Of a stretch of 64,000 nucleotides of DNA, positions 1-64,000 are shown one piece after another. Source of the stretch: Tianweitania sediminis (GTDB lineage: Bacteria; Pseudomonadota; Alphaproteobacteria; Rhizobiales; Rhizobiaceae); assembly GCF_017813335.1 (NCBI RefSeq), contig NZ_JAGIYY010000002.1, positions 620,001 through 684,000 on the forward strand, given 5' to 3'. Each line of letters starts with the position of its first letter. Within the stretch, counting starts at the first letter, position 1. The notes below the pieces were generated by a model. It searched no databases and had not been told where the DNA came from. It was given only the letters and a program-made list of their open reading frames with translations. Position numbers and translations under genes: made by a program.

Positions 1-616
1 GACGGTTCTCGTATTTGGCGAACAGCGAATCCACATGATCCCAGTGCTCGCCATCCACCACGCCGGGTGCGATCGCGTTGACGTTGATGCCGTGCTTGAT
101 GAGGTCGAGGCCCGCCGATTGCGTGAGGCTGATCACGGCCGCCTTGGTGGAGCAGTAAACGGCCACCAGCGCTTCGCCGCGGCGGCCGGCCTGGCTCGCC
201 ATGTTGATGATCTTTCCGCCTTTGCCCCTCTTTATCATGGACTTGGCAACGGCCTGCAGCGTGAACAGCGTGCCAGCGACATTCACGGCATAAAGCTTGT
301 CGAAGCTTGCGCGCGTGATCTCGACGATCGGTGCAAGGTCAAAAAGGGCGGCATTGTTGATGAGAATGTCGATCCCGCCAGCCCTGGCTTCCACCGCCGC
401 AACCGCAGCGTCGATGGAGGTCTGGTCGGTCACGTCGAGCTTTACTGCAAAGGCCTTATCGCCGAGTTCCGCCGCAGTGGCTTCAGCCCGCGTGAGGTCG
501 ATGTCGCTGATTGCAACGGTCGCACCTTCGCGAAGGTAGGCTTCCGCGAAAGCACGTCCGATGCCCCGCGCCGAGCCTGTGATGAGGGCGCTCTTGCCCT
601 CAAGTCTTCCACTCAC
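1..616 (-). CDS. smoS: SmoS-like polyol (sorbitol/L-iditol) dehydrogenase, SDR family, 3' end outside window
   Basis: Short-chain dehydrogenase expected to oxidise the imported polyol to a ketose with NAD in the cytoplasm. The reading frame opens with GTG at 616 and runs off the left edge, so about 205 N-terminal residues are visible. They include the Rossmann glycine motif TGSARGIG near residue 15, the NNAA motif, the active-site Ser in NMASQAG and the YCSTKAA Tyr/Lys pair, and the stretch [17 protein letters not shown] that I recall from rhizobial and Rhodobacter SmoS. The start overlaps the stop of the upstream ATPase gene as GTGA, implying translational coupling and membership of the smo operon. 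The exact polyol substrate is inferred from the operon; the SDR call itself is firm. Confidence 0.85.
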
Positions 617-1611
617 AATGCCACTCCGTCCTTGCCGAACCGGTGCAGCTTGCCCGGCTCCGGCGTGAGAAAAACCGTTTCGCCCGTGTGGAGCCCGGCC
701 TCGCCGTCTGCACGCACGGTCACCTGGCCGATGCCGTCCACATGGACGTGAAGGAAGGTGTCTGAGCCCAGATGCTCGGCAACGCCAACCGTGCCGCGCC
801 ATTCGCCCTCGGTGCGGGAGATGGCGATGTGCTCCGGACGCGTGCCAATGGTTTCAGCACCATGCTTGGCCGCCTGGGCGCCGCCGACCAGGTTCATGCG
901 CGGGCTGCCGATGAAACCGGCGACAAACAGGTTCTTCGGGCTGCGATAAAGCTCCAGCGGCGAGCCGGCCTGCTCGATGTTGCCGGCGTTCAGCACCACG
1001 ATCTTGTCGGCCATGGTCATCGCCTCGACCTGGTCGTGGGTTACATAGATCATCGTGGTTTTCAGCGTCTGGTGTAGCTCGCTGATCTCGAGGCGCATCG
1101 TGCCGCGTAGTGCCGCGTCGAGATTGGAAAGCGGTTCGTCGAACAAGAAGGCTGAGGGCTGGCGCACGATGGCGCGGCCAATCGCGACACGCTGGCGCTG
1201 GCCGCCCGAAAGCTGCCCCGGCCGGCGGTCGAGATAATTGGTGAGGTTCAGGATCTTCGCAGCATCCTGTACCTTGCGTTCGATCACCGCCTTGTCCTCG
1301 CCCGCCATCTTCAGCGGAAAGGCGATGTTCTTGTAAACGGACATGTGGGGGTAAAGGGCGTAGGACTGGAACACCATCGCCAGACCACGCTTGGCAGGTG
1401 CGGCGTTGGTGACGTCGCGGTCGTCGATCCGGATCGTACCGCTGGTGACATCTTCCAATCCCGCGATCAGCCGCAGCAAAGTTGACTTGCCGCAGCCCGA
1501 CGGGCCCACAAACACGACGAACTCTCCGTCCTCGATCTGGAGGCTGATGTCCGGAATGATGCTTGTGACGCCGAACGACTTCGAAACGTGCTCGAGATTG
1601 ATCTTGCCCAT
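613..1611 (-). CDS. smoK: ABC transporter ATP-binding protein, polyol uptake (MalK/UgpC type)
   Basis: Cytoplasmic ATPase of a sugar/polyol ABC importer, 332 aa. Walker [12 protein letters not shown] lies near residue 38, the Q-loop near 82, signature [14 protein letters not shown] near 134 and Walker [13 protein letters not shown] near 155. The region after about 235 is the short regulatory TOBE/MalK-type domain. The length is a little below that of long MalK proteins but usual for the polyol branch. It follows the two permease genes and overlaps smoS by four bases, so it is translated with the catabolic dehydrogenase. Assignment to sorbitol/mannitol rather than another sugar is inferred from SmoS. 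Confidence 0.85.
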
Positions 1612-1661
1612 GTTTTCTCCGAAACCGAGTCCCCGCCGAGGTGCGCTGCATCGCCTCTCTG

Positions 1662-2486
1662 CTACTTAACCGCACCGAATGTCAGGCCGCGAACGAGCTG
1701 CCGCTGGGAGAACCAGCCCATGATCAGGATCGGCGCGATTGCCATCGTGGATGCGGCCGACAGTTTCGCCCAAAACAGGCCCTGCGGGCTCGAGAAGGAG
1801 GCGATGAAGGCTGTCAGCGGCGCCGCGTTGGTGGTGGTCAGCCGAATCGTCCAGAACGCCTCGTTCCAGGCCAGGATGATGTTCAAAAGCATGGTGGACG
1901 CGATGCCCGGCACGGCCATTGGCGTCAGCACATGGATGATCTCGTTCCACAACGAGGCGCCGTCCATGCGCGCCGCTTCGAGGATCTCGCCCGGTATCTC
2001 GCGGAAATAGGTGTAAAGCATCCAAACGACGATCGGCAGGTTGATCAGCGTCAGCATCAGCGTCAGACCGATGCGGCTGTCGAGCAGGCCAAAGTCGCGG
2101 AACAGAAGATAGATGGGCACCAGAACGGCCGCCGCCGGCATCATCTTCGTGGACAGCATCCACATCAGGATGTCCTTGGTGCGTCGCGTAGGGGAGAACG
2201 CCATCGACCAGGCGGCGGGAACAGCAATCAACAGCGCCAGCAGGGTGGAGCCGAGTGAGATGATCACCGAATTGGTGAACGGCCGCCAGTAGTCGCGCTG
2301 CGTTTGCACGTCGATATAGCTCTTGAGCGTGCCGGACGGGATCAGGTTGATGCCGGCAATCGCTTCCGGTTCGGTCTTGAAGCTGGTGATTACCGTGTAA
2401 AGGATCGGGAAGAAGATCACGAAAGCCACCGCCCAGGCCACAACGGTCCAGGCGATTTTCTGCGAAGTCGAAGCAGCGCGGGCCAT
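1662..2486 (-). CDS. smoG: Polyol ABC transporter permease (MalG type)
   Basis: Inner-membrane permease, 274 aa, of the CUT1 sugar importer class. Six hydrophobic segments are readable, the first at residues 12-33. The cytoplasmic EAA loop that docks on the ATPase is present as [20 protein letters not shown] near residue 170. It lies 12 bases downstream of the partner permease gene and about 50 bases upstream of the ATPase gene, all on the minus strand. The family pairing of MalF-like and MalG-like permeases supports one heterodimeric channel. Substrate is inferred from the operon. Confidence 0.85.
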
Positions 2487-2498
2487 ATCCGGTCCTCC

Positions 2499-3371
2499 TC
2501 AGCGATCGAGGTTCTTGCCCACCGCGCGCATGATAAACAGCGCAACGATGTTGGCGAGGATGATGGCGATGACACCGCCGGCCGACGCGCCACCCACGTC
2601 GTAGTTCAGGAGCGCTGTGCGGTAGATCAGGAAGGGCAGGTTGGTCGATGCGTAACCGGGGCCCCCGTTGGTGGTCACCAGGATCTCGGCATAAACGCCC
2701 AGGAGGAAGATGGTCTGGATCAGGATCACCACCGTGATCGCCCGCGACATGTGCGGCAGCGTCAGGTACCAGAAGCGGGCAACAAGGCCCGCGCCATCCA
2801 TCTCAGCGGCTTCCTTCTGCTCGCCGTCCAGCGACTGCAGCGACGTCAAGAAGATCAGCGTGGCGAACGGCAGCCACTGCCAGGCCACGATCAGAATGAT
2901 GGAAAACAGCGGATATTGCGCAAACCAGTCGATCGGCGTGCCGCCGAAGAACCGCGTGATGCTTGCAAAGACGCCGTAGCCCGGATGCATGATCATGTTC
3001 TTCCAGATCAACGCGGCCACAGGCGGCATCACGAAGAAGGGGGAGATCACGAGGATGCGCACGATCCCCTGGCCGAACATCGGCTGATCAAGCAGCAGCG
3101 CGAGAAATGTGCCGCCAACGACGGTGATCAGCAGCACGCCGCCGACAATCAGAAGCGTGTTCCAGATTGCCTGGAAGAAGGCAGGATCGGTGTAGAAATA
3201 CTGGTAGTTGAAGAAGCCTGCCCAGGAGACATTTGCGGGGTTGAGCAGATTGTAGTTCTGGAACGAGAACCACAACGTCATCGCTAAGGGGACGATCATC
3301 CAGACAAGAAGCAACAGCACCGAAGGCGCCATCATGAAACGGGCGAGCGTTCGCGTTTGTCTGGTCGCCAT
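2499..3371 (-). CDS. smoF: Polyol ABC transporter permease (MalF type)
   Basis: Inner-membrane permease, 290 aa from the ATG at 3371. The frame stays open 17 codons further upstream, but the ATG at 3371 sits directly behind a purine-rich GGAGGGGAGACGGAGG stretch, so I chose it. Several transmembrane segments and the EAA loop (EAAEMDGAGLVARFWYLTLP) are visible. It pairs with the MalG-type permease just downstream to form the membrane channel. The gap of about 170 bases to smoE is typical where a binding-protein gene precedes its permeases and is expressed more strongly. Confidence 0.85.
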   Translation of the reverse strand: MATRQTRTLARFMMAPSVLLLLVWMIVPLAMTLWFSFQNYNLLNPANVSWAGFFNYQYFYTDPAFFQAIWNTLLIVGGVLLITVVGGTFLALLLDQPMFGQGIVRILVISPFFVMPPVAALIWKNMIMHPGYGVFASITRFFGGTPIDWFAQYPLFSIILIVAWQWLPFATLIFLTSLQSLDGEQKEAAEMDGAGLVARFWYLTLPHMSRAITVVILIQTIFLLGVYAEILVTTNGGPGYASTNLPFLIYRTALLNYDVGGASAGGVIAIILANIVALFIMRAVGKNLDR

Positions 3372-3538
3372 CCTCCGTCTCCCCTCCGCCGGCGGGCCAA
3401 ACCGCAGCCGGCTCATTGTCATCTAGCGCAGGATCATCCGGAACAAGCCCGGGCCACAAATACGAGTTTTGTGGTGAGAAGGTGCGCTCCCGGCCGGGAC
3501 GAGACCCAGCCGGGAGCAAAGCGTGCTTGGGAGGACGC

Positions 3539-4855
3539 TTACTTGATGTAGCCGGCGCGCGTCATTTCGCGCACGCTGACCTGCTGGGCCTGAGCCAACG
3601 CATCATCCACGCTGCTTTGACCAGCAAGGGCTGCCGAGAACAACTGGCCCACGGTCGTGCCGAGCCCCTGGAACTCGGGGATCGCAACGAACTGGCCGCC
3701 CGTATAAGGCACCGGCTTCACCGAAGGTTCGGTAATGTTGGCGGCCTGGATCGCATTCAGCGTTGGCTGTGCGAACGGTTCCTTCAGGTACTCTTCGTTC
3801 TCGTAAAGCGAGGTGCGCGTGCCGGGAGGAACAGCAGCCCAGCCTTCCTTGTCAGCAACGAGTTCGGTGTACTCTTGGCTGGTCGCCCAGGCGATGAACT
3901 TCTGGGCAGCTTCAGCCTTGGATGAACCGGCGGGAACCGCAAGGTTCCAGGACCACAGCCAGTTACCATTGTTGTCGACGCCTTCCTTGCTCGGGAAGAT
4001 CGCGTAGCCCACCTTGTCTGCGACCGTCGAATTGTCTGGGTCGGACACGAAGGACGCCGCAACAGTGGCATCCATCCACATGCCGCACTGGCCCTGCTGG
4101 AACAGCGTCAGGTTCTCGTTGAAACCGTTGGACGACGCGCCGGAGGGGCCTGCGTCCTTCATCAGGTCGACATAGAACTGCAGCGCTTCCTTCCATTCTG
4201 GCTGGTCGAACTGCGGCTGCCAGTTTTCATCGAACCAGCGACCGCCGAAGGAATTGGTGAGCGCCGTCAGGAACGCCATGTTCTCGCCCCAGCCGGCCTT
4301 GCCGCGCAGGCAGATGCCGCTGATGTTGTTGTCGCGATCCGTGATCTTGCGAGCGGCGTCGGCGATGAATTCCCAGGACGGGTCTTCCGGCATGGTCAGT
4401 CCGGCCTTCTCGAACAGGTCGGTGCGATACATGATCATCGCGGACTCGCCGTAGAACGGCGCAGCGTAAAGCTTGCCTTCATAGGTCAGGCCGCTGCGGA
4501 TCGAGGGCAGCAGGTCGTCGACCTTGTAGTTGTCGCCGAGGTTGTCGAGCGGCAGCAGCCAACCCTGCTTTGCCCAGATCGGCACTTCGTAGTTGCCGAT
4601 GGTCATGACGTCGTACTGGCCACCCTTGGTGGCAATGTCGGTTGTCACGCGCTCGCGCAGGACGTTTTCTTCAAGCGTGACCCATTGCAACTGGATGTCC
4701 GGGTTCTTGCTCGTGAAGTCGTCTGTCAGCGACTGCATGCGGATCATGTCGCCGTTGTTGACCGTCGCGATCGTCAACGTTGTGGATTGCGCCTGTGCGA
4801 CGCTCGCCAGCGCAAGCGTGGAGCAGGCGCCAAGCATGAGTGATTTCAGGGTCAT
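3539..4855 (-). CDS. smoE: Periplasmic polyol-binding protein of the ABC transporter
   Basis: Extracellular solute-binding protein, 438 aa, which captures the polyol and delivers it to the permeases. I start it at the ATG at 4855, preceded by GGGAGG, because this gives a clean signal peptide (MTLKSLMLGACSTLALASVAQA, probable cut AQA/QS); the upstream open frame has no such feature. The mature part begins TTLTIATVNNGDM, typical of family 1 sugar-binding proteins, and has the ALTNSFGGRWFDENW region seen in mannitol/sorbitol binders. First gene of the smo operon, behind a 130-base leader that contains a candidate promoter and operator. Confidence 0.87.
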   Translation of the reverse strand: MTLKSLMLGACSTLALASVAQAQSTTLTIATVNNGDMIRMQSLTDDFTSKNPDIQLQWVTLEENVLRERVTTDIATKGGQYDVMTIGNYEVPIWAKQGWLLPLDNLGDNYKVDDLLPSIRSGLTYEGKLYAAPFYGESAMIMYRTDLFEKAGLTMPEDPSWEFIADAARKITDRDNNISGICLRGKAGWGENMAFLTALTNSFGGRWFDENWQPQFDQPEWKEALQFYVDLMKDAGPSGASSNGFNENLTLFQQGQCGMWMDATVAASFVSDPDNSTVADKVGYAIFPSKEGVDNNGNWLWSWNLAVPAGSSKAEAAQKFIAWATSQEYTELVADKEGWAAVPPGTRTSLYENEEYLKEPFAQPTLNAIQAANITEPSVKPVPYTGGQFVAIPEFQGLGTTVGQLFSAALAGQSSVDDALAQAQQVSVREMTRAGYIK

Positions 4856-4887
4856 TTGGTAACCTCCCTTGAACGGGCTACGAGCAA

Positions 4888-4933
4888 TTGCCTCAGCCTT
4901 GGGCAAATGTTCAAAGCTAAGGCGCGAAGTCAA
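4888..4933 (-). promoter_or_regulatory. Candidate smoE promoter with overlapping operator
   Basis: On the minus strand a TTGACT box (4928-4933) is followed after 17 bases by ACATTT (4905-4910). A 5-bp inverted repeat, TTGCC at 4902-4906 and GGCAA at 4888-4892 read on that strand with a 9-base spacer, overlaps the -10 box and the expected start point. The position suits repression by the nearby SorC-type or LysR regulator. The boxes are weak matches, so this is a suggestion only. Confidence 0.3.
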
Positions 4934-4985
4934 CATGGATTCGTCGTTGCGGCGCAGCAAGCGATGCGGCCTCCCACGTTCTTCA

Positions 4986-5885
4986 TCAGGTAAGGCTCGG
5001 CTCGAACTGGTCCAGCAGCCAGTCGCGGAAAGCCTTAATTTTTGCGATATTTCGTCGGGCCTGCGCATAAACCAGCCAATAATGCTGTCCATCGCTGCCG
5101 AGGTCGGGAAACAGCTGAACAAGTGCACCACTCGCCAGAGCCTCCTGAAAAAACAGCGGCGTGAGTATGGCGACGCCGCGTCCAGCAAGCGCAGCACTGG
5201 ACGTCATGGACTGGGCGCCGAGATCGTTCTGCGGGTGCGATTCGAGGCTGTCTTCGGCGATCCCCACATGCTTGAACCAGAGCCGCCACCAGATGTCCGA
5301 CGTGTCGATGATTGGCATCTGAAGGATGTCGGAAGGACGCTTTGGTGTCCCCAGGCGATGGAGAAGGGCAGGGCTGGCCATCGGCGTAAAGGTGATCGGC
5401 AGGAGCTTGTGTGCTGCAACTCCCGGCCAAACGCCGTAACCGCCACGGATCCCGACATCGACTTGTTCGCGCGTGAAATCGCGGGCGCGATTTTCCGTGT
5501 CGAGCCGAACGGCGATCTGCGGGTGCTGGAGCTGAAATAACCCAATCCGTGGCGCCAGCCAGTGCGACGCAAAGGTAGACGTACTGGTGACCGCCAGCAC
5601 GGATCGGGTTTCACCCCGCGCCTCGTCGTAACCACTACGCAACCGTTCAAAGGCGTCGCTGACGATCGGCGCAAGGCGGGCGCCCACCTCGGTCAGTTCC
5701 ACGTGGCGGGGTTTGCGCAAAAACAGCGGCGCCCCAACGCGTTCTTCCAGAACCTTGATCTGGTAGCTCACCGCAGCCTGCGTCATCCGCAGGTCTTCTG
5801 CGGCGCGTGTGAAGGACAGCAGCCGCGCAGCAGCTTCAAACACCCGCAGGGCTGCGAGCGGCAGGTTGGCGATCTCGTTCGGCAT
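4986..5885 (-). CDS. LysR-family transcriptional regulator, GcvA-like
   Basis: DNA-binding regulator of 299 aa. The N-terminal winged helix-turn-helix is at residues 8-65 (LPLAALRVFEAAARLLSFTRAAEDLRMTQAAVSYQIKVLE), followed by a co-inducer-binding domain from about 90. The opening LAALRVFEAAAR and the AVSYQI recognition helix are typical of the GcvA/AmpR branch. It is transcribed toward the smo operon but separated from smoE by 130 bases, and it diverges from a DUF1127-like gene with a perfect inverted repeat between them. It may regulate that small gene, itself, or the polyol operon; the inducer is unknown. Confidence 0.85.
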   Translation of the reverse strand: MPNEIANLPLAALRVFEAAARLLSFTRAAEDLRMTQAAVSYQIKVLEERVGAPLFLRKPRHVELTEVGARLAPIVSDAFERLRSGYDEARGETRSVLAVTSTSTFASHWLAPRIGLFQLQHPQIAVRLDTENRARDFTREQVDVGIRGGYGVWPGVAAHKLLPITFTPMASPALLHRLGTPKRPSDILQMPIIDTSDIWWRLWFKHVGIAEDSLESHPQNDLGAQSMTSSAALAGRGVAILTPLFFQEALASGALVQLFPDLGSDGQHYWLVYAQARRNIAKIKAFRDWLLDQFEPSLT

Positions 5886-5904
5886 AAGGCAGCCTTATCG
5901 ATCC

Positions 5905-5929
5905 TGATCGACGTTCAATTGGTCGATCA
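5905..5929. promoter_or_regulatory. Perfect 8-bp inverted repeat, candidate LysR operator
   Basis: TGATCGAC (5905-5912) and GTCGATCA (5922-5929) are perfect inverted arms separated by 9 bases. The site is midway between the divergent LysR gene (start 5885) and the DUF1127-like gene (start 5976). LysR regulators usually bind dyad sites in exactly this position. No footprint or family consensus was tested. Confidence 0.5.
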
Positions 5930-5975
5930 AGGCACAAACCGCCATCTTGATGCAAGCAGCAAAGAGGATGGTGCC

Positions 5976-6200
5976 ATGACCTTCACCACAAGAACGGCCT
6001 CAAGATCGGACTCAAGCAGCCAGATCAGGCCTCTGAGATGGCTGCGCGATGCGATCTTCCGTCGGCGGCCAACCGCACCTCAGCGCAAGCTCTTCATCGA
6101 CGAATTGTCTCCACATCTCGCCCGTGACATCGGCGTGGCTGATGGCGGCTCCGGCTGCCGGGTCAGCCCAGAAGTGATTGCGCGGTCGCCTCGTCTGTGA
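5976..6200 (+). CDS. DUF1127-like small protein
   Basis: Small basic protein of 74 aa. The core DAIFRRRPTAPQRKLFIDELSPHLARDIGV near residues 25-54 resembles DUF1127 proteins, whose hallmark is an Arg-rich helix followed by L-x-x-L-x-D-I-G-L. In other alphaproteobacteria small proteins of this family have been linked to RNA turnover and to phosphate and carbon metabolism; no function is proven here. I start at ATG 5976, with a purine-rich AAAGAGGA stretch just upstream. It diverges from the LysR gene, an arrangement suggesting that LysR controls it. Its 3' end overlaps the convergent SorC-type gene by 38 bases. The tail after about residue 58 diverges from the family. Confidence 0.6.
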   Translation: MTFTTRTASRSDSSSQIRPLRWLRDAIFRRRPTAPQRKLFIDELSPHLARDIGVADGGSGCRVSPEVIARSPRL

Positions 6201-7116
6201 CGAGGCCGTTGATGAGCTTGCCTTTTGCAGCGGCAAGCACCGCCTGCTGCTTGCGCTCGCCCATCGCAATACCGATCACCAGCGAGCGCTCGCGCGACGG
6301 GATCGGCGCACTGGCAACCCGATCATTCGTCAGCCCCGAGATCAGGCAGCCGTGGCGGTCGAAGGTCCAGCCGAGGATCTCGCCCATCGCACCCGCTTGC
6401 TGCAGCGCCTCGAGGTCCCCGGCCGAAATGAAGCCGTCCAGAAAAAGCGGCGCCGATTGGCCGAGGTCGCCGATCCCCACAAAGGTGACATCTGCAAGGG
6501 CCGCAAGCTCCAGCGTGGCGCGGATCATGGGCTGGCTGTGAAGGGTTTCCCGCTCTGCAGGCGAAGAGGCCAGCACCGGCAGCGGCATGGGAAACGACCG
6601 CGCTTTCACCGTGTCCGCGATGCTGAACAGCACGTTGTAAAAGGCGGCCGAGCCATCGGGAGCCACGTTGCCTGTCAGCGACACGATCTTGTGCTGCGGG
6701 CAATCCATAACCGGGAGCCGCTCCACGGCAGCCTTGAGGGTGCGGCCAGTGCCGATCCCGAGCACAAGCGGTTCGCTGCTGCGAAGCCGCCGCTCAATCT
6801 CAGCCGCGCAGGCATCCGCAATCCCCAGCGTTGTGGAGGCAGATCCAGGGTCGCTCGGCACCACTTCCACGAGCTCAAACGCGAACCGCTCCTGAAGCCG
6901 CTGCGCAAGATCAAGGCAACTGGCGATCGGGTGCTCGATGCGCACCTTCACCAGGCCTTCCGACATGGCCAGGGAGACAAGACGCTGTGCGGTTTGCCGC
7001 GACACGCCGAGCTTGGCCGCAACCTGATCCTGGGTGTTGCCACCGACATAATAAAGCCAGCCGGCGCGTGCGGCATCATCCAGGCGGCTGTTATGCGGGT
7101 CGGCGCGAAGGTTCAT
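6163..7116 (-). CDS. SorC/DeoR-type sugar-binding transcriptional regulator
   Basis: Regulator of 317 aa from ATG 7116; a GTG at 7170 would add 18 residues, but the family usually begins just before the helix-turn-helix. The N-terminus has an HTH (LYYVGGNTQDQVAAKLGVSRQTAQRLVSLA, about residues 20-48). The rest is the SorC sugar-phosphate sensing domain with LGIGTGRTL near 115 and FVGIGDLG near 215. Family members bind phosphorylated sugars or polyols and release or bind operators of uptake operons. It lies one gene away from the smo operon, so it is the best candidate for its specific regulator. No other target is visible nearby. Confidence 0.82.
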   Translation of the reverse strand: MNLRADPHNSRLDDAARAGWLYYVGGNTQDQVAAKLGVSRQTAQRLVSLAMSEGLVKVRIEHPIASCLDLAQRLQERFAFELVEVVPSDPGSASTTLGIADACAAEIERRLRSSEPLVLGIGTGRTLKAAVERLPVMDCPQHKIVSLTGNVAPDGSAAFYNVLFSIADTVKARSFPMPLPVLASSPAERETLHSQPMIRATLELAALADVTFVGIGDLGQSAPLFLDGFISAGDLEALQQAGAMGEILGWTFDRHGCLISGLTNDRVASAPIPSRERSLVIGIAMGERKQQAVLAAAKGKLINGLVTDEATAQSLLG

Positions 7117-7212
7117 GGCGGCTCGTGAAAATCCCGCGCGGGAAAGCGCAGGGTGGCAATCTAGCGGCACCCATGGAGCCCCGCAACGGAGCGGCGGCTT
7201 GGGACGGATGCG

Positions 7213-7974
7213 TTAGTCGGGCAGGCGGAAGCTCTTGAAGCGGTTGTCGCGCACGTGGAACAGTTGCCCGGTCTCCGTGCGGTCGGTTCCGCAGATCGCC
7301 AGGATCCGTGCGGCGACCTCCGCGGGCGTCGGCAGGGTCTTCGGGTCTTCACCGGGCATCGCCTGCGCGCGCATGGCGGTGCGGGTGGCTCCTGGATCAA
7401 CCGCGTTGACGCGCAAGGCCGAGTTTTTGGTTTCGTCGGCCCAACTGCGTGCAAGCGCGTCCACTGCAGCCTTGGACGCTGCATAAGGACCCCAGAACGC
7501 CCGCGGATTGGAGCCGGCGCCCGAAGACAGCAGCAGGGCTCGGCCACTGTCGGAGCGCCGCAACAGCGGATCAACGGAGCGGATCAGGCGCCACGTTGCG
7601 GTGACGTTTATCTGCATCACCTTCTCGAACACCTTCGCTTCAACATGCCCGATTGGCGCGATCACCCCGAGCACACCGGCATTGGCAACGAGAATGTCGA
7701 GCTTGCCCCAGCGATCGAAGATCGCGCCCCCGAGGCGGTCGATCCCGGCCATGTCCATGAGGTCGAGTGGCACCAGCGTGGCTTCGCCCTTGCCACTCTG
7801 CTTGTTCTCGGCCTTGATATCGTCGTCGAGATCTTCCAGCCCGCCGACGGTACGTGCCACTGCGATCACATGCGCTCCGGCCGCCGCCATCTGTTTGGCG
7901 ATCTGATAGCCGATGCCGCGCGAAGCGCCGGTGACCAGCGCGATGCGGCCGGTGAGATCAGGGGCGGTGGTCAT
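7213..7974 (-). CDS. SDR family oxidoreductase
   Basis: Cytoplasmic short-chain dehydrogenase/reductase of 253 aa. It shows the nucleotide-binding TGASRGIG at residues 16-23, the NAG motif (VANAGVLG), the catalytic Ser in LLLSSGAG and the YAASKAA Tyr/Lys pair near 160. The DPGATRT segment follows the active site as in YciK-like SDRs. A similar SDR is often found near purF in rhizobial genomes, but here gdx and ggt lie in between. The substrate cannot be told from sequence. It stands alone on the minus strand. Confidence 0.8.
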   Translation of the reverse strand: MTTAPDLTGRIALVTGASRGIGYQIAKQMAAAGAHVIAVARTVGGLEDLDDDIKAENKQSGKGEATLVPLDLMDMAGIDRLGGAIFDRWGKLDILVANAGVLGVIAPIGHVEAKVFEKVMQINVTATWRLIRSVDPLLRRSDSGRALLLSSGAGSNPRAFWGPYAASKAAVDALARSWADETKNSALRVNAVDPGATRTAMRAQAMPGEDPKTLPTPAEVAARILAICGTDRTETGQLFHVRDNRFKSFRLPD

Positions 7975-8092
7975 GCGGGGAGCTCCTGCTGTCAGCGTTT
8001 GCGAGGCTGATAATATGAATTCGTCCGGCGCGTAACCCCGGGCTTTGGGCGATCCGTTGACGGCGGCGCGCTGCAGCCTAGCTAGTTCAGCG

Positions 8093-8153
8093 GCGGGACG
8101 GCCCGCTTTTCATCATCATCCCGGATGAGGACGACCTCATCGCCATGAAGGAG
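8093..8153 (+). promoter_or_regulatory. Guanidine-II (mini-ykkC) riboswitch
   Basis: Two hairpins with ACGR tetraloops lie just before the gdx start. P1 is GCGGG-ACGG-CCCGC (8093-8106); P2 is GATGAGG-ACGA-CCTCATC (8124-8141). The ribosome binding site AAGGAG follows at 8148-8153. Paired hairpins with ACGG/ACGA loops are the definition of the mini-ykkC class, known to bind guanidine and commonly placed before sugE/gdx in Proteobacteria. The 3' arm CCTCAT (8135-8140) could instead pair with ATGAAGG (8145-8151), one base bulged, hiding the binding site. That gives a plausible ligand-induced ON switch: guanidine holds P2 and frees translation. Confidence 0.9.
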
Positions 8154-8161
8154 ATCTGGCG

Positions 8162-8479
8162 ATGGCCTGGATCATTCTTGTTGTTGCCGGCCTTTTCGAG
8201 ATCGGCTGGGCCGTGGGCCTGAAATACACAAACGGCTTCACGCGGGTCGTTCCAACCGGCCTGACGCTCGTTTCCATGATCATCAGCCTCGCCCTTCTGG
8301 GACTGGCCCTCCGCACCTTGCCGCTGGGCACCGCCTATGCCGTTTGGACCGGCGTCGGAACGGTGGGAACCGCACTGCTCGGGATCTGGCTGTTCGGCGA
8401 GCCGGCGCAAGCGATGCGGCTTGTTTGCATTGGCCTCATCGTGGCTGGCATTGTCGGTCTCAAGCTCGTGACGCCTTGA
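8162..8479 (+). CDS. gdx: Guanidinium exporter Gdx (SugE), SMR family
   Basis: Four-helix small multidrug resistance protein, 105 aa, acting as an inner-membrane dimer. The first helix carries the essential Glu13 in [17 protein letters not shown], a Gdx-subtype signature. The other hydrophobic helices are near residues 33-52, 58-80 and 85-103. Gdx proteins exchange guanidinium for protons; older annotations call them SugE quaternary ammonium transporters. The guanidine-II riboswitch directly upstream strongly supports guanidinium as the physiological substrate. The start follows AAGGAG by 8 bases. Confidence 0.93.
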
Positions 8480-8531
8480 GCCGCAGGGCGGGGTGCCTAT
8501 TCTGTCCTTCTCCCGGAGGAGGGGAGCCACC

Positions 8532-10277
8532 ATGAGGCATATCCAGAGACTTTCCTGCACCGCCTTCTGTGCCCTGGCCGCGGTTGCCGGCCATACTTCC
8601 TTTGCGTCGGCCGCGTCGCCAGCCCCGGCGCAGGGCGACAACGGCATGGTCGTCACCGCCCAGCATCTCGCAACCGAGGTCGGCGTCCAGGTTCTGAAGG
8701 ACGGCGGCAATGCCGTGGATGCCGCAGTTGCGGTCGGCTACGCGCTGGCAGTGGTCTACCCGACGGCGGGCAATCTTGGCGGCGGCGGTTTCATGACCAT
8801 CCGGCTTGCTGACGGCAAGACCACGTTCCTCGACTTCCGCGAGCGCGCGCCGCTAGCTGCCACCAAGACGATGTACCTGGACAAGGACGGCAACCCGATT
8901 CCCGATGCGAGCACGCAAACCTACCTGGCGGTCGGAACACCGGGTTCGGTGGCAGGCTTCGAGATGGCGCGCGAGAGATATGGCACAATGCCACGCGAGC
9001 GCCTCCTGCAACCGGCGATCCGGTTCGCACAGGATGGGTTCGCGCTTGAGGCCGGCGACATTGCGTCGTTCGCCGGCAGCAACGAGCGGCTCGCCCAGGA
9101 TCCGGCCGCCGCAAAAATCTTCCTCACGGACGGCAAGCCGCTGGCGCTTGGCGCAACTCTCAAGCAGGCCGACCTCGCGAAATCCCTCAGTGCAATCTCC
9201 GAGCGCGGCACCGACGCCTTCTACAAGGGCGAGATCGCCGATCTGATCGTCCAAGCGAGCGAGGCGAATGGCGGCATCCTCGCCAAGGCTGATTTCGAGC
9301 AATATGCCGTTCGCGAATTGGAGCCGGTGACATGCGGCTACCGGGGCTACGACATCGTGTCATCGCCACCGCCGTCTTCGGGCGGATTGGTGATCTGCGA
9401 GATCCTCAACGTGCTGGAAGGCTACCCGATCGGCTATCTCGGCTACGGATCCGCTGAAACAACGCGGCTGATGGTGGAAGCGATGCGCCATGCCTTTGTT
9501 GACCGCAACACGGCTCTCGGCGATCCCGACTTCGTGCAGAACCCGGTGGAGAAGCTGACCAGCGACGAATACGCAGCTGAGATCCGAGGGAGGATCGATC
9601 CGTATCGCGCGGGCAAGAGCGAGGGCCTGAAACCGCAAGGCTTCGGCGAATCCACGGAAACCACGCACTACTCCATCATCGACAAGGACGGAAATGCGGT
9701 TGCCGTGACCTATACGCTGAATGGGTCGTTCGGCACGGCCAAGGTGGCGGAAGGCACCGGCATTCTGCTCAACAACGAGATGGACGACTTCACCGTCAAG
9801 CCGGGCGTGCCTAATCTGTACGGCCTGGTTCAGGGTGAGGCCAACGCCATCGAACCGAAAAAGTCACCTTTGTCTTCTATGAGCCCGACCATCATTTCCA
9901 AGGACGGAAAGCCGTTCATGGTGGTCGGCAGCCCGGGCGGCTCGCGCATCATCACCATCACGCTGTCCGCGATCATGAACGTCATCGACCACGGAATGGA
10001 TGTGCAGGAAGCCATCGACGCGCCGCGCATCCACCACCAGTGGCTGCCGGACAAGGTCCGCATGGAGCCCCTCGCGCTGTCGCCGGACACCCTGAAGATC
10101 CTGGCGGCGCAGGGATACGACGTCGGAATCGACGAGAACTGGACAATCTGGGGCGAGGCCGCCGCCATACTTGTGGGTGGCCGCAACCTGGAGGAAATTG
10201 AGAACGGCAGCGCCGCCGCCCGCTATTATGGCGCGATCGACAGCCGCGCCGAGGCCGGTTCGGCGATGGGCTATTAA
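8532..10277 (+). CDS. ggt: Gamma-glutamyltransferase (glutathione hydrolase)
   Basis: Periplasmic Ntn-hydrolase of 581 aa that cleaves gamma-glutamyl bonds, for example of glutathione. The ATG at 8532 follows GGAGGAGGGGAG; an N-terminal signal peptide ends around FASAASPA. The autoprocessing nucleophile is Thr377 in ETTHYSIIDKDGNAV, so the precursor should split into large and small subunits there. The conserved NLGGGGFM and DFRERAP segments of the large subunit and the SPGGSRIIT oxyanion region of the small one are present. It lies 52 bases after gdx on the same strand and could be partly co-transcribed, though the functions are not obviously linked. A terminator follows. Confidence 0.93.
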   Translation: MRHIQRLSCTAFCALAAVAGHTSFASAASPAPAQGDNGMVVTAQHLATEVGVQVLKDGGNAVDAAVAVGYALAVVYPTAGNLGGGGFMTIRLADGKTTFLDFRERAPLAATKTMYLDKDGNPIPDASTQTYLAVGTPGSVAGFEMARERYGTMPRERLLQPAIRFAQDGFALEAGDIASFAGSNERLAQDPAAAKIFLTDGKPLALGATLKQADLAKSLSAISERGTDAFYKGEIADLIVQASEANGGILAKADFEQYAVRELEPVTCGYRGYDIVSSPPPSSGGLVICEILNVLEGYPIGYLGYGSAETTRLMVEAMRHAFVDRNTALGDPDFVQNPVEKLTSDEYAAEIRGRIDPYRAGKSEGLKPQGFGESTETTHYSIIDKDGNAVAVTYTLNGSFGTAKVAEGTGILLNNEMDDFTVKPGVPNLYGLVQGEANAIEPKKSPLSSMSPTIISKDGKPFMVVGSPGGSRIITITLSAIMNVIDHGMDVQEAIDAPRIHHQWLPDKVRMEPLALSPDTLKILAAQGYDVGIDENWTIWGEAAAILVGGRNLEEIENGSAAARYYGAIDSRAEAGSAMGY

Positions 10278-10293
10278 ACCGTTGACGAAGAAT

Positions 10294-10319
10294 GGCTCAC
10301 CCAGGGACGGGGGTGAGCC
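10294..10319. terminator. Convergent-gene terminator between ggt and purF
   Basis: GGCTCACCC (10294-10302) pairs perfectly with GGGTGAGCC (10311-10319) around an 8-base loop. It sits between the convergent ggt and purF stops. The T tract is weak on both strands, so it may act with help or serve as a 3' stabilising stem. Confidence 0.6.
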
Positions 10320-10325
10320 GCAATC

Positions 10326-11834
10326 TCAGCCGTTGCTGGCAAGAAGGGAAAGCTTACTGCCCATGGTTTCGCCGTCCTTGTCGAGGAGGCGGGTCGGGTA
10401 GTCACCGGTGAAGTAATGGTCGGTGAACTGCGGCCGCGCATTGTTGCGGTCTTCGCCACCCACAGCCCGGTAAAGGCCGTTGATCGACAGGAACTGCAGC
10501 GAGTCCGCGCCGATATAGCGGCACATGTCTTCCAGTGTTTCGTACTGGTTGGCGATCAGCTTTTCGCGGTCCGGCGTGTCGATGCCGTAGAAGTCAGGGT
10601 AGTAGATCATCGGGCTTGCCACGCGCAGATGCACTTCGCGCGCGCCCGCATCGCGGATCATCTGGACGATCTTCAACGAAGTCGTTCCGCGCACAATCGA
10701 ATCGTCCACGAGAACCACCCGCTTGCCCTCGATCATGGAGCGATTTGCAGAGTGCTTGAGCTTGACGCCAAAAGCGCGGATCTGCTGCGTCGGCTCGATG
10801 AAGGTGCGCCCGACATAATGGTTGCGGATGATGCCGTATTCGAACGGGATGCCGCTCTGCTGTGCAAAGCCGAGTGCAGCCGGCGTGCCGCCATCGGGCA
10901 CCGGGACCACCACATCGGCCTCGACGGGTGACTCCTTGGCGAGGTTCATGCCCATGTTCTTGCGGGCAACATAAACGCTGCGGCCGCCGACGACCGAATC
11001 GGGGCGGGCAAAATACACGTATTCGAACAAGCAAAGCCGCTCCGGCTGACGGTTGCCGGATTTGCGCGCGTCGATCGAGATGGAGCCATCTGCCTGGATC
11101 TCGCAGATGATGACCTCGCCATTTTCCACGTCACGCACGAACTTGGCGCCGATGATGTCCAGCGCGCAGGTTTCGGATGCGAAGATCGGCTTGCCGTCGA
11201 GTTCGCCCATCACGAGCGGGCGAATGCCGGTCGGGTCGCGGGCGGCGATCAGCTTCGTGCGCGTCATGGCCACCATGGAATAGCCGCCTTCCATTTGGCG
11301 GATGGCGTCGATGAAGCGATCCGAGGTCGACGTGTAGCGCGAACGGGCAATGAGATGCAGCACGACCTCCGTGTCGGAGGTCGACTGGCAGATCGCGCCA
11401 CCGGCGATCAGCTGACGTCGCAGCGTCAAACCATTGGTGAAGTTGCCGTTATGGGCGATTGCAATGCCGCCAACTTCCAGTTCAGCAAACAGCGGCTGAA
11501 CGTTGCGCAGCGCGACTTCACCCGTGGTGGAATAGCGCACATGGCCCATGGCGATGGTGCCGGGGAGTTTCGCGAGCGTTGCGGGGTCGGTGTAGTGATC
11601 GCCGACGAGGCCCATGCGCCGCTCGGAATGGAATCGCCGTCCATCGAAGGAGACGATGCCGGCTGCTTCCTGGCCGCGGTGCTGGAGCGCATGAAGGCCG
11701 AGTGCCGTCAGCGTCGCTGCGTCGGGATGGCCAAGGATGCCGAAAACCCCGCATTCCTCATGAAGTTCATCACCGAACAGGTCATCGACCTCGGAACGGA
11801 GATCGTTCGAGGCTTGGCGCACGGCGTCCTGCAT
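10326..11834 (-). CDS. purF: Amidophosphoribosyltransferase
   Basis: First committed enzyme of purine synthesis: transfers glutamine amide nitrogen to PRPP. 502 aa. A propeptide-like N-terminus precedes the nucleophilic Cys28 in HEECGVFGI, followed by the class II glutaminase domain with GHVRYSTTG. The C-terminal phosphoribosyltransferase domain has the PRPP loop VVLVDDSIVRGTTS near residue 365. It is downstream of cvpA, the classic cvpA-purF arrangement, with a gap of about 100 bases. The AAGGG ribosome site lies 10 bases before the ATG at 11834. Confidence 0.96.
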   Translation of the reverse strand: MQDAVRQASNDLRSEVDDLFGDELHEECGVFGILGHPDAATLTALGLHALQHRGQEAAGIVSFDGRRFHSERRMGLVGDHYTDPATLAKLPGTIAMGHVRYSTTGEVALRNVQPLFAELEVGGIAIAHNGNFTNGLTLRRQLIAGGAICQSTSDTEVVLHLIARSRYTSTSDRFIDAIRQMEGGYSMVAMTRTKLIAARDPTGIRPLVMGELDGKPIFASETCALDIIGAKFVRDVENGEVIICEIQADGSISIDARKSGNRQPERLCLFEYVYFARPDSVVGGRSVYVARKNMGMNLAKESPVEADVVVPVPDGGTPAALGFAQQSGIPFEYGIIRNHYVGRTFIEPTQQIRAFGVKLKHSANRSMIEGKRVVLVDDSIVRGTTSLKIVQMIRDAGAREVHLRVASPMIYYPDFYGIDTPDREKLIANQYETLEDMCRYIGADSLQFLSINGLYRAVGGEDRNNARPQFTDHYFTGDYPTRLLDKDGETMGSKLSLLASNG

Positions 11835-11937
11835 GTTTAACGGCCCTTCAGCTCGCGACGGCTGCTGTGGGCGGACCTTTCAGGCCCGTCCCTGAGGTTA
11901 AGGCGCTCATATAATGTAGCCGGCGCCGTTGCGCCAC

Positions 11938-12552
11938 TCAGTTGTTTGTGACGCCGTCTGCTGGTGCCGGCGTAACTGTCCCAGGAGGCACCACTGGCGC
12001 ATCGGCAGGCGCTTCGGGAGCCGGCGTGGCTTCGTTGGCGTCGGGACCCGTCAGTCGGTCAAAAATGTCGGCGTCTGGGTCCGAAGGCAGCAGAGCCTCG
12101 ATTCGTGCGCCGATATCTTCAAGAAACGGCCGCGACTTGGCGAAGGTGATCCAGGCAGGCGGATTGGAGCCGACGAGCCAGGAGAAAAACAGCAGCGCCA
12201 CAGCGACCACCAGAATGCCGCGGGCAGCGCCGTAGAGGAAACCCAGCGTGCGGTCGAGTGCGCCGACCCGGCTGTCGATGATGAAATCGGCAACCTTCAT
12301 GGTGATCACGGTGACGACGATCAACGCGATCACGAAGATGATCGCGGCCGAAGCGGCAAGCGCGATCTGGTCGTTGTCGATGTAAGGCGTCACATAAGGC
12401 ACCGCGACGGGATAGAAGAAGTAGGCAGCCGCTGCGGCCGCAACCCAGGATGCGATCGAGAGGATCTCTCGCGAAAAGCCGCGCACCATGGCCAGGAGCG
12501 CCGACACGAGGGTGAACCCGATAAGAATTCCGTCCAGCAATGTGATCGGCAT
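11938..12552 (-). CDS. cvpA: CvpA family membrane protein
   Basis: Inner-membrane protein of 204 aa with four hydrophobic segments, around residues 4-22, 29-50, 62-85 and 103-126, and a Pro/Ala-rich C-terminal tail (about 165-204). The ILIGFTLVSALLAMVRGFSREILS opening is typical of CvpA, a protein first found through colicin V export and generally located before purF. The exact function is unresolved; it has been linked to envelope stress tolerance in enterobacteria. It sits between radA and purF, transcribed with both. Confidence 0.88.
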   Translation of the reverse strand: MPITLLDGILIGFTLVSALLAMVRGFSREILSIASWVAAAAAAYFFYPVAVPYVTPYIDNDQIALAASAAIIFVIALIVVTVITMKVADFIIDSRVGALDRTLGFLYGAARGILVVAVALLFFSWLVGSNPPAWITFAKSRPFLEDIGARIEALLPSDPDADIFDRLTGPDANEATPAPEAPADAPVVPPGTVTPAPADGVTNN

Positions 12553-12597
12553 GGTTCCCCTTACTCCGCCGCGGCCAAAATGCGTTCCACCACGCCG

Positions 12598-13998
12598 TTA
12601 TTCGTCATCGAGCTTGCCTCGGCGTGTCGCCGCGATCCGCGCAACAAGATCGGCAAGAACCGTGGGCTGAAAGGATCGTGCTGAGAACGCCCCGGTGGCG
12701 TCCTCTCCGACCACCGGCATCGCTGCCTGGCGAAACCCGAGCTTTTCTGCTTCTTTCATTCGCTGCGACGCATGGGCGACCGGCCGGATGGCGCCCGACA
12801 GGCTGATTTCGCCGAAATAAACGCAATCGGCAGGCAGGGCAAGGCCGGTCAAGGACGACACAAGCGCCGCGGCAACCGCCAGATCGGCGGCCGGTTCGCT
12901 GATCCGGTAGCCGCCTGCGACGTTGAGGTAAACATCGTGCTGCGCAAAGCGCACGCCGCAATGGGTTTCCAGCACGGCCAGCACCATCGACAGGCGCGAC
13001 GAGTCCCAGCCAACCACAGCGCGGCGCGGGGTGCCGAGTGGCGAAGGCGCCACCAGTGCCTGAATTTCAACCAGCACGGGGCGTGTGCCTTCCATGCCTG
13101 CAAAGACGGCGGCTCCGGGCGACTTGGCGCTGCGCTCGCCCAGAAACAGCTCGGATGGATTGGCGACTTCGCGCAAACCGCGATCAGACATCTCGAACAC
13201 CCCGATCTCGTCCGTCGGGCCGAAGCGGTTCTTCACCGTGCGCAGGATGCGGTAATGGTGACCGCCTTCGCCTTCGAAATACAGCACGCCGTCCACCATG
13301 TGCTCCACGACGCGAGGGCCCGCAATCTGGCCTTCCTTGGTGACATGGCCGACGAGCACGATGGCTGCACCCGTGGACTTGGCGTAGCGGATCATCGCCT
13401 GAGCGGAAGACCGCACCTGGGTCACCGTGCCTGGGGCCGAATCAGCCGTGTCGGTCCAGAGCGTTTGAATGGAATCCAGAATAACCAGGTCCGGCCGCTT
13501 GCCATCGGCGATCGTCGCCAGGATGTCTTCGACATTCGTCTCCGCCGCCAGTTCCACCGGGGTCGAGGCCACACCCAGCCGTTGCGCGCGCAAGCGGATC
13601 TGCGCCACGGCTTCTTCGCCCGAAACATACACGATGCGGTGGCCCTTGGACGCAAGCGCGGCCGCAGCCTGGGTGAGCAGCGTCGACTTGCCAATGCCGG
13701 GATCGCCTCCCACGAGCAAAGCCGAACCGCGAACGAACCCGCCGCCGGTCGCACGATCGAGTTCGCCGATGCCGGACACGATCCGCGGCGCGTCTTCGAT
13801 CTCCCCGTCCAGGGACGTCAGTGTCACCGCGCGGCCCTTGCGGGCCGACTTCATGGATGAAGGTCCACTCCCGATCCCGCCCGCCGTGCCTTCTTCGACA
13901 AGGGTATTCCATTCGCCGCAGCCATCGCATTTGCCGGCCCAGCGGGAATGCACGGTGCCACAGTTCTGGCAGATGAATTGCGAACGCGCCTTGGCCAC
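12598..13998 (-). CDS. radA: DNA repair ATPase RadA (Sms)
   Basis: Recombination-associated ATPase that drives branch migration. The visible order is a four-Cys zinc finger (CQNCG..CDGCG), a RecA-like core with Walker A GGDPGIGKSTLL, the RadA-specific KNRFG motif, and a Lon-protease-like C-terminal domain with GGYRISEPAADLA. I start at the GTG at 13998 (VAKARSQFICQNCG, 466 aa) because family members begin with MAKAR and GGGAG lies 10 bases upstream. A TTG at 14004, overlapping the alr stop, is the alternative. Co-transcribed with alr upstream. Confidence 0.93.
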   Translation of the reverse strand: MAKARSQFICQNCGTVHSRWAGKCDGCGEWNTLVEEGTAGGIGSGPSSMKSARKGRAVTLTSLDGEIEDAPRIVSGIGELDRATGGGFVRGSALLVGGDPGIGKSTLLTQAAAALASKGHRIVYVSGEEAVAQIRLRAQRLGVASTPVELAAETNVEDILATIADGKRPDLVILDSIQTLWTDTADSAPGTVTQVRSSAQAMIRYAKSTGAAIVLVGHVTKEGQIAGPRVVEHMVDGVLYFEGEGGHHYRILRTVKNRFGPTDEIGVFEMSDRGLREVANPSELFLGERSAKSPGAAVFAGMEGTRPVLVEIQALVAPSPLGTPRRAVVGWDSSRLSMVLAVLETHCGVRFAQHDVYLNVAGGYRISEPAADLAVAAALVSSLTGLALPADCVYFGEISLSGAIRPVAHASQRMKEAEKLGFRQAAMPVVGEDATGAFSARSFQPTVLADLVARIAATRRGKLDDE

Positions 13999-14000
13999 GG

Positions 14001-15167
14001 TCAAACGGCTCCCAGGACACGGCGATGGAAGCGCCGCCCCAGGCGCGTCAGGATCTCATACCCGATCGTGCCGCTTGCTTCGGCGAGATCGCCCAGCCGG
14101 ATGTTTGGACCGATCAGTTCAATCATATCGTTTTCCCGCACGAGATCCGCTGCAAGATCCGTGACGTCGAAGATGGTGAGATCCATGGTGACACGGCCTA
14201 GGATCGGAACAGCGTGGCCGTGAAGGAAGCCGTATCCGCCGATCGGCTGGAGCTCTCGCAGGGGCACGCCGCTTCCGGAAGAAGCGCGGGGAAAGCCGTC
14301 GGCATAGCCAATGGCCACCACGGCAAGGCGGCTGTAGCGGCGGAGGCGAGTGGCTGCGCCATAGCTCACCGCTTCGCCGGCCGCCGCATCGCGCAATTGC
14401 AGGATCCGTGCTGTCAGCGTGACCACCGGCTCCAGGACGAGACCGGGTAAAACAACGCCGCCATAAAGTCCGATTCCCGGCCGGGTGAGGGACAGGTGAT
14501 ACGCTTGCCCGAGCAGGATGCCGCTTGTGTTGGCGAGGCTTGCTTCCACGCCGGGGAAGGCGTCCCGAAGGAGCGCAAAGCACTTCGCTTGGTGCGCGTT
14601 GTGAGGATGTTCCGGAAGGTCGGCGCAGGCGAGATGGCTCATCACAAGGACGATGTTGAGCGCCCGCGTCAGCGCGTTCTCGCGCGCGAGCGCAACCGCT
14701 TGCTCCAGATTCATGCCGAGCCGGTTCATGCCGGTGTCGACATGAAGGGCGCAAGGGAGTGGCTCGCCACCGGCTCGTCCATGCGCTTCCCACACGGCGA
14801 CATCGCGCGCCGTGTTCAAAACCGGGATCAGTTGCGCTTCGACGAAAGTCTGGGCGGTATCGTTGCCGAACAACCCGTTCAACACAAAAATGCGCGCCTC
14901 CGGCGCGAGTGCGCGAACCGCCAGCGCCTCATGCAGCATCGCCACGAAGAAGGTGTCACACCCCGCGGACAGGAGTGCGGGCACCACGACGTCGACGCCC
15001 AGGCCATACGCATCGGCCTTAACCACCGCGGCTGTGGCTGCCGTGGGCGCTGCCTCAGCGAGCCGGCGATAGTTGGACTGGAGCGCCTCGAGGTTGATCA
15101 CCAGTTCGCCACCCGCCAGGCGGGCGTCGACACTGGAGCCCGAGGGCGGAGGAAACGGAGCGGACAA
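14001..15167 (-). CDS. alr: Alanine racemase
   Basis: PLP enzyme making D-alanine for peptidoglycan, 388 aa. The PLP lysine is in AAVVKADAYGLG near residue 49, and the catalytic Tyr lies in AVSYGAATRLRR of the C-terminal beta domain. A DTGMNRLG segment supports the fold. The first in-frame start is TTG at 15167, just behind the dnaB stop; no strong ribosome site is visible, suggesting coupling to dnaB translation. A later start is possible because the first 17 residues are Pro/Ser-rich and not conserved. The dnaB-alr-radA order is usual for Hyphomicrobiales. Confidence 0.92.
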   Translation of the reverse strand: MSAPFPPPSGSSVDARLAGGELVINLEALQSNYRRLAEAAPTAATAAVVKADAYGLGVDVVVPALLSAGCDTFFVAMLHEALAVRALAPEARIFVLNGLFGNDTAQTFVEAQLIPVLNTARDVAVWEAHGRAGGEPLPCALHVDTGMNRLGMNLEQAVALARENALTRALNIVLVMSHLACADLPEHPHNAHQAKCFALLRDAFPGVEASLANTSGILLGQAYHLSLTRPGIGLYGGVVLPGLVLEPVVTLTARILQLRDAAAGEAVSYGAATRLRRYSRLAVVAIGYADGFPRASSGSGVPLRELQPIGGYGFLHGHAVPILGRVTMDLTIFDVTDLAADLVRENDMIELIGPNIRLGDLAEASGTIGYEILTRLGRRFHRRVLGAV

Positions 15168-15169
15168 GG

Positions 15170-16660
15170 CTATTCGAAGCGCTCCGGCAGGTGGCTTTCC
15201 TCCGCAAGATCGGAAAAGCGCGTGAACTCGCCCTGGAAGGACACCGTCACCGTTCCCGTCGGGCCGTGACGTTGCTTGCCGATGATAATCTCCGCCTTTC
15301 CGCGCGCATCATTCATCTCGCCTTCCCACTTGAGGTACTCGTCCGTCCCGGGCTTCGGCTCCTTGTTCTTGAGGTAGTATTCCTCGCGATAAACGAAAAT
15401 CACCACGTCGGCGTCCTGCTCGATCGAACCCGATTCGCGCAGATCGGATAGCTGCGGCCGCTTGTCGTCACGATTTTCGACCTGGCGCGACAGCTGCGAC
15501 AAGGCGACGATCGGAACGTTCAGTTCCTTCGCCAACGCCTTCAGGCCGGTGGTGATTTCGGTGATTTCCTGCACGCGGTTCTGCGATGACTTTGCGCTCG
15601 AGCCCTGCATGAGCTGAATATAATCGATCACCATCATGTCGAGCCCGCGCTGGCGCTTCAAGCGGCGGGCACGCGCGGCCAATTGGGCGATCGAGATGCC
15701 GCCCGTGGAGTCGATGAAGAGCGGCAGCTTCTGGTTCATCTGCGAATAAGCGACCAGCTTGTCGAAGTCGCTTTCCGTCAGATCGCCGCGACGGATCTTG
15801 GACGAGGGCACTTCCGTTTGCTCGGAGATGATGCGGGTCGCTAACTGCTCTGCCGACATTTCGAGAGAGAAAAAGCCGACCACGCCGCCGTTTTTGGCTT
15901 CAAACGAGCCGTCCGCCTGCTGGGCAGGTTCATAAACGGACGCGATGTTGAAGGCGATGTTGGTGGCGAGCGACGTCTTGCCCATGCCGGGGCGGCCGGC
16001 GATGATGATCAGGTCGGAGCGCTGCAATCCGCCCATGCGCATATCGAGGTCGCGGAGACCGGTGGCGATGCCCGACAAGCCTCCGTCGCGCTGATACGCG
16101 GCGCTTGCCATGTCCACGGCGGTCTTCATGGCGTCTGAAAACGACTCGAAGCCGCCATCATACCGGCCTGTTTCCGCCAGTTCGAACAAGCGCCGTTCGG
16201 CGTCTTCGATCTGCTCCTGCGGCGCCATATCGACCGGCGCGTCGTAGGCGATGTTGACCATGTCCTCGCCGATCGTGATCAGCGCGCGGCGGGTGGCGAG
16301 ATCATAGATCGCGCGGCCATAATCCACGGCATTGATCACCGTCACGGCCTCGGCTGCGAGCTTTGCGAGGTAAAGCGACACGGTCATGTCGCCAACGCGG
16401 GCGTCCGACGGCAGGAAGGTCTTGATCGTTACGGGCGTGGCGGTTTTGCCCATGCGGATCATTTCCGCGCAGACTTCCCAAATTTTGCGGTGCAGCGGTT
16501 CGTGGAAGTGCGACACCTTGAGGAAGTCCGACACACGGTAGAATGCGTCGTTGTTGACGAGAATGGCGCCCAGAAGGGCCTGTTCCGCCTCGATGTTGTG
16601 CGGCGCTTCCCGATAAAGGGGAGCCTCGCTGACCGGGAGTTTCCTGACGGCTTCCGCCAT
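15170..16660 (-). CDS. dnaB: Replicative DNA helicase DnaB
   Basis: Hexameric helicase at the replication fork, 496 aa. The N-terminal domain begins APHNIEAEQALLGAIL; the RecA-like motor domain has Walker A AGRPGMGKTSLA near 225, FFSLEMSAEQL, Walker B MMVIDYIQLM and LSQLSRQVE. The ATG at 16660 lies 8-10 bases behind an AGAGGTGA ribosome site; a GTG four codons upstream overlaps that site and is less likely. No intein or insertion is present. It heads the dnaB-alr-radA-cvpA-purF group. The 215 bases upstream, to cfa, show no gene. Confidence 0.95.
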   Translation of the reverse strand: MAEAVRKLPVSEAPLYREAPHNIEAEQALLGAILVNNDAFYRVSDFLKVSHFHEPLHRKIWEVCAEMIRMGKTATPVTIKTFLPSDARVGDMTVSLYLAKLAAEAVTVINAVDYGRAIYDLATRRALITIGEDMVNIAYDAPVDMAPQEQIEDAERRLFELAETGRYDGGFESFSDAMKTAVDMASAAYQRDGGLSGIATGLRDLDMRMGGLQRSDLIIIAGRPGMGKTSLATNIAFNIASVYEPAQQADGSFEAKNGGVVGFFSLEMSAEQLATRIISEQTEVPSSKIRRGDLTESDFDKLVAYSQMNQKLPLFIDSTGGISIAQLAARARRLKRQRGLDMMVIDYIQLMQGSSAKSSQNRVQEITEITTGLKALAKELNVPIVALSQLSRQVENRDDKRPQLSDLRESGSIEQDADVVIFVYREEYYLKNKEPKPGTDEYLKWEGEMNDARGKAEIIIGKQRHGPTGTVTVSFQGEFTRFSDLAEESHLPERFE

Positions 16661-16875
16661 GATCTTCGTCACCTCTGATGTGCCGGCTTAGCTATCAGGC
16701 CGGGCGCGGAAAGGCGCGGTCGCCGCCGCTTTGCGCACCGGATTCACAGATCATCATCAATCCGGGGAAAGAATCCCGTTGACCCAAGCCGGCCAGCCAG
16801 CATAGCTGAGTCGCAGTAGGAACAGAACAGGAACTTGAGCGCCGGAGCACAAAAGCGTTGTGACCTGGAACTCGC

Positions 16876-18156
16876 TCAATCCTCGATGCTGTCGGCGCGT
16901 TTGCGCGGACGCTTGCGCGGGGGCGCTATGCTTGCTGACAGAAGGGGCAAAGGCGCAGCTCTTTCGGCTTCCAACATGTAGTCTCGCGTCACCGGCAGAA
17001 CGTCGTTGCGCTTGGTGATCTGGATCTGGAACACCATCATGTCCTGCCAGCGAAAGGCTGATTCCGAGCCCGACAGATAGAACTCCCACATCCGGCAGAA
17101 GCGCTCGTCATAGATCGCCTTTGCCTTGTCTCGGTTGGCCATGAACCGTTCGCGCCAATGCATGAGCGTGTCGGCGTAGTGGTGGCGAAGGATCTCGATG
17201 TCGTTGACCATCAGCGCGGCCCGTTCGATATGCGGCAGCACCTCCGAAAGCGAGGGGATGTAGCCGCCGGGGAAGATGTACTTCCGAATAAACGGGTTCG
17301 TTGCATACGGCGGTCCATTGCGGCCGATCGAATGGAGCACCATGACGCCGCCCGGCTTCAGCAACGCGGCAACGGTTTCGAAGAACGTCTTGTAATGATT
17401 GACCCCGACATGCTCGAACATGCCGACGGACACGATGCGGTCGAACCGTTCGGAAAGGCTCCGGTAATCGCGGAGTTCGAAATGGACGTCGTTTTGAAGT
17501 CCTTGTTCGTGGGCTCGTTCCGTGGAAACCGCATGCTGCTCTGTGGAGAGCGTGACCCCCAGCACATGCACGCCGAACTCGCGCGCGAGGTAAAGCCCCA
17601 TTCCGCCCCACCCTGAGCCGATGTCGAGGACGCTTTGTCCGGGCTTCAGGTCCAGCTTGGCTGCAATATGCCGCTTCTTGGCAGCCTGCGCTTCTTCCAG
17701 TGTCATGCCCGGATGCTCGAAATAAGCGCAGGAGTACTGCATGTCGTCGTCCAGGAAGAGCCGGTAAAGCTCCCCGGAGAGATCATAATGATGGTGTACA
17801 TTCTCCCGCGACCGGCGCTCATTGTTCAACTGCTGAAAGCGCTTGAACAGGGTGCGTAGGGCGTTCAGAGATTTACCGGTTGCCGAGTCGCTTCGAGCCG
17901 AATTCGCATAAACCAGTCGAAGCAGCGCCAGCACGTCGCCCTCGAGGAAATCGAGGTTTCCTTGGATGAAGGCTTCTCCGAGTTGCAGGGCGGGGTCGAG
18001 AGCAATCGCGCGCTCTGCACGGCGCGTCTTGATCCAGACATGGACCGGGGCGCCCGTTTTGTCCCCGAAGTGATGAACCGCGCCGTCTGGGCTAGTGACA
18101 AGCAGATTGCCCGTCCGGATGGTCGCTTCAATGACGTTACGCAGCAACCTGTTCAT
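16876..18156 (-). CDS. cfa: Cyclopropane-fatty-acyl-phospholipid synthase family protein
   Basis: SAM-dependent methyltransferase of 426 aa that adds methylene across double bonds of membrane lipid acyl chains. The SAM site VLDIGSGWGGMGLYLA is near residue 175; the bicarbonate and substrate region includes SVGMFEHVG and YIFPGGYIPS. The Lys/Arg-rich tail PRKRPRKRADS is extra. The open frame extends nearly 100 codons further upstream, but that part overlaps the rplI terminator and is not family-like, so I start at ATG 18156. Close relatives modify other lipids, so the exact product is not certain. Confidence 0.88.
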   Translation of the reverse strand: MNRLLRNVIEATIRTGNLLVTSPDGAVHHFGDKTGAPVHVWIKTRRAERAIALDPALQLGEAFIQGNLDFLEGDVLALLRLVYANSARSDSATGKSLNALRTLFKRFQQLNNERRSRENVHHHYDLSGELYRLFLDDDMQYSCAYFEHPGMTLEEAQAAKKRHIAAKLDLKPGQSVLDIGSGWGGMGLYLAREFGVHVLGVTLSTEQHAVSTERAHEQGLQNDVHFELRDYRSLSERFDRIVSVGMFEHVGVNHYKTFFETVAALLKPGGVMVLHSIGRNGPPYATNPFIRKYIFPGGYIPSLSEVLPHIERAALMVNDIEILRHHYADTLMHWRERFMANRDKAKAIYDERFCRMWEFYLSGSESAFRWQDMMVFQIQITKRNDVLPVTRDYMLEAERAAPLPLLSASIAPPRKRPRKRADSIED

Positions 18157-18247
18157 AAGCGAGACCCAGAATGCAGTTTCCGCCGCGCAAACAGCCGGGT
18201 GGCATCTAGACCAGATCCGCGCGTCCAGCGTTAACAAAAACAAAAAA

Positions 18248-18274
18248 GCCCGGGACTGCAATCCCGGGCCTTTT
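18248..18274 (-). terminator. Rho-independent terminator after rplI
   Basis: GCCCGGGA (18248-18255) pairs with TCCCGGGC (18262-18269) around a 6-base loop. It is flanked by A6 on the left and T4 on the right; on the minus strand the stem runs into a T-rich tail, ideal for ending the rpsF-rpsR-rplI transcript just past the rplI stop. Confidence 0.85.
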
Positions 18275-18295
18275 GTACCAGCCGGTTCTGGAAGC

Positions 18296-18895
18296 TTATG
18301 CTTCTTCGTTGTCGCTTTCGCTATCACCTTCGTCTTCTTCGGCATTCGGATCGAAGAAGTTGTCGGGGCGGGCGTTCTCGTTGATGTCGTCGCCATAGAT
18401 GGCTTCGGCGGTGGTGAGGGTTTCGCCACGTGCCTGCCGTTCTGCTTCATCCGCCGAGCGGGCGATGTTCAGCGAGATGGTGACTTCCACTTCCGGGTGG
18501 AGCGCAATCGCCACGTTGCTCAGGCCGATCATCTTGATCGGGTTGTTGAGCTGCACCTGGTTGCGCGAAACGTTGAAGCCTTCGCTCACCAGAAGCTCGG
18601 CGATGTCGCGGGTGGACACCGAACCGTAGAGCTGGCCGGTTTCGCCAGCCGAGCGAACGACGATGAAATTCTTGCCGTCCAGCGTGTCGGCAACAGCTTG
18701 CGCTTCCGACTTGCGCTCGAGGTTGCGGGCTTCGAGCTGCGCGCGCTGACCTTCGAACTTCTTCTTGTTCGATTCGTTGGCGCGCAGTGCCTTGCCCTGC
18801 GGCAGAAGGAAGTTGCGTGCGAAACCGTCCTTGACCTTGACGGTGTCGCCCATCTGGCCGAGGCGCGCGATGCGCTCGAGGAGGATGACCTGCAT
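18296..18895 (-). CDS. rplI: 50S ribosomal protein L9
   Basis: Large-subunit protein, 199 aa. The N-terminal rRNA-binding domain [36 protein letters not shown] and the long connecting helix are intact. It is longer than the ~150 aa enterobacterial form because of an acidic C-terminal tail (after about residue 160, rich in Asp/Glu), common in this order. The ATG at 18895 has AAGGA nine bases upstream; that site may be masked by a leader structure described separately. It follows rpsR after a 200-base gap that contains a strong hairpin. Confidence 0.95.
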
Positions 18896-18903
18896 GGATG
18901 TTG

Positions 18904-18990
18904 GTCCTTGTTTTATCCGGATCGAACCGGGGATTGGCAACGAGCCACCGCAAGCAAGGACAAAGGGAGCAAAGCCCGTTTCGCTGTCCT
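18904..18990 (-). promoter_or_regulatory. Candidate competing RNA structures controlling rplI translation
   Basis: In the rplI leader (minus strand) three short elements can pair in two exclusive ways. AGGACA (18990-18985) pairs with TGTCCT (18962-18957); TGTCCTTG (18962-18955) also contains the complement, 7 bases, of CAAGGAC (18910-18904), which includes the rplI ribosome binding site AAGGA. The layout is anti-anti-SD, anti-SD, SD. It could let L9 or another signal control translation. Short complementarities occur by chance, so this is a hypothesis. Confidence 0.35.
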
Positions 18991-19065
18991 GCCGCCTGGC
19001 AGTTAGGGCCGGAGCCCAACTCGGATTTTCTGGTCTGCTTTCCAACCGCCGAACGGGGAAAGGGA

Positions 19066-19092
19066 AAGGCGGCCGGACCAGCCGGCCGCCTT
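19066..19092 (-). terminator. Strong hairpin terminator/attenuator between rpsR and rplI
   Basis: AAGGCGGCCGG (19066-19076) pairs perfectly over 11 bp with CCGGCCGCCTT (19082-19092) around a 5-base loop, 5 bases past the rpsR stop. On the minus strand it is followed by the pyrimidine-rich TTTCCCTTTCCCC. It probably ends or attenuates transcription before rplI. Confidence 0.7.
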
Positions 19093-19097
19093 CGATC

Positions 19098-19349
19098 TTA
19101 CTTCACGACGTAGGGCAGGAGACCCAGGAAGCGGGCGCGCTTGATCGCCTTGGCGAGTTCGCGCTGCTTCTTCTGGCTGACAGCCGTGATGCGCGACGGC
19201 ACGATCTTGCCACGCTCGGAAATGTAGCGCTGCAGGAGACGCACGTCCTTGTAGTCAATGCGCGGCGCGTTGGCGCCGGAGAACGGGCAGGTCTTGCGAC
19301 GACGGTGAAACGGCCGGCGCGTCGGGATCTGGTTGATGTCGACCATCAT
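19098..19349 (-). CDS. rpsR: 30S ribosomal protein S18
   Basis: Small-subunit protein of 82-83 aa that binds S6 on the platform. The sequence [39 protein letters not shown] is the family core. Two adjacent ATG codons (19349 and 19346) are possible; the first overlaps the rpsF stop as ATGA, the second gives the more usual 82 residues. GGAAGG lies 6-9 bases upstream. Translationally coupled to rpsF, as expected for partners that assemble together. Confidence 0.96.
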
Positions 19350-19834
19350 TCAGCGCCTTCCGTTTGAGCTTCCCGTGGACGGCGCGGCGCACCATCACGA
19401 TCACCACCGCCGAAACCACGGCCGCCGCCGCGATCGCCACGGTCACGGTCGCCGAAGCCACCACGGCCGCCGCCGGGACGATCGCCGAAGCGGTCGCCGC
19501 GCTCGCGGTCATCGCGCTTCTGCATCATGGCCGAGGCGCCTTCCTCGTGCTTCTCGACCTTGATGGTCATGAAGCGCAGAACGTCTTCCGACAGACCCTG
19601 CTGACGCTCCAGCTCGGAAATCGCGGCGGCAGGCGCAGTGATGTCCATGAGCGTGAAATACGCCTTGCGGTTCTTGTTCATGCGGTAGGTGAGGGACTTC
19701 AGTCCCCAGTTCTCGATCCGGCCAACGGAACCACCCAGCTCTTCGACGATACCCTTGTACTGTTCGACAAGCGCATCGACCTGCTGCTGGGACAGGTCCT
19801 GACGGGAAAGGAACACATGTTCGTAGAGAGCCAT
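19346..19834 (-). CDS. rpsF: 30S ribosomal protein S6 with Gly/Arg-rich tail
   Basis: Small-subunit protein, 162 aa. The first ~100 residues are standard S6 ([47 protein letters not shown]). From about residue 105 a disordered tail follows, rich in RGD, GGRGG and DRGDRGG runs, ending in [11 protein letters not shown]-like acidic residues. The tail is not part of the core fold; Gly/Arg-rich tails can bind RNA. The ATG at 19834 is chosen by the family start; the open frame continues upstream without conservation. First gene of the S6-S18(-L9) unit. Confidence 0.96.
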
Positions 19835-19976
19835 TGTTCGCCTTTCTTCGTTTGATCTCCCGGTCCCAACGGCAAAGCCTCTGCGACTTTTCGGGTGCCA
19901 CGTGGGGTGGCGAGAAAGGCGCATCGTCGAGACGGTCGAGAGCGGAGACACGGGAGGCGGGAGACCATCTGGCTCC

Positions 19977-20004
19977 GCAACACGCCTTCAAACAAAGGCG
20001 TTGC
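19977..20004 (-). promoter_or_regulatory. Hairpin in rpsF leader, candidate S6:S18 autoregulatory element
   Basis: GCAAC (19977-19981) and GCCTT (19984-19988) pair with GTTGC (20000-20004) and AAGGC (19995-19999), leaving a 2-base bulge. The hairpin lies about 145 bases before the rpsF start, inside the predicted leader. Several bacterial groups autoregulate rpsF through a bulged leader stem bound by S6:S18, but I could not match that known motif here. Confidence 0.3.
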
Positions 20005-20044
20005 CCTCCGTTCAGCCCCCAGCTGAGACCGGCAGAATGGCGCG

Positions 20045-20072
20045 CTTATACAGGGGCGCCCGTCAAAAGCAA
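20045..20072 (-). promoter_or_regulatory. Candidate promoter for the rpsF operon
   Basis: On the minus strand TTGCTT (20067-20072) and TATAAG (20045-20050) are spaced by 16 bases. The 336-base region 19835-20170 separates divergent rpsF and fabD and otherwise contains only the leader hairpin; no gene was seen there. A CTTGACT near 20119-20125 could be the -35 of fabD but lacks a good -10. Confidence 0.4.
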
Positions 20073-20170
20073 GGTGAATAAGCTGGCATCCCGATGCGAA
20101 GATGGCTTCGCGCCCGTCTTGACTCCATGATCGCCCTTGCGCAACACGCCGCGCAATCGGAGGCATCCTC

Positions 20171-21112
20171 ATGAGCATTGCATTCACCTTTCCTGGGCAG
20201 GGCAGCCAAGCCGTCGGCATGGGCAAAAACTTGGCGGAAGCCTTTCCGGACGCGCGCCGCGTCTTCGACGAAGTCGATGACGCCCTGGGCGAAAAGCTTT
20301 CCGCACTGATGTGGGACGGCCCGGAAGACAAGCTGACCCTCACCGCCAATGCGCAACCGGCTCTGATGGCGGTGTCTTTGGCCGCCATGCGCGCGCTGGA
20401 AGCACGCGGCTTCGACCTTGCCTCGAAGGTCTCTTACGTGGCCGGCCACTCGCTCGGCGAATATTCCGCACTGGCCGCGGCCGGCACCTTTTCCGTTGCC
20501 GACACGGCCCGGCTTCTGCGCATTCGGGGCAATGCCATGCAGGCGGCGGTTCCCGTCGGCGCAGGTGCGATGGCTGCTATCATCGGGCTCGAACAGGATG
20601 CGGTGGAAGAAGCCTGCGCCGAGGCCGGCAAGGGTTCGGCCTGCCAGATCGCCAACGACAACGGCGGCGGGCAGCTGGTGATTTCCGGCGCAAAGGCGGC
20701 TGTTGAAGAAGCGGCGCGGTTGTGCACCGAAAAGGGTGCCAAGCGCGCCCTGATGCTGCAGGTGTCCGCGCCTTTCCACTCCGCGCTCATGGCGCCGGCA
20801 GCCGAGGCGATGCGCGAAGCTCTGGCCGAAGTGCAAAAGAACGCGCCGAAGGTCCCCGTCGTCGCAAATGTCGTGGTGGCACCCTTGTCCGATCCGGACG
20901 AGATCGCCGCGCGCCTTGTGGAGCAAGTGACCGGCCGTGTGCGTTGGCGCGAAACGGTGGAGTGGTTTGCCGCAAATGGCGTGACAACGCTTTACGAAAT
21001 CGGCTCGGGCAAGGTGCTGTCCGGCTTGGCGCGGCGCATCGATAAGTCGGTTACGACCGCAAACATCGCGACGGCGGCCGACGTAGAAGCAGCGCTCGCC
21101 GCTTTGAAGTAA
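20171..21112 (+). CDS. fabD: Malonyl CoA-acyl carrier protein transacylase
   Basis: Loads malonyl groups onto ACP for fatty acid elongation, 313 aa. FTFPGQGSQ opens the protein; the catalytic Ser is in GHSLGEYSALAA near residue 95, and the His partner in SAPFHSALM near 202. First gene of the fab cluster fabD-fabG-acpP-fabF, divergent from the ribosomal genes. A CGGAGGCATCCTC stretch provides the ribosome site before ATG 20171. Length and motifs are standard. Confidence 0.96.
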   Translation: MSIAFTFPGQGSQAVGMGKNLAEAFPDARRVFDEVDDALGEKLSALMWDGPEDKLTLTANAQPALMAVSLAAMRALEARGFDLASKVSYVAGHSLGEYSALAAAGTFSVADTARLLRIRGNAMQAAVPVGAGAMAAIIGLEQDAVEEACAEAGKGSACQIANDNGGGQLVISGAKAAVEEAARLCTEKGAKRALMLQVSAPFHSALMAPAAEAMREALAEVQKNAPKVPVVANVVVAPLSDPDEIAARLVEQVTGRVRWRETVEWFAANGVTTLYEIGSGKVLSGLARRIDKSVTTANIATAADVEAALAALK

Positions 21113-21156
21113 GGCGAAGCCCTGCTAAGGGCGTCGCATCCACGAGGAGACGATCC

Positions 21157-21894
21157 ATGTTCGACTTGACCGGCCGCAAGGCTTTGGTGACCGGCGCAAC
21201 CGGCGGCATTGGGGAAGAGATCGCACGCGCGCTGCACGCTCAGGGCGCAACGGTGGGCTTGCACGGGACCCGCCAGGAAAAGCTCGAAGCGCTTGCCGCA
21301 GACCTCGGCGACCGCGCCAAGGTCTTTGCGGCCGACCTCGGCGATCGTGAATCGGTGAAGGCTCTGGGGCAGAAGGCGGAGGCCGAACTCGAAGGCGTCG
21401 ATATCCTCGTCAACAATGCTGGCATCACGCGCGATGGCTTGTTTGTGCGCATGTCCGACGAGGACTGGGATGCGGTGCTGGAGGTAAACCTCACCTCCGT
21501 CTTCCGCCTGACGCGCGAACTCACCCATCCGATGATGCGTCGCCGCTTCGGCCGCATCATCAACATCACGTCCGTGGTCGGCGTGACGGGCAATCCTGGA
21601 CAGGCCAATTATTGCGCGTCCAAGGCCGGCATGATCGGCTTCACCAAATCGCTGGCGCAGGAAATCGCCAGCCGCAACATCACGGTGAACTGCGTGGCGC
21701 CGGGCTTCATCGAATCGGCCATGACCGGCAAGCTCAACGACAAGCAGCGCGACGCGATCTTGTCGGCCATTCCGTCAAAGAAGATGGGCGCCGGCAACGA
21801 TATCGCGGCTGCGGTTGTTTACCTCGCCGCCAATGAAGCCAGCTACGTGACGGGCCAGACCTTGCACGTGAATGGCGGCATGGCGATGATCTGA
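21157..21894 (+). CDS. fabG: 3-oxoacyl-[acyl-carrier-protein] reductase
   Basis: NADPH-dependent SDR reducing 3-oxoacyl-ACP, 245 aa. TGATGGIGEEIA is the cofactor loop, NNAGITRDGLF the structural motif, and Ser/Tyr/Lys catalytic residues fall in NITSVVGVTG and YCASKAG. The C-terminal YVTGQTLHVNGGMAM is typical of FabG. It follows fabD after 44 bases with GAGGAG upstream of the ATG. Position in the fab operon secures the assignment over other SDRs. Confidence 0.96.
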   Translation: MFDLTGRKALVTGATGGIGEEIARALHAQGATVGLHGTRQEKLEALAADLGDRAKVFAADLGDRESVKALGQKAEAELEGVDILVNNAGITRDGLFVRMSDEDWDAVLEVNLTSVFRLTRELTHPMMRRRFGRIINITSVVGVTGNPGQANYCASKAGMIGFTKSLAQEIASRNITVNCVAPGFIESAMTGKLNDKQRDAILSAIPSKKMGAGNDIAAAVVYLAANEASYVTGQTLHVNGGMAMI

Positions 21895-22014
21895 CGCGGC
21901 CCTGCTGCTGAAACCCAGTGGGTAAACCCGCCGAAACATGAACTTTTTCAGCTTGATTAGCGGCATTGAGGCCGCTAACGAGAGCACTCAACACAGGAAA
22001 CTGAGGGCCACGCC

Positions 22015-22251
22015 ATGAGCGATACCGCAGAGCGCGTTAAGAAGATCGTCGTCGAGCATCTCGGTGTCGAAGCCGACAAGGTAACGGAGCAGGCAAGCTT
22101 CATCGACGATCTGGGCGCCGACTCGCTCGATACGGTTGAGCTCGTCATGGCGTTCGAGGAAGAATTCGGCGTCGAAATCCCGGATGATGCTGCAGAAACC
22201 ATCCTGACGGTGGGCGATGCAGTGAAGTTCATCGAGAAGGCCCAGGCCTGA
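22015..22251 (+). CDS. acpP: Acyl carrier protein
   Basis: Acidic four-helix carrier of 78 aa. Phosphopantetheine attaches to Ser37 in [19 protein letters not shown]. It carries growing acyl chains between FabD, FabG and FabF encoded around it. The 120-base gap after fabG may carry its own promoter, in keeping with the high ACP demand. Length and sequence are standard. Confidence 0.97.
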
Positions 22252-22339
22252 TCGATCTGCGGGCGGCTCGAAACCGCGTCGCCCGCCATCGGCAACGCTG
22301 CATCATCCCCAAGATCCCGATGTCTCAGGAGGACCGGTC

Positions 22340-23602
22340 ATGAGGCGTGTCGTTGTCACAGGTATGGGCCTGGTGACCCCGTTTGGCCCAGGTGTCGAGC
22401 ACGGCTGGAAGTCGCTTCTTTCGGCGAAAAGCGCTGTGAAGAAGGTCGAGCACTTCGAAACGGACGATCTTGCCTGCAAGATCGCTGCCGTGATCCCGCG
22501 CGGCGACGGGACGAACGGCACCTTCAATCCAGAATCCTACATGGAGCCGAAGGAACTCCGCAAGATTGCGGACTTCATCCTTTACGGCATTGCAGCGGCC
22601 GATGAGGCGCTGAACGACGCCGGCTGGCATCCCGAGAACGAAGCGGATCGCTGCGCCACGGGGGTAATGATCGGCTCCGGCATCGGCGGGCTGGGTGGCA
22701 TTGCCGACAACGCCCTGATCCTGCACGAAAAAGGTCCGCGCCGCGTCAGCCCGTTTTTCATCCCGGGCAACATCATCAACCTTGTGTCGGGTCAGGTTTC
22801 GATTCGCCACGGCCTCAAGGGCCCCAACCATGCCGTCGTCACGGCCTGCTCCACGGGTGCGCATGCAATCGGCGACGCATCTCGCTTGATCGCGTTCGGT
22901 GACGCTGACGTGATGGTTGCAGGTGGTGCCGAATCCCCGGTGATCCGGCTGTCACTGGCAGGATTTTCCGCCACGAAGGCGCTTTCCACCCACTTCAACG
23001 ACACGCCTGAGAAGGCTTCGCGTCCTTATGACGTCGACCGCGACGGTTTCGTCATGGGAGAGGGTGCCGGTGTTGTCGTCCTCGAGGAACTCGAGCATGC
23101 CAAGGCGCGTGGCGCCCGCATCTATGCCGAGGTCGTCGGCTATGGGCTGACAGGGGACGCCTACCACATCACCGCGCCGTCCGAAGATGGCGACGGTGCC
23201 TTCCGCTGCATGACCGCTGCCTTGAAGCGCGCGAATCTGGCACCGGCCGACATCGACTACATCAACGCCCACGGCACCTCGACCATGGCCGACACGATCG
23301 AGCTTGGAGCCGTCGAGCGGCTGGTCGGCAATGCCGCGTCCAAGATCTCCATGTCGTCCACGAAGTCGTCGATTGGGCATCTGCTTGGAGCAGCAGGGTC
23401 GGTTGAAGCCATCTTCTCCATCCTTGCCATGCGCGACAACATTGCCCCGGCAACCTTGAACCTCGACAACCCCTCCGTGGAGTCGGCCATCGACCTCGTT
23501 CCGCATACCCCACGCGAGCGGCCGATCGATGTGGTTTTGTCGAATTCCTTCGGCTTCGGCGGAACCAACGCGTCCCTGGTCTTCCAGCGCTACGCGGCTT
23601 GA
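22340..23602 (+). CDS. fabF: 3-oxoacyl-[acyl-carrier-protein] synthase II
   Basis: Elongating condensing enzyme, 420 aa. The catalytic Cys is in TACSTGAHAIGDA near residue 170; the His pair is in NAHGTST and SSIGHLLGAAG. The C-terminal FGFGGTNASLVF loop is typical. AGGAGGA precedes the ATG at 22340. It completes the fab cluster. A small hairpin after the stop (23611-23627) has no T tract, so read-through to mltG is likely. Confidence 0.96.
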   Translation: MRRVVVTGMGLVTPFGPGVEHGWKSLLSAKSAVKKVEHFETDDLACKIAAVIPRGDGTNGTFNPESYMEPKELRKIADFILYGIAAADEALNDAGWHPENEADRCATGVMIGSGIGGLGGIADNALILHEKGPRRVSPFFIPGNIINLVSGQVSIRHGLKGPNHAVVTACSTGAHAIGDASRLIAFGDADVMVAGGAESPVIRLSLAGFSATKALSTHFNDTPEKASRPYDVDRDGFVMGEGAGVVVLEELEHAKARGARIYAEVVGYGLTGDAYHITAPSEDGDGAFRCMTAALKRANLAPADIDYINAHGTSTMADTIELGAVERLVGNAASKISMSSTKSSIGHLLGAAGSVEAIFSILAMRDNIAPATLNLDNPSVESAIDLVPHTPRERPIDVVLSNSFGFGGTNASLVFQRYAA

Positions 23603-23711
23603 GGAGGACGGCGCACAAGGCGTGCGCTGTTGCCTGCTTCGTCTGTCATTTCTGCCATAAAGGGGCGATAGTTCGGAGGCTGATTCCCTTCATGGAGCAC
23701 GCCGGAACCCT

Positions 23712-24887
23712 ATGAGCATCGAGCCGACCGATCAGCACCCGTCAGGCGCCGGCACCAACCGGCCGATCGTGCCGAAATCGGCCAGTGAAGCGCTTCGTCC
23801 CCAAAAGGGAGTGCCGCCGCCGCGCCGCTCGCGCAAGTCTCGCAGCCAGTTCGTGGTGTTCATGAACTTCGTGGTGACATGCCTGGTGCTGCTGGCTATC
23901 GTGGCTCTGGCGGGCGCCTGGTTCGGACGATCCATGTTCAACGGGCCAGGCCCCGCCACGCAATCCGAACTGGTGATGATCAAGCCGAACTCGAGTGTTG
24001 CGTCGATCGCAACCACGCTCGAGCGCGAAGGCGTCATCAGCGATGCGCGCATCTTCCGCATCGGCCTTCGCGTGAATGGCGCAGATGGCGACTTGAAGGC
24101 CGGCGAATACGAAATCAAGCCGGGCAGTTCCATGCGTGACATCATGGAACTGCTGCGCTCGGGCCGTTCCGTGCTGTTGTCGCTGACGATTCCCGAAGGA
24201 TTGACAGTGCAGCAGGCCCTGCAGCGCATCGCCGAGCACGACGCCTTGACCGGCGAAATGCCCGCCGAGGTGCCGCAAGAAGGCTACCTGATGGCCGATA
24301 CCGAGCGCTTTACGCGCGGCATGTCGCGCCAGGCTTTGGTCGACAAGTTGGAGGCCAGCCAAACGGCCCTGATCGAGGCCGTTTGGGAGCGGCGACAGCC
24401 CGACCTCCCGCTTGAGAACATCAACGAGTTCGTGACGCTTGCTTCCATCGTCGAGAAGGAAACGGCGGTGGCTGATGAACGTCCGCGCATCGCCGGCGTG
24501 TTCATCAACCGCCTGCGCAAGGGCATGCGGCTGCAATCCGACCCCACCATCGTGTATGGACTGTTTGGTGGCGCCGGGAAGCCGGCCGACCGCGCGATCT
24601 ACCGTTCCGACATCGACAAGCCGACGCCCTACAACACATACCGCATCGACGGTCTGCCGCCGACGCCGATCGCAATTCCAGGCCGTGCTTCGCTGGAAGC
24701 GGTTGCCAACCCCTCGCGTACCGACGAACTTTACTTCGTGGCCGATGGCACCGGCGGGCATGTTTTCGCCAAGACGCTGCAGGAGCACAATGAAAATGTA
24801 GCCCGCTGGCGTGCTTTTCGCCGCCAACAGGCACAGCAGGCGGGTCAAAGCGCGGACGCAGCCGACGATACGCTGGCGGTCCAATGA
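23712..24887 (+). CDS. mltG: Endolytic murein transglycosylase MltG
   Basis: Inner-membrane-anchored enzyme that cleaves nascent peptidoglycan strands, 391 aa. After a cytoplasmic Pro/Arg-rich segment, one transmembrane helix lies near residues 48-70, followed by a LysM-like subdomain and the YceG catalytic domain. The catalytic Glu is in LASIVEKETAVADERPRIAGVF; NRLRKGMRLQSDPTIVYGL is the matching substrate cleft. It lies between fabF and yicC on the same strand, the usual alphaproteobacterial order. The tail after 365 is Gln/Ala-rich. Confidence 0.93.
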   Translation: MSIEPTDQHPSGAGTNRPIVPKSASEALRPQKGVPPPRRSRKSRSQFVVFMNFVVTCLVLLAIVALAGAWFGRSMFNGPGPATQSELVMIKPNSSVASIATTLEREGVISDARIFRIGLRVNGADGDLKAGEYEIKPGSSMRDIMELLRSGRSVLLSLTIPEGLTVQQALQRIAEHDALTGEMPAEVPQEGYLMADTERFTRGMSRQALVDKLEASQTALIEAVWERRQPDLPLENINEFVTLASIVEKETAVADERPRIAGVFINRLRKGMRLQSDPTIVYGLFGGAGKPADRAIYRSDIDKPTPYNTYRIDGLPPTPIAIPGRASLEAVANPSRTDELYFVADGTGGHVFAKTLQEHNENVARWRAFRRQQAQQAGQSADAADDTLAVQ

Positions 24888-24926
24888 GCGCTTCAGTGCC
24901 CGCGCGGCATCATGGGTAAGGTCGCG

Positions 24927-25814
24927 ATGGGTTTGCAGAGCATGACGGGCTTCGCGCGTGCCTCGGCAACAGGCGAGGGCGCCTCCGTTGGCTGGGAGTT
25001 GAAGTCCGTCAACGGCAAGACTTTGGAAGCCCGCCTGCGCATGCCTCCCGGCTTGGAGCGGCTTGAGCAACCGGCGCGCCAGATCCTGCAAAAGCGTTTT
25101 GCGCGTGGAAACATCCAGGCAACCCTAACCCTGAGCCGCGAGGAGAAATCAGCGCAGCCGGTGGTGAATGAGAGCCTGCTGCGACGAATGGCCGAGCTCG
25201 CCGGGCGTTTGGAAAAGGAATACGGCGCCGCCCCGGCCACGTCTGCCCAACTGCTCGCCCTGCGCGGTGTCATGGAAGCGCCGGAAGCGCTGGAAAGCGA
25301 CGAAGAACGTGCAGGCCTCGACCGCGCCATCCTCCAAACGCTGGAAGACGCGGCGCGCGGGCTTGAAGAAGCACGGCGCAGCGAAGGCGCTGCACTGCAG
25401 GGCGTGTTGCTCGCCCATGTTGAAACGATCGATGCTCTGAGGCAACGCGCGGAAGCGGATCCCTCGCGCGACATCCTAGCCATCCGTGCGCGACTGAGCG
25501 AGCAGGTGCGCTTGTTGTTGGAAGCCTCGCCCGCGCTGGACGAAGCGCGGCTTCACACCGAAGCAGCCATTCTGGCGACGAAGGCTGATCTGCGTGAGGA
25601 GCTCGATCGCCTCAAGATCCACGTCGAAGCGGCACGCCAATTGCTGATGGAGAACGGCGCTGTCGGTCGCAAGCTCGACTTTCTGGCGCAAGAATTTAAT
25701 CGCGAATCGAATACTTTGTGCTCAAAGGCCAATGCTGCCGCCGTGACCGCGATCGGCCTGGAGCTGAAGGTGGTGGTCGATCAGTTTCGCGAGCAGATCC
25801 AGAACCTGGAGTGA
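24927..25814 (+). CDS. yicC: YicC family endoribonuclease
   Basis: Protein of 295 aa with the family start LQSMTGFARAS, an N-terminal YicC domain and a C-terminal DUF1732 domain (RKLDFLAQEFNRESNTLCSKA near 255). Family members form hexamers and cleave RNA. An ATG 15 bases further upstream is possible, but 24927 has GTAAGG before it and matches the family start. It is followed after 9 bases by gmk, a pairing found across alphaproteobacteria. A long central coiled-coil-rich helical part is expected. Confidence 0.9.
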   Translation: MGLQSMTGFARASATGEGASVGWELKSVNGKTLEARLRMPPGLERLEQPARQILQKRFARGNIQATLTLSREEKSAQPVVNESLLRRMAELAGRLEKEYGAAPATSAQLLALRGVMEAPEALESDEERAGLDRAILQTLEDAARGLEEARRSEGAALQGVLLAHVETIDALRQRAEADPSRDILAIRARLSEQVRLLLEASPALDEARLHTEAAILATKADLREELDRLKIHVEAARQLLMENGAVGRKLDFLAQEFNRESNTLCSKANAAAVTAIGLELKVVVDQFREQIQNLE

Positions 25815-25823
25815 AAGAAAGCG

Positions 25824-26495
25824 ATGCCCGCGGTTCATCCGTCGACCTTTATCCGCCGGCGCGGCGTCATGCTGGTGATCTCCTCGCCGTCAGGAGCAGG
25901 CAAGTCCACAATCGCGCGCAACCTTCTGGAAAACGATAAGGCCCTCGAGCTTTCCGTAAGCGTCACGACCCGCGCCCGCCGCGGCAGCGAGATTGATGGC
26001 GTCCATTATCATTTCGTGTCGCATCGCGATTTCGAGCGCCTCCGCGATACCGATGCCCTGCTGGAATGGGCGGAAGTGCATGGGAATTATTACGGCACGC
26101 CGCGCGAACCGGCCGAGATCGCGCTGTCCGAAGGGCGTGACATGCTGTTCGACATCGACTGGCAGGGTGCCAAGCAACTGAGCGAGAAGATCCGGGCCGA
26201 TATCGTGTCTATCTTCATCCTGCCACCCTCGATGCGAGAACTGCGCAGCCGGTTGAAGCGGCGCGCCGAAGATTCCGATCAAGTGATTGAAACCCGACTG
26301 GCAAACGCGCGCAAGGAAATCGAGCACTGGCGCGACTACGACTACGTCGTGATCAACGACGATCTGGACCGCGCCTTCGGCGCTGTTCGATCGATCGTGG
26401 CTGCCGAGCGCCTCCGTCGCGACCGGCGGCCGGGTCTGTTCGATTTCGTGTCCGACCTCCTCGACGACAATTCCGCCGCCCCGGCGGAACAGTAG
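25824..26495 (+). CDS. gmk: Guanylate kinase
   Basis: Phosphorylates GMP to GDP, 223 aa. The P-loop is [13 protein letters not shown] near residue 22; the GMP-binding [20 protein letters not shown] and the lid region [17 protein letters not shown] are intact. Starts at ATG 25824 shortly after the yicC stop. Last gene of the plus-strand cluster; it converges on rsmA with only 9 bases between stops. A 7-bp stem inside its last codons (26471-26489) is not followed by a T tract. Confidence 0.95.
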
Positions 26496-26504
26496 CAAGC
26501 CTGG

Positions 26505-27347
26505 TCAGCCAGCGGGGTGCCCCAGGCAGTTGGCGAGCCTGATGAACTCAGCGACGTCCAGTGTTTCTGCGCGGCGGGTTGGATCAATGGCGGCGCGCGC
26601 GAGGAGTGTTTCTCCGCCAAGCGCCTTCAGGCTTTGACGCAGCATCTTGCGGCGCTGCCCGAAGGCGGCCTGAGTGACCCGTTCCAGCATGCGCAACTCC
26701 ACCGCAGCCGGCGAAGGTCGCGGCTGCAGGGTTACCACCGATGATGTGACCTTGGGCGGCGGCGTGAAGGCTTGTGGCGGCACGTCGAAGGCAATGCGCG
26801 CTTCCGTGCGCCAGCCAGCCAGCACGGCAAGCCGGCCATAAGCGTCATCGCCTGGCTTGGCGACGATCCGTTCTGCCACCTCGCGCTGGAACATCAGTGC
26901 CATGCTTTGAAAGAACGGGGGCCACACCGGAACGGTGAGCCAGCGTACCAGGAGTTCAGTGCCGATATTGTAGGGCAGGTTGGCGATGATCCGCACCGGA
27001 TCCTTGCCTGCTGCCAATGCCGCGAAATCGGATAGAAGCGCGTCGCCTTCCGTTACCTGAAGCCGTCCGGGATAATGCTCGGCAACTTCCTGCAGGATGG
27101 CGAGGCATCGCTCGTCCCGTTCGATGGCAAGGACCTGCTTGGTTCCTTGCGCCAGAAGGGCCCGCGTCAAGCCGCCCGGTCCAGGCCCAACCTCAATCAC
27201 CGTCACGCCGTCGAGAGGTCCGGCCGCGCGGGCGATCTTGCTGGTCAGGTTGAGGTCGAACAGGAAATTCTGCCCGAGCGCCTTCTTGGCGAAAAGGCCG
27301 TGGCGATCCACGACCTCGCGCAGCGGCGGAAGTGCATCAATCGCCAC
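26505..27347 (-). CDS. rsmA: 16S rRNA (adenine(1518)-N(6)/adenine(1519)-N(6))-dimethyltransferase
   Basis: KsgA-type rRNA dimethyltransferase, 280 aa, modifying two adenines near the 3' end of 16S r[22 protein letters not shown] opens the domain; the SAM motif is [17 protein letters not shown] and the catalytic [11 protein letters not shown] follows. The gene lies 24 bases after the SurA-like gene on the same strand. In the usual surA-pdxA-rsmA order pdxA would sit between them; here it is absent. Confidence 0.94.
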
Positions 27348-27371
27348 GATGGTGCTAGATAGAAAAGGGCA

Positions 27372-28298
27372 TCAGCGCTTGACGATCTGGGCGTTCTTGC
27401 GCAGCTCGTCCGTATAGGTCTTGCTGATGTCCTCGCCGGCGCCGTCCTTGCTGGCATCTTCCGCGCCGAACACCATGCGTGCAACGCGGTCATTCGACAC
27501 TTCGCGCTGCGAGCAGATGCCGATGAATTCCACGCCGCGATCGGTCTCGCGCACCGCGGTCGCACCACCGGTCTTGGTGGACTTGATCTGCTCCGACCAG
27601 TCCGGCGGCAGTTCCGGCTCTAGAACGCGGCCAAGGTCGCGAACCGTCACGTCGAGGAGGCCCTTGGCGAAACTACGGGTGTTATCGCAGCTGTTGAAGC
27701 GCGCGCGCATGGCTTCGGCTTCGCGCTTGCGTTGCGCAAGCTTGGCACCGCGCTCCGCTGCCGGCACAACAAAGATCACCTGCTGCAGGAGATATTCTGT
27801 GGCGGAAGGCTTGCGGCCTTCCTTCATCATCCGCTGCACCACGTCCTGCTCGCTCATGCGGTTGTCGGAACGTGACCGCCGGGCGATCGCCTGGCCCCAT
27901 CCGATCTGCACGCGCATGAATTCGCGAAAGTGGCTCTTCGTGACCCCGCTCTGGTTCAGGATCTGGTCCATTTGAGCGGTGGTGAGCTTGTTGGAATCGG
28001 TGAAGCGCTTATAGGCGTCGTCGACCTGCGTGTCCGAGATCGCGATCCGCTGCCGTGCAATTTCCTGCTTGCGCAAGGTTTGTTCAATCATGCTGTCGGC
28101 GGCATCGGACGGGTCGCGGCGCTGCAAGCGCAGAAACGCTGCCCGGCGCTCGATGTCGTAGCTCGTGACCGCCTCCTTGTTCACCACGTAGCGGATTTCG
28201 CTTGCTGCAGCTGGCTGCGGCAAAACCGCCATTGTCCCGGTCAACAAGGTGACGGCGAGGGCAGAAGAAACAGCAAGCTTCGTGATGATCGTCTTCAT
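27372..28298 (-). CDS. surA: SurA-like periplasmic chaperone
   Basis: Exported protein of 308 aa with a signal peptide (first ~32 residues, ending PAAAS). The SurA N-domain follows (IRYVVNKEAVTSYDIERRAAFL), then helices and a weak parvulin-like region around residues 165-265 (EYLLQQVIFVVP). SurA helps outer membrane proteins, including LptD, fold in the periplasm. It lies directly after lptD. The single poorly conserved parvulin domain and short length are common in alphaproteobacteria; isomerase activity is doubtful. Confidence 0.82.
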   Translation of the reverse strand: MKTIITKLAVSSALAVTLLTGTMAVLPQPAAASEIRYVVNKEAVTSYDIERRAAFLRLQRRDPSDAADSMIEQTLRKQEIARQRIAISDTQVDDAYKRFTDSNKLTTAQMDQILNQSGVTKSHFREFMRVQIGWGQAIARRSRSDNRMSEQDVVQRMMKEGRKPSATEYLLQQVIFVVPAAERGAKLAQRKREAEAMRARFNSCDNTRSFAKGLLDVTVRDLGRVLEPELPPDWSEQIKSTKTGGATAVRETDRGVEFIGICSQREVSNDRVARMVFGAEDASKDGAGEDISKTYTDELRKNAQIVKR

Positions 28299-28443
28299 GA
28301 AGGAGTGGCCTCATTGAACGGGGCGCGCACAGGTCGAACGCGCTCCTGCCCGTCTAGTACGGCGAAACGATGACTGGCAGTTCGGCTCTTCTTAACTCCG
28401 GGCGGGCGGCTGTTGCAACCGCCCACTGGCATGCGGAGCAACG

Positions 28444-30795
28444 CTAGTTCAACCCGCCGCGATTGACCGAACCGAAATCGCCGATGGTGCGGAAGGTCAG
28501 CTGGAAGCCGACGCCGCGGCTCACTTCACGGGTGTCGATCTCGCGCTGCTCGTTGAACGCCATGGCGAAGGTGAAGCACTCGTCGTCATAAGCAAAGCCG
28601 ATCGAATCGCGCACCACCACTTCGGACTGGAAGTCGTAGATTGCCGAACCGAACACGCTCCACGCTTCGGCGACCTTCGCGCGCGCACCCACCGTGATCT
28701 CGTGGCGATCGCGCGGGAAACCGTAAAGCGGCTGCTTCTCGATGAAGGCGTATTGGGCCGTCACGGCCAAAGGCACCGTGTTATAGCCCACCTTTACTTC
28801 GCCGCGCCGCAGGTCCAGCGAGTCTTCGTCGAAGCGCGCGCCAACAATGCCGGTGAAGCCGAGAGGGCTGCCGACGCCGACCTGCGCCACATAATCCGAG
28901 CGGTCAGATTCGAGCCCGGAAAAGGCGCCGGCGCTTACGAGGTCAGGCGATGCGAACGAATTCTGTCCGCCAAGGTGGAAGGACTGGCCAACAATGGCAT
29001 TGGTCGTCCAGCCATTCGCAAAGGTCCCGGAATAGCGGATGCCGAGATTGGCGCGCGTGCCGCCTTCCACCCGGTCATAGCCGGAAAACTTGTCTGTTTC
29101 GAACAGCGAGGTGGCGTCGAAGACGAGGCTTTGCGCATCCTCGTTGGGGATGCCGAGGCGCTCGGCAAACTGTTCGTTCGGCCGGACAAGGATCTGAGCC
29201 GTGGGCTCGATTACATGCGTCGAGTTGGCTGACGTGAACAGCACCGGCCAGCGGGCTTCGAGCCCGGCCGTCGCCATCCCGCGCCAGTATTCGTCGCGGA
29301 TGTCGGCTGCAACATATTGCGACTGAAGGGCCTGGACCGTGTTCTCTTCGTAGTCGGTGAAGATGCCGTCGCCGCGCACCTGGAGAAGCGGCGTCAAAGC
29401 CAGGCCTCCGGGAGTAATCAAGGTGCGCCGCCATTCCGCTTGTGCGGTGGCGCGGGCCGTGTCGCCGTCTATTCCGCGGATGTTCTGGCCGTAGATTGGC
29501 GGAACAACACCAGCGAAATCAGGATAATCGTCGATCGCCAGCCGGTCGCGGGAAATTGCTGTGACGTTGACGTCGATGTTTAGTTCGCCGCCCGCGATCG
29601 GCGTGTCCGGCGTCAAGGAATAGTCGAAGCTCGGCAGCACGTAAGGCTGGCGCTCGGCAACCGAGTCCGGATTGTCGTCCAGGACGCTTTCCTGCACCTG
29701 GAACTTCATCGCCCGCAGGTCGAAGTAGTTCCGGTCGTTCAAGCCGGTCAGGTAGATTTCGGAACGATGCACATAGGTGCCGTAGTCGTCGAGGCCGTAG
29801 GTGTAGGCGAAGTTCTTGTCGGTCTGCAGCAGGGCATCCCAGCCAAACGTCCAGCGCGGATTGATCGTGAACGCACCGCGCGTCGTCACTGCGCCACGGA
29901 ATTCCTCCTGCCGATCGACGGTGTTCTCGTCGAAAGCTTCGGGCTTGAGCTGGTTGATGCCCGCAACTCGCAGATTGTATTCGCCATTGTCGAACTTCTG
30001 GCGCCATTCCGCTTCGCCCATGAACCCCTGACGCGTGTAGCCGCGTGGGGTAAGGGTCAGGTCATAGGTCGGCGAAAGCGCGAAGTAGTAGGGAACGGCC
30101 GCGCTGAAGCCGAGCTTGTTCTTGTAGCCGAAGGTCGGGAACAGAAAGCCGCTTTTGCGCCGCACCGTCGGATCAGCAACCTCGAACGCGGGCAGATAAG
30201 CGATCGGGAAGCCGAACATCTCAAAGCGGGCCGATTCGAAGCGCACGACTTTGGTTTGGCCGTTCCAGATGATCTTCTGCGCCTTGATCCGCCAGATCGG
30301 CGGCTTGCTTGGCTGGTCCTCGCAAGGCTCGCATGCGGTGTAAACGCCGCGATTAAACGTGGTTACCACGCCGTCCCGGCGTTCAGCGCTTTCCGCCGCG
30401 AAATAGGTCTTGTCCGGCGTTTCGATCCGCAGCGCGCTGACAAAGCCGTCGCGAAAATCGTCGGTGACGTCGATCTGGTCGGAATAGATGATGTTGCCGC
30501 CCGGATCGACCGCCTGGACGGCGCCGCTCGCCACCAGCCGACCTGTGGCGCGGTTATAGGATACGCGCTGCGCTACAAGGCGATTGTTGTTGTAGTCGAT
30601 CTGCACGCCGCCCACCGCCGTAACGGTCTGTGCATCGTTGTCGTACACGAGCGTGTCGGCTTCCAGCAGCATCTGGCCATCGGGAGCCACGCGGTCGCGC
30701 ACGGCTAGTTCTTCCGGCGTTTGCGCGGAGGCGAGCCCCAGCGGCAGCACCGTCATGAGGCAGGCGAGGGCACTTGCCTCAAGCAGGCGCCCCAT
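28444..30795 (-). CDS. lptD: LPS-assembly protein LptD
   Basis: Outer membrane LPS translocon, 783 aa from ATG 30795. A signal peptide (MGRLLEASALACLMTVLPLGLASA) is followed by the OstA jellyroll (LLEADTLVYDNDAQTVTAVGGVQIDYNN) and a large beta-barrel with alternating hydrophobic strands to the C-terminus. The open frame continues through the lptG overlap region, but only this start gives a signal peptide. Cys residues around 157-160 (ACEPCEDQP) are candidates for the disulfides that gate the barrel. It works with LptF and LptG encoded just upstream. Confidence 0.92.
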   Translation of the reverse strand: MGRLLEASALACLMTVLPLGLASAQTPEELAVRDRVAPDGQMLLEADTLVYDNDAQTVTAVGGVQIDYNNNRLVAQRVSYNRATGRLVASGAVQAVDPGGNIIYSDQIDVTDDFRDGFVSALRIETPDKTYFAAESAERRDGVVTTFNRGVYTACEPCEDQPSKPPIWRIKAQKIIWNGQTKVVRFESARFEMFGFPIAYLPAFEVADPTVRRKSGFLFPTFGYKNKLGFSAAVPYYFALSPTYDLTLTPRGYTRQGFMGEAEWRQKFDNGEYNLRVAGINQLKPEAFDENTVDRQEEFRGAVTTRGAFTINPRWTFGWDALLQTDKNFAYTYGLDDYGTYVHRSEIYLTGLNDRNYFDLRAMKFQVQESVLDDNPDSVAERQPYVLPSFDYSLTPDTPIAGGELNIDVNVTAISRDRLAIDDYPDFAGVVPPIYGQNIRGIDGDTARATAQAEWRRTLITPGGLALTPLLQVRGDGIFTDYEENTVQALQSQYVAADIRDEYWRGMATAGLEARWPVLFTSANSTHVIEPTAQILVRPNEQFAERLGIPNEDAQSLVFDATSLFETDKFSGYDRVEGGTRANLGIRYSGTFANGWTTNAIVGQSFHLGGQNSFASPDLVSAGAFSGLESDRSDYVAQVGVGSPLGFTGIVGARFDEDSLDLRRGEVKVGYNTVPLAVTAQYAFIEKQPLYGFPRDRHEITVGARAKVAEAWSVFGSAIYDFQSEVVVRDSIGFAYDDECFTFAMAFNEQREIDTREVSRGVGFQLTFRTIGDFGSVNRGGLN

Positions 30796-30824
30796 TCGCG
30801 CGGATAAACAAATCGCGCGCGACA

Positions 30825-31913
30825 CTAGCCGTCTTCCCTGTGCAGCAAAAAAGTCACCCCGAAAAACATCGCCACCACGACGGGTACCCAGGCCGCGATG
30901 ACGGGGGGAACGATCCCCGCGCTCCCGAACGCCCTGACCAGGACCGAAACGACATAAAGCAGAAAGCCGGCAAGGATGCCACCCAGAATCATGACCTCGT
31001 TCTGGCCCATCCGCGTAAAGCGCATCGACACTGTGGCGGCGATCAACGTCATCGCAACAAGCAGGATCGGCAGGGCGAGGAGGGACTGGAACTGCATGGC
31101 AAATGCATTGGCGCTGAGGCCAAAGGCGCGCGCCGTGTTGATCCGGCCGGGCAGCTCGAAAAACGGGATGGTTTCCGGCAGCGTGACCCGTTCCTGAACC
31201 AGGTCCGGCGTCAGGCCGGTCGGGATATGGACGGTTTCCTCGTTGATGATCCTCGCGCCGTTGGCGAAGCTTTCGATCCCCTGCAGCTCCCAATAGCCGT
31301 CCCGCAGGAAGGCCTGCTGGACGTCGAGCCGGTCGCTGAAATCACCGTCGGAATCGAAGCGGAAAAAGGTTGCTTCACGAAGTTCCAGGCCGTTGTTCAG
31401 AACTGCCTGTGCGCTGATAATGGTGTCGACGCCATCAAAGCTTTGGCGCAGCCATGGCGTCTCGAACGCGGTATTGCGGTTCGGTTCGCCTGCTCGAAGG
31501 TTCGTTTCCAGGCCCTGCGACCGCTCGAACCCGGCCGCCGCGATTGGGTTCAGCACGACAATCGTAAACAGCCCAAACACAAAAGCGCCAAGCGCAATCG
31601 GTGTCAGGAACTGCCACGCCGAAATGCCGGCTGAACGCGCGATCACGAGCTCGTACTTGCGGTTCAGCGACACAAGCGTGGCCATGGCCGAAAACAAGCC
31701 GATGAAGGGCACTGTTTGCTGCATAACCATGGGCACGCGGAGCGCTGAAACAGTCAGCGCGCCCGTGAAGGAGTAGGTAGAAAGACCCGCCACTACGTTC
31801 TGGAACTCGGTGAAATCAACGATGAACACCAGGGCGAACACCCCCAGAAAGAACCAGGCGGTGATCGTCACATACCGAAGAAAGAAATAACGCCCAAGCG
31901 TGAAGCCGATCAT
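30825..31913 (-). CDS. lptG: LPS export ABC transporter permease LptG
   Basis: Inner-membrane subunit of the LptB2FG extractor, 362 aa. Six transmembrane segments are expected, three at the N-terminus (about residues 12-32, 55-78, 98-120) and three after residue 270, flanking a periplasmic beta-jellyroll. The opening LGRYFFLRYVTITAWFFLGVFALVFIVDFTE is typical. Its start overlaps the lptF stop as ATGA. It pairs with LptF to pull LPS toward LptD. Confidence 0.92.
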   Translation of the reverse strand: MIGFTLGRYFFLRYVTITAWFFLGVFALVFIVDFTEFQNVVAGLSTYSFTGALTVSALRVPMVMQQTVPFIGLFSAMATLVSLNRKYELVIARSAGISAWQFLTPIALGAFVFGLFTIVVLNPIAAAGFERSQGLETNLRAGEPNRNTAFETPWLRQSFDGVDTIISAQAVLNNGLELREATFFRFDSDGDFSDRLDVQQAFLRDGYWELQGIESFANGARIINEETVHIPTGLTPDLVQERVTLPETIPFFELPGRINTARAFGLSANAFAMQFQSLLALPILLVAMTLIAATVSMRFTRMGQNEVMILGGILAGFLLYVVSVLVRAFGSAGIVPPVIAAWVPVVVAMFFGVTFLLHREDG

Positions 31914-33094
31914 GCGGCACCTCCGCGGCTCGGCAGGCGCCGACCCAGGACTGACGTGCGGAACCGGTCAATCCAGGCAGTCAGCCGATCGATCCATGAA
32001 ATGGGCAGTTCCAGCGTCTTGTTGGCCCGAATGAAGGCGACCGCCAGGGCGGCGGACAGGATCGGTACGGCGTAAACGCCTGCCGAAAACAGCGCGCTTC
32101 CTTCCGCGTTGTTGGTGGCGGTGAAGCCCAGCCAGCGCACCAGCAGCGCAACCCCGATCGCCGTGACCATGGGGTGAAGCCGCGCTTCGCGATGTGACCG
32201 GGCGTCGCCTGCCGCCGCGATCGAAAGCAAGGCGAAAACAAGCGGATAAAGCCATTCGGTGAATCGATTGTGGAGCTCGGCCTTGTAATAATCCGGACGT
32301 TCCAGAAGGACGGGATCACTGGGATCCGGGTCGAGAAGGTAGGCCAGCGGTCGATCCTTGGGGAACATCACCACGGCGCGTGAGGTGGAAGCGAAAGCAG
32401 ACAGGTCAAAGCCGTAGGAATCAAAGCGGATCAGAGAGGCCGGGCGGTTCGGCTCCTTCCGGTTGATCACGCCATCCTGCATCAGGAGGACGTTCTCGCC
32501 GACCTTGTCCAGCATGGCGCCGGTTTTGGCGTAATAAACGAGCTCGGTCTGCGGATCGCGCGTATCGGCGACGAAGATGCCGCCCAGCCGGCCGTCCGGA
32601 AGTCGTTCCGCGATCTGCACGTAAAGCCCGTCGTCGATCTGCCGGAACGCGCCTTCCTGGATCACGGTCGAAATCAGGTCAGCCCGTGCAGTGGCGAGAA
32701 GCTGGCGAAACCGCTCGCGGGCCGGCGGGTTCACCACGTTGTCGACGATGAAAACAAACAGGCTGGCAGCGAGCGCCATCAGGATGATCGGGCGAATAAT
32801 CGTGCCGCGCGAAGACCCCGCAGCGCTCAGAACGACGAGCTCCGAGTCCTGGTTCATGGCGCTGAGCGTTTGCGTGATGCCGATCACGATCGCAAATGGA
32901 ACCACGATCGGTACCACCGACGGCAGCATCATGGTTGCGACCTCGAAAAAGGTCGAGGCGGATTGCCCACTGTCGGTTACCAGATTGATGCGTGCGAGGA
33001 TCTGGCTCACCCAAACCATGGCAAGGGTCCAGAACAGCGCTGCGGCAAACACACCGAAGGCTCGCCGCAGGATGTAGCGCTCAACGACTTTCAT
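31910..33094 (-). CDS. lptF: LPS export ABC transporter permease LptF
   Basis: Second permease of the LPS extractor, 394 aa. MKVVERYILRRAFGVFAAALFWTLAMVWV is the first helix region; a periplasmic jellyroll spans about 130-270; three more helices follow. I use ATG 33094; the open frame extends 19 codons upstream but those residues are hydrophilic and unlike the family. A Pro/Arg tail lies after the last helix. First gene of lptF-lptG-lptD, divergent from pepA. Confidence 0.92.
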   Translation of the reverse strand: MKVVERYILRRAFGVFAAALFWTLAMVWVSQILARINLVTDSGQSASTFFEVATMMLPSVVPIVVPFAIVIGITQTLSAMNQDSELVVLSAAGSSRGTIIRPIILMALAASLFVFIVDNVVNPPARERFRQLLATARADLISTVIQEGAFRQIDDGLYVQIAERLPDGRLGGIFVADTRDPQTELVYYAKTGAMLDKVGENVLLMQDGVINRKEPNRPASLIRFDSYGFDLSAFASTSRAVVMFPKDRPLAYLLDPDPSDPVLLERPDYYKAELHNRFTEWLYPLVFALLSIAAAGDARSHREARLHPMVTAIGVALLVRWLGFTATNNAEGSALFSAGVYAVPILSAALAVAFIRANKTLELPISWIDRLTAWIDRFRTSVLGRRLPSRGGAA

Positions 33095-33443
33095 TCTGTC
33101 GCGTTCGTCCTTTGTAGCAGAAATCGCGCCCCCGCGCTTCCGCCACCGCAATCATCCGGCCTCGCCCGAGCCGAGTCTTTAACCGACGCAAATCGATTGT
33201 CCAGCTTCATACAAGCGATGAGAATGGCTAAGGAAGGGCCAACAAACAGAGTTAAGGAACCGTTTATGGGGGCATTTGCGCGCAGGCGGGCGGAACTCGG
33301 CGCCTTTTCCCGCTTGCGTACGTTGATGCATGCCCCCGCCGCTTTCATCGGGCGCGGTTGCCAAAAGGTCACGGTCTTGAAAGTGGGGACGCGTGATGTC
33401 ACTGGAATAACGACCCTCCTACTCGCTTCAACGGGATAGCAGC
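33095..33443. other. Intergenic region between lptF and pepA, with one candidate small ORF
   Basis: This 349-base region separates divergent lptF and pepA and should hold both promoters, but I see no convincing -35/-10 pair. A plus-strand ORF at 33266-33439 (57 aa, MGAFARRRAELGAFSRLRT at its start) has AAGGA seven bases before its ATG and ends 4 bases before pepA. It has no recognisable domain. It could be a leader peptide or a chance frame. Confidence 0.3.
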
Positions 33444-34937
33444 ATGCCGATTCAGCTCACCATTCGCTTCGCCGATTTCGCACGCCCGAGCGGAGGCACT
33501 GTCCTGCTGCTGGCCGGCGCCGATGCTGCCTTGTCGCAAAACGCGATGAACAGCGATCCGGCTGGTGTGATCGGCCGTGCCGCGAAGGTGTCGGACTTCC
33601 GCGGCAAGCCTGGGTCGAGCCTCGATCTGGTGAGCCCTGAAGGCGCGCAGGTCGATCGCCTCCATGTGGTCGGGCTCGGCAAGGCCGACGCCCTCGACGA
33701 GTGGGGATGGACCAAGCTCGGCGGCACGCTGACGGCTGCCATTCGCAAAGCAACCACGGTGGCGGTGATCGCGGACACGCCGGATGGCCCGGCGCGCCCC
33801 GATGATGTCGCCGCGCTGGCGCAGGGCATGCTGCTGCGCAGCTACAGCTTTGAAAAATACAAGACCAGGAAGGGCGAAGACGGGGAAGACGCGCCGGATG
33901 CGGCGGTCGCCGTCACGATCCATTGTGCCGATCCCGCTGCGGCGGAAGCCGCTTTCGCTGCCCACCGCGCTGTGGCGGAAGGCGTCATGCTCGCGCGCGA
34001 CCTAGTGAACGAACCCGCAAACATGCTGGGTCCCGTTGAGTTCGCCGAACGCATCCAGGCGCTCAGCGAGGCCGGTGTGCAGGTCGAGATCCTGACGGAA
34101 ACCGAAATGCGCCAACTCGGCATGGGAGCCCTGCTGGGCGTGGCCCAAGGATCCGTGCGTCCGCCGCGGCTGGCCATCATGCGCTGGAACGGCGGCGCGC
34201 AGGGCGAAGCGCCGATCGCCTTCATCGGCAAGGGCGTTGTTTTCGATTCGGGCGGCATCTCCATCAAGCCCGCCGCCGGAATGGAAGACATGAAAGGCGA
34301 CATGGGCGGCGCGGCTGCCGTAACGGGGCTCATGCACGCGCTGGCGTCGCGCAAGGCAAAGGCCAATGTACTGGGTGTCGTCGGCTTGGTGGAAAACATG
34401 CTCGACGGCAATGCGCAGCGCCCGGGCGACATCGTGACCTCCATGTCCGGTCAAACCATCGAGGTGCTCAACACCGATGCGGAAGGGCGCTTGGTGCTGT
34501 GCGACGCGCTCTGGTACGTGAACGAGGAATACAAGCCTCGCTTCATGATCGACCTCGCGACGCTCACCGGCGCGATCATGGTCGCTCTCGGGCAGCATCA
34601 TGCGGGGCTGTTCTCCAACAACGACGAATTGGCCGAGCGACTCACGAGCGCTGGTACGGCAACGGCCGAGAAGCTGTGGCGGATGCCGCTTGGACCGGAA
34701 TACGACAAGATGATCGACTCCAAGACGGCGGACATGAAGAACATCGGCGGGCGCTTCGGCGGCGCGATCACCGCCGCACAGTTCCTGCAACGCTTCGTCA
34801 AGGACACGCCTTGGGCGCATCTGGACATTGCGGGAACCGCCATGGGCTCGCCGGCCAACGAGATCAGCCAGTCCTGGGGCTCAGGCTATGGCGTGCGCCT
34901 GCTCGACCGGCTGGTGCGCGACCACTACGAAAGCTAG
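33444..34937 (+). CDS. pepA: Leucyl aminopeptidase (M17)
   Basis: Cytosolic dimanganese/dizinc aminopeptidase, 497 aa. The metal-binding and catalytic motifs are [15 protein letters not shown] near residue 265 and the M17 signature [10 protein letters not shown] near 343. The N-terminal macro-like domain is less conserved. It is followed within 20 bases by holC, the conserved pepA-holC pair. In some bacteria PepA also binds DNA; nothing here tests that. Confidence 0.95.
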
Positions 34938-34956
34938 GGCGCCGAAAGGGACCGCG

Positions 34957-35406
34957 ATGACCGAGGTCCTCTTCTACCATCTCAGCGAGTCCACGCTGGA
35001 AGAAGCGCTGCCCGCGCTTCTCGAGCGCAGCACGGCGCGTGGCTGGCGCGTGGTGGTACAGGCCGGCAGCGAAGAACGGCGAGATGCACTTGATGCCCAT
35101 CTCTGGACGTTTCGCGAGGATTCGTTTCTGGGGCATGGCGTTGATCACGAGCCGCATGCCGGAGAACAGCCGGTGCTTCTGACCACCGGGCAAGCCAACA
35201 CCAACGATGCGCAGATCCGCTTCATGGTGGACGCCGCCGAGCCGCCTGACCTGACAAGCTATGAACGCGCCGTTTTCCTGTTCGACGGGCATGATGACGC
35301 GCAGCTCGAAGCCGCCCGGCGCCACTGGCGCACGGTGAAAGGCTCCGGCCATCAAGCGACCTACTGGCAGCAAACGCCGGACCGCCGCTGGGAAAGAAAG
35401 GCGTAG
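34957..35406 (+). CDS. holC: DNA polymerase III chi subunit
   Basis: Clamp-loader accessory protein of 149 aa that links the polymerase to single-strand binding protein. TEVLFYHL opens the fold, followed by ALPALLERSTARGWRVVV and LWTFREDSFLGHG, all typical of HolC. The ATG at 34957 follows AAAGGGA. Stop codons of holC (TAG, 35404-35406) and the convergent ABC-F gene (35407-35409) abut with no spacer, so the two transcripts overlap at their 3' ends. Confidence 0.92.
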   Translation: MTEVLFYHLSESTLEEALPALLERSTARGWRVVVQAGSEERRDALDAHLWTFREDSFLGHGVDHEPHAGEQPVLLTTGQANTNDAQIRFMVDAAEPPDLTSYERAVFLFDGHDDAQLEAARRHWRTVKGSGHQATYWQQTPDRRWERKA

Positions 35407-37284
35407 CTACTCCGCCACGCCTTCCTCGTATTCGGCCGAAAGCGTCAGCCATTTCTCCTCATTCTGGGCGAGGGTGGCTTCAAGTTGCGCGCGTTCCTTA
35501 GCGAGCTGCGTCGCCGTGGTCGGGTCGCGTTCATACAGGGAAGGGTCGGCCAACCTATCCTCGATGCCGTCGATCCGCTTGCGTGTCCGCTCCATCAGGG
35601 CTTCGGTAGCTTTGATTTCCTTGGCCACCGGCTCCATTGCAGCGCGTCGTTGCGCTGCCTCGCGCCTTTTCTCAGCCTTGTTCGCCTTATCGGCCTCGCG
35701 ACGTTCCCGCCGATCGCCGGCACTGCCGGTCACGAGCTGGCGATAATCGCTGAGGTCGCCGTCATAAGGCGCAACCGTGCCGTCCTTCACCAGCCAAAGC
35801 CGGTCGGCCGTTGCTTCCAAAAGGTGGCGGTCGTGGCTGATGATGATGACCGCACCAGAGAAATCGTTCAGCGCCTCGATCAGGGCTGCGCGGCTGTCGA
35901 TGTCGAGGTGGTTGGTTGGCTCGTCGAGGATGAAGAGGTTCGGCCCGTCGAACACGGCCAAGCCCATGAGGAGGCGCGCCTTCTCGCCGCCGGAAAGGTC
36001 TTTGGCCGGTGTCATCATCTTTTCTGTCGGCAAGCCGAACTGCGCGACCCGCGCGCGCACCTTGGCCTCGGGCGCTTCCGGCATCATGCGGCGAACATGC
36101 TCAATGGCGTTTTCCTCGGGCCGCAGATCATCCAGCTGGTGCTGGGCGAAGATCGACACCTTGAGCTGCGGTGCAACCGTGATTGAGCCGGACTGCAGCG
36201 GCAGGCGGCCGGAAAGCAGCTTGGCAAAGGTAGACTTGCCGTTGCCGTTGGCGCCAAGCAGCGCGATGCGATCGTCCGCATCGATGCGCAGGGTCAGGTT
36301 CTTGAGGATCGGCTTGCCTTCCGCATAGCCAACCGTGCCCTGCTGCATTGTGATGATCGGGGATGCGACGGTCTTCACCGGTTCAGGGAAGTTGAAGGGC
36401 GCGACATGATCCTCGATCACGGCTGCAATGGGCTTCATCTTCTCCAATGCCTTCAAGCGAGATTGTGCCTGACGCGCCTTGGAAGCCTTGGCGCGGAAAC
36501 GCGCCACGAAGTCTTCCATATGCTTGCGCGCGGCCTCCTGCTTGACGCGGCCCTTTTCCTGCAAGGCCGCCTGTTCGGACCGCTGGCGCTCGAACTGGTC
36601 GTAACCGCCACGCCAGAAGGTCAGCTTCTTCTGGTCGAGATGAACGATCGAGTTCACCGCCCGATTGAGCAGGTCGCGGTCGTGGCTGATGAGCAGCACA
36701 GTGTGCGGGTATTTGGAAACATAGTTCTCAAGCCACAGCGTGCCTTCAAGGTCGAGATAGTTGGTCGGTTCGTCGAGAAGCAGAAGGTCGGGCTGCGAGA
36801 ACAGCACCGCCGCCAGTGCCACGCGCATACGCCAACCGCCGGAGAATGAGGAGGCGGGACGCTGCTGCGCTTCGAGGTCGAAGCCAAGACCCGCAAGAAT
36901 CGTGGAAGCGCGTGCTTCCGCCGAATGCGCGTCGATATCGGCCAGCCGGATCTGGATGTCCGCAATGCGCCCCGGGTCGGTCGCCGTTTCTGCTTCTTCC
37001 AGCAGCGCGAGGCGTTCCTTGTCTGCCTTCAGCACGATCTCGATCAGCGCTTCTTCAGTGCCGGGTGCTTCTTGCGCGACCTGGCCGATGCGCAGGCCCT
37101 TAGGAAGGCTGACGGATCCGGTTTCGCTGGCAAGATCGCCGGTGATCGCCTTGAAGAGCGTGGTCTTGCCCGTTCCGTTGCGACCCACCAGACCGGCCTT
37201 TGTGCCGGCTGGCAGGGTGAGCGACGTATGGTCAAGAAGAAGGCGTCCCGCAACGCGGAGCGAAAGGTCGTTGATGATCAGCAT
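35407..37284 (-). CDS. ABC-F family ATPase (Uup/EttA-like)
   Basis: Soluble protein of 625 aa with two ABC domains and no membrane part. Walker A motifs are GRNGTGKTTL near residue 35 and GANGNGKSTF near 340; signatures are SFSGGWRMRV and LSGGEKARLLMG; Walker B motifs end in LLLDEPTNYLD and FILDEPTNHLD. A charged linker lies between the domains (about 240-310) and a C-terminal coiled-coil extension from about 545. ABC-F proteins act on ribosomes. Start at ATG 37284 matches the family; no strong ribosome site was found. Subfamily (Uup or other) is undecided. Confidence 0.88.
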   Translation of the reverse strand: MLIINDLSLRVAGRLLLDHTSLTLPAGTKAGLVGRNGTGKTTLFKAITGDLASETGSVSLPKGLRIGQVAQEAPGTEEALIEIVLKADKERLALLEEAETATDPGRIADIQIRLADIDAHSAEARASTILAGLGFDLEAQQRPASSFSGGWRMRVALAAVLFSQPDLLLLDEPTNYLDLEGTLWLENYVSKYPHTVLLISHDRDLLNRAVNSIVHLDQKKLTFWRGGYDQFERQRSEQAALQEKGRVKQEAARKHMEDFVARFRAKASKARQAQSRLKALEKMKPIAAVIEDHVAPFNFPEPVKTVASPIITMQQGTVGYAEGKPILKNLTLRIDADDRIALLGANGNGKSTFAKLLSGRLPLQSGSITVAPQLKVSIFAQHQLDDLRPEENAIEHVRRMMPEAPEAKVRARVAQFGLPTEKMMTPAKDLSGGEKARLLMGLAVFDGPNLFILDEPTNHLDIDSRAALIEALNDFSGAVIIISHDRHLLEATADRLWLVKDGTVAPYDGDLSDYRQLVTGSAGDRRERREADKANKAEKRREAAQRRAAMEPVAKEIKATEALMERTRKRIDGIEDRLADPSLYERDPTTATQLAKERAQLEATLAQNEEKWLTLSAEYEEGVAE

Positions 37285-37341
37285 GGCGGCGCTTTTGCCT
37301 GCTTGCGTCGCACCATGCAAGAAGAAGGATAGGGAAACGGA

Positions 37342-37370
37342 AAAGGACCTGCCACAACGGCAGGCCCTTT
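37342..37370 (-). terminator. Terminator after the glycine-rich repeat gene
   Basis: AAAGGACCTGCC (37342-37353) pairs with GGCAGGCCCTTT (37359-37370) with one wobble, around a 5-base loop. On the minus strand the stem ends in CCTTTTCC. It lies 37 bases past the repeat gene stop and before the ABC-F gene. Confidence 0.8.
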
Positions 37371-37407
37371 CGTCTGAGGTCGACAGGAGCCAAGCGGCTC
37401 CGATGCT

Positions 37408-38169
37408 TCAGCGCATGCAGGCGTCGTTGGAAGCCTGATCGTAGTTGTAGGGGTTGGCGCGGACCTGGCGGCACAGGATGCTGAGCTTGCGCGTATCGCG
37501 ACCGCTCACCACGTTGCTGCCGGTGGACTGCGTTCCAGCGACCGAGGACCGTCCGGTCCGGCCCGCATTGCCCGCTACGCCCGTGCTGCTGTCGGGGTTG
37601 CTCGCCGTGCTGCCCGACATGCCACCACCGAAGATGCCGCCGAAGATGCTGCGGCCGCCCTGGTTGGACACCCCGCTGGCCGTTGCAGGGCTGGTGTCGC
37701 CACCACTTCCGCCGATCCCGAGGCCGACATCGGCGCCGATGCCGCCCGAGCCACCCACAGTGGCGCCGGCTGAAGCATTCGCGCCGCTGCCACCGCCGAT
37801 CGAAGCCGTTGCACCGGCATCCACGCCACTGCCGCCGCCGACGCTTGCGCCTGCACCGGCATTGACGCCGCCGCCGCCGCCGATGGAGGCACCCGCACCG
37901 GCGTCGACACCGCTGCCGCCTCCGATGTTTGCGCCCGCGCCGGCACCGATGCCGCTGTCACCGCCAACAGAAGCGCCCAGGCCGGCGCCAATGCCGCTAT
38001 CGCCACCGATGCTGGCGCCCAGGCCAGCGCCGATGCCGTCGCTGCCGCCGATGGACGCGCCCACGCCCGCGCCGATCCCGCCTTCTTGTGCGAAGGAAGG
38101 AAAGGCGACCGTGGTGAGCAGGGCCGCGCCGATGATCTTGCCGATTAGAACGTTGGAATTCTTAGTCAT
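37408..38169 (-). CDS. Secreted glycine-rich protein with nine 14-residue repeats
   Basis: Not a family I recognise. 253 aa with AGGAG before ATG 38169. A signal peptide ends PSFAQ at residue 28. Residues 32-157 are nine tandem 14-residue repeats of the type IGAGLGASIGGDSG, almost only Gly, Ala, Ser and a hydrophobic residue at the first position. A Ser/Thr/Gly-rich linker follows, then a C-terminal segment with two Cys (LSILCRQVRANPYNYDQASNDACMR, in part) that may form a disulfide. The composition suggests an extracellular or envelope structural or adhesive protein. It is transcribed alone, with an AT-rich upstream region and its own terminator. Confidence 0.75.
   Translation of the reverse strand: MTKNSNVLIGKIIGAALLTTVAFPSFAQEGGIGAGVGASIGGSDGIGAGLGASIGGDSGIGAGLGASVGGDSGIGAGAGANIGGGSGVDAGAGASIGGGGGVNAGAGASVGGGSGVDAGATASIGGGSGANASAGATVGGSGGIGADVGLGIGGSGGDTSPATASGVSNQGGRSIFGGIFGGGMSGSTASNPDSSTGVAGNAGRTGRSSVAGTQSTGSNVVSGRDTRKLSILCRQVRANPYNYDQASNDACMR
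37699..38076 (-). repeat. Nine tandem 42-bp coding repeats
   Basis: Nine in-frame units of 42 bp encode 14-residue Gly-rich repeats. Adjacent units near the start of the gene are the most alike (IGAGLGASIGGDSG and IGAGLGASVGGDSG), later units diverge (ANASAGATVGGSGG). The gradient suggests recent unit duplication at the 5' side. Copy number may vary between strains. Confidence 0.85.
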
Positions 38170-38297
38170 TACAAGCTCCTCTTTCATCCAGAAGGGGTTC
38201 AATCCGCTGGGAGAAAGAAGAAGCAATGCGCGGAACCGTTGCAGGCGATCCGAAGCTATAATTACCGTATGCTTATATAAGAAAACTGCTTTCGAGC

Positions 38298-38810
38298 TTA
38301 AGCAAAGCTGCGGCCGATCTCGGTGCGTTGAAAGGCAATCAGGTCAAGCGAGGGAGCGCGGTGGCCAAGGCTGGTCAGGATCATGTGCGCCTGTCCCCGG
38401 TGATGTGTCTGGTGATTGAAAACGTGAAACAGGGCGGGTGCGAGCCGCTGTGACACGGTGCGCATTTCTGAAACGGTTGTGTAGGAAAAGCGTCCGGACA
38501 GTTCTGGATCGCTGAGGCCGGCGACCCAGCCAGAGATGCGGGTGTCTTCCGCTTCCCGGGCGATCCGCAGGGGCGCGAGGTTCGGATGGATGATCGCGGC
38601 AAGGCTGGTTGGCACCTCACCGCGCCCCGTGAAGCGCTTCATCCAGATGCGGTCGGCAACGAGAATGTGGTTGAGCGTGCCCCGCATGGACTTGAAGAAC
38701 GCGCCGGCATCCCGGCCGAACTCTTCATCGCTCAGCTCCGCCGCCGCCTCATAAAGTTCGTTATTGGCCCATGCGTTATAGGCCGCAAACATCTCGAAAA
38801 CCTGCCTCAT
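38298..38810 (-). CDS. DinB family protein
   Basis: Four-helix-bundle metal-binding protein of 170 aa, DinB/YfiT-like. The metal triad is His48 (TLNHIL), His133 and His137 (FNHQTHHRGQ). Members are DNA-damage-inducible in Bacillus or act as thiol-dependent transferases; the role here is unknown. It starts at ATG 38810 and diverges from a GST gene only 50 bases away, which may hint at a shared thiol link. Confidence 0.85.
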   Translation of the reverse strand: MRQVFEMFAAYNAWANNELYEAAAELSDEEFGRDAGAFFKSMRGTLNHILVADRIWMKRFTGRGEVPTSLAAIIHPNLAPLRIAREAEDTRISGWVAGLSDPELSGRFSYTTVSEMRTVSQRLAPALFHVFNHQTHHRGQAHMILTSLGHRAPSLDLIAFQRTEIGRSFA

Positions 38811-38859
38811 AGATGTGTCTTTCTGCTAAACGGGTGCCGAAGCGACTAGGGAGAACGCC

Positions 38860-39552
38860 ATGTCCATTAAACTCTATGATCTCGTGGGCAAGGACCCAAC
38901 GCGGCCCTTCAGTCCGCATTGCTGGAAGGTCGCGATGGCGCTGGCACACAAGGGGCTCGAGTTTGAAAGCGTGCCGACGTCTTTCACCCGCATCAAGCAT
39001 GTGGAAAACGGAGCATCACCCCTCATCCCGGTGCTGTCCGACAGAGGCAAGATCGTGTGGGATTCCTTCGCCATCGCGCTTTACCTTGAAGATCGATATC
39101 CGGATCGGCGAACGCTGTTCGGCGGTCCGGCAGGGGTAGCGACGAGCCGCTTCATCGAACGATGGTCCCTCGTGACGCTTCATCCCTTCCTGGCGTCGGC
39201 TGCGCTGATGGACATTCACGATCATCTCGCGCCGGAAGATCAGGAGTATTTTCGGAAAAGCCGGGAAGCGCGGTTCAACAAGAAGCTGGAAGAGGTGCCG
39301 GTCGGACGCGAGGCCAAGGTGGTGGCGTTCCGCGCTTCACTCGAGCCGTTGCGCGGCATGCTTGGCTTTCAGCCTTTCATCGGTGGCGAAAGCCCGCTTT
39401 TCTGCGACTACATCGTGTTCGGCGCCTTTCAATGGGTTCGCGTGGTTTCCCCGTTCCGCTTCCTGGACGAAGCCGACCCCGTTGGGATCTGGTTGCAGCG
39501 CTGTCTTGATCTGCATGGCGGGATAGCGCGTCAGGTGCCTGCCGCAGCCTGA
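38860..39552 (+). CDS. Glutathione S-transferase family protein
   Basis: Cytosolic GST-like protein of 230 aa. The N-terminal thioredoxin-like domain includes [22 protein letters not shown], the cis-Pro loop SPLIPVLSD and the glutathione-binding [16 protein letters not shown]. The all-helical C-domain spans about 90-215. The FSPHCWK active-site region resembles the LigE/LigF beta-etherase-like branch rather than the classical beta class. Substrate unknown. ACTAGGGAGAACGCC precedes the ATG at 38860. Confidence 0.83.
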
Positions 39553-39634
39553 GCGGAGGCTTGGCAAGGGGTGGGGGGCTCTGTATAGAGCCGGCACCTC
39601 CCCATTGACCCTTTCAAACAGGATGAGCCCAGTT

Positions 39635-40057
39635 ATGGCTGTTGAACGTACTTTCTCCATGATCAAGCCCGATGCGACCAAGCGCAATCTGACGGGTGCC
39701 ATCACCAAGATGCTCGAAGATGCCGGCCTGCGCGTGGTTGCGTCGCGCCGCGTATGGATGAGCCGTCGAGAAGCCGAAGGGTTTTATGCCGTGCACAAGG
39801 AACGCCCGTTCTTCGGCGAACTGGTGGAATCCATGTCGTCGGGCCCGACGGTCGTTCAGGTCCTGGAAGGCGAGAACGCAATCGCCAAGAATCGCGAAGT
39901 GATGGGCGCCACGAACCCTGCGAACGCTGACGAAGGCACGATCCGCAAGGTCCACGCCCTGTCGATCGGCGAGAACTCCGTGCACGGTTCGGATGCGCCG
40001 GAAACGGCCGCACAGGAGATTGCCTACTGGTTCTCGCAAACGCAAGTGGTTGGCTAA
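39635..40057 (+). CDS. ndk: Nucleoside diphosphate kinase
   Basis: Balances nucleoside triphosphate pools, 140 aa. The phosphohistidine is His117 in [29 protein letters not shown] opens the protein. I start at ATG 39635, the family start, not the in-frame ATG 30 bases upstream. AGGA lies about 10 bases before it. A strong terminator follows. Confidence 0.97.
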
Positions 40058-40083
40058 GCCACTCGATCTCGCAAGACACCGAG

Positions 40084-40108
40084 AAAGCCCGGATCATGTC
40101 CGGGCTTT
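40084..40108. terminator. Bidirectional terminator between ndk and the diguanylate cyclase gene
   Basis: AAAGCCCGGA (40084-40093) pairs perfectly with TCCGGGCTTT (40099-40108) around a 5-base loop. On the plus strand TTTGTCTTTT follows; on the minus strand the stem ends in TTTCTC. It serves both convergent genes. Confidence 0.85.
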
Positions 40109-40115
40109 GTCTTTT

Positions 40116-41621
40116 CTAGTTCAGCTTGCGTCGCCGTGGCTGGAATGTGTCGAGCGACTGTTCCGTGTCTGCCGCGGCAAGCGAAAGGAGCTCGATCGGC
40201 TTCAGCGTTTCGGAGGCAGGCCTGAGATCGCAGATCGCAAGTCCGTCGCGTCCAGCCTGTTTCGCCCGGTACATTGCTCGGTCTGCCCGCTGCAACACGT
40301 CGTCCGGGCCGGCGCTCGAGCCATCAAACACAACCACGCCCATGCTGGCGGACACCTGGTGCGAGCCGCAACCATGGCGGATCGCTGAAAGGATCTGGTT
40401 GCCGCGAACAAGTGCTTGCTGCGTCATCTCCGCTTCATCCATGAGCGATCCGCCGATGATCAGGACGAACTCGTCGCCACCGATGCGCGCCGGGATCTCG
40501 CCCTCCGCCGTGTTCGACTGGAGGATGGCAGCGACGTCCTTCAGGCAGCGGTCACCGGCGTCATGGCCTGCCGTGTCATTGAGGAACTTGAAGTTGTCGA
40601 GGTCGATGAAAAGCACCGCAGCCGTGCCGCCGAAATCCCGCAAGCCGGCCATCGTCGCTTCCATGCCGCGGAAAAAGCGGCGCCGATTGGCAAGTCCGGT
40701 CAACGGATCGCGGTAAGCCAGGGCTTCGATCTGGGCGTGCTGCCGTTTGCGAATGGTTATGTCGGCCATGTAGCCGTGCCAGGTCACCCCATCGGCGGAG
40801 CGCTCCGGATCAGCCGTGAGCCTCAGCCACTTCTCACCACCCCTCGCTGTCTCGACACGGAACTCGACTTCCCAAGAGTGCAGGGTGCTTGCGGCTTCAA
40901 GGAAGCTTGTGCGGTAGCGCTGTTGATCGTCCACATGCATGTGCTGGGTCAGCGTCGCCGGATCGCGCAAAATCTCCTGCACCGAGATGCCGGTGATCCT
41001 TTCGAAGCCGGGACTGAGGAAGGTGAAAGCGCTGATGCCGCTCGCGCCGACCTTCAACTGGAAGATGCCTCCGGGAACGCCGCTCATCAGTTTCTGAAAC
41101 AGGGCTTCCTGATTTAACCGCCGCCGCGTTTCGGTGATCTCGCGCACCGACCCTTCGTAGAACAGCGGCTTGCCCGTCCGGCCATGACGCACCACACGCG
41201 CAGACTCTGTGATCCAGATCCGCTCCCGCGTCTTGTGCCGATAAACCTCGGATACGAAATTGCTGACATGACCTTCAGCCTGGAGGATGCGGCGGAACTC
41301 CTCGCGGCGGCCTGGCTCCACATACCATTCGACCGCGATGTCCTCGACGGAACGCAGCATCTCTTCTTCGGTGTCATACCCGTTCAGCCGAACAAGAGCG
41401 GGATTGGCTGAAAGCTGACGCCCGTCCAGCGAGGAACGGTAGATCCCGTCGGACAGGTGGGCGATCAACGCTGCGCTGCTCTCCTCTGCCGTTGCAAGCG
41501 AGCCCTGCAATCTCCGGTAGAAAAACAACGTGCTTGCAGAAAACACCAGGGACACGAACAGCAGCGCCGCCAGGAGAAGCTCTGTGCCCGATAAGCCGGG
41601 AAGAAAGGGTTCAAAGAACAT
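40116..41621 (-). CDS. Membrane-anchored PAS-PAS-GGDEF diguanylate cyclase
   Basis: Makes cyclic di-GMP; 501 aa. One transmembrane helix lies near residues 14-36. Two PAS domains follow (about 45-165 and 175-295; NPALVRLNGYDTEEEM and FLSPGFERITGISVQEI). The GGDEF domain begins YRDPLTGLANRRRF near 303, with an intact GGDEF at 381-385. The allosteric RxxD I-site five residues before it is missing (IPARI instead), so product inhibition by that route is unlikely. PAS domains probably sense a cytoplasmic signal. Convergent with ndk. Confidence 0.9.
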   Translation of the reverse strand: MFFEPFLPGLSGTELLLAALLFVSLVFSASTLFFYRRLQGSLATAEESSAALIAHLSDGIYRSSLDGRQLSANPALVRLNGYDTEEEMLRSVEDIAVEWYVEPGRREEFRRILQAEGHVSNFVSEVYRHKTRERIWITESARVVRHGRTGKPLFYEGSVREITETRRRLNQEALFQKLMSGVPGGIFQLKVGASGISAFTFLSPGFERITGISVQEILRDPATLTQHMHVDDQQRYRTSFLEAASTLHSWEVEFRVETARGGEKWLRLTADPERSADGVTWHGYMADITIRKRQHAQIEALAYRDPLTGLANRRRFFRGMEATMAGLRDFGGTAAVLFIDLDNFKFLNDTAGHDAGDRCLKDVAAILQSNTAEGEIPARIGGDEFVLIIGGSLMDEAEMTQQALVRGNQILSAIRHGCGSHQVSASMGVVVFDGSSAGPDDVLQRADRAMYRAKQAGRDGLAICDLRPASETLKPIELLSLAAADTEQSLDTFQPRRRKLN

Positions 41622-41723
41622 CTATGACGGTTCGCCGGCAAGTTGATCGCCTGCACCTTACGCCACGGAAAGTCTCGCAAATGTAACCGCAGCACGAAAA
41701 CCTCGTACACGGTTAAGTGGTGG

Positions 41724-42206
41724 TTATCGATCGCAGCCGTGTGTTTCGGACCAACGACGAAGCGCGTCTTCGTCGGTGTCCTTGGCATCGACCCATCCGC
41801 TGTCGCTGCCATCGCCCGAAATGATCTTTTTCCAGAAGGGAGCTCGCGACTTGAGGAAGTCCATCAGAAACGAAGCCGCTTCAAAGGCCGCCTGCCGGTG
41901 TGTGGAAGCAGTCACAACCAGCACGATATTTTCGCCCGGCACGATGCGCCCGAACCGATGGATAATGGTGATGGCAAGGAGCCGCCAGCGGTCGAGCGCC
42001 TCCTGTGCGGTTGCGGCAAGAGCACGTTCCGCCATGCCGGGATAATGTTCCAGTTCGAGCGCTGCCAGCCCGCCGTCGTCGTCGCGACAGATCCCGGTGA
42101 AGCTAACCACTGCGCCCGTTTGCCGGGAGGTCTCGCCGGCGAGTTTGATCTCGGCCGCCGTATCGAAATCCTCGCGCTGGACTCTGACGGAAAGCGCAGG
42201 GGACAC
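41724..42206 (-). CDS. moaE: Molybdopterin synthase catalytic subunit
   Basis: Large subunit of molybdopterin synthase, 160 aa. Conserved features are GAVVSFTGICRDD, LELEHYPGMAERAL, IIHRFGRIVPGENIVLV and the catalytic Lys region APFWKKI. It transfers sulfur from MoaD to precursor Z. Directly downstream of moaD with 2 bases between. A molybdopterin enzyme that could use the cofactor is encoded at 49,193. Confidence 0.94.
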   Translation of the reverse strand: MSPALSVRVQREDFDTAAEIKLAGETSRQTGAVVSFTGICRDDDGGLAALELEHYPGMAERALAATAQEALDRWRLLAITIIHRFGRIVPGENIVLVVTASTHRQAAFEAASFLMDFLKSRAPFWKKIISGDGSDSGWVDAKDTDEDALRRWSETHGCDR

Positions 42207-42208
42207 GA

Positions 42209-42460
42209 CTAGCCCCCCGTCATGGGCGGGAAAAGAGCGATTTCGCGCGCGCCATCCAGCCGTTCATGGTAATCCACATGCTCATGGTTGATCGCCACGC
42301 GAATGGCCTTCGGGACCTTCAAAGCCTCCTGATAGCCTTCGCCCAGGCTCTTTAACCATTCAAGCAAATCTGCAACCGTTTGGACGGACGAGGGAAGATC
42401 GAGTTCCTCCTCGCCCCGTCCAATCCGTTCGCGCACCCAGGCAAAATAAACCAGCTTCAT
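42209..42460 (-). CDS. moaD: Molybdopterin synthase sulfur carrier subunit
   Basis: Ubiquitin-fold sulfur carrier, 83 aa from ATG 42460. It ends in the required Gly-Gly (ALFPPMTGG), which is thiocarboxylated. MKLVYFAWVRERIGRGEEELDLP is a typical MoaD start. The ATG is 4 bases after the pgsA stop. The pgsA-moaD-moaE order is common in Hyphomicrobiales. Confidence 0.94.
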   Translation of the reverse strand: MKLVYFAWVRERIGRGEEELDLPSSVQTVADLLEWLKSLGEGYQEALKVPKAIRVAINHEHVDYHERLDGAREIALFPPMTGG

Positions 42461-42464
42461 ATCG

Positions 42465-43058
42465 TCACTCGTCCATGATGTGCTTGGCGCCCGCACGGAA
42501 GTAGTCGTAGCCCGTGTAAAGCGTCACAATGGCGGAGATCCACAGGAGCACGATGCCCATCTGCGTCGTGTAGGGCACCAGCTTGTCACCGGCAGGACCG
42601 GCGAGCAGAAAGCCGATCGCAAACATCTGCAGCGTGGTTTTCCATTTCGCCAGCTGGGTCACGGGAACGCGCACCTTCAAGGCCGCGAGGTACTCCCTGA
42701 GGCCGGACACGAGGATTTCACGGCACAGGATGATGATGGCCGCCCAAAGCGTCCAGCCCGCAATGGTCCGATCGGAATCGGCGGCAAGCAGGAGCAGGCA
42801 CGTCGAAACCAGCAGCTTGTCGGCGATGGGATCGAGCATCTTCCCGATGTTCGATGTCTGCTGCCAAATTCGCGCTAGATACCCGTCGAGATAGTCGGTG
42901 ACGCTGGCGAGAACGAAAAGAAACAGCGCCAGCCAGCGCGCCACGTCGCTCGATTGCAACCGCCCTTCAAGAAAGAAACAGAACACGATCAGCGGCACGC
43001 ACAAAATGCGGCCGTAGGTCAGGAGGTTTGGAACGTTGAAAGCGCGACGGCTTGCCAT
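42465..43058 (-). CDS. pgsA: CDP-diacylglycerol--glycerol-3-phosphate 3-phosphatidyltransferase
   Basis: Inner-membrane enzyme of phosphatidylglycerol synthesis, 197 aa. The CDP-alcohol phosphotransferase motif is complete: DYLDGYLAR..G..LDPIADK near residues 68-93. Hydrophobic helices run through the rest. FNVPNLLTYGRI is the family N-terminus. It lies between uvrC and moaD. A second CDP-alcohol transferase is at 53,280, but this one has the standard PgsA N-terminus. Confidence 0.92.
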   Translation of the reverse strand: MASRRAFNVPNLLTYGRILCVPLIVFCFFLEGRLQSSDVARWLALFLFVLASVTDYLDGYLARIWQQTSNIGKMLDPIADKLLVSTCLLLLAADSDRTIAGWTLWAAIIILCREILVSGLREYLAALKVRVPVTQLAKWKTTLQMFAIGFLLAGPAGDKLVPYTTQMGIVLLWISAIVTLYTGYDYFRAGAKHIMDE

Positions 43059-43162
43059 TGTTCTCGCTTTATGCGCTTCGGAGATCCCGGGGTGATCGGA
43101 TTGTCATGCCGTCAAATGCGGCAAATTGGAACCATGGGCAAGGAGGGAAGCCACCGGCTTCA

Positions 43163-45211
43163 TCACCCGCGCTCATGGAAATGATTGTAAACGGTTCTGG
43201 CGATCGATTCCGAAATGCCTTCCACGGCCATCAGATCTTCGACGGCGGCACGGCTGACCGCCTTTGCCGTTCCGAAGTGATGCAGCAGTGCCCGCTTGCG
43301 CCCAGGCCCGACGCCGGGAACCTCGTCCAGCGGATTTCGGACGAACTCTTTCTTTCGTCGCGTGCGATGGGCGCCGATCGCAAAGCGATGGGCTTCGTCG
43401 CGCATCCGCTGCAGAAAATACAAAACCGGATCCCGCACGGGCAGCGTGAAGCTTGGCCGGCCTTCAATGATGAAGCGCTCGCGCCCGGCTTCCCGATCGA
43501 TGCCCTTCGCAACGCCGATCGCTGTGACGGCATCCGAAATGCCGAGCTCCGCCATGATCCTGCGCACGGCGTTCATCTGCCCTTCGCCGCCATCGATCAG
43601 GATGACATCCGGCCAGGCGGGGAAACCGTCTTCTTCGGGATCCGCGGGGGGAGCGGCGCGGTCGGGAACGCCATGCTCCTTGATCAGGCGGCCGAAGCGT
43701 CGTTCCATCACCTCGCGCATCATGCCGAAGTCATCGCCTGGGGTGATCTCGGTCGATCGGATGTTGAACTTCCGGTACTGGTTCTTCACGAAGCCTTCCG
43801 GACCCGCGACGATCATCGCGCCAACGGCACTCGTGCCCATGATGTGCGAGTTGTCGTAGACTTCGATCCGCCGCGGCTTGCTGGCAAGGCCGAACACCTG
43901 CTGGACACCTTCAAGCAGCTTGTTCTGGGACGATGTTTCCGCCAAGCGCCGCCCGAGTGCTTCGCGAGCATTCTGCAGCGCGTGCTGCACCAGCTCTTTC
44001 TTTTCGCCCCGTTGCGGCACGGAAATCGACACCTTGCGTCCGGCAAGCGTCGACAGGGCTTCTTCCAGCAGGGGCTGCTCCTCCACATCCTGTGACAAAA
44101 GGATCATGCGAGGGCAGGGCTTGTCCTCGTAGAACTGGGCCAGGAATGCGCCAAGCACTTCGTCGAGCTCGATGGCCGGATCCGCCTTGGGGAAGTACGC
44201 GCGGTTGCCCCAGTTCTGCCCGGTACGGAAAAAGAACACCTGGATACAGGTCTGCCCGCCTTCGCCATGGATGGCGAACACATCGGCCTCTTCCACCGAC
44301 CCCGGGTTGATGCCCTGGTGGCTCTGCACATGGCTCAGCGCGCTCAACCGGTCGCGGTAGATGGCTGCCCGCTCGAACTCCATGTTTTCCGAGGCTTCCT
44401 GCATGGCGGCCGAGATCTGGCCTTTCACCGCCTGGCTCTTGCCGGACAGGAAGCCGCGCGCTTCACCCACCAGTTCCTGGTAAGCCGCGTTGTCAATTTC
44501 GCCGGTACACGGGCCTGAGCACCGCTTGATTTGGTAAAGCAGGCAGGGCCGCGTACGGCTTTCCAGAACCGAGTCGGTGCATGTGCGCAGAAGAAAGGCG
44601 CGTTGCAGCGCGTTGATCGTCCGGCTGACAGCTCCCGCGGAAGCGAAAGGCCCGAAATAGTCGCCCTTTCGGGAGCGTGCGCCGCGATGCTTGAAGATGC
44701 CGGGTGCTCGATGGTCGCCGGTCAAGATGATATAAGGAAAGGACTTGTCGTCGCGCAGAAGAACGTTGAAGCGGGGCCGCAACCGCTTGATCAGGTTTGC
44801 TTCGAGCAGCAGCGCCTCGATCTCGGTGCGGGTAATAACGAATTCCATGGCGGCGGTTTCGCGCACCATCCGACCGATTCGATTGCTGTGGTAGCGGCCC
44901 TGCGCGTAGGACGTGACGCGCTTCTTCAGGTTGCGCGCCTTGCCGACGTAAAGCACGTCGCCAGCCGCGTTCATCATCCTGTAAACGCCAGGCGCGTTGG
45001 GAAGCCGCTTCACCAGAACCTGGATCGCTTCCGGCCCGGTCAAGCCAGCCGCATCCCCGCCCGTTCCAAGCCAATCGATGGAGGCGGCGCTTTCAATCGA
45101 GATCGCCTCGCCGCCGTCGTCGACAAGCGAATCATCGTCTTCGTCCCGACCGGGCATGAAGCCGGCGATGTCGCTGCTGGCCTGGTGCGAACGTGGTGGT
45201 TCCGTTGTCAT
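43163..45211 (-). CDS. uvrC: Excinuclease ABC subunit C
   Basis: Dual-incision nuclease of nucleotide excision repair, 682 aa from ATG 45211 behind GGGAGG. After an acidic N-terminal extension the GIY-YIG domain reads [25 protein letters not shown]; a UVR domain lies near residue 260-300; the RNase H-like domain includes [15 protein letters not shown]; the C-terminal helix-hairpin-helix repeats include [13 protein letters not shown]. An upstream in-frame start would add 23 unlike residues. The uvrC-pgsA-moaD-moaE order is conserved in the order. Confidence 0.94.
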
Positions 45212-45671
45212 CGACAACAGCCTCCCACCTCGGGCGAGCACGCGCGTGGCATGCTGCGGCAACAAGGGGTGTAAGACCATGTGGAACGGGGCGCGAGACC
45301 AGCGCTGAAATCAGCCAACATCAAAACCGGGTATCTGAGCTTCGTCGCCTCGGCAAGCGTGACGAGGCACGAGGCGCTCCATGCATATAAGGATCCTGAC
45401 CGGCTTCGCGCAACGATGCGTTAACTACGTCCGTACCGGCTTTCGTAAGCTTAGGATTTGATTAAACTTTCCAAGCCTGTGTGACGATCCTGCAACGTCA
45501 ATTTTTCGCCACATCTCCGCCCGGCAAACTTCACGATTGGAGTTTGGTTCGGCCGCATTTGGTGCCGATTTTCTGACGGTGCGGCAGACACCCCGGGTCC
45601 TCCGCCGGTGATGCCAACAGATTGGAAAGGCTGACCTCCCATCGGCGCTTTCTGAGTGAAGGAGTATGAAA
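45212..45671. other. Intergenic region between uvrC and the porin gene
   Basis: About 460 bases separate the divergent uvrC and omp genes. The part nearest omp (45440-45560) is AT-richer than its surroundings and probably holds the porin promoter and a long leader. A 26-codon frame near 45380 lacks support. No RNA gene, repeat or LexA-type GTTC dyad could be confirmed. Confidence 0.5.
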
Positions 45672-46334
45672 ATGCATTTGATCAACAAGTATGCGCGGCC
45701 TGCCGCAGCGCTCACCGGCCTGGCTGCTATCTTCGCCGCGTTTTCGGCGCAGGCTGCTGACGTCGTCATGGAAGAGCCGCCAGCACCGGCCTTCATCGAG
45801 TCGATGCCGGTTGCTTCTTGGGCTGGTCCTTACGCCGGTGTTGCAGCTTCCTACGGCTTCAACGGTCGCGCGAGCGGTTTGACGGGTCCTGATGTCGACA
45901 CCGACGGCTTTGCTGGCTCCGGTTTCGCTGGTTACAACTGGCAGACGGGCAGCTTCGTGTACGGCTTCGAAGGTGATGTCGGCTACAGCGGCGTCGAAGG
46001 TTCGGACGGCGGCAACAAGGTCGAAGGTGGCCTGAACGGCTCCATCCGCGCTCGCATGGGCGTTGCAGCAACCGATCGCGTTTTGATCTACGGAACGGCC
46101 GGTGGTGCTGCTGAACGGACCGAAGTGTCCAATGCGTTCGGCTCGGACGACAAGACCCTGCTCGGCTACACGGTCGGCGGCGGCGTTGATGCCAAGCTGA
46201 CCGACCAGGTCTTCGGCCGCGTCGAATACCGCTACACCGACTACGGTTCGGAAACGTTCAACACGGGCGGCCTTGCCCAGAACGTCGACACCCGCGACCA
46301 CAAGGTTTCGGTCGGCGTCGGCTTCAAGTTCTGA
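45672..46334 (+). CDS. Outer membrane beta-barrel protein, Omp25/Omp31-like
   Basis: Eight-stranded barrel-type outer membrane protein of 220 aa. The signal peptide ends FSAQAADVV. Mature strands include WAGPYAGVAASYGFNG, GFAGYNWQTGSFVYGFEGDVGYS and a terminal HKVSVGVGFKF ending in Phe, the BAM recognition end. Close families are Brucella Omp25/31 and rhizobial RopB. The ATG at 45672 sits 7 bases after GGAG; the ATG at 45666 is too close. A strong terminator follows, as for highly expressed porins. Confidence 0.88.
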   Translation: MHLINKYARPAAALTGLAAIFAAFSAQAADVVMEEPPAPAFIESMPVASWAGPYAGVAASYGFNGRASGLTGPDVDTDGFAGSGFAGYNWQTGSFVYGFEGDVGYSGVEGSDGGNKVEGGLNGSIRARMGVAATDRVLIYGTAGGAAERTEVSNAFGSDDKTLLGYTVGGGVDAKLTDQVFGRVEYRYTDYGSETFNTGGLAQNVDTRDHKVSVGVGFKF

Positions 46335-46350
46335 GCCAAACTCGACGACG

Positions 46351-46381
46351 AAAAAAGCCGGGCTTCGCGCCCGGCTTTTTT
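46351..46381. terminator. Strong bidirectional terminator
   Basis: A6 plus GCCGGGC (46351-46363) pairs with GCCCGGC plus T6 (46369-46381) around a 5-base loop, a 13-bp stem. It ends the porin transcript and probably also the convergent GST transcript. Confidence 0.93.
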
Positions 46382-46390
46382 GTTGCGCGC

Positions 46391-46990
46391 TCAGGCCTTG
46401 GGCAGCAAAGCAGCGAGATCCGGAAACTTCTCATCGAACCGCTTGGCCCAGCGCACCAGCTTGCTGCGGCCGCGCTCCCATTTGCCTTCAAACCGCAGTG
46501 CGAGATAGGCAAGTGCCGCGCGGAAGGCGAGGTGCCCCGCATGCAGCTTCGCGGGCAGGTTGGGGGTTTGCGTCATAAGCAGATCAAGGCACTGTTCGGC
46601 CTTTCTCCATTGCCGGTCCAGCCAAGGCTGGTGAACGATTTCTTCTGGCCGCATGCGCCGCTCGTAGACATGCGCGAGAAGCACGTCGCAGAGACCGTCG
46701 CAAAGCGCTTCCAGCCGTTCCGCCTGCAGCCGCTTGGCCGAGTTGCGCGGAAACAAGGCACCCTTGTGTTCGCGATTCAGGTACTGGGTGATGACACGGC
46801 TGTCGTAGATGCCGTCGCCCTCATCAGTCACAAGCACCGGTATCTTGCCGAGCGGGTTGGCCTGCAGCAGCGAGTCGGGCGGGGCGTTCGTTTCCGTCAA
46901 CTCGGACTCGAAGCTCAGGCCGACATAGGCAGCCGCCATCCGGACTTTCGCGCTGTAAGGGGATGCAGGGGAATAAAGGATCTTCGGCAT
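46391..46990 (-). CDS. Glutathione S-transferase family protein
   Basis: GST-like protein of 199 aa from ATG 46990; the frame stays open upstream but loses family similarity. The N-domain has LYSPASPYSAKVRMAAAYVGL, the NPLGKIPVLV cis-Pro loop and DSRVITQYLN; the C-domain is helical. The Ser in SPYSAKVR may activate glutathione. Close to YibF-like GSTs. Substrate unknown. Convergent with the porin gene. Confidence 0.85.
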   Translation of the reverse strand: MPKILYSPASPYSAKVRMAAAYVGLSFESELTETNAPPDSLLQANPLGKIPVLVTDEGDGIYDSRVITQYLNREHKGALFPRNSAKRLQAERLEALCDGLCDVLLAHVYERRMRPEEIVHQPWLDRQWRKAEQCLDLLMTQTPNLPAKLHAGHLAFRAALAYLALRFEGKWERGRSKLVRWAKRFDEKFPDLAALLPKA

Positions 46991-47013
46991 GAACGCTCCT
47001 GCGGCACGGGATG

Positions 47014-47718
47014 TTATTGGTAAGAAATGGGCTGTGGCATGGACGCTGCGCGCGTACAGCCCCGCGCGTCCACCTGCGGGCAACTGCGGAACTCCAGCGT
47101 GTCCCGCGAAAGGCAGATGCGGACTTCCCGGATAAGCCCGTCGTCGCACGAAACGGCCATGTCCTCGGCGCGCAGTCCGGGATTGGCTGCCATGAAACTC
47201 TGCTCAACCGCTGCGGGGGAAACCGGCTCCGTGCCTCCAGCCATCGCGGCCGGGATTGTCACGCGCTCGCGGGCCAATCGGGTCAAGGCAAAGTAGTCGC
47301 TTTGCGACAGGCCGGAGCATGTTCCGTGCTTGCGCCATTGGTGGCCAATCAACCCTGCGGAGGGCAGCAGGTCCCGATACTGCTTCACCAGACTGTCCGG
47401 CACCCGGTCCGATTCGCGGCTCGAACAGAATTCCGGATAGCCATCGTTGAACTGCGGCCACAAGCCATGCACCACGAAGCCAAGCGGGTCTCGACGCCCG
47501 CACTGCTGGCGGTTGGCCGAAGCCCCCTCGGCCTGGCAATAGCTTGGCGACCACGACAAGCTCAGGACGTAGAAGTCGAAGCCCTTCCCCTGAGGCAGGG
47601 CGCGATCCGTCGAGCCGGTCGTAATCGGTGTTGCATCAGACGAAGCGGTCGGTTGCGCCGGCTCGCAGGCAGCCAGCGTCGAAAGACCCAGAAAGAGCGC
47701 GAAAACGCGCCCGATCAC
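47014..47718 (-). CDS. RNase T2 family ribonuclease, predicted lipoprotein
   Basis: Secreted ribonuclease of 234 aa. Both T2 catalytic motifs are present: VVHGLWPQF (CAS I) and HQWRKHGTCS (CAS II), plus several Cys for disulfides. The start is a GTG at 47718 overlapping the upstream stop as GTGA. The N-terminus then reads as a lipoprotein signal with lipobox LAAC and Cys18, so the enzyme is likely anchored in the envelope rather than free in the periplasm. It is coupled to a small exported protein of unknown function. Confidence 0.87.
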   Translation of the reverse strand: MIGRVFALFLGLSTLAACEPAQPTASSDATPITTGSTDRALPQGKGFDFYVLSLSWSPSYCQAEGASANRQQCGRRDPLGFVVHGLWPQFNDGYPEFCSSRESDRVPDSLVKQYRDLLPSAGLIGHQWRKHGTCSGLSQSDYFALTRLARERVTIPAAMAGGTEPVSPAAVEQSFMAANPGLRAEDMAVSCDDGLIREVRICLSRDTLEFRSCPQVDARGCTRAASMPQPISYQ

Positions 47719-48164
47719 CGCAGAACGCGGCAAGCGCCGCTGTAGACATTCCAGCGGTCGAAGCCGTCGACGCAGAACTCGACATTGTAGCCGGTGCCCG
47801 CGAAGCCCATGCCTTCCTCGATGAGGTACCAGATGTTGCGCTGCATCCCGTCGGAAAGCTGGACAATACCGCCGCAATAAAGACGGGCAATCGGCCGCTC
47901 TTCAGGGATCGCCGGCAGCCAACGCCGCAAGGTGATATTCTGGAAGTCGAGGATTGCGACATTCGGCAGGTGCGGAACATGCGTCACCTGATACTGAAAA
48001 TTCTTCTTGATGCGGCCGAGCACGCCGGGCGTGGAGCAGAATCCTGCGTCAGCGGGCGCAACTTGGAGAATGTAGTCCGCCGCGGTTGCCGCCGGAGCAT
48101 GGAGGCTGCCGAGCAGCATCGCGGCTGCGACTGCGGACTTGCGGAAAAGAGTTCCAAGCGCCAT
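47715..48164 (-). CDS. Conserved exported protein of unknown function
   Basis: 149 aa from ATG 48164 with a signal peptide ending AATAADYIL. The mature part has four Cys (GFCSTPG, LYCGG, EFCVDG, GACR) suggesting two disulfides, and a Trp/Gly-rich end (NIWYLIEEGMGFAGTGYNVEFC, in part). No family recognised. Its stop overlaps the RNase T2 start as GTGA, so the two are made together; a partner, inhibitor or unrelated envelope role are all possible. Confidence 0.7.
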   Translation of the reverse strand: MALGTLFRKSAVAAAMLLGSLHAPAATAADYILQVAPADAGFCSTPGVLGRIKKNFQYQVTHVPHLPNVAILDFQNITLRRWLPAIPEERPIARLYCGGIVQLSDGMQRNIWYLIEEGMGFAGTGYNVEFCVDGFDRWNVYSGACRVLR

Positions 48165-48257
48165 GGGTGCCTCGCGACGGATGTGCCTGTGTGCACGTTC
48201 TCTGAAGCACTTGCCCCGCGCCGGGGAGAAGGTCAAGGCGAGGCGACGCTTTGCGCG

Positions 48258-49124
48258 TCAGTCTGAGCCGGGACTGCGCTCGGCGGCGAGCCAGCGTGTC
48301 CCAGATGCCGCACCTCTTTCTTGCGCGAGCACGTGCTGAAGAGCAGGGAGAATTGTTGTGAGTTCGTCACGCAGCGTAAACGGCGGGTTGACGATCACCA
48401 TGCCCGACCCGATCAGGCCTGCCTCGGCGGATGCAGCACGCACCGTGAGCCACGTGTCAAGGATCTTGGGGATTCCGAGTGCAGCCAACGAAGCGCGGTA
48501 AGCTTCCACAGCGGAAATGTCCTTGATGGGATACCAGAACGCGTAGATGCCGCCAGGCCAGCGCTTGTGCGCGGCCTGGAGGCCTCCAAGCATGCGGTCG
48601 AACTCGCCGGGTTGCTCGAAAGGCGGGTCAACAAGCACAAGCCCCCGCTTTTCCTTGGGCGGAAGATGCGCGCCCAGGGCAAGCCAGCCATCAAGCGCAA
48701 TAACGCGGGTCTGGTGATCGCCGGCAAAGCGATGCGCCAGCGTTTCTGCGTCCTGCGGATGGAGTTCGATCAGGGACTGGCGATCCTGCTTGCGTAGAAG
48801 CTCGCGTGTGACCCGAGGCGAGCCGGGGTAGAAGCGAGTGTCGCCGCCGGAGTTCACCGCGCGCACTGCCGACAAGTAGGGCGAAAGCAGCGCTTCGGCT
48901 GGGGCGGGAAGCTTTGTTTGGAGCAGTCGCGCTATGCCATCCTGCCACTCACCGGTGCGGCTCGCTTCGCTGGCGTGAAGGTCATAGATGCCGATACCCG
49001 CATGGGTGTCGATCACGCGAAAAGCTCCGTCCTTGCGTTTCAGGTACTCGACCAGTCGCGCCAGAACTGCATGCTTGAAGACGTCGGCAAAATTCCCGGC
49101 GTGAAACGCGTGTCGGTAGTTCAT
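48258..49124 (-). CDS. rlmJ: 23S rRNA (adenine(2030)-N(6))-methyltransferase RlmJ
   Basis: Methylates A2030 of 23S rRNA, 288 aa. NYRHAFHAGNFADVFKHAVL is the strongly conserved RlmJ start; the SAM region is VIDTHAGIGIYDL and the catalytic motif IV is VDPPFEQPGEF. Starts at ATG 49124, divergent from the molybdopterin oxidoreductase gene with about 70 bases between. Length is close to the E. coli enzyme. Confidence 0.93.
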   Translation of the reverse strand: MNYRHAFHAGNFADVFKHAVLARLVEYLKRKDGAFRVIDTHAGIGIYDLHASEASRTGEWQDGIARLLQTKLPAPAEALLSPYLSAVRAVNSGGDTRFYPGSPRVTRELLRKQDRQSLIELHPQDAETLAHRFAGDHQTRVIALDGWLALGAHLPPKEKRGLVLVDPPFEQPGEFDRMLGGLQAAHKRWPGGIYAFWYPIKDISAVEAYRASLAALGIPKILDTWLTVRAASAEAGLIGSGMVIVNPPFTLRDELTTILPALQHVLAQERGAASGTRWLAAERSPGSD

Positions 49125-49192
49125 CGAATGTGTTCGGCTCTCGTTGCCCGATCCTCTACACGGCGGCTGCGAGATCGGCTAGTTTGCCAGCC

Positions 49193-51343
49193 ATGAACAT
49201 CCATTTCGAACCCCGCAAGGGCCACTCGGCCTGCCCCCATGACTGCCCGTCGACATGCGCGCTCGAGGTGGAGATCGTCAACGGCCGCATCGGCCGGGTT
49301 CATGGCGCAAAGGACAACAGCTACACGGCAGGCGTGATCTGCGCCAAGGTGGCGCGGTATGCCGAGCGCGTCCACCATCCCGAGCGCTTGTTGAAGCCCC
49401 TCGTTCGAGCGGGTGCGAAAGGCGAGGGATCGTGGAAGGAAGCGAGCTGGGACGCCGCGCTCGATCTGATCGCGGAGAAGTTTCTCGCTGCGGAAGCGCG
49501 CGAGGGCAGCGAAACGGTTTGGCCCTATTATTATGCGGGCACCATGGGCCTCGTTCAGCGCGACAGCATCAATCGCCTGCGACACGCCCGCAAATATTCG
49601 AACCAGTTCGATTCCTTCTGCACCAACATGGCCTGGACCGGTTGGGTAATGGGCGCCGGCGCCTTGCGCGGCGTTGATCCGCGCGAAATGGCGAAAGCGG
49701 ATTGCGTGGTGATCTGGGGCACCAACGCGGTGGTCACGCAGGTCAACGTGATGACCCATGCCACGCGTGCTCGCAAGGAGCGCCGCGCCAAGATTGTCGC
49801 GATCGACGTCTACGACAATGCAACGGTCCGCCAAGCTGACTTAGGCCTGATCTTGCGTCCGGGCACTGACGGGGCCCTGGCTTGCGCGGTGATGCATGTC
49901 CTGTTCCGCGATGGCTACGCCGATCGCGACTATCTCGCCCGCTACACGGATGATCCAGCAGGGCTTGAAGCGCATCTGCAGACCCGCACACCGCAATGGG
50001 CTGCTGCGATTACGGGCCTGTCCGTCGAGAAGATCGAGGCGTTTGCTCAACTGGTGGGTCAAACGAAGCGGACGTTCTTTCGGCTCGGTTATGGGTTCTC
50101 GCGCCAGCGCAATGGCGCGGTCAACATGCATGCCGCGCTTTGCATTCCGGCTGTCACCGGCGCGTGGCAGCATGAGGGTGGCGGGGCCTTCCACTCCAAC
50201 TCGGGCATCTACAAGCTCGACACGCGAGGCATCCAGGGCGACGCCTTTGCCGATCCGGCCATCCGCCATCTCGACCAGTCGAAGATCGGCCGCATCCTTA
50301 CGGGGGATCGCGAGGCTTTGTACAATGGCCCGGCCGTAACGGCGATGCTGATCCAGAACACCAACCCGGCCAATGTCGCGCCTGAACAGCGCCTGATCCG
50401 GGAGGGCTTTCTGCGCGAGGATCTGTTTGTGGCGGTGCATGAGCATTTCATGACCGACACGGCCAAGCTCGCTGATGTTGTTTTGCCAGCAACGATGTTT
50501 GTGGAACATGACGACATCTACAAGGGCGGCGGCCAGCAGCACATCACGCTAGGGCCGAAGCTGGTGGACCCGCCGGAAGGTCCCCGCACCAACCTCTTTG
50601 TCATTGAAGAACTGGCGAAGCGTCTCGGCGTCGCGCATCTGCCGGGTTTCGGCTTGGGCGAACGTCAGCACATCGACGCGATCCTTGCCCAACGGGGGCT
50701 CGGATCCTTCGCCGACCTGGAAGAGCAGCGTTTCGCCGACCTGCAGCCACCCTTCGAAGAGGCACATTTTCTTCAGGGCTTCGGCCACCCCGACAAGCGC
50801 TTCCGCTTCCAGCCGGACTGGATGGGAACGCCGGCGCCAAACCGGCCGCCCACATCCATGGGCGTGCAGGGAGAGGCAACGCGCCTGCCGACCTATCCGG
50901 ATCATGTTGATCTCATCGAAGGCGCGGACGAGGCGCATCCGTTCCGCCTGGCCACGTCACCCGCTCGATCCTTTCTGAACTCGACTTTCACCGAAACCGC
51001 CGGCTCCTTGAAACGGGAAACGAGGCCGGAACTGCTGCTTAACCCGCAGGACGCCATGCTGCTTGATCTCAGTGACGGTGACGTCGCGGAGATCGGCAAC
51101 CACCGCGGCGCCGTTGCGCTTCACGTCAAGCTCTTTGATGGCGTGCAAGGTGGCGTGCTCATTGCGGAAGGCATTTGGCCGAACTCCGCGCACCTCAACG
51201 GGGAAGGCATCAACACACTCACGGGAGCCGACGCCGTGGCGCCTTATGGCGGCGCAGCCTTCCACGACACGCGCGTGTGGCTGCGAAAGGTCGCGCTCGG
51301 AGCGGCACCAAAGACGACGCTTCCGGAACTCGTAACCGCCTAA
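49193..51343 (+). CDS. Molybdopterin oxidoreductase (DMSO reductase family), iron-sulfur
   Basis: Single-subunit Mo-bisMGD enzyme of 716 aa. The N-terminal 4Fe-4S site is CPHDCPSTC plus the Cys of VICAKV. The substrate domain has SFCTNMAWTGW near residue 140, whose Cys is a candidate Mo ligand, and VIWGTNAVVTQ; the C-terminal MGD-binding barrel has SFLNSTFTETAGSLKRE and GVLIAEGIWPN. No Tat signal is seen, so it is probably cytoplasmic. No electron-transfer partner or membrane subunit is next to it. Substrate unknown; assimilatory or formate-type roles cannot be separated. Stop overlaps the convergent purN stop by 4 bases. Confidence 0.87.
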   Translation: MNIHFEPRKGHSACPHDCPSTCALEVEIVNGRIGRVHGAKDNSYTAGVICAKVARYAERVHHPERLLKPLVRAGAKGEGSWKEASWDAALDLIAEKFLAAEAREGSETVWPYYYAGTMGLVQRDSINRLRHARKYSNQFDSFCTNMAWTGWVMGAGALRGVDPREMAKADCVVIWGTNAVVTQVNVMTHATRARKERRAKIVAIDVYDNATVRQADLGLILRPGTDGALACAVMHVLFRDGYADRDYLARYTDDPAGLEAHLQTRTPQWAAAITGLSVEKIEAFAQLVGQTKRTFFRLGYGFSRQRNGAVNMHAALCIPAVTGAWQHEGGGAFHSNSGIYKLDTRGIQGDAFADPAIRHLDQSKIGRILTGDREALYNGPAVTAMLIQNTNPANVAPEQRLIREGFLREDLFVAVHEHFMTDTAKLADVVLPATMFVEHDDIYKGGGQQHITLGPKLVDPPEGPRTNLFVIEELAKRLGVAHLPGFGLGERQHIDAILAQRGLGSFADLEEQRFADLQPPFEEAHFLQGFGHPDKRFRFQPDWMGTPAPNRPPTSMGVQGEATRLPTYPDHVDLIEGADEAHPFRLATSPARSFLNSTFTETAGSLKRETRPELLLNPQDAMLLDLSDGDVAEIGNHRGAVALHVKLFDGVQGGVLIAEGIWPNSAHLNGEGINTLTGADAVAPYGGAAFHDTRVWLRKVALGAAPKTTLPELVTA

Positions 51344-52044
51344 GGGGTGGAGCGCGCCAGAGCTTCCAGATCTTCCATCGGGTCGTCCGGGAGCGGCGAC
51401 AGCAAAGCCTGCTGCTCGGCAGCGCTTGTTTGGCTGAACTCGACGCGATCGCCTGCCATGCGCGCTCGTCCTTCGGCGACAAGGCGTAGCGCGAGCGGAT
51501 AAAGCCGGTGTTCGATCTCCAGAACACGGGTCGCGAGGCTATCCGGCGTATCACCGGCAAGCACGGGCACGGCGGCTTGCGCGATGATTGGACCGGAATC
51601 CATTTCGCTCGTCACGAAATGCACACTGCAGCCATGGAGGCGCACGCCCGCGGCCAAGGCCTGCTCGTGGGGGTGCAATCCCTTGAACAAGGGGAGGAGC
51701 GAGGGATGGATGTTGATCATTCGTCCGCTCCAGCGGTGAACGAACTCATCGCGCAACAGCCGCATGTAGCCGGCGAGGCAGATCAGGTCGACGCGGTGCT
51801 CCGTAAGCACCGCCTGCATGGCGTGGTCTTGTGCTTCCGCACCGGGATGATCGGCTTTTGCGATCACGCGGGTGGGAATCCCGGCAGCTTTCGCGACGGC
51901 GAGCCCGCCCGCATCGGCCTTGTTGGAAACAACAACGGCGATGGTCGCCGGGAAGCGCGGATCCGCTGTGGCCTCGATCAGCGCCGCCATGTTTGAACCG
52001 CGACCTGAGATCAGGACGGCAACCCGTTTGCGTGCGCTGCTCAT
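51340..52044 (-). CDS. purN: Phosphoribosylglycinamide formyltransferase
   Basis: Formyl-THF-dependent GART of purine synthesis, 234 aa. [18 protein letters not shown] opens the fold; the catalytic Asn/His region is [21 protein letters not shown], and [13 protein letters not shown] carries the catalytic Asp. Its ATG overlaps the purM stop as ATGA. The C-terminal 25 residues are an acidic extra tail. Confidence 0.95.
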
Positions 52045-53105
52045 AGGCCGAGCGAACCGCGGTAAACCACCCGCTGGTCCCGCGCCGGCACGATGCGACC
52101 AATGGGAGTGACGGTTTCCCCAGCTTGTTGAAGCACTGCGGCAACCTGCGCGGCCTGTCCTGCCGCGACAACTGCGACCATGCCGATACCGCAGTTGAAG
52201 GTGCGCAGCATTTCGTGCTCCGCAACGCCACCTGTTTCCGCCAGCCAGGAAAACACGGGCGGGACGTCGATGCTTTCGAGATCGATGTCGGCGGACCATT
52301 CCGCCGGCAGCACGCGAGGAATGTTGTCGGGAAAGCCGCCGCCCGTGATGTGGGCCAGCGCCTTGATTCCATGCGTGTTACGGATGGCCTGGAGCAGCGA
52401 CCGCACATAGATGCGCGTCGGCATCAGCAGGGCTTCGCCGAGCGTCGTCCCACCGTCGAAAGGTGCTGGATCCAAGTAAGACAGGCCGCTGCGCTCCACG
52501 ATCTTGCGGACAAGCGAGAAGCCGTTGGAATGCACCCCGGACGAAGCGAGACCGAGAATGATGTCACCATCGGAGATGTCGTCCGTGGGCAAAAGCGAAC
52601 CGCGTTCGGCGGCTCCCACGGCGAAGCCGGCCAGATCATATTCGCCGCTGCGGTAAAGGCCGGGCATCTCGGCTGTTTCGCCACCGATCAGCGCGCAGTT
52701 CGCTTGGCGGCAGCCTTCCGCGATACCGGCAACGATGGCCGCTCCCTGGTCCGGCTCGAGCTTGCCGGTCGCGTAATAATCAAGAAAAAACAAAGGCTCG
52801 GCTGCCTGCACCACCAGGTCATTGACGCACATCGCAACAAGATCGATACCGACCGTGTCGTGCTTGCCGGCCTCGATGGCCACCATCAGCTTGGTGCCGA
52901 CGCCGTCATTGGCCGCGACCAGGACCGGGTCGGTGAAGCCGGCGGCCTTCAAGTCGAACAAGCCACCAAACCCGCCGATCTCGCCGTCGGCGCCCGGGCG
53001 GCGCGTCGACCGCACGATCGGCTTGATCTTGTCGACAAGCGCATTCCCCGCATCGATGTCGACCCCGGCCTGAGCATAGGTGAGCCCGTCCTGTTCGCGC
53101 GCCAT
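52041..53105 (-). CDS. purM: Phosphoribosylformylglycinamidine cyclo-ligase
   Basis: AIR synthetase, 354 aa from ATG 53105 with GGAG 8 bases upstream. [40 protein letters not shown] and GGETAEMPG are family motifs; the Gly-rich [17 protein letters not shown] binds ATP. An alternative upstream start adds 24 unlike residues. Forms the purM-purN unit, divergent from the plus-strand CDP-alcohol transferase gene. Confidence 0.95.
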
Positions 53106-53279
53106 CGCCTGTTCTCCGAGTTCTGAGGTGGGTGCCGCGCTCTTCGCATGCACCGGCATGGGTCGCAAGCGCCGCATCAGTTCCTGCCAGATCCACCCAC
53201 ATGCTAAAGCGGTCGCACTGGTGAGTCACCGGTGAGAATGGATCATGTGAAAACGAAGGTGGAGGACAACAGGGAAACG

Positions 53280-53837
53280 ATGACGGTCGCCAATTTCATC
53301 ACCCTGATCCGCTTCTTCCTTGTGCCCTGCGTGGTGCTGGCGATGATCACCGGCCATATGGGGTGGGCCTTTGTCGGTTTCCTCGTTGCCGGCGTTTCAG
53401 ACGGCGTCGACGGCTTCGTTGCCCGCCACTTCGATCAGCGGAGCGAACTCGGCGCTTACCTTGACCCTATTGCCGACAAGCTCCTGCTTGTTTGTGTGTT
53501 TCTTGTGCTCGGCTATCTCGGCGAATTGCCGCTCTGGTTCGTCGTGGCGGCCGTGTCGCGCGATGCCTTGATCGTGGGAGGCGTCATGCTGTCTACGGTG
53601 ATGGGCAATCCCGTCGCCATGAAGCCGTTGTTTGTGTCCAAGGCGAACACGACGTTTCAGATCCTTCTGGCGCTGGCAGTGCTGGCGGAGCTCGCTTCCG
53701 GCTGGCGAGGAGATTGGCTGCGGGACGCGCTGGTGATCGTGTCGGCGCTCTTGACGGTCGCTTCCGCGGCAGCCTATCTCGTGGGCTGGCTGAGGCATAT
53801 GAGCGGCTATGGCGAACCCGAAAACTCCGACCGATAG
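53280..53837 (+). CDS. CDP-alcohol phosphatidyltransferase family protein
   Basis: Integral membrane enzyme of 185 aa. The active-site motif is SDGVDGFVAR..G..LDPIADK, with several hydrophobic helices. It resembles PgsA/cardiolipin-synthase-type CapC enzymes but lacks the standard PgsA N-terminus found at 43,058, so it may make another phospholipid such as cardiolipin. I use ATG 53280 with AGGGA just upstream. Its end overlaps the permease start by 29 bases. Confidence 0.8.
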   Translation: MTVANFITLIRFFLVPCVVLAMITGHMGWAFVGFLVAGVSDGVDGFVARHFDQRSELGAYLDPIADKLLLVCVFLVLGYLGELPLWFVVAAVSRDALIVGGVMLSTVMGNPVAMKPLFVSKANTTFQILLALAVLAELASGWRGDWLRDALVIVSALLTVASAAAYLVGWLRHMSGYGEPENSDR

Positions 53838-55008
53838 CCGCCGAACAGCCCTCGCTGTTGCCAGAAGGAAAGCAGCCGCGACCATGCCGCCACCAGAGCC
53901 GGCACCTGTTGCGGCAGTCGTGGCCATTGAGCCCCGCTTGTGGCGAACCGCCGCCTTCTGGATCGGCGCTGCCTTGGTGCTTCTTCTGTTTCTGGTTGTG
54001 TTCAGCTCCATCCTGTTGCCCTTCGTGGCGGGCATGGTCCTCGCCTATTTCCTCGATCCCATTGCCGACCGCCTGCAGCGAGTCGGCTTGTCGCGCCTCA
54101 TGGCGACCATCGTGATCCTGGTCGGCTTTGTGCTGATGCTGGTGCTGCTTTTGATCGTCGTGGTGCCCGTTCTCACCTCGCAGCTGGCCGGCTTTGCGGC
54201 GAACGTTCCAGGTTACATCGCCCGCCTGCAAACCCTCATCACCGATTTCGACCCGGAATGGCTGAGTGACAATTTCGGCGTCGATCCTGCCGCGCTGCGT
54301 GATGGCATGAACGGTTTGCTGACGCAGGGTGCGGGTTTCCTGACAACGCTCATGCAGTCCATCTGGAGTTCCGGCAAGGCGATTATCGACGTGGTCGGTC
54401 TCCTGGTGGTGACCCCCGTTGTTGCCTTTTACATGCTGCTCGATTGGGATCGCATGGTCGCCAAGGTCGACAGCTATGTGCCGCGCGATCATGTGGAAAC
54501 GGTGCGGCAGCTTGCGCGCGACATCAACGCGTCGACGGCGGGCTTTGTGCGGGGGCAGGGCACCCTTTGCCTGGTTCTGGGTGCGATGTACGCGGTCGGC
54601 TTGACGGCTGTTGGCCTGAACTTCGGCCTTTTGATCGGCTTTTTCGCGGGCCTGATCAGCTTCATCCCATATGTTGGCTCGCTGGTTGGGCTCGTGCTGT
54701 CGCTGGGCGTGGCGTTTGTGCAGTTCTGGCCGGATTGGCCCTGGATCGTCCTGGTGGCTGCGATTTTCTTCGGCGGCCAGTTCATCGAAGGCAACATTCT
54801 GCAGCCCAAGCTCGTGGGATCGAGCGTCGGGCTCCATCCGGTGTGGCTGATGTTCGCGCTGTTTGCCTTTGGCGCCTTGTTCGGCTTTGTCGGGTTGTTG
54901 ATTGCGGTTCCGGCCGCCGCGGCAGTTGGCGTCCTCGTGCGCTTCGCCATTTCGCGTTATCTTGAATCGCCTCTTTATCGGGGCAAAAGCGAAGTCACCG
55001 TCGCCTGA
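53809..55008 (+). CDS. AI-2E family transporter (PerM-like permease)
   Basis: Polytopic membrane protein of 399 aa in the AI-2E/PerM superfamily. About eight hydrophobic segments: residues 45-90 hold the first pair, 100-125 the next, and residues 260-370 the conserved C-terminal set with GLISFIPYVGSLVG and EGNILQPKLVGSSVGLHPVW. Substrates of the family vary (autoinducer-2, protons, peptides), so none is assigned. Overlaps the previous gene by 29 bases and precedes hdaA by 19 bases. Confidence 0.85.
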   Translation: MANPKTPTDSRRTALAVARRKAAATMPPPEPAPVAAVVAIEPRLWRTAAFWIGAALVLLLFLVVFSSILLPFVAGMVLAYFLDPIADRLQRVGLSRLMATIVILVGFVLMLVLLLIVVVPVLTSQLAGFAANVPGYIARLQTLITDFDPEWLSDNFGVDPAALRDGMNGLLTQGAGFLTTLMQSIWSSGKAIIDVVGLLVVTPVVAFYMLLDWDRMVAKVDSYVPRDHVETVRQLARDINASTAGFVRGQGTLCLVLGAMYAVGLTAVGLNFGLLIGFFAGLISFIPYVGSLVGLVLSLGVAFVQFWPDWPWIVLVAAIFFGGQFIEGNILQPKLVGSSVGLHPVWLMFALFAFGALFGFVGLLIAVPAAAAVGVLVRFAISRYLESPLYRGKSEVTVA

Positions 55009-55027
55009 AATGAGCCTGCCTTGAACC

Positions 55028-55708
55028 ATGCCGGATGAAGCGCGCCAGCTGCCGCTCGACCTGGGTCATCGCCCTGGGCACAGCCGGGACGACCTGGTTG
55101 TCGCGGACGAAAATGAAGCTGCCCTGCGCCTGATCGACGCTTGGCCGAATTGGCCGGCGCCGGTGGCCGTGCTGACGGGACCTAAGGGCTCGGGCAAGAC
55201 CCACCTCATGGAGATCTTCCGCGATGAAACGGGTGCGCAAGATGCAGCTGGCGACTTTGACGCTGCGCTTGCGAGGGCCGAGCGCGGCGAGCCCATCACC
55301 TGGGACGATGCCGACCGGGCGCCGATCGACCAGACGGCCCTGTTTCACCTCATCAACGCAGTCCGCTCCGGCGGTGCAACGCTGCTTCTGACGGCGCGGC
55401 AGTCGCCGGCTTCCTGGGAGATCACCCTTCCAGACCTGCAATCCCGGCTGAAGGCAGCCGCCTTTGTGGAACTAGCCGAGCCCGGCGACGCGCTTCTTTC
55501 TGCCGTGGTGATGAAGCTGTTTGCCGATCGCCAGGTCGAGATTGAACCGCATGTGGTGCAGTTCATCATTCGCCGCATGGAACGCTCCGTGGGCACCGCG
55601 ATCGAGGTGGTGGACCGCCTGGACAAGGCAGCGCTTGAGCGGCGGCGACCGATCACCCGCGCCCTGGCAGGTGAAGTTCTTAACGATGTCGCGACACCAG
55701 ACGGCTGA
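55028..55708 (+). CDS. hdaA: DnaA regulatory inactivator HdaA-like protein
   Basis: AAA+ protein of 226 aa related to DnaA domain III but lacking the DNA-binding domain. Walker A is GPKGSGKTHLMEIF; a degenerate Walker B is ITWDDADRAP; the lid region has SRLKAAAFVELAEPGD. The N-terminal QLPLDLGH is the clamp-binding motif typical of Hda. It stimulates DnaA-ATP hydrolysis after initiation. In many rhizobia ppk follows hdaA; here a two-component cluster does. Confidence 0.87.
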   Translation: MPDEARQLPLDLGHRPGHSRDDLVVADENEAALRLIDAWPNWPAPVAVLTGPKGSGKTHLMEIFRDETGAQDAAGDFDAALARAERGEPITWDDADRAPIDQTALFHLINAVRSGGATLLLTARQSPASWEITLPDLQSRLKAAAFVELAEPGDALLSAVVMKLFADRQVEIEPHVVQFIIRRMERSVGTAIEVVDRLDKAALERRRPITRALAGEVLNDVATPDG

Positions 55709-55807
55709 GGGCTCGTTTTTCCGGCTTGGCAGACGCATCAGGAGCAAGTTTTCTCTGGCGTCTTTGCCCGGCTTGCAGCATGGAAGCCAGGTTCGAGGAT
55801 TATATTG

Positions 55808-57304
55808 ATGCCGATCTCCCGCGCTGCATTCCTGCGCAGCAGTGCCGTGTTCCTGGTTGTGGCCTTCCTGGCGTTGCTCGCCATTGTTGGCACCACCTTT
55901 TACCTGGCCGAGCGGTCCCAGAGCCTGTCGGAAACGCTGACGCAATGGCGCATCGCACGGGCATCAACGGTGAATCTGCGCAACGCTCTGCAAGTCGCCG
56001 AAAGCAGCCAGCGCGGCTTTCTGCTGACCAACGACGCGACCTATCTCGAACCCTTCGCGGCGGAAAGCACCCGCATCATCCCCCTCTACGGCGAGATGGT
56101 GGCAGCCGTTGAGCCCCTGCTGGACGACGACGCTGATCTCGGCCGGTTTGGGGGCGCGATCCAAAGCAAGATTGATGAGATGACGCGCAGCATCGAGATT
56201 GCCCAGTCTGGTGATCTCGAGGGAGCCATAGCCACTGTCCGGACCGATCGCGGCAAGCAGTTAATGGACGAGCTGCAGAGCTTTTTCACGCAAACCATCG
56301 AGCAGGCAGACGGGCAGATCATCGACGCAATGACTGCCCAGGACCGCAACTTCTTTGCTTTGCGTCTTGTCACCGCCGTGGGTGGCTTGCTGATCCTGCT
56401 GGTGATGGCGGCCGCCGCCTGGATCGTTTGGACCTACACACGCGAGATCATTGCTGCGCGCAATGAAGTGGAAGCGTTGAATGTCGGCCTTGAGTCGCGC
56501 ATCCAGGAGCGCACGCAGGATCTGATCCGGGCCAATGAGGAAGTGCAGCGCTTCGCCTATATCGTGACCCACGACCTGCGCGCGCCGCTGGTTAACATCA
56601 TGGGCTTCACGTCCGAGCTCGAAACTACGCTCAAGTCCATCCAGACCTATGTTCTGGCCGAGCCTGGCAAGGCAACAGACGATGATGTGGAACAAGCAAA
56701 GCTTGCTGCCGGCGAAGACCTGCCTGAAGCCATCAACTTCATCCGCTCTTCGACCCGCAAGATGGACGGGCTGATCAACGCGATCTTGAAGCTGTCACGC
56801 GAAGGGCGCCGCCCCTTGAAGCCGGAATCGATCGACCTCAAGGCGATGCTGGAAAACAGCGTCGCAAGCATTCACCACCAGATCGCCGAAAACGACGGCG
56901 AAGTGGAGTTCGACGTCAACGTCCCGCGGATCGTTTCCGACCGCATGTCGCTGGACCAGATCGTCGGCAACCTTCTCGACAATGCCGTTAAGTACCGCGC
57001 ATCAGATCGTCCGTTGCGCCTGCGCATCTCGGCTGAACGCCTGCGTGGAAATCGCGTCGCCATCGCTGTCAACGACAACGGCCGCGGCATCGCCGACCAG
57101 GACCACGAGCGCGTCTTTGATCTGTTCCGGCGAGCCGGTGTCCAGGACAAGCCCGGTGAGGGCATCGGTCTTGCCCATGTGCGATCGCAGACTCGCAATC
57201 TCGGCGGAGATATATCAGTGTCGTCTCAATTCGGCGTGGGTTCGACCTTTAGAGTCGAACTGCCGCTCGATCTCAGATCGGTTGTAAGGAGTGAAGCGAA
57301 GTGA
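55808..57304 (+). CDS. CHASE3 sensor histidine kinase
   Basis: Membrane sensor kinase of 498 aa. Transmembrane helix 1 spans about residues 11-33, a CHASE3 extracellular domain 35-180, helix 2 about 183-209. A coiled coil leads to HisKA with His255 in THDLRAPL; the ATPase domain has NLLDNAVKYR, NDNGRGI, FDLFRR and GEGIGLAHV. The His-box and the Rcp1-like partner resemble phytochrome-type kinases, but no GAF/PHY is present. ATG 55808 is preferred to TTG 55805. Its stop overlaps the next gene start as GTGA. Confidence 0.88.
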   Translation: MPISRAAFLRSSAVFLVVAFLALLAIVGTTFYLAERSQSLSETLTQWRIARASTVNLRNALQVAESSQRGFLLTNDATYLEPFAAESTRIIPLYGEMVAAVEPLLDDDADLGRFGGAIQSKIDEMTRSIEIAQSGDLEGAIATVRTDRGKQLMDELQSFFTQTIEQADGQIIDAMTAQDRNFFALRLVTAVGGLLILLVMAAAAWIVWTYTREIIAARNEVEALNVGLESRIQERTQDLIRANEEVQRFAYIVTHDLRAPLVNIMGFTSELETTLKSIQTYVLAEPGKATDDDVEQAKLAAGEDLPEAINFIRSSTRKMDGLINAILKLSREGRRPLKPESIDLKAMLENSVASIHHQIAENDGEVEFDVNVPRIVSDRMSLDQIVGNLLDNAVKYRASDRPLRLRISAERLRGNRVAIAVNDNGRGIADQDHERVFDLFRRAGVQDKPGEGIGLAHVRSQTRNLGGDISVSSQFGVGSTFRVELPLDLRSVVRSEAK

Positions 57305-57747
57305 GCCATGATTCAAGGCCCGTCACGATCGTCATGGTCGAGGACGACGAGGGCCACGCCCGCTTGATCGAGAAGAACATTCGCCGCGCAGGCGTGAACA
57401 ATCCCATTGTGCCCTTCCAAAACGGCACGGATGCCTTGGAATACCTGCTTGGACCTGACGGGTCGGGCCAAGCAAGTTCCAGTCGCCAGCTGCTGGTGCT
57501 TCTTGATTTGAACCTCCCGGACATGACCGGCGTCGACATTCTCCAGCGCGTCAAGGCCAACGAGCACACGCGCCGTTCGCCGGTGGTGATCCTCACCACC
57601 ACGGACGATGAGCGTGAGATCCAGCGCTGCTATGATCTCGGCGCGAACGTCTATATCACGAAGCCGGTGGACTATGACGGCTTTGCCAATGCGATTCGCC
57701 AGCTCGGCCTGTTCTTCTCGGTGATGCAGGTGCCGGAGACAGCCTGA
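57301..57747 (+). CDS. Single-domain response regulator, Rcp1-like
   Basis: Receiver-only protein of 148 aa with a GTG start overlapping the kinase stop. Acidic pocket Glu14-Asp15-Asp16, phosphoacceptor Asp69 in LLDLNLPDMTG, and Lys121 in ITKPVDYDG are all present. The loop around residues 52-62 is longer than usual, as in Rcp1-type regulators that receive phosphate from bacteriophytochrome-like kinases. No output domain, so it probably passes phosphate or acts by binding, perhaps to the next protein. Confidence 0.88.
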   Translation: MSHDSRPVTIVMVEDDEGHARLIEKNIRRAGVNNPIVPFQNGTDALEYLLGPDGSGQASSSRQLLVLLDLNLPDMTGVDILQRVKANEHTRRSPVVILTTTDDEREIQRCYDLGANVYITKPVDYDGFANAIRQLGLFFSVMQVPETA

Positions 57748-57748
57748 C

Positions 57749-58789
57749 GTGCAAACACGGCCGGTTCACATCCTGCATATTGATGACGACGCCGCTCTGG
57801 TCAGGCTGGTGGAGCGAGCGCTGACGCGTCGCGGCTTCACCGTCGAGAATGCAGCCGACATCGATGCCGGCCTGGCGCGGATCAGGGCAGGCGGTCTGGA
57901 TGCGGTTGTGCTCGACCACTACCTCGCATCGGGAACCGGCCTCACCGTGCTGCACGCGATGCGCGATCTGACCGATCCGCCTCCGGTGGTTTACGTGACG
58001 GGTTCCATGGAACCGGCGCTGGCCGTCGATGCCCTCAAGGCCGGCGCGGAAGATTATGTGTTGAAGTCGGCTGGTGAGGACTTCGTCACCTTGCTGGCCA
58101 AGGCGCTCGAGCAGGCCATCAACGCGGCGCGCATGCGTCAGGCCCATCTGCGTGCAGAAGCAGAAATTCGCGCCGCCAAGGATCGCGCCGAGTTGCTGCT
58201 GGCCGAAGTGAACCATCGTGTCGGCAACAGCCTGGCACTTGTTGCGGCCCTCGTGCGCATGCAGGCGTCTGCCATTGCTGATCCCGGAGCCAAGGAAGCG
58301 CTGGCCGAAACGCAGGTGAGGATCTCGGCCATAGCCAACCTCCATCGCAGCCTTTACACCTCCGACGACGTGCGCAACGTGGCACTCGACGATTATCTTG
58401 CCACCATTGTGGCAGAGCTCGGCACATCCATGAGCGCGTCCGGTCACAAGCCGCTCGTGAAGCTCGACCTCGATCGCTACAGCATTCCCACGGACAAGGC
58501 CGTTTCGGTTGGCATGATCGTCACGGAACTGCTCACCAATGCCCTGAAATACGCTTATCCGACCGAGGAAAAAGGCGAGGTCCGCCTGATCCTGCGCCGC
58601 TCCGAAGATGGCGCGGCACTTCTCACGGTGGAAGATGACGGCATCGGCTGGAACGGCACGGGTGTTGCCAAAGGCACAGGTCTCGGCTCGCGCATCGTCA
58701 AGGCCATGGCAGCCAATCTCGGCGCCACCATCACCCACGGCGACGGAGTGGGCGGGACCTGCACCAAGCTGGTGCTCGCCGAAAGCTGA
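57749..58789 (+). CDS. Receiver-HisKA_2/HWE-type histidine kinase hybrid
   Basis: Cytoplasmic protein of 346 aa with GTG start 2 bases after the previous stop. Receiver domain residues 1-125 with Asp56 (VVLDHYLAS) and Lys106. HisKA_2 domain with His156 in AEVNHRVGNSLALV, then ATPase motifs ELLTNALKYAYP, DDGIGW and GTGLGSRIV. Kinases of this class feed the alphaproteobacterial general stress response or single-domain regulators. The receiver input may be phosphorylated by the upstream kinase, making a chain. It ends 12 bases before a displaced tRNA-Arg fragment. Confidence 0.88.
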   Translation: MQTRPVHILHIDDDAALVRLVERALTRRGFTVENAADIDAGLARIRAGGLDAVVLDHYLASGTGLTVLHAMRDLTDPPPVVYVTGSMEPALAVDALKAGAEDYVLKSAGEDFVTLLAKALEQAINAARMRQAHLRAEAEIRAAKDRAELLLAEVNHRVGNSLALVAALVRMQASAIADPGAKEALAETQVRISAIANLHRSLYTSDDVRNVALDDYLATIVAELGTSMSASGHKPLVKLDLDRYSIPTDKAVSVGMIVTELLTNALKYAYPTEEKGEVRLILRRSEDGAALLTVEDDGIGWNGTGVAKGTGLGSRIVKAMAANLGATITHGDGVGGTCTKLVLAES

Positions 58790-58801
58790 AACGAAGAAGG
58801 G

Positions 58802-58849
58802 TGGCGATCCCGGCAGGATTCGAACCTGCGACCATCGGCTTAGAAGGCC
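58802..58849. repeat. Displaced 48-bp copy of the tRNA-Arg 3' half (distal att site)
   Basis: Identical over 48 bp to 59568-59615, from the CCA end of the tRNA-Arg gene through its anticodon loop, in the same orientation. Such displaced 3' halves are the scar of tRNA-targeted integration by tyrosine recombinases: the intact tRNA is rebuilt on one side and the old 3' end is left on the other. Confidence 0.88.
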
Positions 58850-59016
58850 CAAGCCAGCGGTTGTTTTCGCTAGGTTTCCCGTCGCTATGTCGCAGCCATA
58901 AGATGGTCAAGCACAATGAGGGTGCCGATAAGAGCGCACGCTAACAGCCCGAGAGAGAGAGAGCCAACACCACGTGCTTCTTTCTCGTTCTGAACAGATT
59001 GGCCTTGTAGTTCGGG

Positions 59017-59211
59017 TCAGTCTGCATACGACCTAAGTCGGTTACGACCAGATGCCCGATCGTAGCGATACAGCAGATGATCACGCCGAATAGGACCGAG
59101 ATAAGGTTTGGTGTAGGAACTCAGCCATTGTGTTGCCTTCAGCCGCCCAACGGTGCAGAAGTTGTGATCATAGCTCTGCAGGAACTCATCAGCATTCGGA
59201 CTGTCGCTCAT
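59017..59211 (-). CDS. Hypothetical small protein in the tRNA-Arg remnant
   Basis: Candidate ORF of 64 aa starting MSDSPNADEFLQSYDHNF; a GTG at 59241 would add 10 residues. It contains GRLKATQWLSSYTKPYLGP and a basic C-terminal stretch. No domain recognised and no clear ribosome site, so it may be a decayed fragment of a longer gene. It lies inside the island, 54 bases after the 52-aa ORF and on the same strand. Confidence 0.35.
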   Translation of the reverse strand: MSDSPNADEFLQSYDHNFCTVGRLKATQWLSSYTKPYLGPIRRDHLLYRYDRASGRNRLRSYAD

Positions 59212-59264
59212 TCCGATGTCTCGCTTTATGTCCGCAATCACGCCGACGGATTAGACGTGCTCGC

Positions 59265-59423
59265 TTAATTTGCTATGCCGAGACGCTTCTCTTCAACCTT
59301 GGCATAGCGCTTCGCGTCCTCTTTATTTGAGAACTCGCTTTCCTTTGTCTGGCCGTCCTGAGAGACGCGAACCTTCCAGTTTTCGCCGGACTTCTTTTCA
59401 ACGCGTACTGCTACTTGGCTCAT
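59265..59423 (-). CDS. Hypothetical 52-aa basic protein in the tRNA-Arg remnant
   Basis: Short ORF starting MSQVAVRVEKKSGENWKVRV and ending EEKRLGIAN. It is charged (many Lys and Glu), with a predicted beta-rich first half (VAVRVEKK, WKVRVS) and a helical second half (NKEDAKRYAKVEEKRLG), like a compact single-domain DNA- or protein-binding module; this is inference from pattern only. It reads toward the distal att site, away from the tRNA. The cluster of inverted repeats lies 18-108 bases upstream of its ATG and could form its leader or promoter region. Confidence 0.55.
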   Translation of the reverse strand: MSQVAVRVEKKSGENWKVRVSQDGQTKESEFSNKEDAKRYAKVEEKRLGIAN

Positions 59424-59440
59424 GTGGTCATTCCGTTTTC

Positions 59441-59531
59441 ATGTTGCAGTCCACGTCGCATCGATTTGCCGCGCACCGGTGCAAACCGTTGAAAATCAAC
59501 GCTTCTCAATTGCAACATAAATGCGACGTGG
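59441..59531. repeat. Cluster of inverted repeats in pseudoknot order
   Basis: ATGTTGCA (59441-59448, A) and CCACGTCGCAT (59451-59461, B) are matched by TGCAACAT (59511-59518, A') and ATGCGACGTGG (59521-59531, B'). The order A-B-A'-B' is that of a pseudoknot. Between them are a 10-bp palindrome GCACCGGTGC (59473-59482), TTTGC/GCAAA flanks, and CGTTGA-AAA-TCAACG (59487-59501). It lies 37 bases from the tRNA-side att copy. Recombinase arm sites, a regulatory RNA or a leader are all possible. Confidence 0.8.
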
Positions 59532-59567
59532 AGGGGGAGGATAGATAAGCTAAGAACTTGTTTTTAT

Positions 59568-59615
59568 TGGCGATCCCGGCAGGATTCGAACCTGCGACCA
59601 TCGGCTTAGAAGGCC
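59568..59615. repeat. tRNA-side 48-bp att copy
   Basis: The 3' half of the intact tRNA-Arg gene; identical to 58802-58849. Together they define the ends of the integrated remnant. Confidence 0.88.
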
Positions 59616-59644
59616 GGTGCTCTATCCATCTGAGCTACGGGACC
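59568..59644 (-). tRNA. tRNA-Arg(TCT)
   Basis: 77 nt with encoded CCA. The 5' GGTCCCG pairs with CGGGATC (one G-U), the anticodon loop is CTTCTAA with anticodon TCT (reads AGA), and the T-loop GGTTCGAATCC is standard. Discriminator base G. Used as an integration target. Confidence 0.95.
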
Positions 59645-59667
59645 CCGCGCCGGAGGCGCAGAACAAG

Positions 59668-59973
59668 TCAGTGCGTCCAGGGAGTGCGACGGTCGGCGCG
59701 GAAATTGTCGGAATAGGAGATCTGGCGCCGCAAGCTTTCTTTCGGCTCCTGCACGCGGAACTCGATGCCGTGCTTTTCCGCATAAGCCACGGCTTCTTCC
59801 TTGGTCTGGAAGGTGAGGCGGATCTGGCTGCGCATGTCACCCGACGAGGTATACCCCATCAGCGGGTCGATCTTGCGCGGCATTTCAGGATCATATTCCA
59901 GCACCCAATAGCCGGTCTTTGCCTTGCCTGACTGCATGGCGGTTTTTGCGGGGCTGAAGATTCTGGCGGACAT
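59668..59973 (-). CDS. NDUFS4-like NADH-ubiquinone oxidoreductase accessory subunit
   Basis: Alphaproteobacterial homologue of mitochondrial complex I subunit NDUFS4 (ETC complex I subunit family), 101 aa from ATG 59973. The conserved core includes ARIFSPAKTAMQSGKAKTGYWVLEYDP, MGYTSSGDMRSQIRLTFQTKEEAVAYAEKHG and the C-terminal Tyr/Arg-rich end. It sits on the peripheral arm of complex I. Alone on the minus strand just upstream of the tRNA-Arg gene. Marks the organism as an alphaproteobacterium. Confidence 0.9.
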   Translation of the reverse strand: MSARIFSPAKTAMQSGKAKTGYWVLEYDPEMPRKIDPLMGYTSSGDMRSQIRLTFQTKEEAVAYAEKHGIEFRVQEPKESLRRQISYSDNFRADRRTPWTH

Positions 59974-60112
59974 GAGCCGGGCTCCGGAAGGCGACAAGAT
60001 GTTTGGCTGTTTCAATAGTCCAGCGCCCGCTTGGTTGCAAAGCTTAAAAGGTTGTCGCCCACGGCCGCAGGGTTGCTGCAGCCGCGTAAGAAAAGAGCGA
60101 AACGAGGCAGCG

Positions 60113-60334
60113 CTATTTGGCTCGCTTGCCGCGGGTCTTCTTGGCCACGGGGGGAACCGCGGGCTCCGCCACTTCCTGCGCGAGCCGCGCTGCGCGCAAT
60201 CGCTCGGTCTTGGCGATGCGGGCGTTGGCCTCGCCGCTCATGATCTCGCGCGCCAACCGCGTTGTGGCGTCGCTCTTGGCCTCGCCGCGGGATGGCGTCG
60301 GCTTGAAAATGCCAGGCTCCAGCATGCTTTTCAT
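60113..60334 (-). CDS. Conserved small basic protein of unknown function
   Basis: 73 aa, starting MKSMLEPGIFKPTPSRGEAK. The middle is a charged amphipathic helix (ATTRLAREIMSGEANARIAKTERLRAARLA, in part) and the tail is Lys/Arg-rich (KKTRGKRAK). I recall similar proteins in rhizobia, often near cold-shock genes, without a known role. GAAAGGATCGAAGCC precedes the ATG. It follows cspA on the same strand after the cspA terminator. Confidence 0.7.
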   Translation of the reverse strand: MKSMLEPGIFKPTPSRGEAKSDATTRLAREIMSGEANARIAKTERLRAARLAQEVAEPAVPPVAKKTRGKRAK

Positions 60335-60360
60335 GGCTTCGATCCTTTCAGAAAAGAAAA

Positions 60361-60382
60361 AAGGCCGGGCGAACCCGACCTT
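60361..60382 (-). terminator. Terminator after cspA
   Basis: AAGGCCGGG (60361-60369) pairs with CCCGACCTT (60374-60382), one wobble on the minus transcript, around a 4-base loop. On the minus strand a TTTTTTCTTTTC tail follows, about 70 bases past the cspA stop. Confidence 0.9.
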
Positions 60383-60450
60383 CCTGGTGCTGCCTGAGCA
60401 GTCGTTGCCAGTTCATCCGTGGTCAACGACCAGGCGCATCTTTCGATAGC

Positions 60451-60660
60451 TTAAGCCGCCTGAAGGTTGTCGGCCGTGCTCTTGCCGCTGCGGCGGTCCT
60501 GCACGATGTCGAAGCTGACCTTCTGGCCTTCGGAGAGCGTGCTCATGCCCGAGCGCTCAACGGCGGAGATGTGAACAAACACGTCCGGCTTGCCGTTGCC
60601 CTGTTCGATGAAGCCGAAGCCCTTGGTGGAATTGAAAAACTTGACGATACCAGTGTTCAT
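60451..60660 (-). CDS. cspA: Cold-shock protein (CspA family)
   Basis: Single-domain OB-fold RNA/DNA-binding protein, 69 aa. RNP1 is KGFGFIEQ and RNP2 is VFVHISAVE. Starts [17 protein letters not shown]. The region upstream (to 60865) is 205 bases with no gene and contains a 7-bp hairpin, fitting the long structured leaders of cold-shock genes. Own terminator downstream. Cold induction is inferred, not shown; many CspA paralogues are not cold-induced. Confidence 0.95.
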
Positions 60661-60691
60661 AGCGATGTCCTTTCAATCGACATACAAGATC

Positions 60692-60716
60692 GGCATTTCG
60701 CAACGCGCCAAATGCC
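60692..60716 (-). promoter_or_regulatory. Hairpin in the cspA leader region
   Basis: GGCATTT (60692-60698) and AAATGCC (60710-60716) form a perfect 7-bp stem with an 11-base loop, 32 bases upstream of the cspA ATG. It could be a temperature- or Csp-responsive leader element. Confidence 0.35.
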
Positions 60717-60865
60717 CGATATTTCGAAAATGAGAAAGAAGATCGCAGTGCGCGGCAGTGCCGGAAAAACAACGTTCGTCAACAAGTTCGACGTGTTCTA
60801 TTTAGAGCGTGATCGGCAATTCCGCAAGGTCCCGCGTGGATAATCTTCTCGGACGCCGATTTTAA

Positions 60866-62197
60866 TTAGCCGGTGGGCTGGAGTTTCCACCCGTCCGTGA
60901 GCAGGTTCAGGACCTCGTCCAGTCCGGCGGGTCGGCCGAGAAGATAACCTTGTCCCCGGGGAACGCCGAGGCATCGAAGCGTTTGCAGTTCGGACGTGGT
61001 TTCGATGCCTTCCGCAACAAGGATGCAGCTTGTTTTCAGGGAAAAGAAGATCAAAGCGCTCGCGAGCGCCTGCCTGGCGTCGTCACTGTCCACGGCACGC
61101 GTAAGGCTCATGTCGAGCTTTACGATCTCCGGCTTCAAGCGGAGAATGTGCTGCAACCCCGAATAGCCTGCGCCCGCGTCGTCGATGGCAATGCCGGCCC
61201 CCACGGCTCGGATCTTTTCAACCGCGGCAAGGAGCACAACGTAGTCGTCAACTGCGGCATGCTCGGTGATCTCGAAAATCAGGCGGTCGAACGGGATCTG
61301 CCATTCCAGCACCTCCGAAACATGGGTGATCAAGGTTTCGGGCGAGATGTTGACGGAAAGATACGTGTTCTCCGGAAGGCGGGCGAGCGCAGTAACGGCC
61401 TTCTTGATCAAGCACATTTCCAGCTTCGGTCCGAGGCCGACCTCGAACGCGTCCTGCAGCCACTTGTCTGGCGAGCGATAAGGCTGGGGTGCAAATCGGC
61501 ACAGAGCTTCGAAGCCGGTCGGCCGATCGGTCAGGAAGTTCCAGATGGGCTGGTAGACGATCGAAAAGGCTTCCTCAGCGATAACGCTTTCAACGGCGGC
61601 CCGCTTGGTTGCGTCATGGCGCTGTGACTCGGACTTTTCCGAGATCTGCTCTGCCGCCATGTCGGCAAACACCCGCATGATCTGAAGGTCGCGTTCGTTC
61701 AGGGTTTTGTTCGGGGAAGGGCTGAGGCAGCAGAACATCCCAACTGCGGTTCCGTTTCTGTCGCGGATGGGAACGCTCATATGCGCTCCGATCGGAACAG
61801 CCGCCGTGATCGGCATGGATCGGGCGAGTTCATATTGCGATGTGTCTGAAATCAGCTCGGGGAGGCGGCCCGCCAGGATATGCCGGCAATAAACCTCGTC
61901 GAGGGGTCGCTTGTCCCCGACTTTGATCAGCGCCTCGAGCCCGGGAGCGTCAACTTCCCGATACACGGTCTCGTCGCCGACGAATTCCGAGATATAGGCG
62001 ACCTCCATGCCAAGGTGCTTCCGAATGGAAGAAAGGGCGGTCTGGAGCGAGTCCGTTTGGAAAAGCGGGTTACCGAACTGCAAGGTTGCCATGCCGGAAA
62101 GGATGTTTGTTTTGGGACCTACAGCCTCAAGCAAAAACCCTAAGGAACCGTCTTCTTCGACGACAAACCGCTCCTTCTCTGAAGCTCCAGGCTGCAA
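60866..62197 (-). CDS. GAF-EAL cyclic di-GMP phosphodiesterase
   Basis: 443 aa from a TTG at 62197; ATG 62092 (residue 36) is an alternative and neither has a strong ribosome site. A GAF domain occupies about residues 45-185. The EAL domain follows with Glu230 in GFEALCRF, NISPET, FEITEH, IDDAGAGYSG, KLDMSL, AEGIET and GQGYLLGRP, so all metal and catalytic positions appear intact and hydrolysis of c-di-GMP is likely. No membrane segment: a soluble sensor. It could oppose the PAS-GGDEF cyclase encoded at 40,116. Confidence 0.88.
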   Translation of the reverse strand: MQPGASEKERFVVEEDGSLGFLLEAVGPKTNILSGMATLQFGNPLFQTDSLQTALSSIRKHLGMEVAYISEFVGDETVYREVDAPGLEALIKVGDKRPLDEVYCRHILAGRLPELISDTSQYELARSMPITAAVPIGAHMSVPIRDRNGTAVGMFCCLSPSPNKTLNERDLQIMRVFADMAAEQISEKSESQRHDATKRAAVESVIAEEAFSIVYQPIWNFLTDRPTGFEALCRFAPQPYRSPDKWLQDAFEVGLGPKLEMCLIKKAVTALARLPENTYLSVNISPETLITHVSEVLEWQIPFDRLIFEITEHAAVDDYVVLLAAVEKIRAVGAGIAIDDAGAGYSGLQHILRLKPEIVKLDMSLTRAVDSDDARQALASALIFFSLKTSCILVAEGIETTSELQTLRCLGVPRGQGYLLGRPAGLDEVLNLLTDGWKLQPTG

Positions 62198-62330
62198 CGG
62201 AGTGCTTCTGCATCGTCCACGGGTAAAAAGTCGGAGAACGCCTCGAAGTATTTAGCAGGAACGTAACGAAAGCTAATGCGAGACTTCGTCAGCATCGTAA
62301 GTTGCTCGCATGCTAACGAGGAAGCAGAGC

Positions 62331-62528
62331 ATGACCCTTCGCGATGTTGTTGAGCAATATGTCGCCTCTCGCCAGGGCGCAAAGTCGATCTCTACGCGCG
62401 CTGCGGCGCAGGCTGTTTCGATGATCCTGCCGGTCAAAGACATTGTTAGCCAGCGCGAGTTCGACGACATGGTCGCCGAAGCAGCCTTGAAGAAGCACCT
62501 GGCTGTCCACTTCGACGCGGTCGCATAA
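62331..62528 (+). CDS. Small conserved-looking hypothetical protein
   Basis: 65 aa from ATG 62331, 6 bases after GAGGAAG; an ATG 21 bases upstream is possible. It reads MTLRDVVEQYVASRQGAKSI and continues as a helical protein with acidic and hydrophobic faces (IVSQREFDDMVAEAALKKHLA). No family recognised. It diverges from the GAF-EAL gene and is followed by tRNA-Pro on the other strand. Confidence 0.6.
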   Translation: MTLRDVVEQYVASRQGAKSISTRAAAQAVSMILPVKDIVSQREFDDMVAEAALKKHLAVHFDAVA

Positions 62529-62666
62529 GACGTCAGCGCATTCGGCAGGCGAGATAGAAACGCCGTGTGAGTTCATCGAGCCGCGCGGCGGACTTCTGCC
62601 AAAGGCCGGACAGCGCCGCGGAGTTTTCCGCTGCGTCGCGCCGGCATCGATTAAAGAAGAAACCCG

Positions 62667-62743
62667 TGGTCGGAGTGGCAGGATTCGAACCTGCGACCCC
62701 CTGATCCCAAATCAGGTGCGCTACCAGGCTGCGCTACACTCCG
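62667..62743 (-). tRNA. tRNA-Pro(TGG)
   Basis: 77 nt with encoded CCA. Acceptor CGGAGTG pairs with CACTCCG; anticodon loop TTTGGGA with anticodon TGG (reads CCA and other Pro codons); T-loop GGTTCGAATCC. No duplicated 3' end was found nearby. Confidence 0.96.
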
Positions 62744-62812
62744 GCGGGTGACGCGTGTCCTAGAGACCGCGCCGCGAGAAGGCAAGGGGTGCAAGCCGCT
62801 TCTTCGCAAGCA

Positions 62813-63997
62813 TCAAGCGTTTTTTGCGGCCTGAAGCCCAGCGGTCAGGTCCTCCTGCAGGTCCGCAACATCCTCCAAGCCGATCTGCAGCCGGATCACG
62901 GGGCCGCCATAGTCCCTGCGAGACACCGTGCGATCCTGCAGCGACACAGGAACTGCCAGGCTTTCATAGCCGCCCCAAGAATAGCCGAGGCCGAACACCT
63001 CCAGCGCGTCCAGGAAGGCATGCGCCTGGCTTTCGCCACCACCGTCGAGCACCACGGAAAAGATGCCGCTTGTACCGCCGAAATCCCGCTTCCAGAGCGC
63101 GTGGGTCGGATGCGAGGGAAGCGCCGGGTGAAGAACCTCGGCAACGCCCGCTTGCGATTGCAGCCAGCGCGCGATCTCCAGCGCCGACCGACCATGGTGC
63201 TCAAGCCGCACGCCCATCGTCCGCAGTCCGCGCAGCACCTGGTAAACGTCATCGGGCGAGGCGCAGACGCCCAGCGTGTCATGCGCGCTCTGTAAGACCG
63301 GCCAGTGATCTTTGCAGGCGGAGATTGTTCCGAGCAGCACGTCGGAATGGCCGGCCGGATATTTTGTGGCCGCATGGATCACGATGTCGACGCCATGATC
63401 CAGGGGGCGGAAATACAAGGGCGTGGCCCAAGTGTTGTCCATCATTACCACGGCGCCCTTTGCTTTCGCCGCTTGTGAAATGGCCGGGATGTCCTGGACC
63501 TCGAAGGTGTTGGATCCCGGTGATTCCGTGAAAACAACGCGCGTGTTCGGCTGCATCAGGTCTGCGATACCGGCGCCGATCAGCGGGTCGTAATACGTCA
63601 CGGCAACACCAAGCCGCTTGAGCATCGTATTGGCGAAGCGTCGCGTGGGGAAATAAACCGAATCCACGATCAGGACGTGGTCTCCGGCCGACAAGAAGGC
63701 GAGCAGCGGAACAGTCACCGCAGCAAGTCCGGAAGGAACCAGGATCGTTCCGGCAGACCCTTCGAGTTCATCGATGGCCGCGGCAAGCGCGTCGGTCGTG
63801 GGGGTGCCGTGCGTGCCGTATGTGTATCGCTGCGCCCGATTCACCATGGTCTTGGCATCGGGAAACAAAACGGTCGAGGCATGAACCACCGGCGGGTTCA
63901 CGAAGCCAAAATAGGCGTGCGGATCATGCCCGGAATGCGCCAGGCGCGTGTTGATGCCCTTGAACCGGTTGCTGTCCCCACCGTTTGCGCGTGCCAT
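62813..63997 (-). CDS. metC: Cystathionine beta-lyase
   Basis: PLP enzyme of methionine synthesis cleaving cystathionine to homocysteine, pyruvate and ammonia; 394 aa. The PLP lysine is in ATKYPAGHSDVLLG near residue 205. YTYGTHGTPTTDALAAAIDELEG and the VPSGLAAVTVPLLAFL phosphate-cup segment match MetC more than gamma-lyases. Start ATG 63997 is 3 bases from the right edge, so its ribosome site cannot be seen. Regulation is not visible in this window. Confidence 0.92.
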   Translation of the reverse strand: MARANGGDSNRFKGINTRLAHSGHDPHAYFGFVNPPVVHASTVLFPDAKTMVNRAQRYTYGTHGTPTTDALAAAIDELEGSAGTILVPSGLAAVTVPLLAFLSAGDHVLIVDSVYFPTRRFANTMLKRLGVAVTYYDPLIGAGIADLMQPNTRVVFTESPGSNTFEVQDIPAISQAAKAKGAVVMMDNTWATPLYFRPLDHGVDIVIHAATKYPAGHSDVLLGTISACKDHWPVLQSAHDTLGVCASPDDVYQVLRGLRTMGVRLEHHGRSALEIARWLQSQAGVAEVLHPALPSHPTHALWKRDFGGTSGIFSVVLDGGGESQAHAFLDALEVFGLGYSWGGYESLAVPVSLQDRTVSRRDYGGPVIRLQIGLEDVADLQEDLTAGLQAAKNA

Positions 63998-64000
63998 AAC

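Follow-up and report, generated by a model that had tools for sequence, protein, structure and literature searches.

The closest described systems, in the parts of the two sources drawn on here, are the attP site of ICEMlSym-R7A from Mesorhizobium (PMC11963761) and the attL site of prophage KplE1 (PMC2951348). The former spans 283 bp and contains five repeated arm-type motifs, all of which are needed for integration, with IntS as the integrase. The latter belongs to an element that has an IntS of its own and the argW tRNA as its target, and doubles as leader of the next gene. Two kinds of decayed element are also pertinent, again as portrayed in the available portions of the reports: cis-mobilizable elements (CIMEs), defined as decayed ICEs or IMEs that have kept both att sites and lost integration genes (PMC5704250), and grounded (cryptic) prophages, which are integrated and have lost what excision needs (PMC6379469).

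The repeat block at 59441-59532 of the window (the whole 64,000-nucleotide stretch of DNA analysed here) is, judged from sequence, very probably the P′ arm of a lambda-type attachment site in its attL form, located in a 766-bp integrase-less remnant of a tRNA-targeting element (Table 1). It resembles ICEMlSym-R7A, as far as that source describes it, in having repeated arm-type motifs, a tyrosine integrase (here found in relatives) and a core present at both ends after integration; the motif differs (TGKTGGTATC there, AYGTYGCR here), as does the number of sites (five versus four plus two), and ICEMlSym-R7A is intact and conjugative, unlike the remnant in the window (PMC11963761). The attL of KplE1, in the portion of the account consulted, likewise lies behind a tRNA and carries arm-type sites, but the gene that follows it encodes the integrase, whereas here a cargo ORF follows the arm and the integrase of the relatives is encoded at the other end (PMC2951348). 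As in a CIME, attL and attR are kept and the genes for integration and transfer are lost, although several relatives of the locus carry phage-like genes, and CIMEs are defined in the cited section as decayed ICEs or IMEs (PMC5704250). The grounded prophages of that literature, as partly seen, share with the locus its integrated state and the loss of excision functions; the window's element, unlike them, is reduced to a 766-bp insert in which no phage gene was recognised (PMC6379469). The object is of a known kind; the motif AYGTYGCR in these islands was not met in the literature searched, a search of titles and abstract starts that covered few subscription papers.

Table 1. Features of the remnant island in the window; letters in brackets are the repeat names of the preliminary description.
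Feature	Position	Strand	Remarks
Whole island with both att copies	58802..59615	−	766-bp repeat-to-repeat insertion at the tRNA-Arg 3′ end; G001 alignment, repeat offset 766
tRNA-Arg(TCT), target gene	59568..59644	−	Its part 59568-59615 is one att copy
Second att copy, tRNA anticodon loop to CCA	58802..58849	−	Identical at 48/48 positions
IHF-like site AAACAAGTTCTTA	59551..59563	−	8/9 consensus letters; 4 bp past the tRNA
Putative arm-type site s1, ACGTCGCA (B′)	59522..59529	−	Motif copy
Putative arm-type site s2, ATGTTGCA (A′)	59511..59518	−	Motif copy
Conserved centre with TTGATTTTCAA	59461..59510	−	Alignment A1
Putative arm-type site s3, reversed, ACGTCGCA (B)	59453..59460	+	Motif copy
Putative arm-type site s4, reversed, ATGTTGCA (A)	59441..59448	+	Motif copy
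Retained far-arm (P) site ATGTCGCA	58887..58894	+	67 bp from the T-arm of the att copy; register as in intact relatives
52-aa ORF, putative coding; sole remaining ORF of note behind the arm	59265..59423	−	ORF list

The insertion itself is apparent from comparison with G001, a genome of the same genus, in which window positions 57502-58849 and 59568-59985 align to one unbroken stretch with a 48-bp overlap corresponding to the core, and from which the 766-bp insert is absent. In a second genome of the genus (G002) both flanks align with approximately 620 bp of unlike sequence between them, in which the block model described below had no match, so that G001 is the one genome providing the empty site. 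The att site that the preliminary description had placed next to the block is thus present as a 48-bp tRNA duplication, repeated at both ends of the insert, and the 52-aa ORF that it had listed after the block is there as well, on the minus strand. This ORF has a weak match to DUF2188 (E 0.034, under the curated cut-off) and only weak relatives, in 3 of 199 genomes, its own included. No sigma-70 promoter or terminator was found in a scan of 59251-59720. Four motif sites stand on one side of the core and one on the other; the remnant contains neither a more distal P site nor an integrase gene, and since a search of the window's genome with the integrase of a relative gave no match, the remnant probably cannot excise by itself.

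The block had been characterised as interleaved complementary repeats in the order A-B-A′-B′, and these repeats were found in place. A (59441-59448, ATGTTGCA) pairs over 8 bp with A′ (59511-59518, TGCAACAT), and B (59450-59461, TCCACGTCGCAT) pairs perfectly with B′ (59521-59532, ATGCGACGTGGA), over 12 bp and not, as originally given, over 11 bp ending at 59531. Both elements reported between the arms, the 10-bp palindrome GCACCGGTGC (59473-59482) and the 6-bp hairpin CGTTGA-AAA-TCAACG (59487-59501), are present; the palindrome occurs in none of the other 17 rows of alignment A1, and TTGATTTTCAA, part of the hairpin, is common among them. When 59421-59560 was shuffled 3000 times with dinucleotides kept, seven shuffles contained an exact inverted pair of at least 11 bp and none contained one of at least 12 bp, and the long pair is therefore beyond chance, as had been supposed. 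All four repeat arms are copies of one motif, AYGTYGCR, two of them head-to-tail, followed by the conserved centre and two reversed copies. The A-B-A′-B′ order looks like a by-product of this arrangement of two direct repeats opposite two reversed copies, and the choice of exactly matching pairs follows from the Y and R letters that each copy carries. When raw sequence is read, paired direct repeats that face reversed copies can hence mimic a pseudoknot.

A DNA search of 394 genomes of the family returned 19 non-self places at E ≤ 0.001. At 16 of them a tRNA gene (Arg, Phe, Met, Cys or Gln) immediately precedes the block in the same direction; two short ones (L038 and L039) are without a tRNA and the third (L068) is without one that passes the filter. 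A sequence-only block model built from 18 blocks matched 146 of the 394 family genomes and 71 of 109 genera (E ≤ 0.01), and six of 240 genomes drawn from the class, the window's own included (E ≤ 0.0001); in the window's genome it has a single copy. The block had no blastn match among phage and plasmid records, nor did one exact pattern of it match viral contigs. The first set of loci comprised 22 big ones (L052-L073), of which L068 was dropped for want of a tRNA in the filter, leaving 21; with L070, which has no centre, set apart, 20 were left, and four sites could be scored in 16 of these. In the second set, 33 of 40 further loci have a whole tRNA directly upstream, adding His, Thr and Lys to the types, and six of the other seven show a tRNA 3′ end by eye. 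Only a tRNA 3′ fragment precedes the block in L158, L170, L178 and L187, as expected of tandemly stacked islands. Order and register were counted on 49 loci, 16 from the first set and 33 from the second, the latter being those of the 40 that passed a motif score of 28, so that motif and register counts on these 33 are favoured by selection.

From the tRNA outwards, the order is IHF-like site, s1, s2, conserved centre, reversed s3 and s4. The four sites fit AYGTYGCR with few exceptions, and position 5 of s2 is T in 49/49 loci. Spacing is 10 or 11 bp between s1 and s2 and 11 or 12 bp between s3 and s4, and s2 is separated from s3 by 58 bp in 48 of the 49 loci and by 57 bp in one, second-set loci having been picked with this register. 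The distance from the tRNA to s1 falls at 36-39 bp in 10/33 loci, at 49 bp in one and at 58-63 bp in 22/33. These two modes of tRNA-to-arm distance differ by about 22-24 bp, the IHF-like site moves by about 12 bp between them, and either mode is possible with the same tRNA type. Scored against WATCAANNNNTTR, which we take to be the IHF consensus, the IHF-like site was found in 20 of the 21 first-set loci, at +4/5 in 13 and at +16/17 in seven; it matches 7 to 9 of the 9 letters, and shuffles reach 7 in 36%, 8 in 4.9% and 9 in 0.3% of cases. On a rigid four-site score, the window reaches 32/32 and the 21 first-set loci 21 to 32, compared with 17 to 21 for 34 other tRNA flanks and 25 for one (L006, in which inspection revealed no such block), at most 23 for shuffles and at most 24 for the window background; the weaker first-set elements L063, L069, L070 and L073 score 21-24, within reach of the background. 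In alignment A1, conservation of the centre between s2 and s3 equals that of the sites, and the centre contains a small dyad around TTGATTTTCAA.

The far ends of the relatives connect the block with one integrase. A second tRNA copy was found in 10 of the 21 first-set loci, 0.7 to 38.5 kb away, and was not found within the stretch examined in the other 11. Seven of these 10 delimited islands encode one integrase family near the far end, L070 encodes an unrelated integrase, and L064 and the window encode none. In the second set, for which up to 20 kb was examined, nine of 40 loci have a second tRNA copy, eight of them with the same integrase family and L194 with none. This family of tyrosine integrases of about 400 aa is thus present in 15 of 19 delimited islands, the window counted among the 19, and in 66 of 394 genomes at E ≤ 1e-60. 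In 25/30 loci a direct pair of motif copies lies no more than 900 bp past the integrase gene, and in 0/30 such a pair lies before the gene, so that arm sites of one motif stand on both sides of the core, as the four plus one of the window do; nine named-record loci, three of them identical to earlier ones, show the pair in 5/9. The T-arm could be recognised in 19 loci. In 15 of these, sites stand both 77/78 and 66/67 bp away from it; L109 has only the one at 78, L112 and L113 have theirs at 98 and 87, and L108 has none. L070 has TACTCAC repeats at both ends instead of the motif, beside half a block, together with its unrelated integrase (PF13356), and is one case of the repeat going with the integrase. 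Its end is chimeric, the half block adjoining TACTCAC repeats that recur beside the far-end integrase. In L179, an island of 3.2 kb, the integrase is still present. The window's own genus has a copy of the relatives' integrase gene as well, broken by an in-frame stop (G001:C5:158821-160056).

The integrase of a relative matches PF00589 at 4.5e-16, and none of the Pfam arm-domain models matched it at E 0.01. Its predicted structure (mean pLDDT 77.9, pTM 0.53) starts with three strands and a helix, which we take to be the layout of arm domains. Foldseek and profile searches with it retrieved Tn1549, Xer and, by fold, lambda recombinases. By tblastn it hit 994 phage records, all below 60% identity, and 153 plasmid records, one of them at 60-80%.

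The four AYGTYGCR copies may accordingly be called putative arm-type sites for the N-terminal domain of the relatives' tyrosine integrase. IHF, if bound beside the tRNA, would bend the DNA, and the bend would let arm-bound integrase also hold the core, which occupies the tRNA from anticodon to CCA. Integrase binding, IHF binding, bending and strand exchange are steps that we infer; the insertion, the att duplications, the motif, its register, the integrase linkage in relatives and the retained far-arm site can be read from the DNA. Of the two functions originally suggested for the block, recombinase arm sites agree with the motif, the register, the att duplications and the linked integrase of the relatives, whereas a structured leader or small RNA is not supported, the pairing order not being conserved.

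In the 46 of 49 loci with 1500 bp downstream, forward ORFs of at least 200 aa that open from 111 bp before to 50 bp after s4 were found in 10 islands, four starting no more than 50 bp behind s4 and six opening 6 to 111 bp before it. Such ORFs number 13 across the nineteen 50-bp bins that come next, a mean of 0.68 per bin (ORF starts were counted with 300 bp upstream included, and start codons are putative). Nine first genes, picked by eye from 20 first ORFs, were compared with Pfam: four encode DUF4145, one each TIR_2, Hypoth_Ymh, DUF4238 and a predicted pPIWI-associating nuclease, and one gave no match. Several of these domains are presumably associated with defence. The tested cargo genes lie just behind s4 in L174, L176, L185, L186, L191, L195, L057, L061 and L064. 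The 52-aa ORF of the window has a position like that of the relatives' cargo and belongs to no clear family. The arm might be a dual-use module that holds the integrase and serves as 5′ leader of the cargo slot, a possibility that we consider doubtful.

A different account of the locus itself would see in the mini-island a minimal element that is mobile although not autonomous, with a sibling prophage or island supplying the integrase in trans. The window retains both att copies, all of the P′ arm and one P site, yet the distal P site is missing. Two other islands lack the integrase, L064 (tRNA-Met) and L194 (tRNA-His); each measures about 1.1 kb and has the arm block together with both tRNA repeats. 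No GCRACA pair was seen, however, within 300 bp ahead of the L064 core. The product of L064 is a DUF4238 protein, and the 52-aa ORF of the window has weak relatives only. With one copy in the window's genome and no integrase found there to drive movement, such mobilisation appears improbable.

A further account would place the block in a transcript, produced for example when transcription of the tRNA runs on past its end; as RNA, the block would then serve the gene behind it as a leader with a hairpin or pseudoknot. The minus strand of the window does fold better than shuffles (−37.4 kcal/mol, z −3.24), via the B/B′ stem, by a program that draws no knots and is thus neutral on A/A′ together with B/B′; six relatives do the same as single strands (z −2.45 to −7.18), and RNAalifold, which cannot draw knots either, predicts a nested hairpin of s1:s4 and s2:s3. 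Either pairing order does better on the alignment than most or all shuffles: shuffles were as good in cells paired in 9/500 cases for the knotted and 0/500 for the nested order, and in covariation score in 15/500 and 0/500, respectively. On the alignment, however, the two orders are equal (89.9% versus 89.2% of cells) and pairing partners switch between elements (15 knot, 12 nest, 22 tie; n=49): the knotted pairing is not kept over its alternative. Within elements s1 is like s3 and s4 (p 0.003 and 0.004, kinship among elements not corrected), but so are s3 and s4 to each other (p 0.013), a non-pairing couple whose likeness fits sites drifting together under one integrase. Moreover, s1-s2 and s3-s4 spacings combine freely, the far-arm copies form a direct pair without inverted partner, and the Rfam matches within the window are two tRNAs only. 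Some of the relatives likewise have the block ahead of a gene start. Pair counts, order counts, and consensus and single folds led us to drop pseudoknot or hairpin RNA as the main explanation; we judge it very improbable.

Read as the P′ arm of an attachment site, the block has a bearing beyond the window. Across the family, which is probably Rhizobiaceae as GTDB defines it, a large set of tRNA-targeting islands can be recognised by one arm motif in a fixed register. The motif offers a way to find island ends without an integrase, and does so even for a 766-bp remnant; it points as well to the cargo slot directly behind the arm. If the dual use is true, this slot would come under read-through transcription from the tRNA once the element has integrated at the tRNA 3′ end. 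Integrase or IHF sitting on the arm would then modulate expression of the cargo, coupling it to the integrated state.
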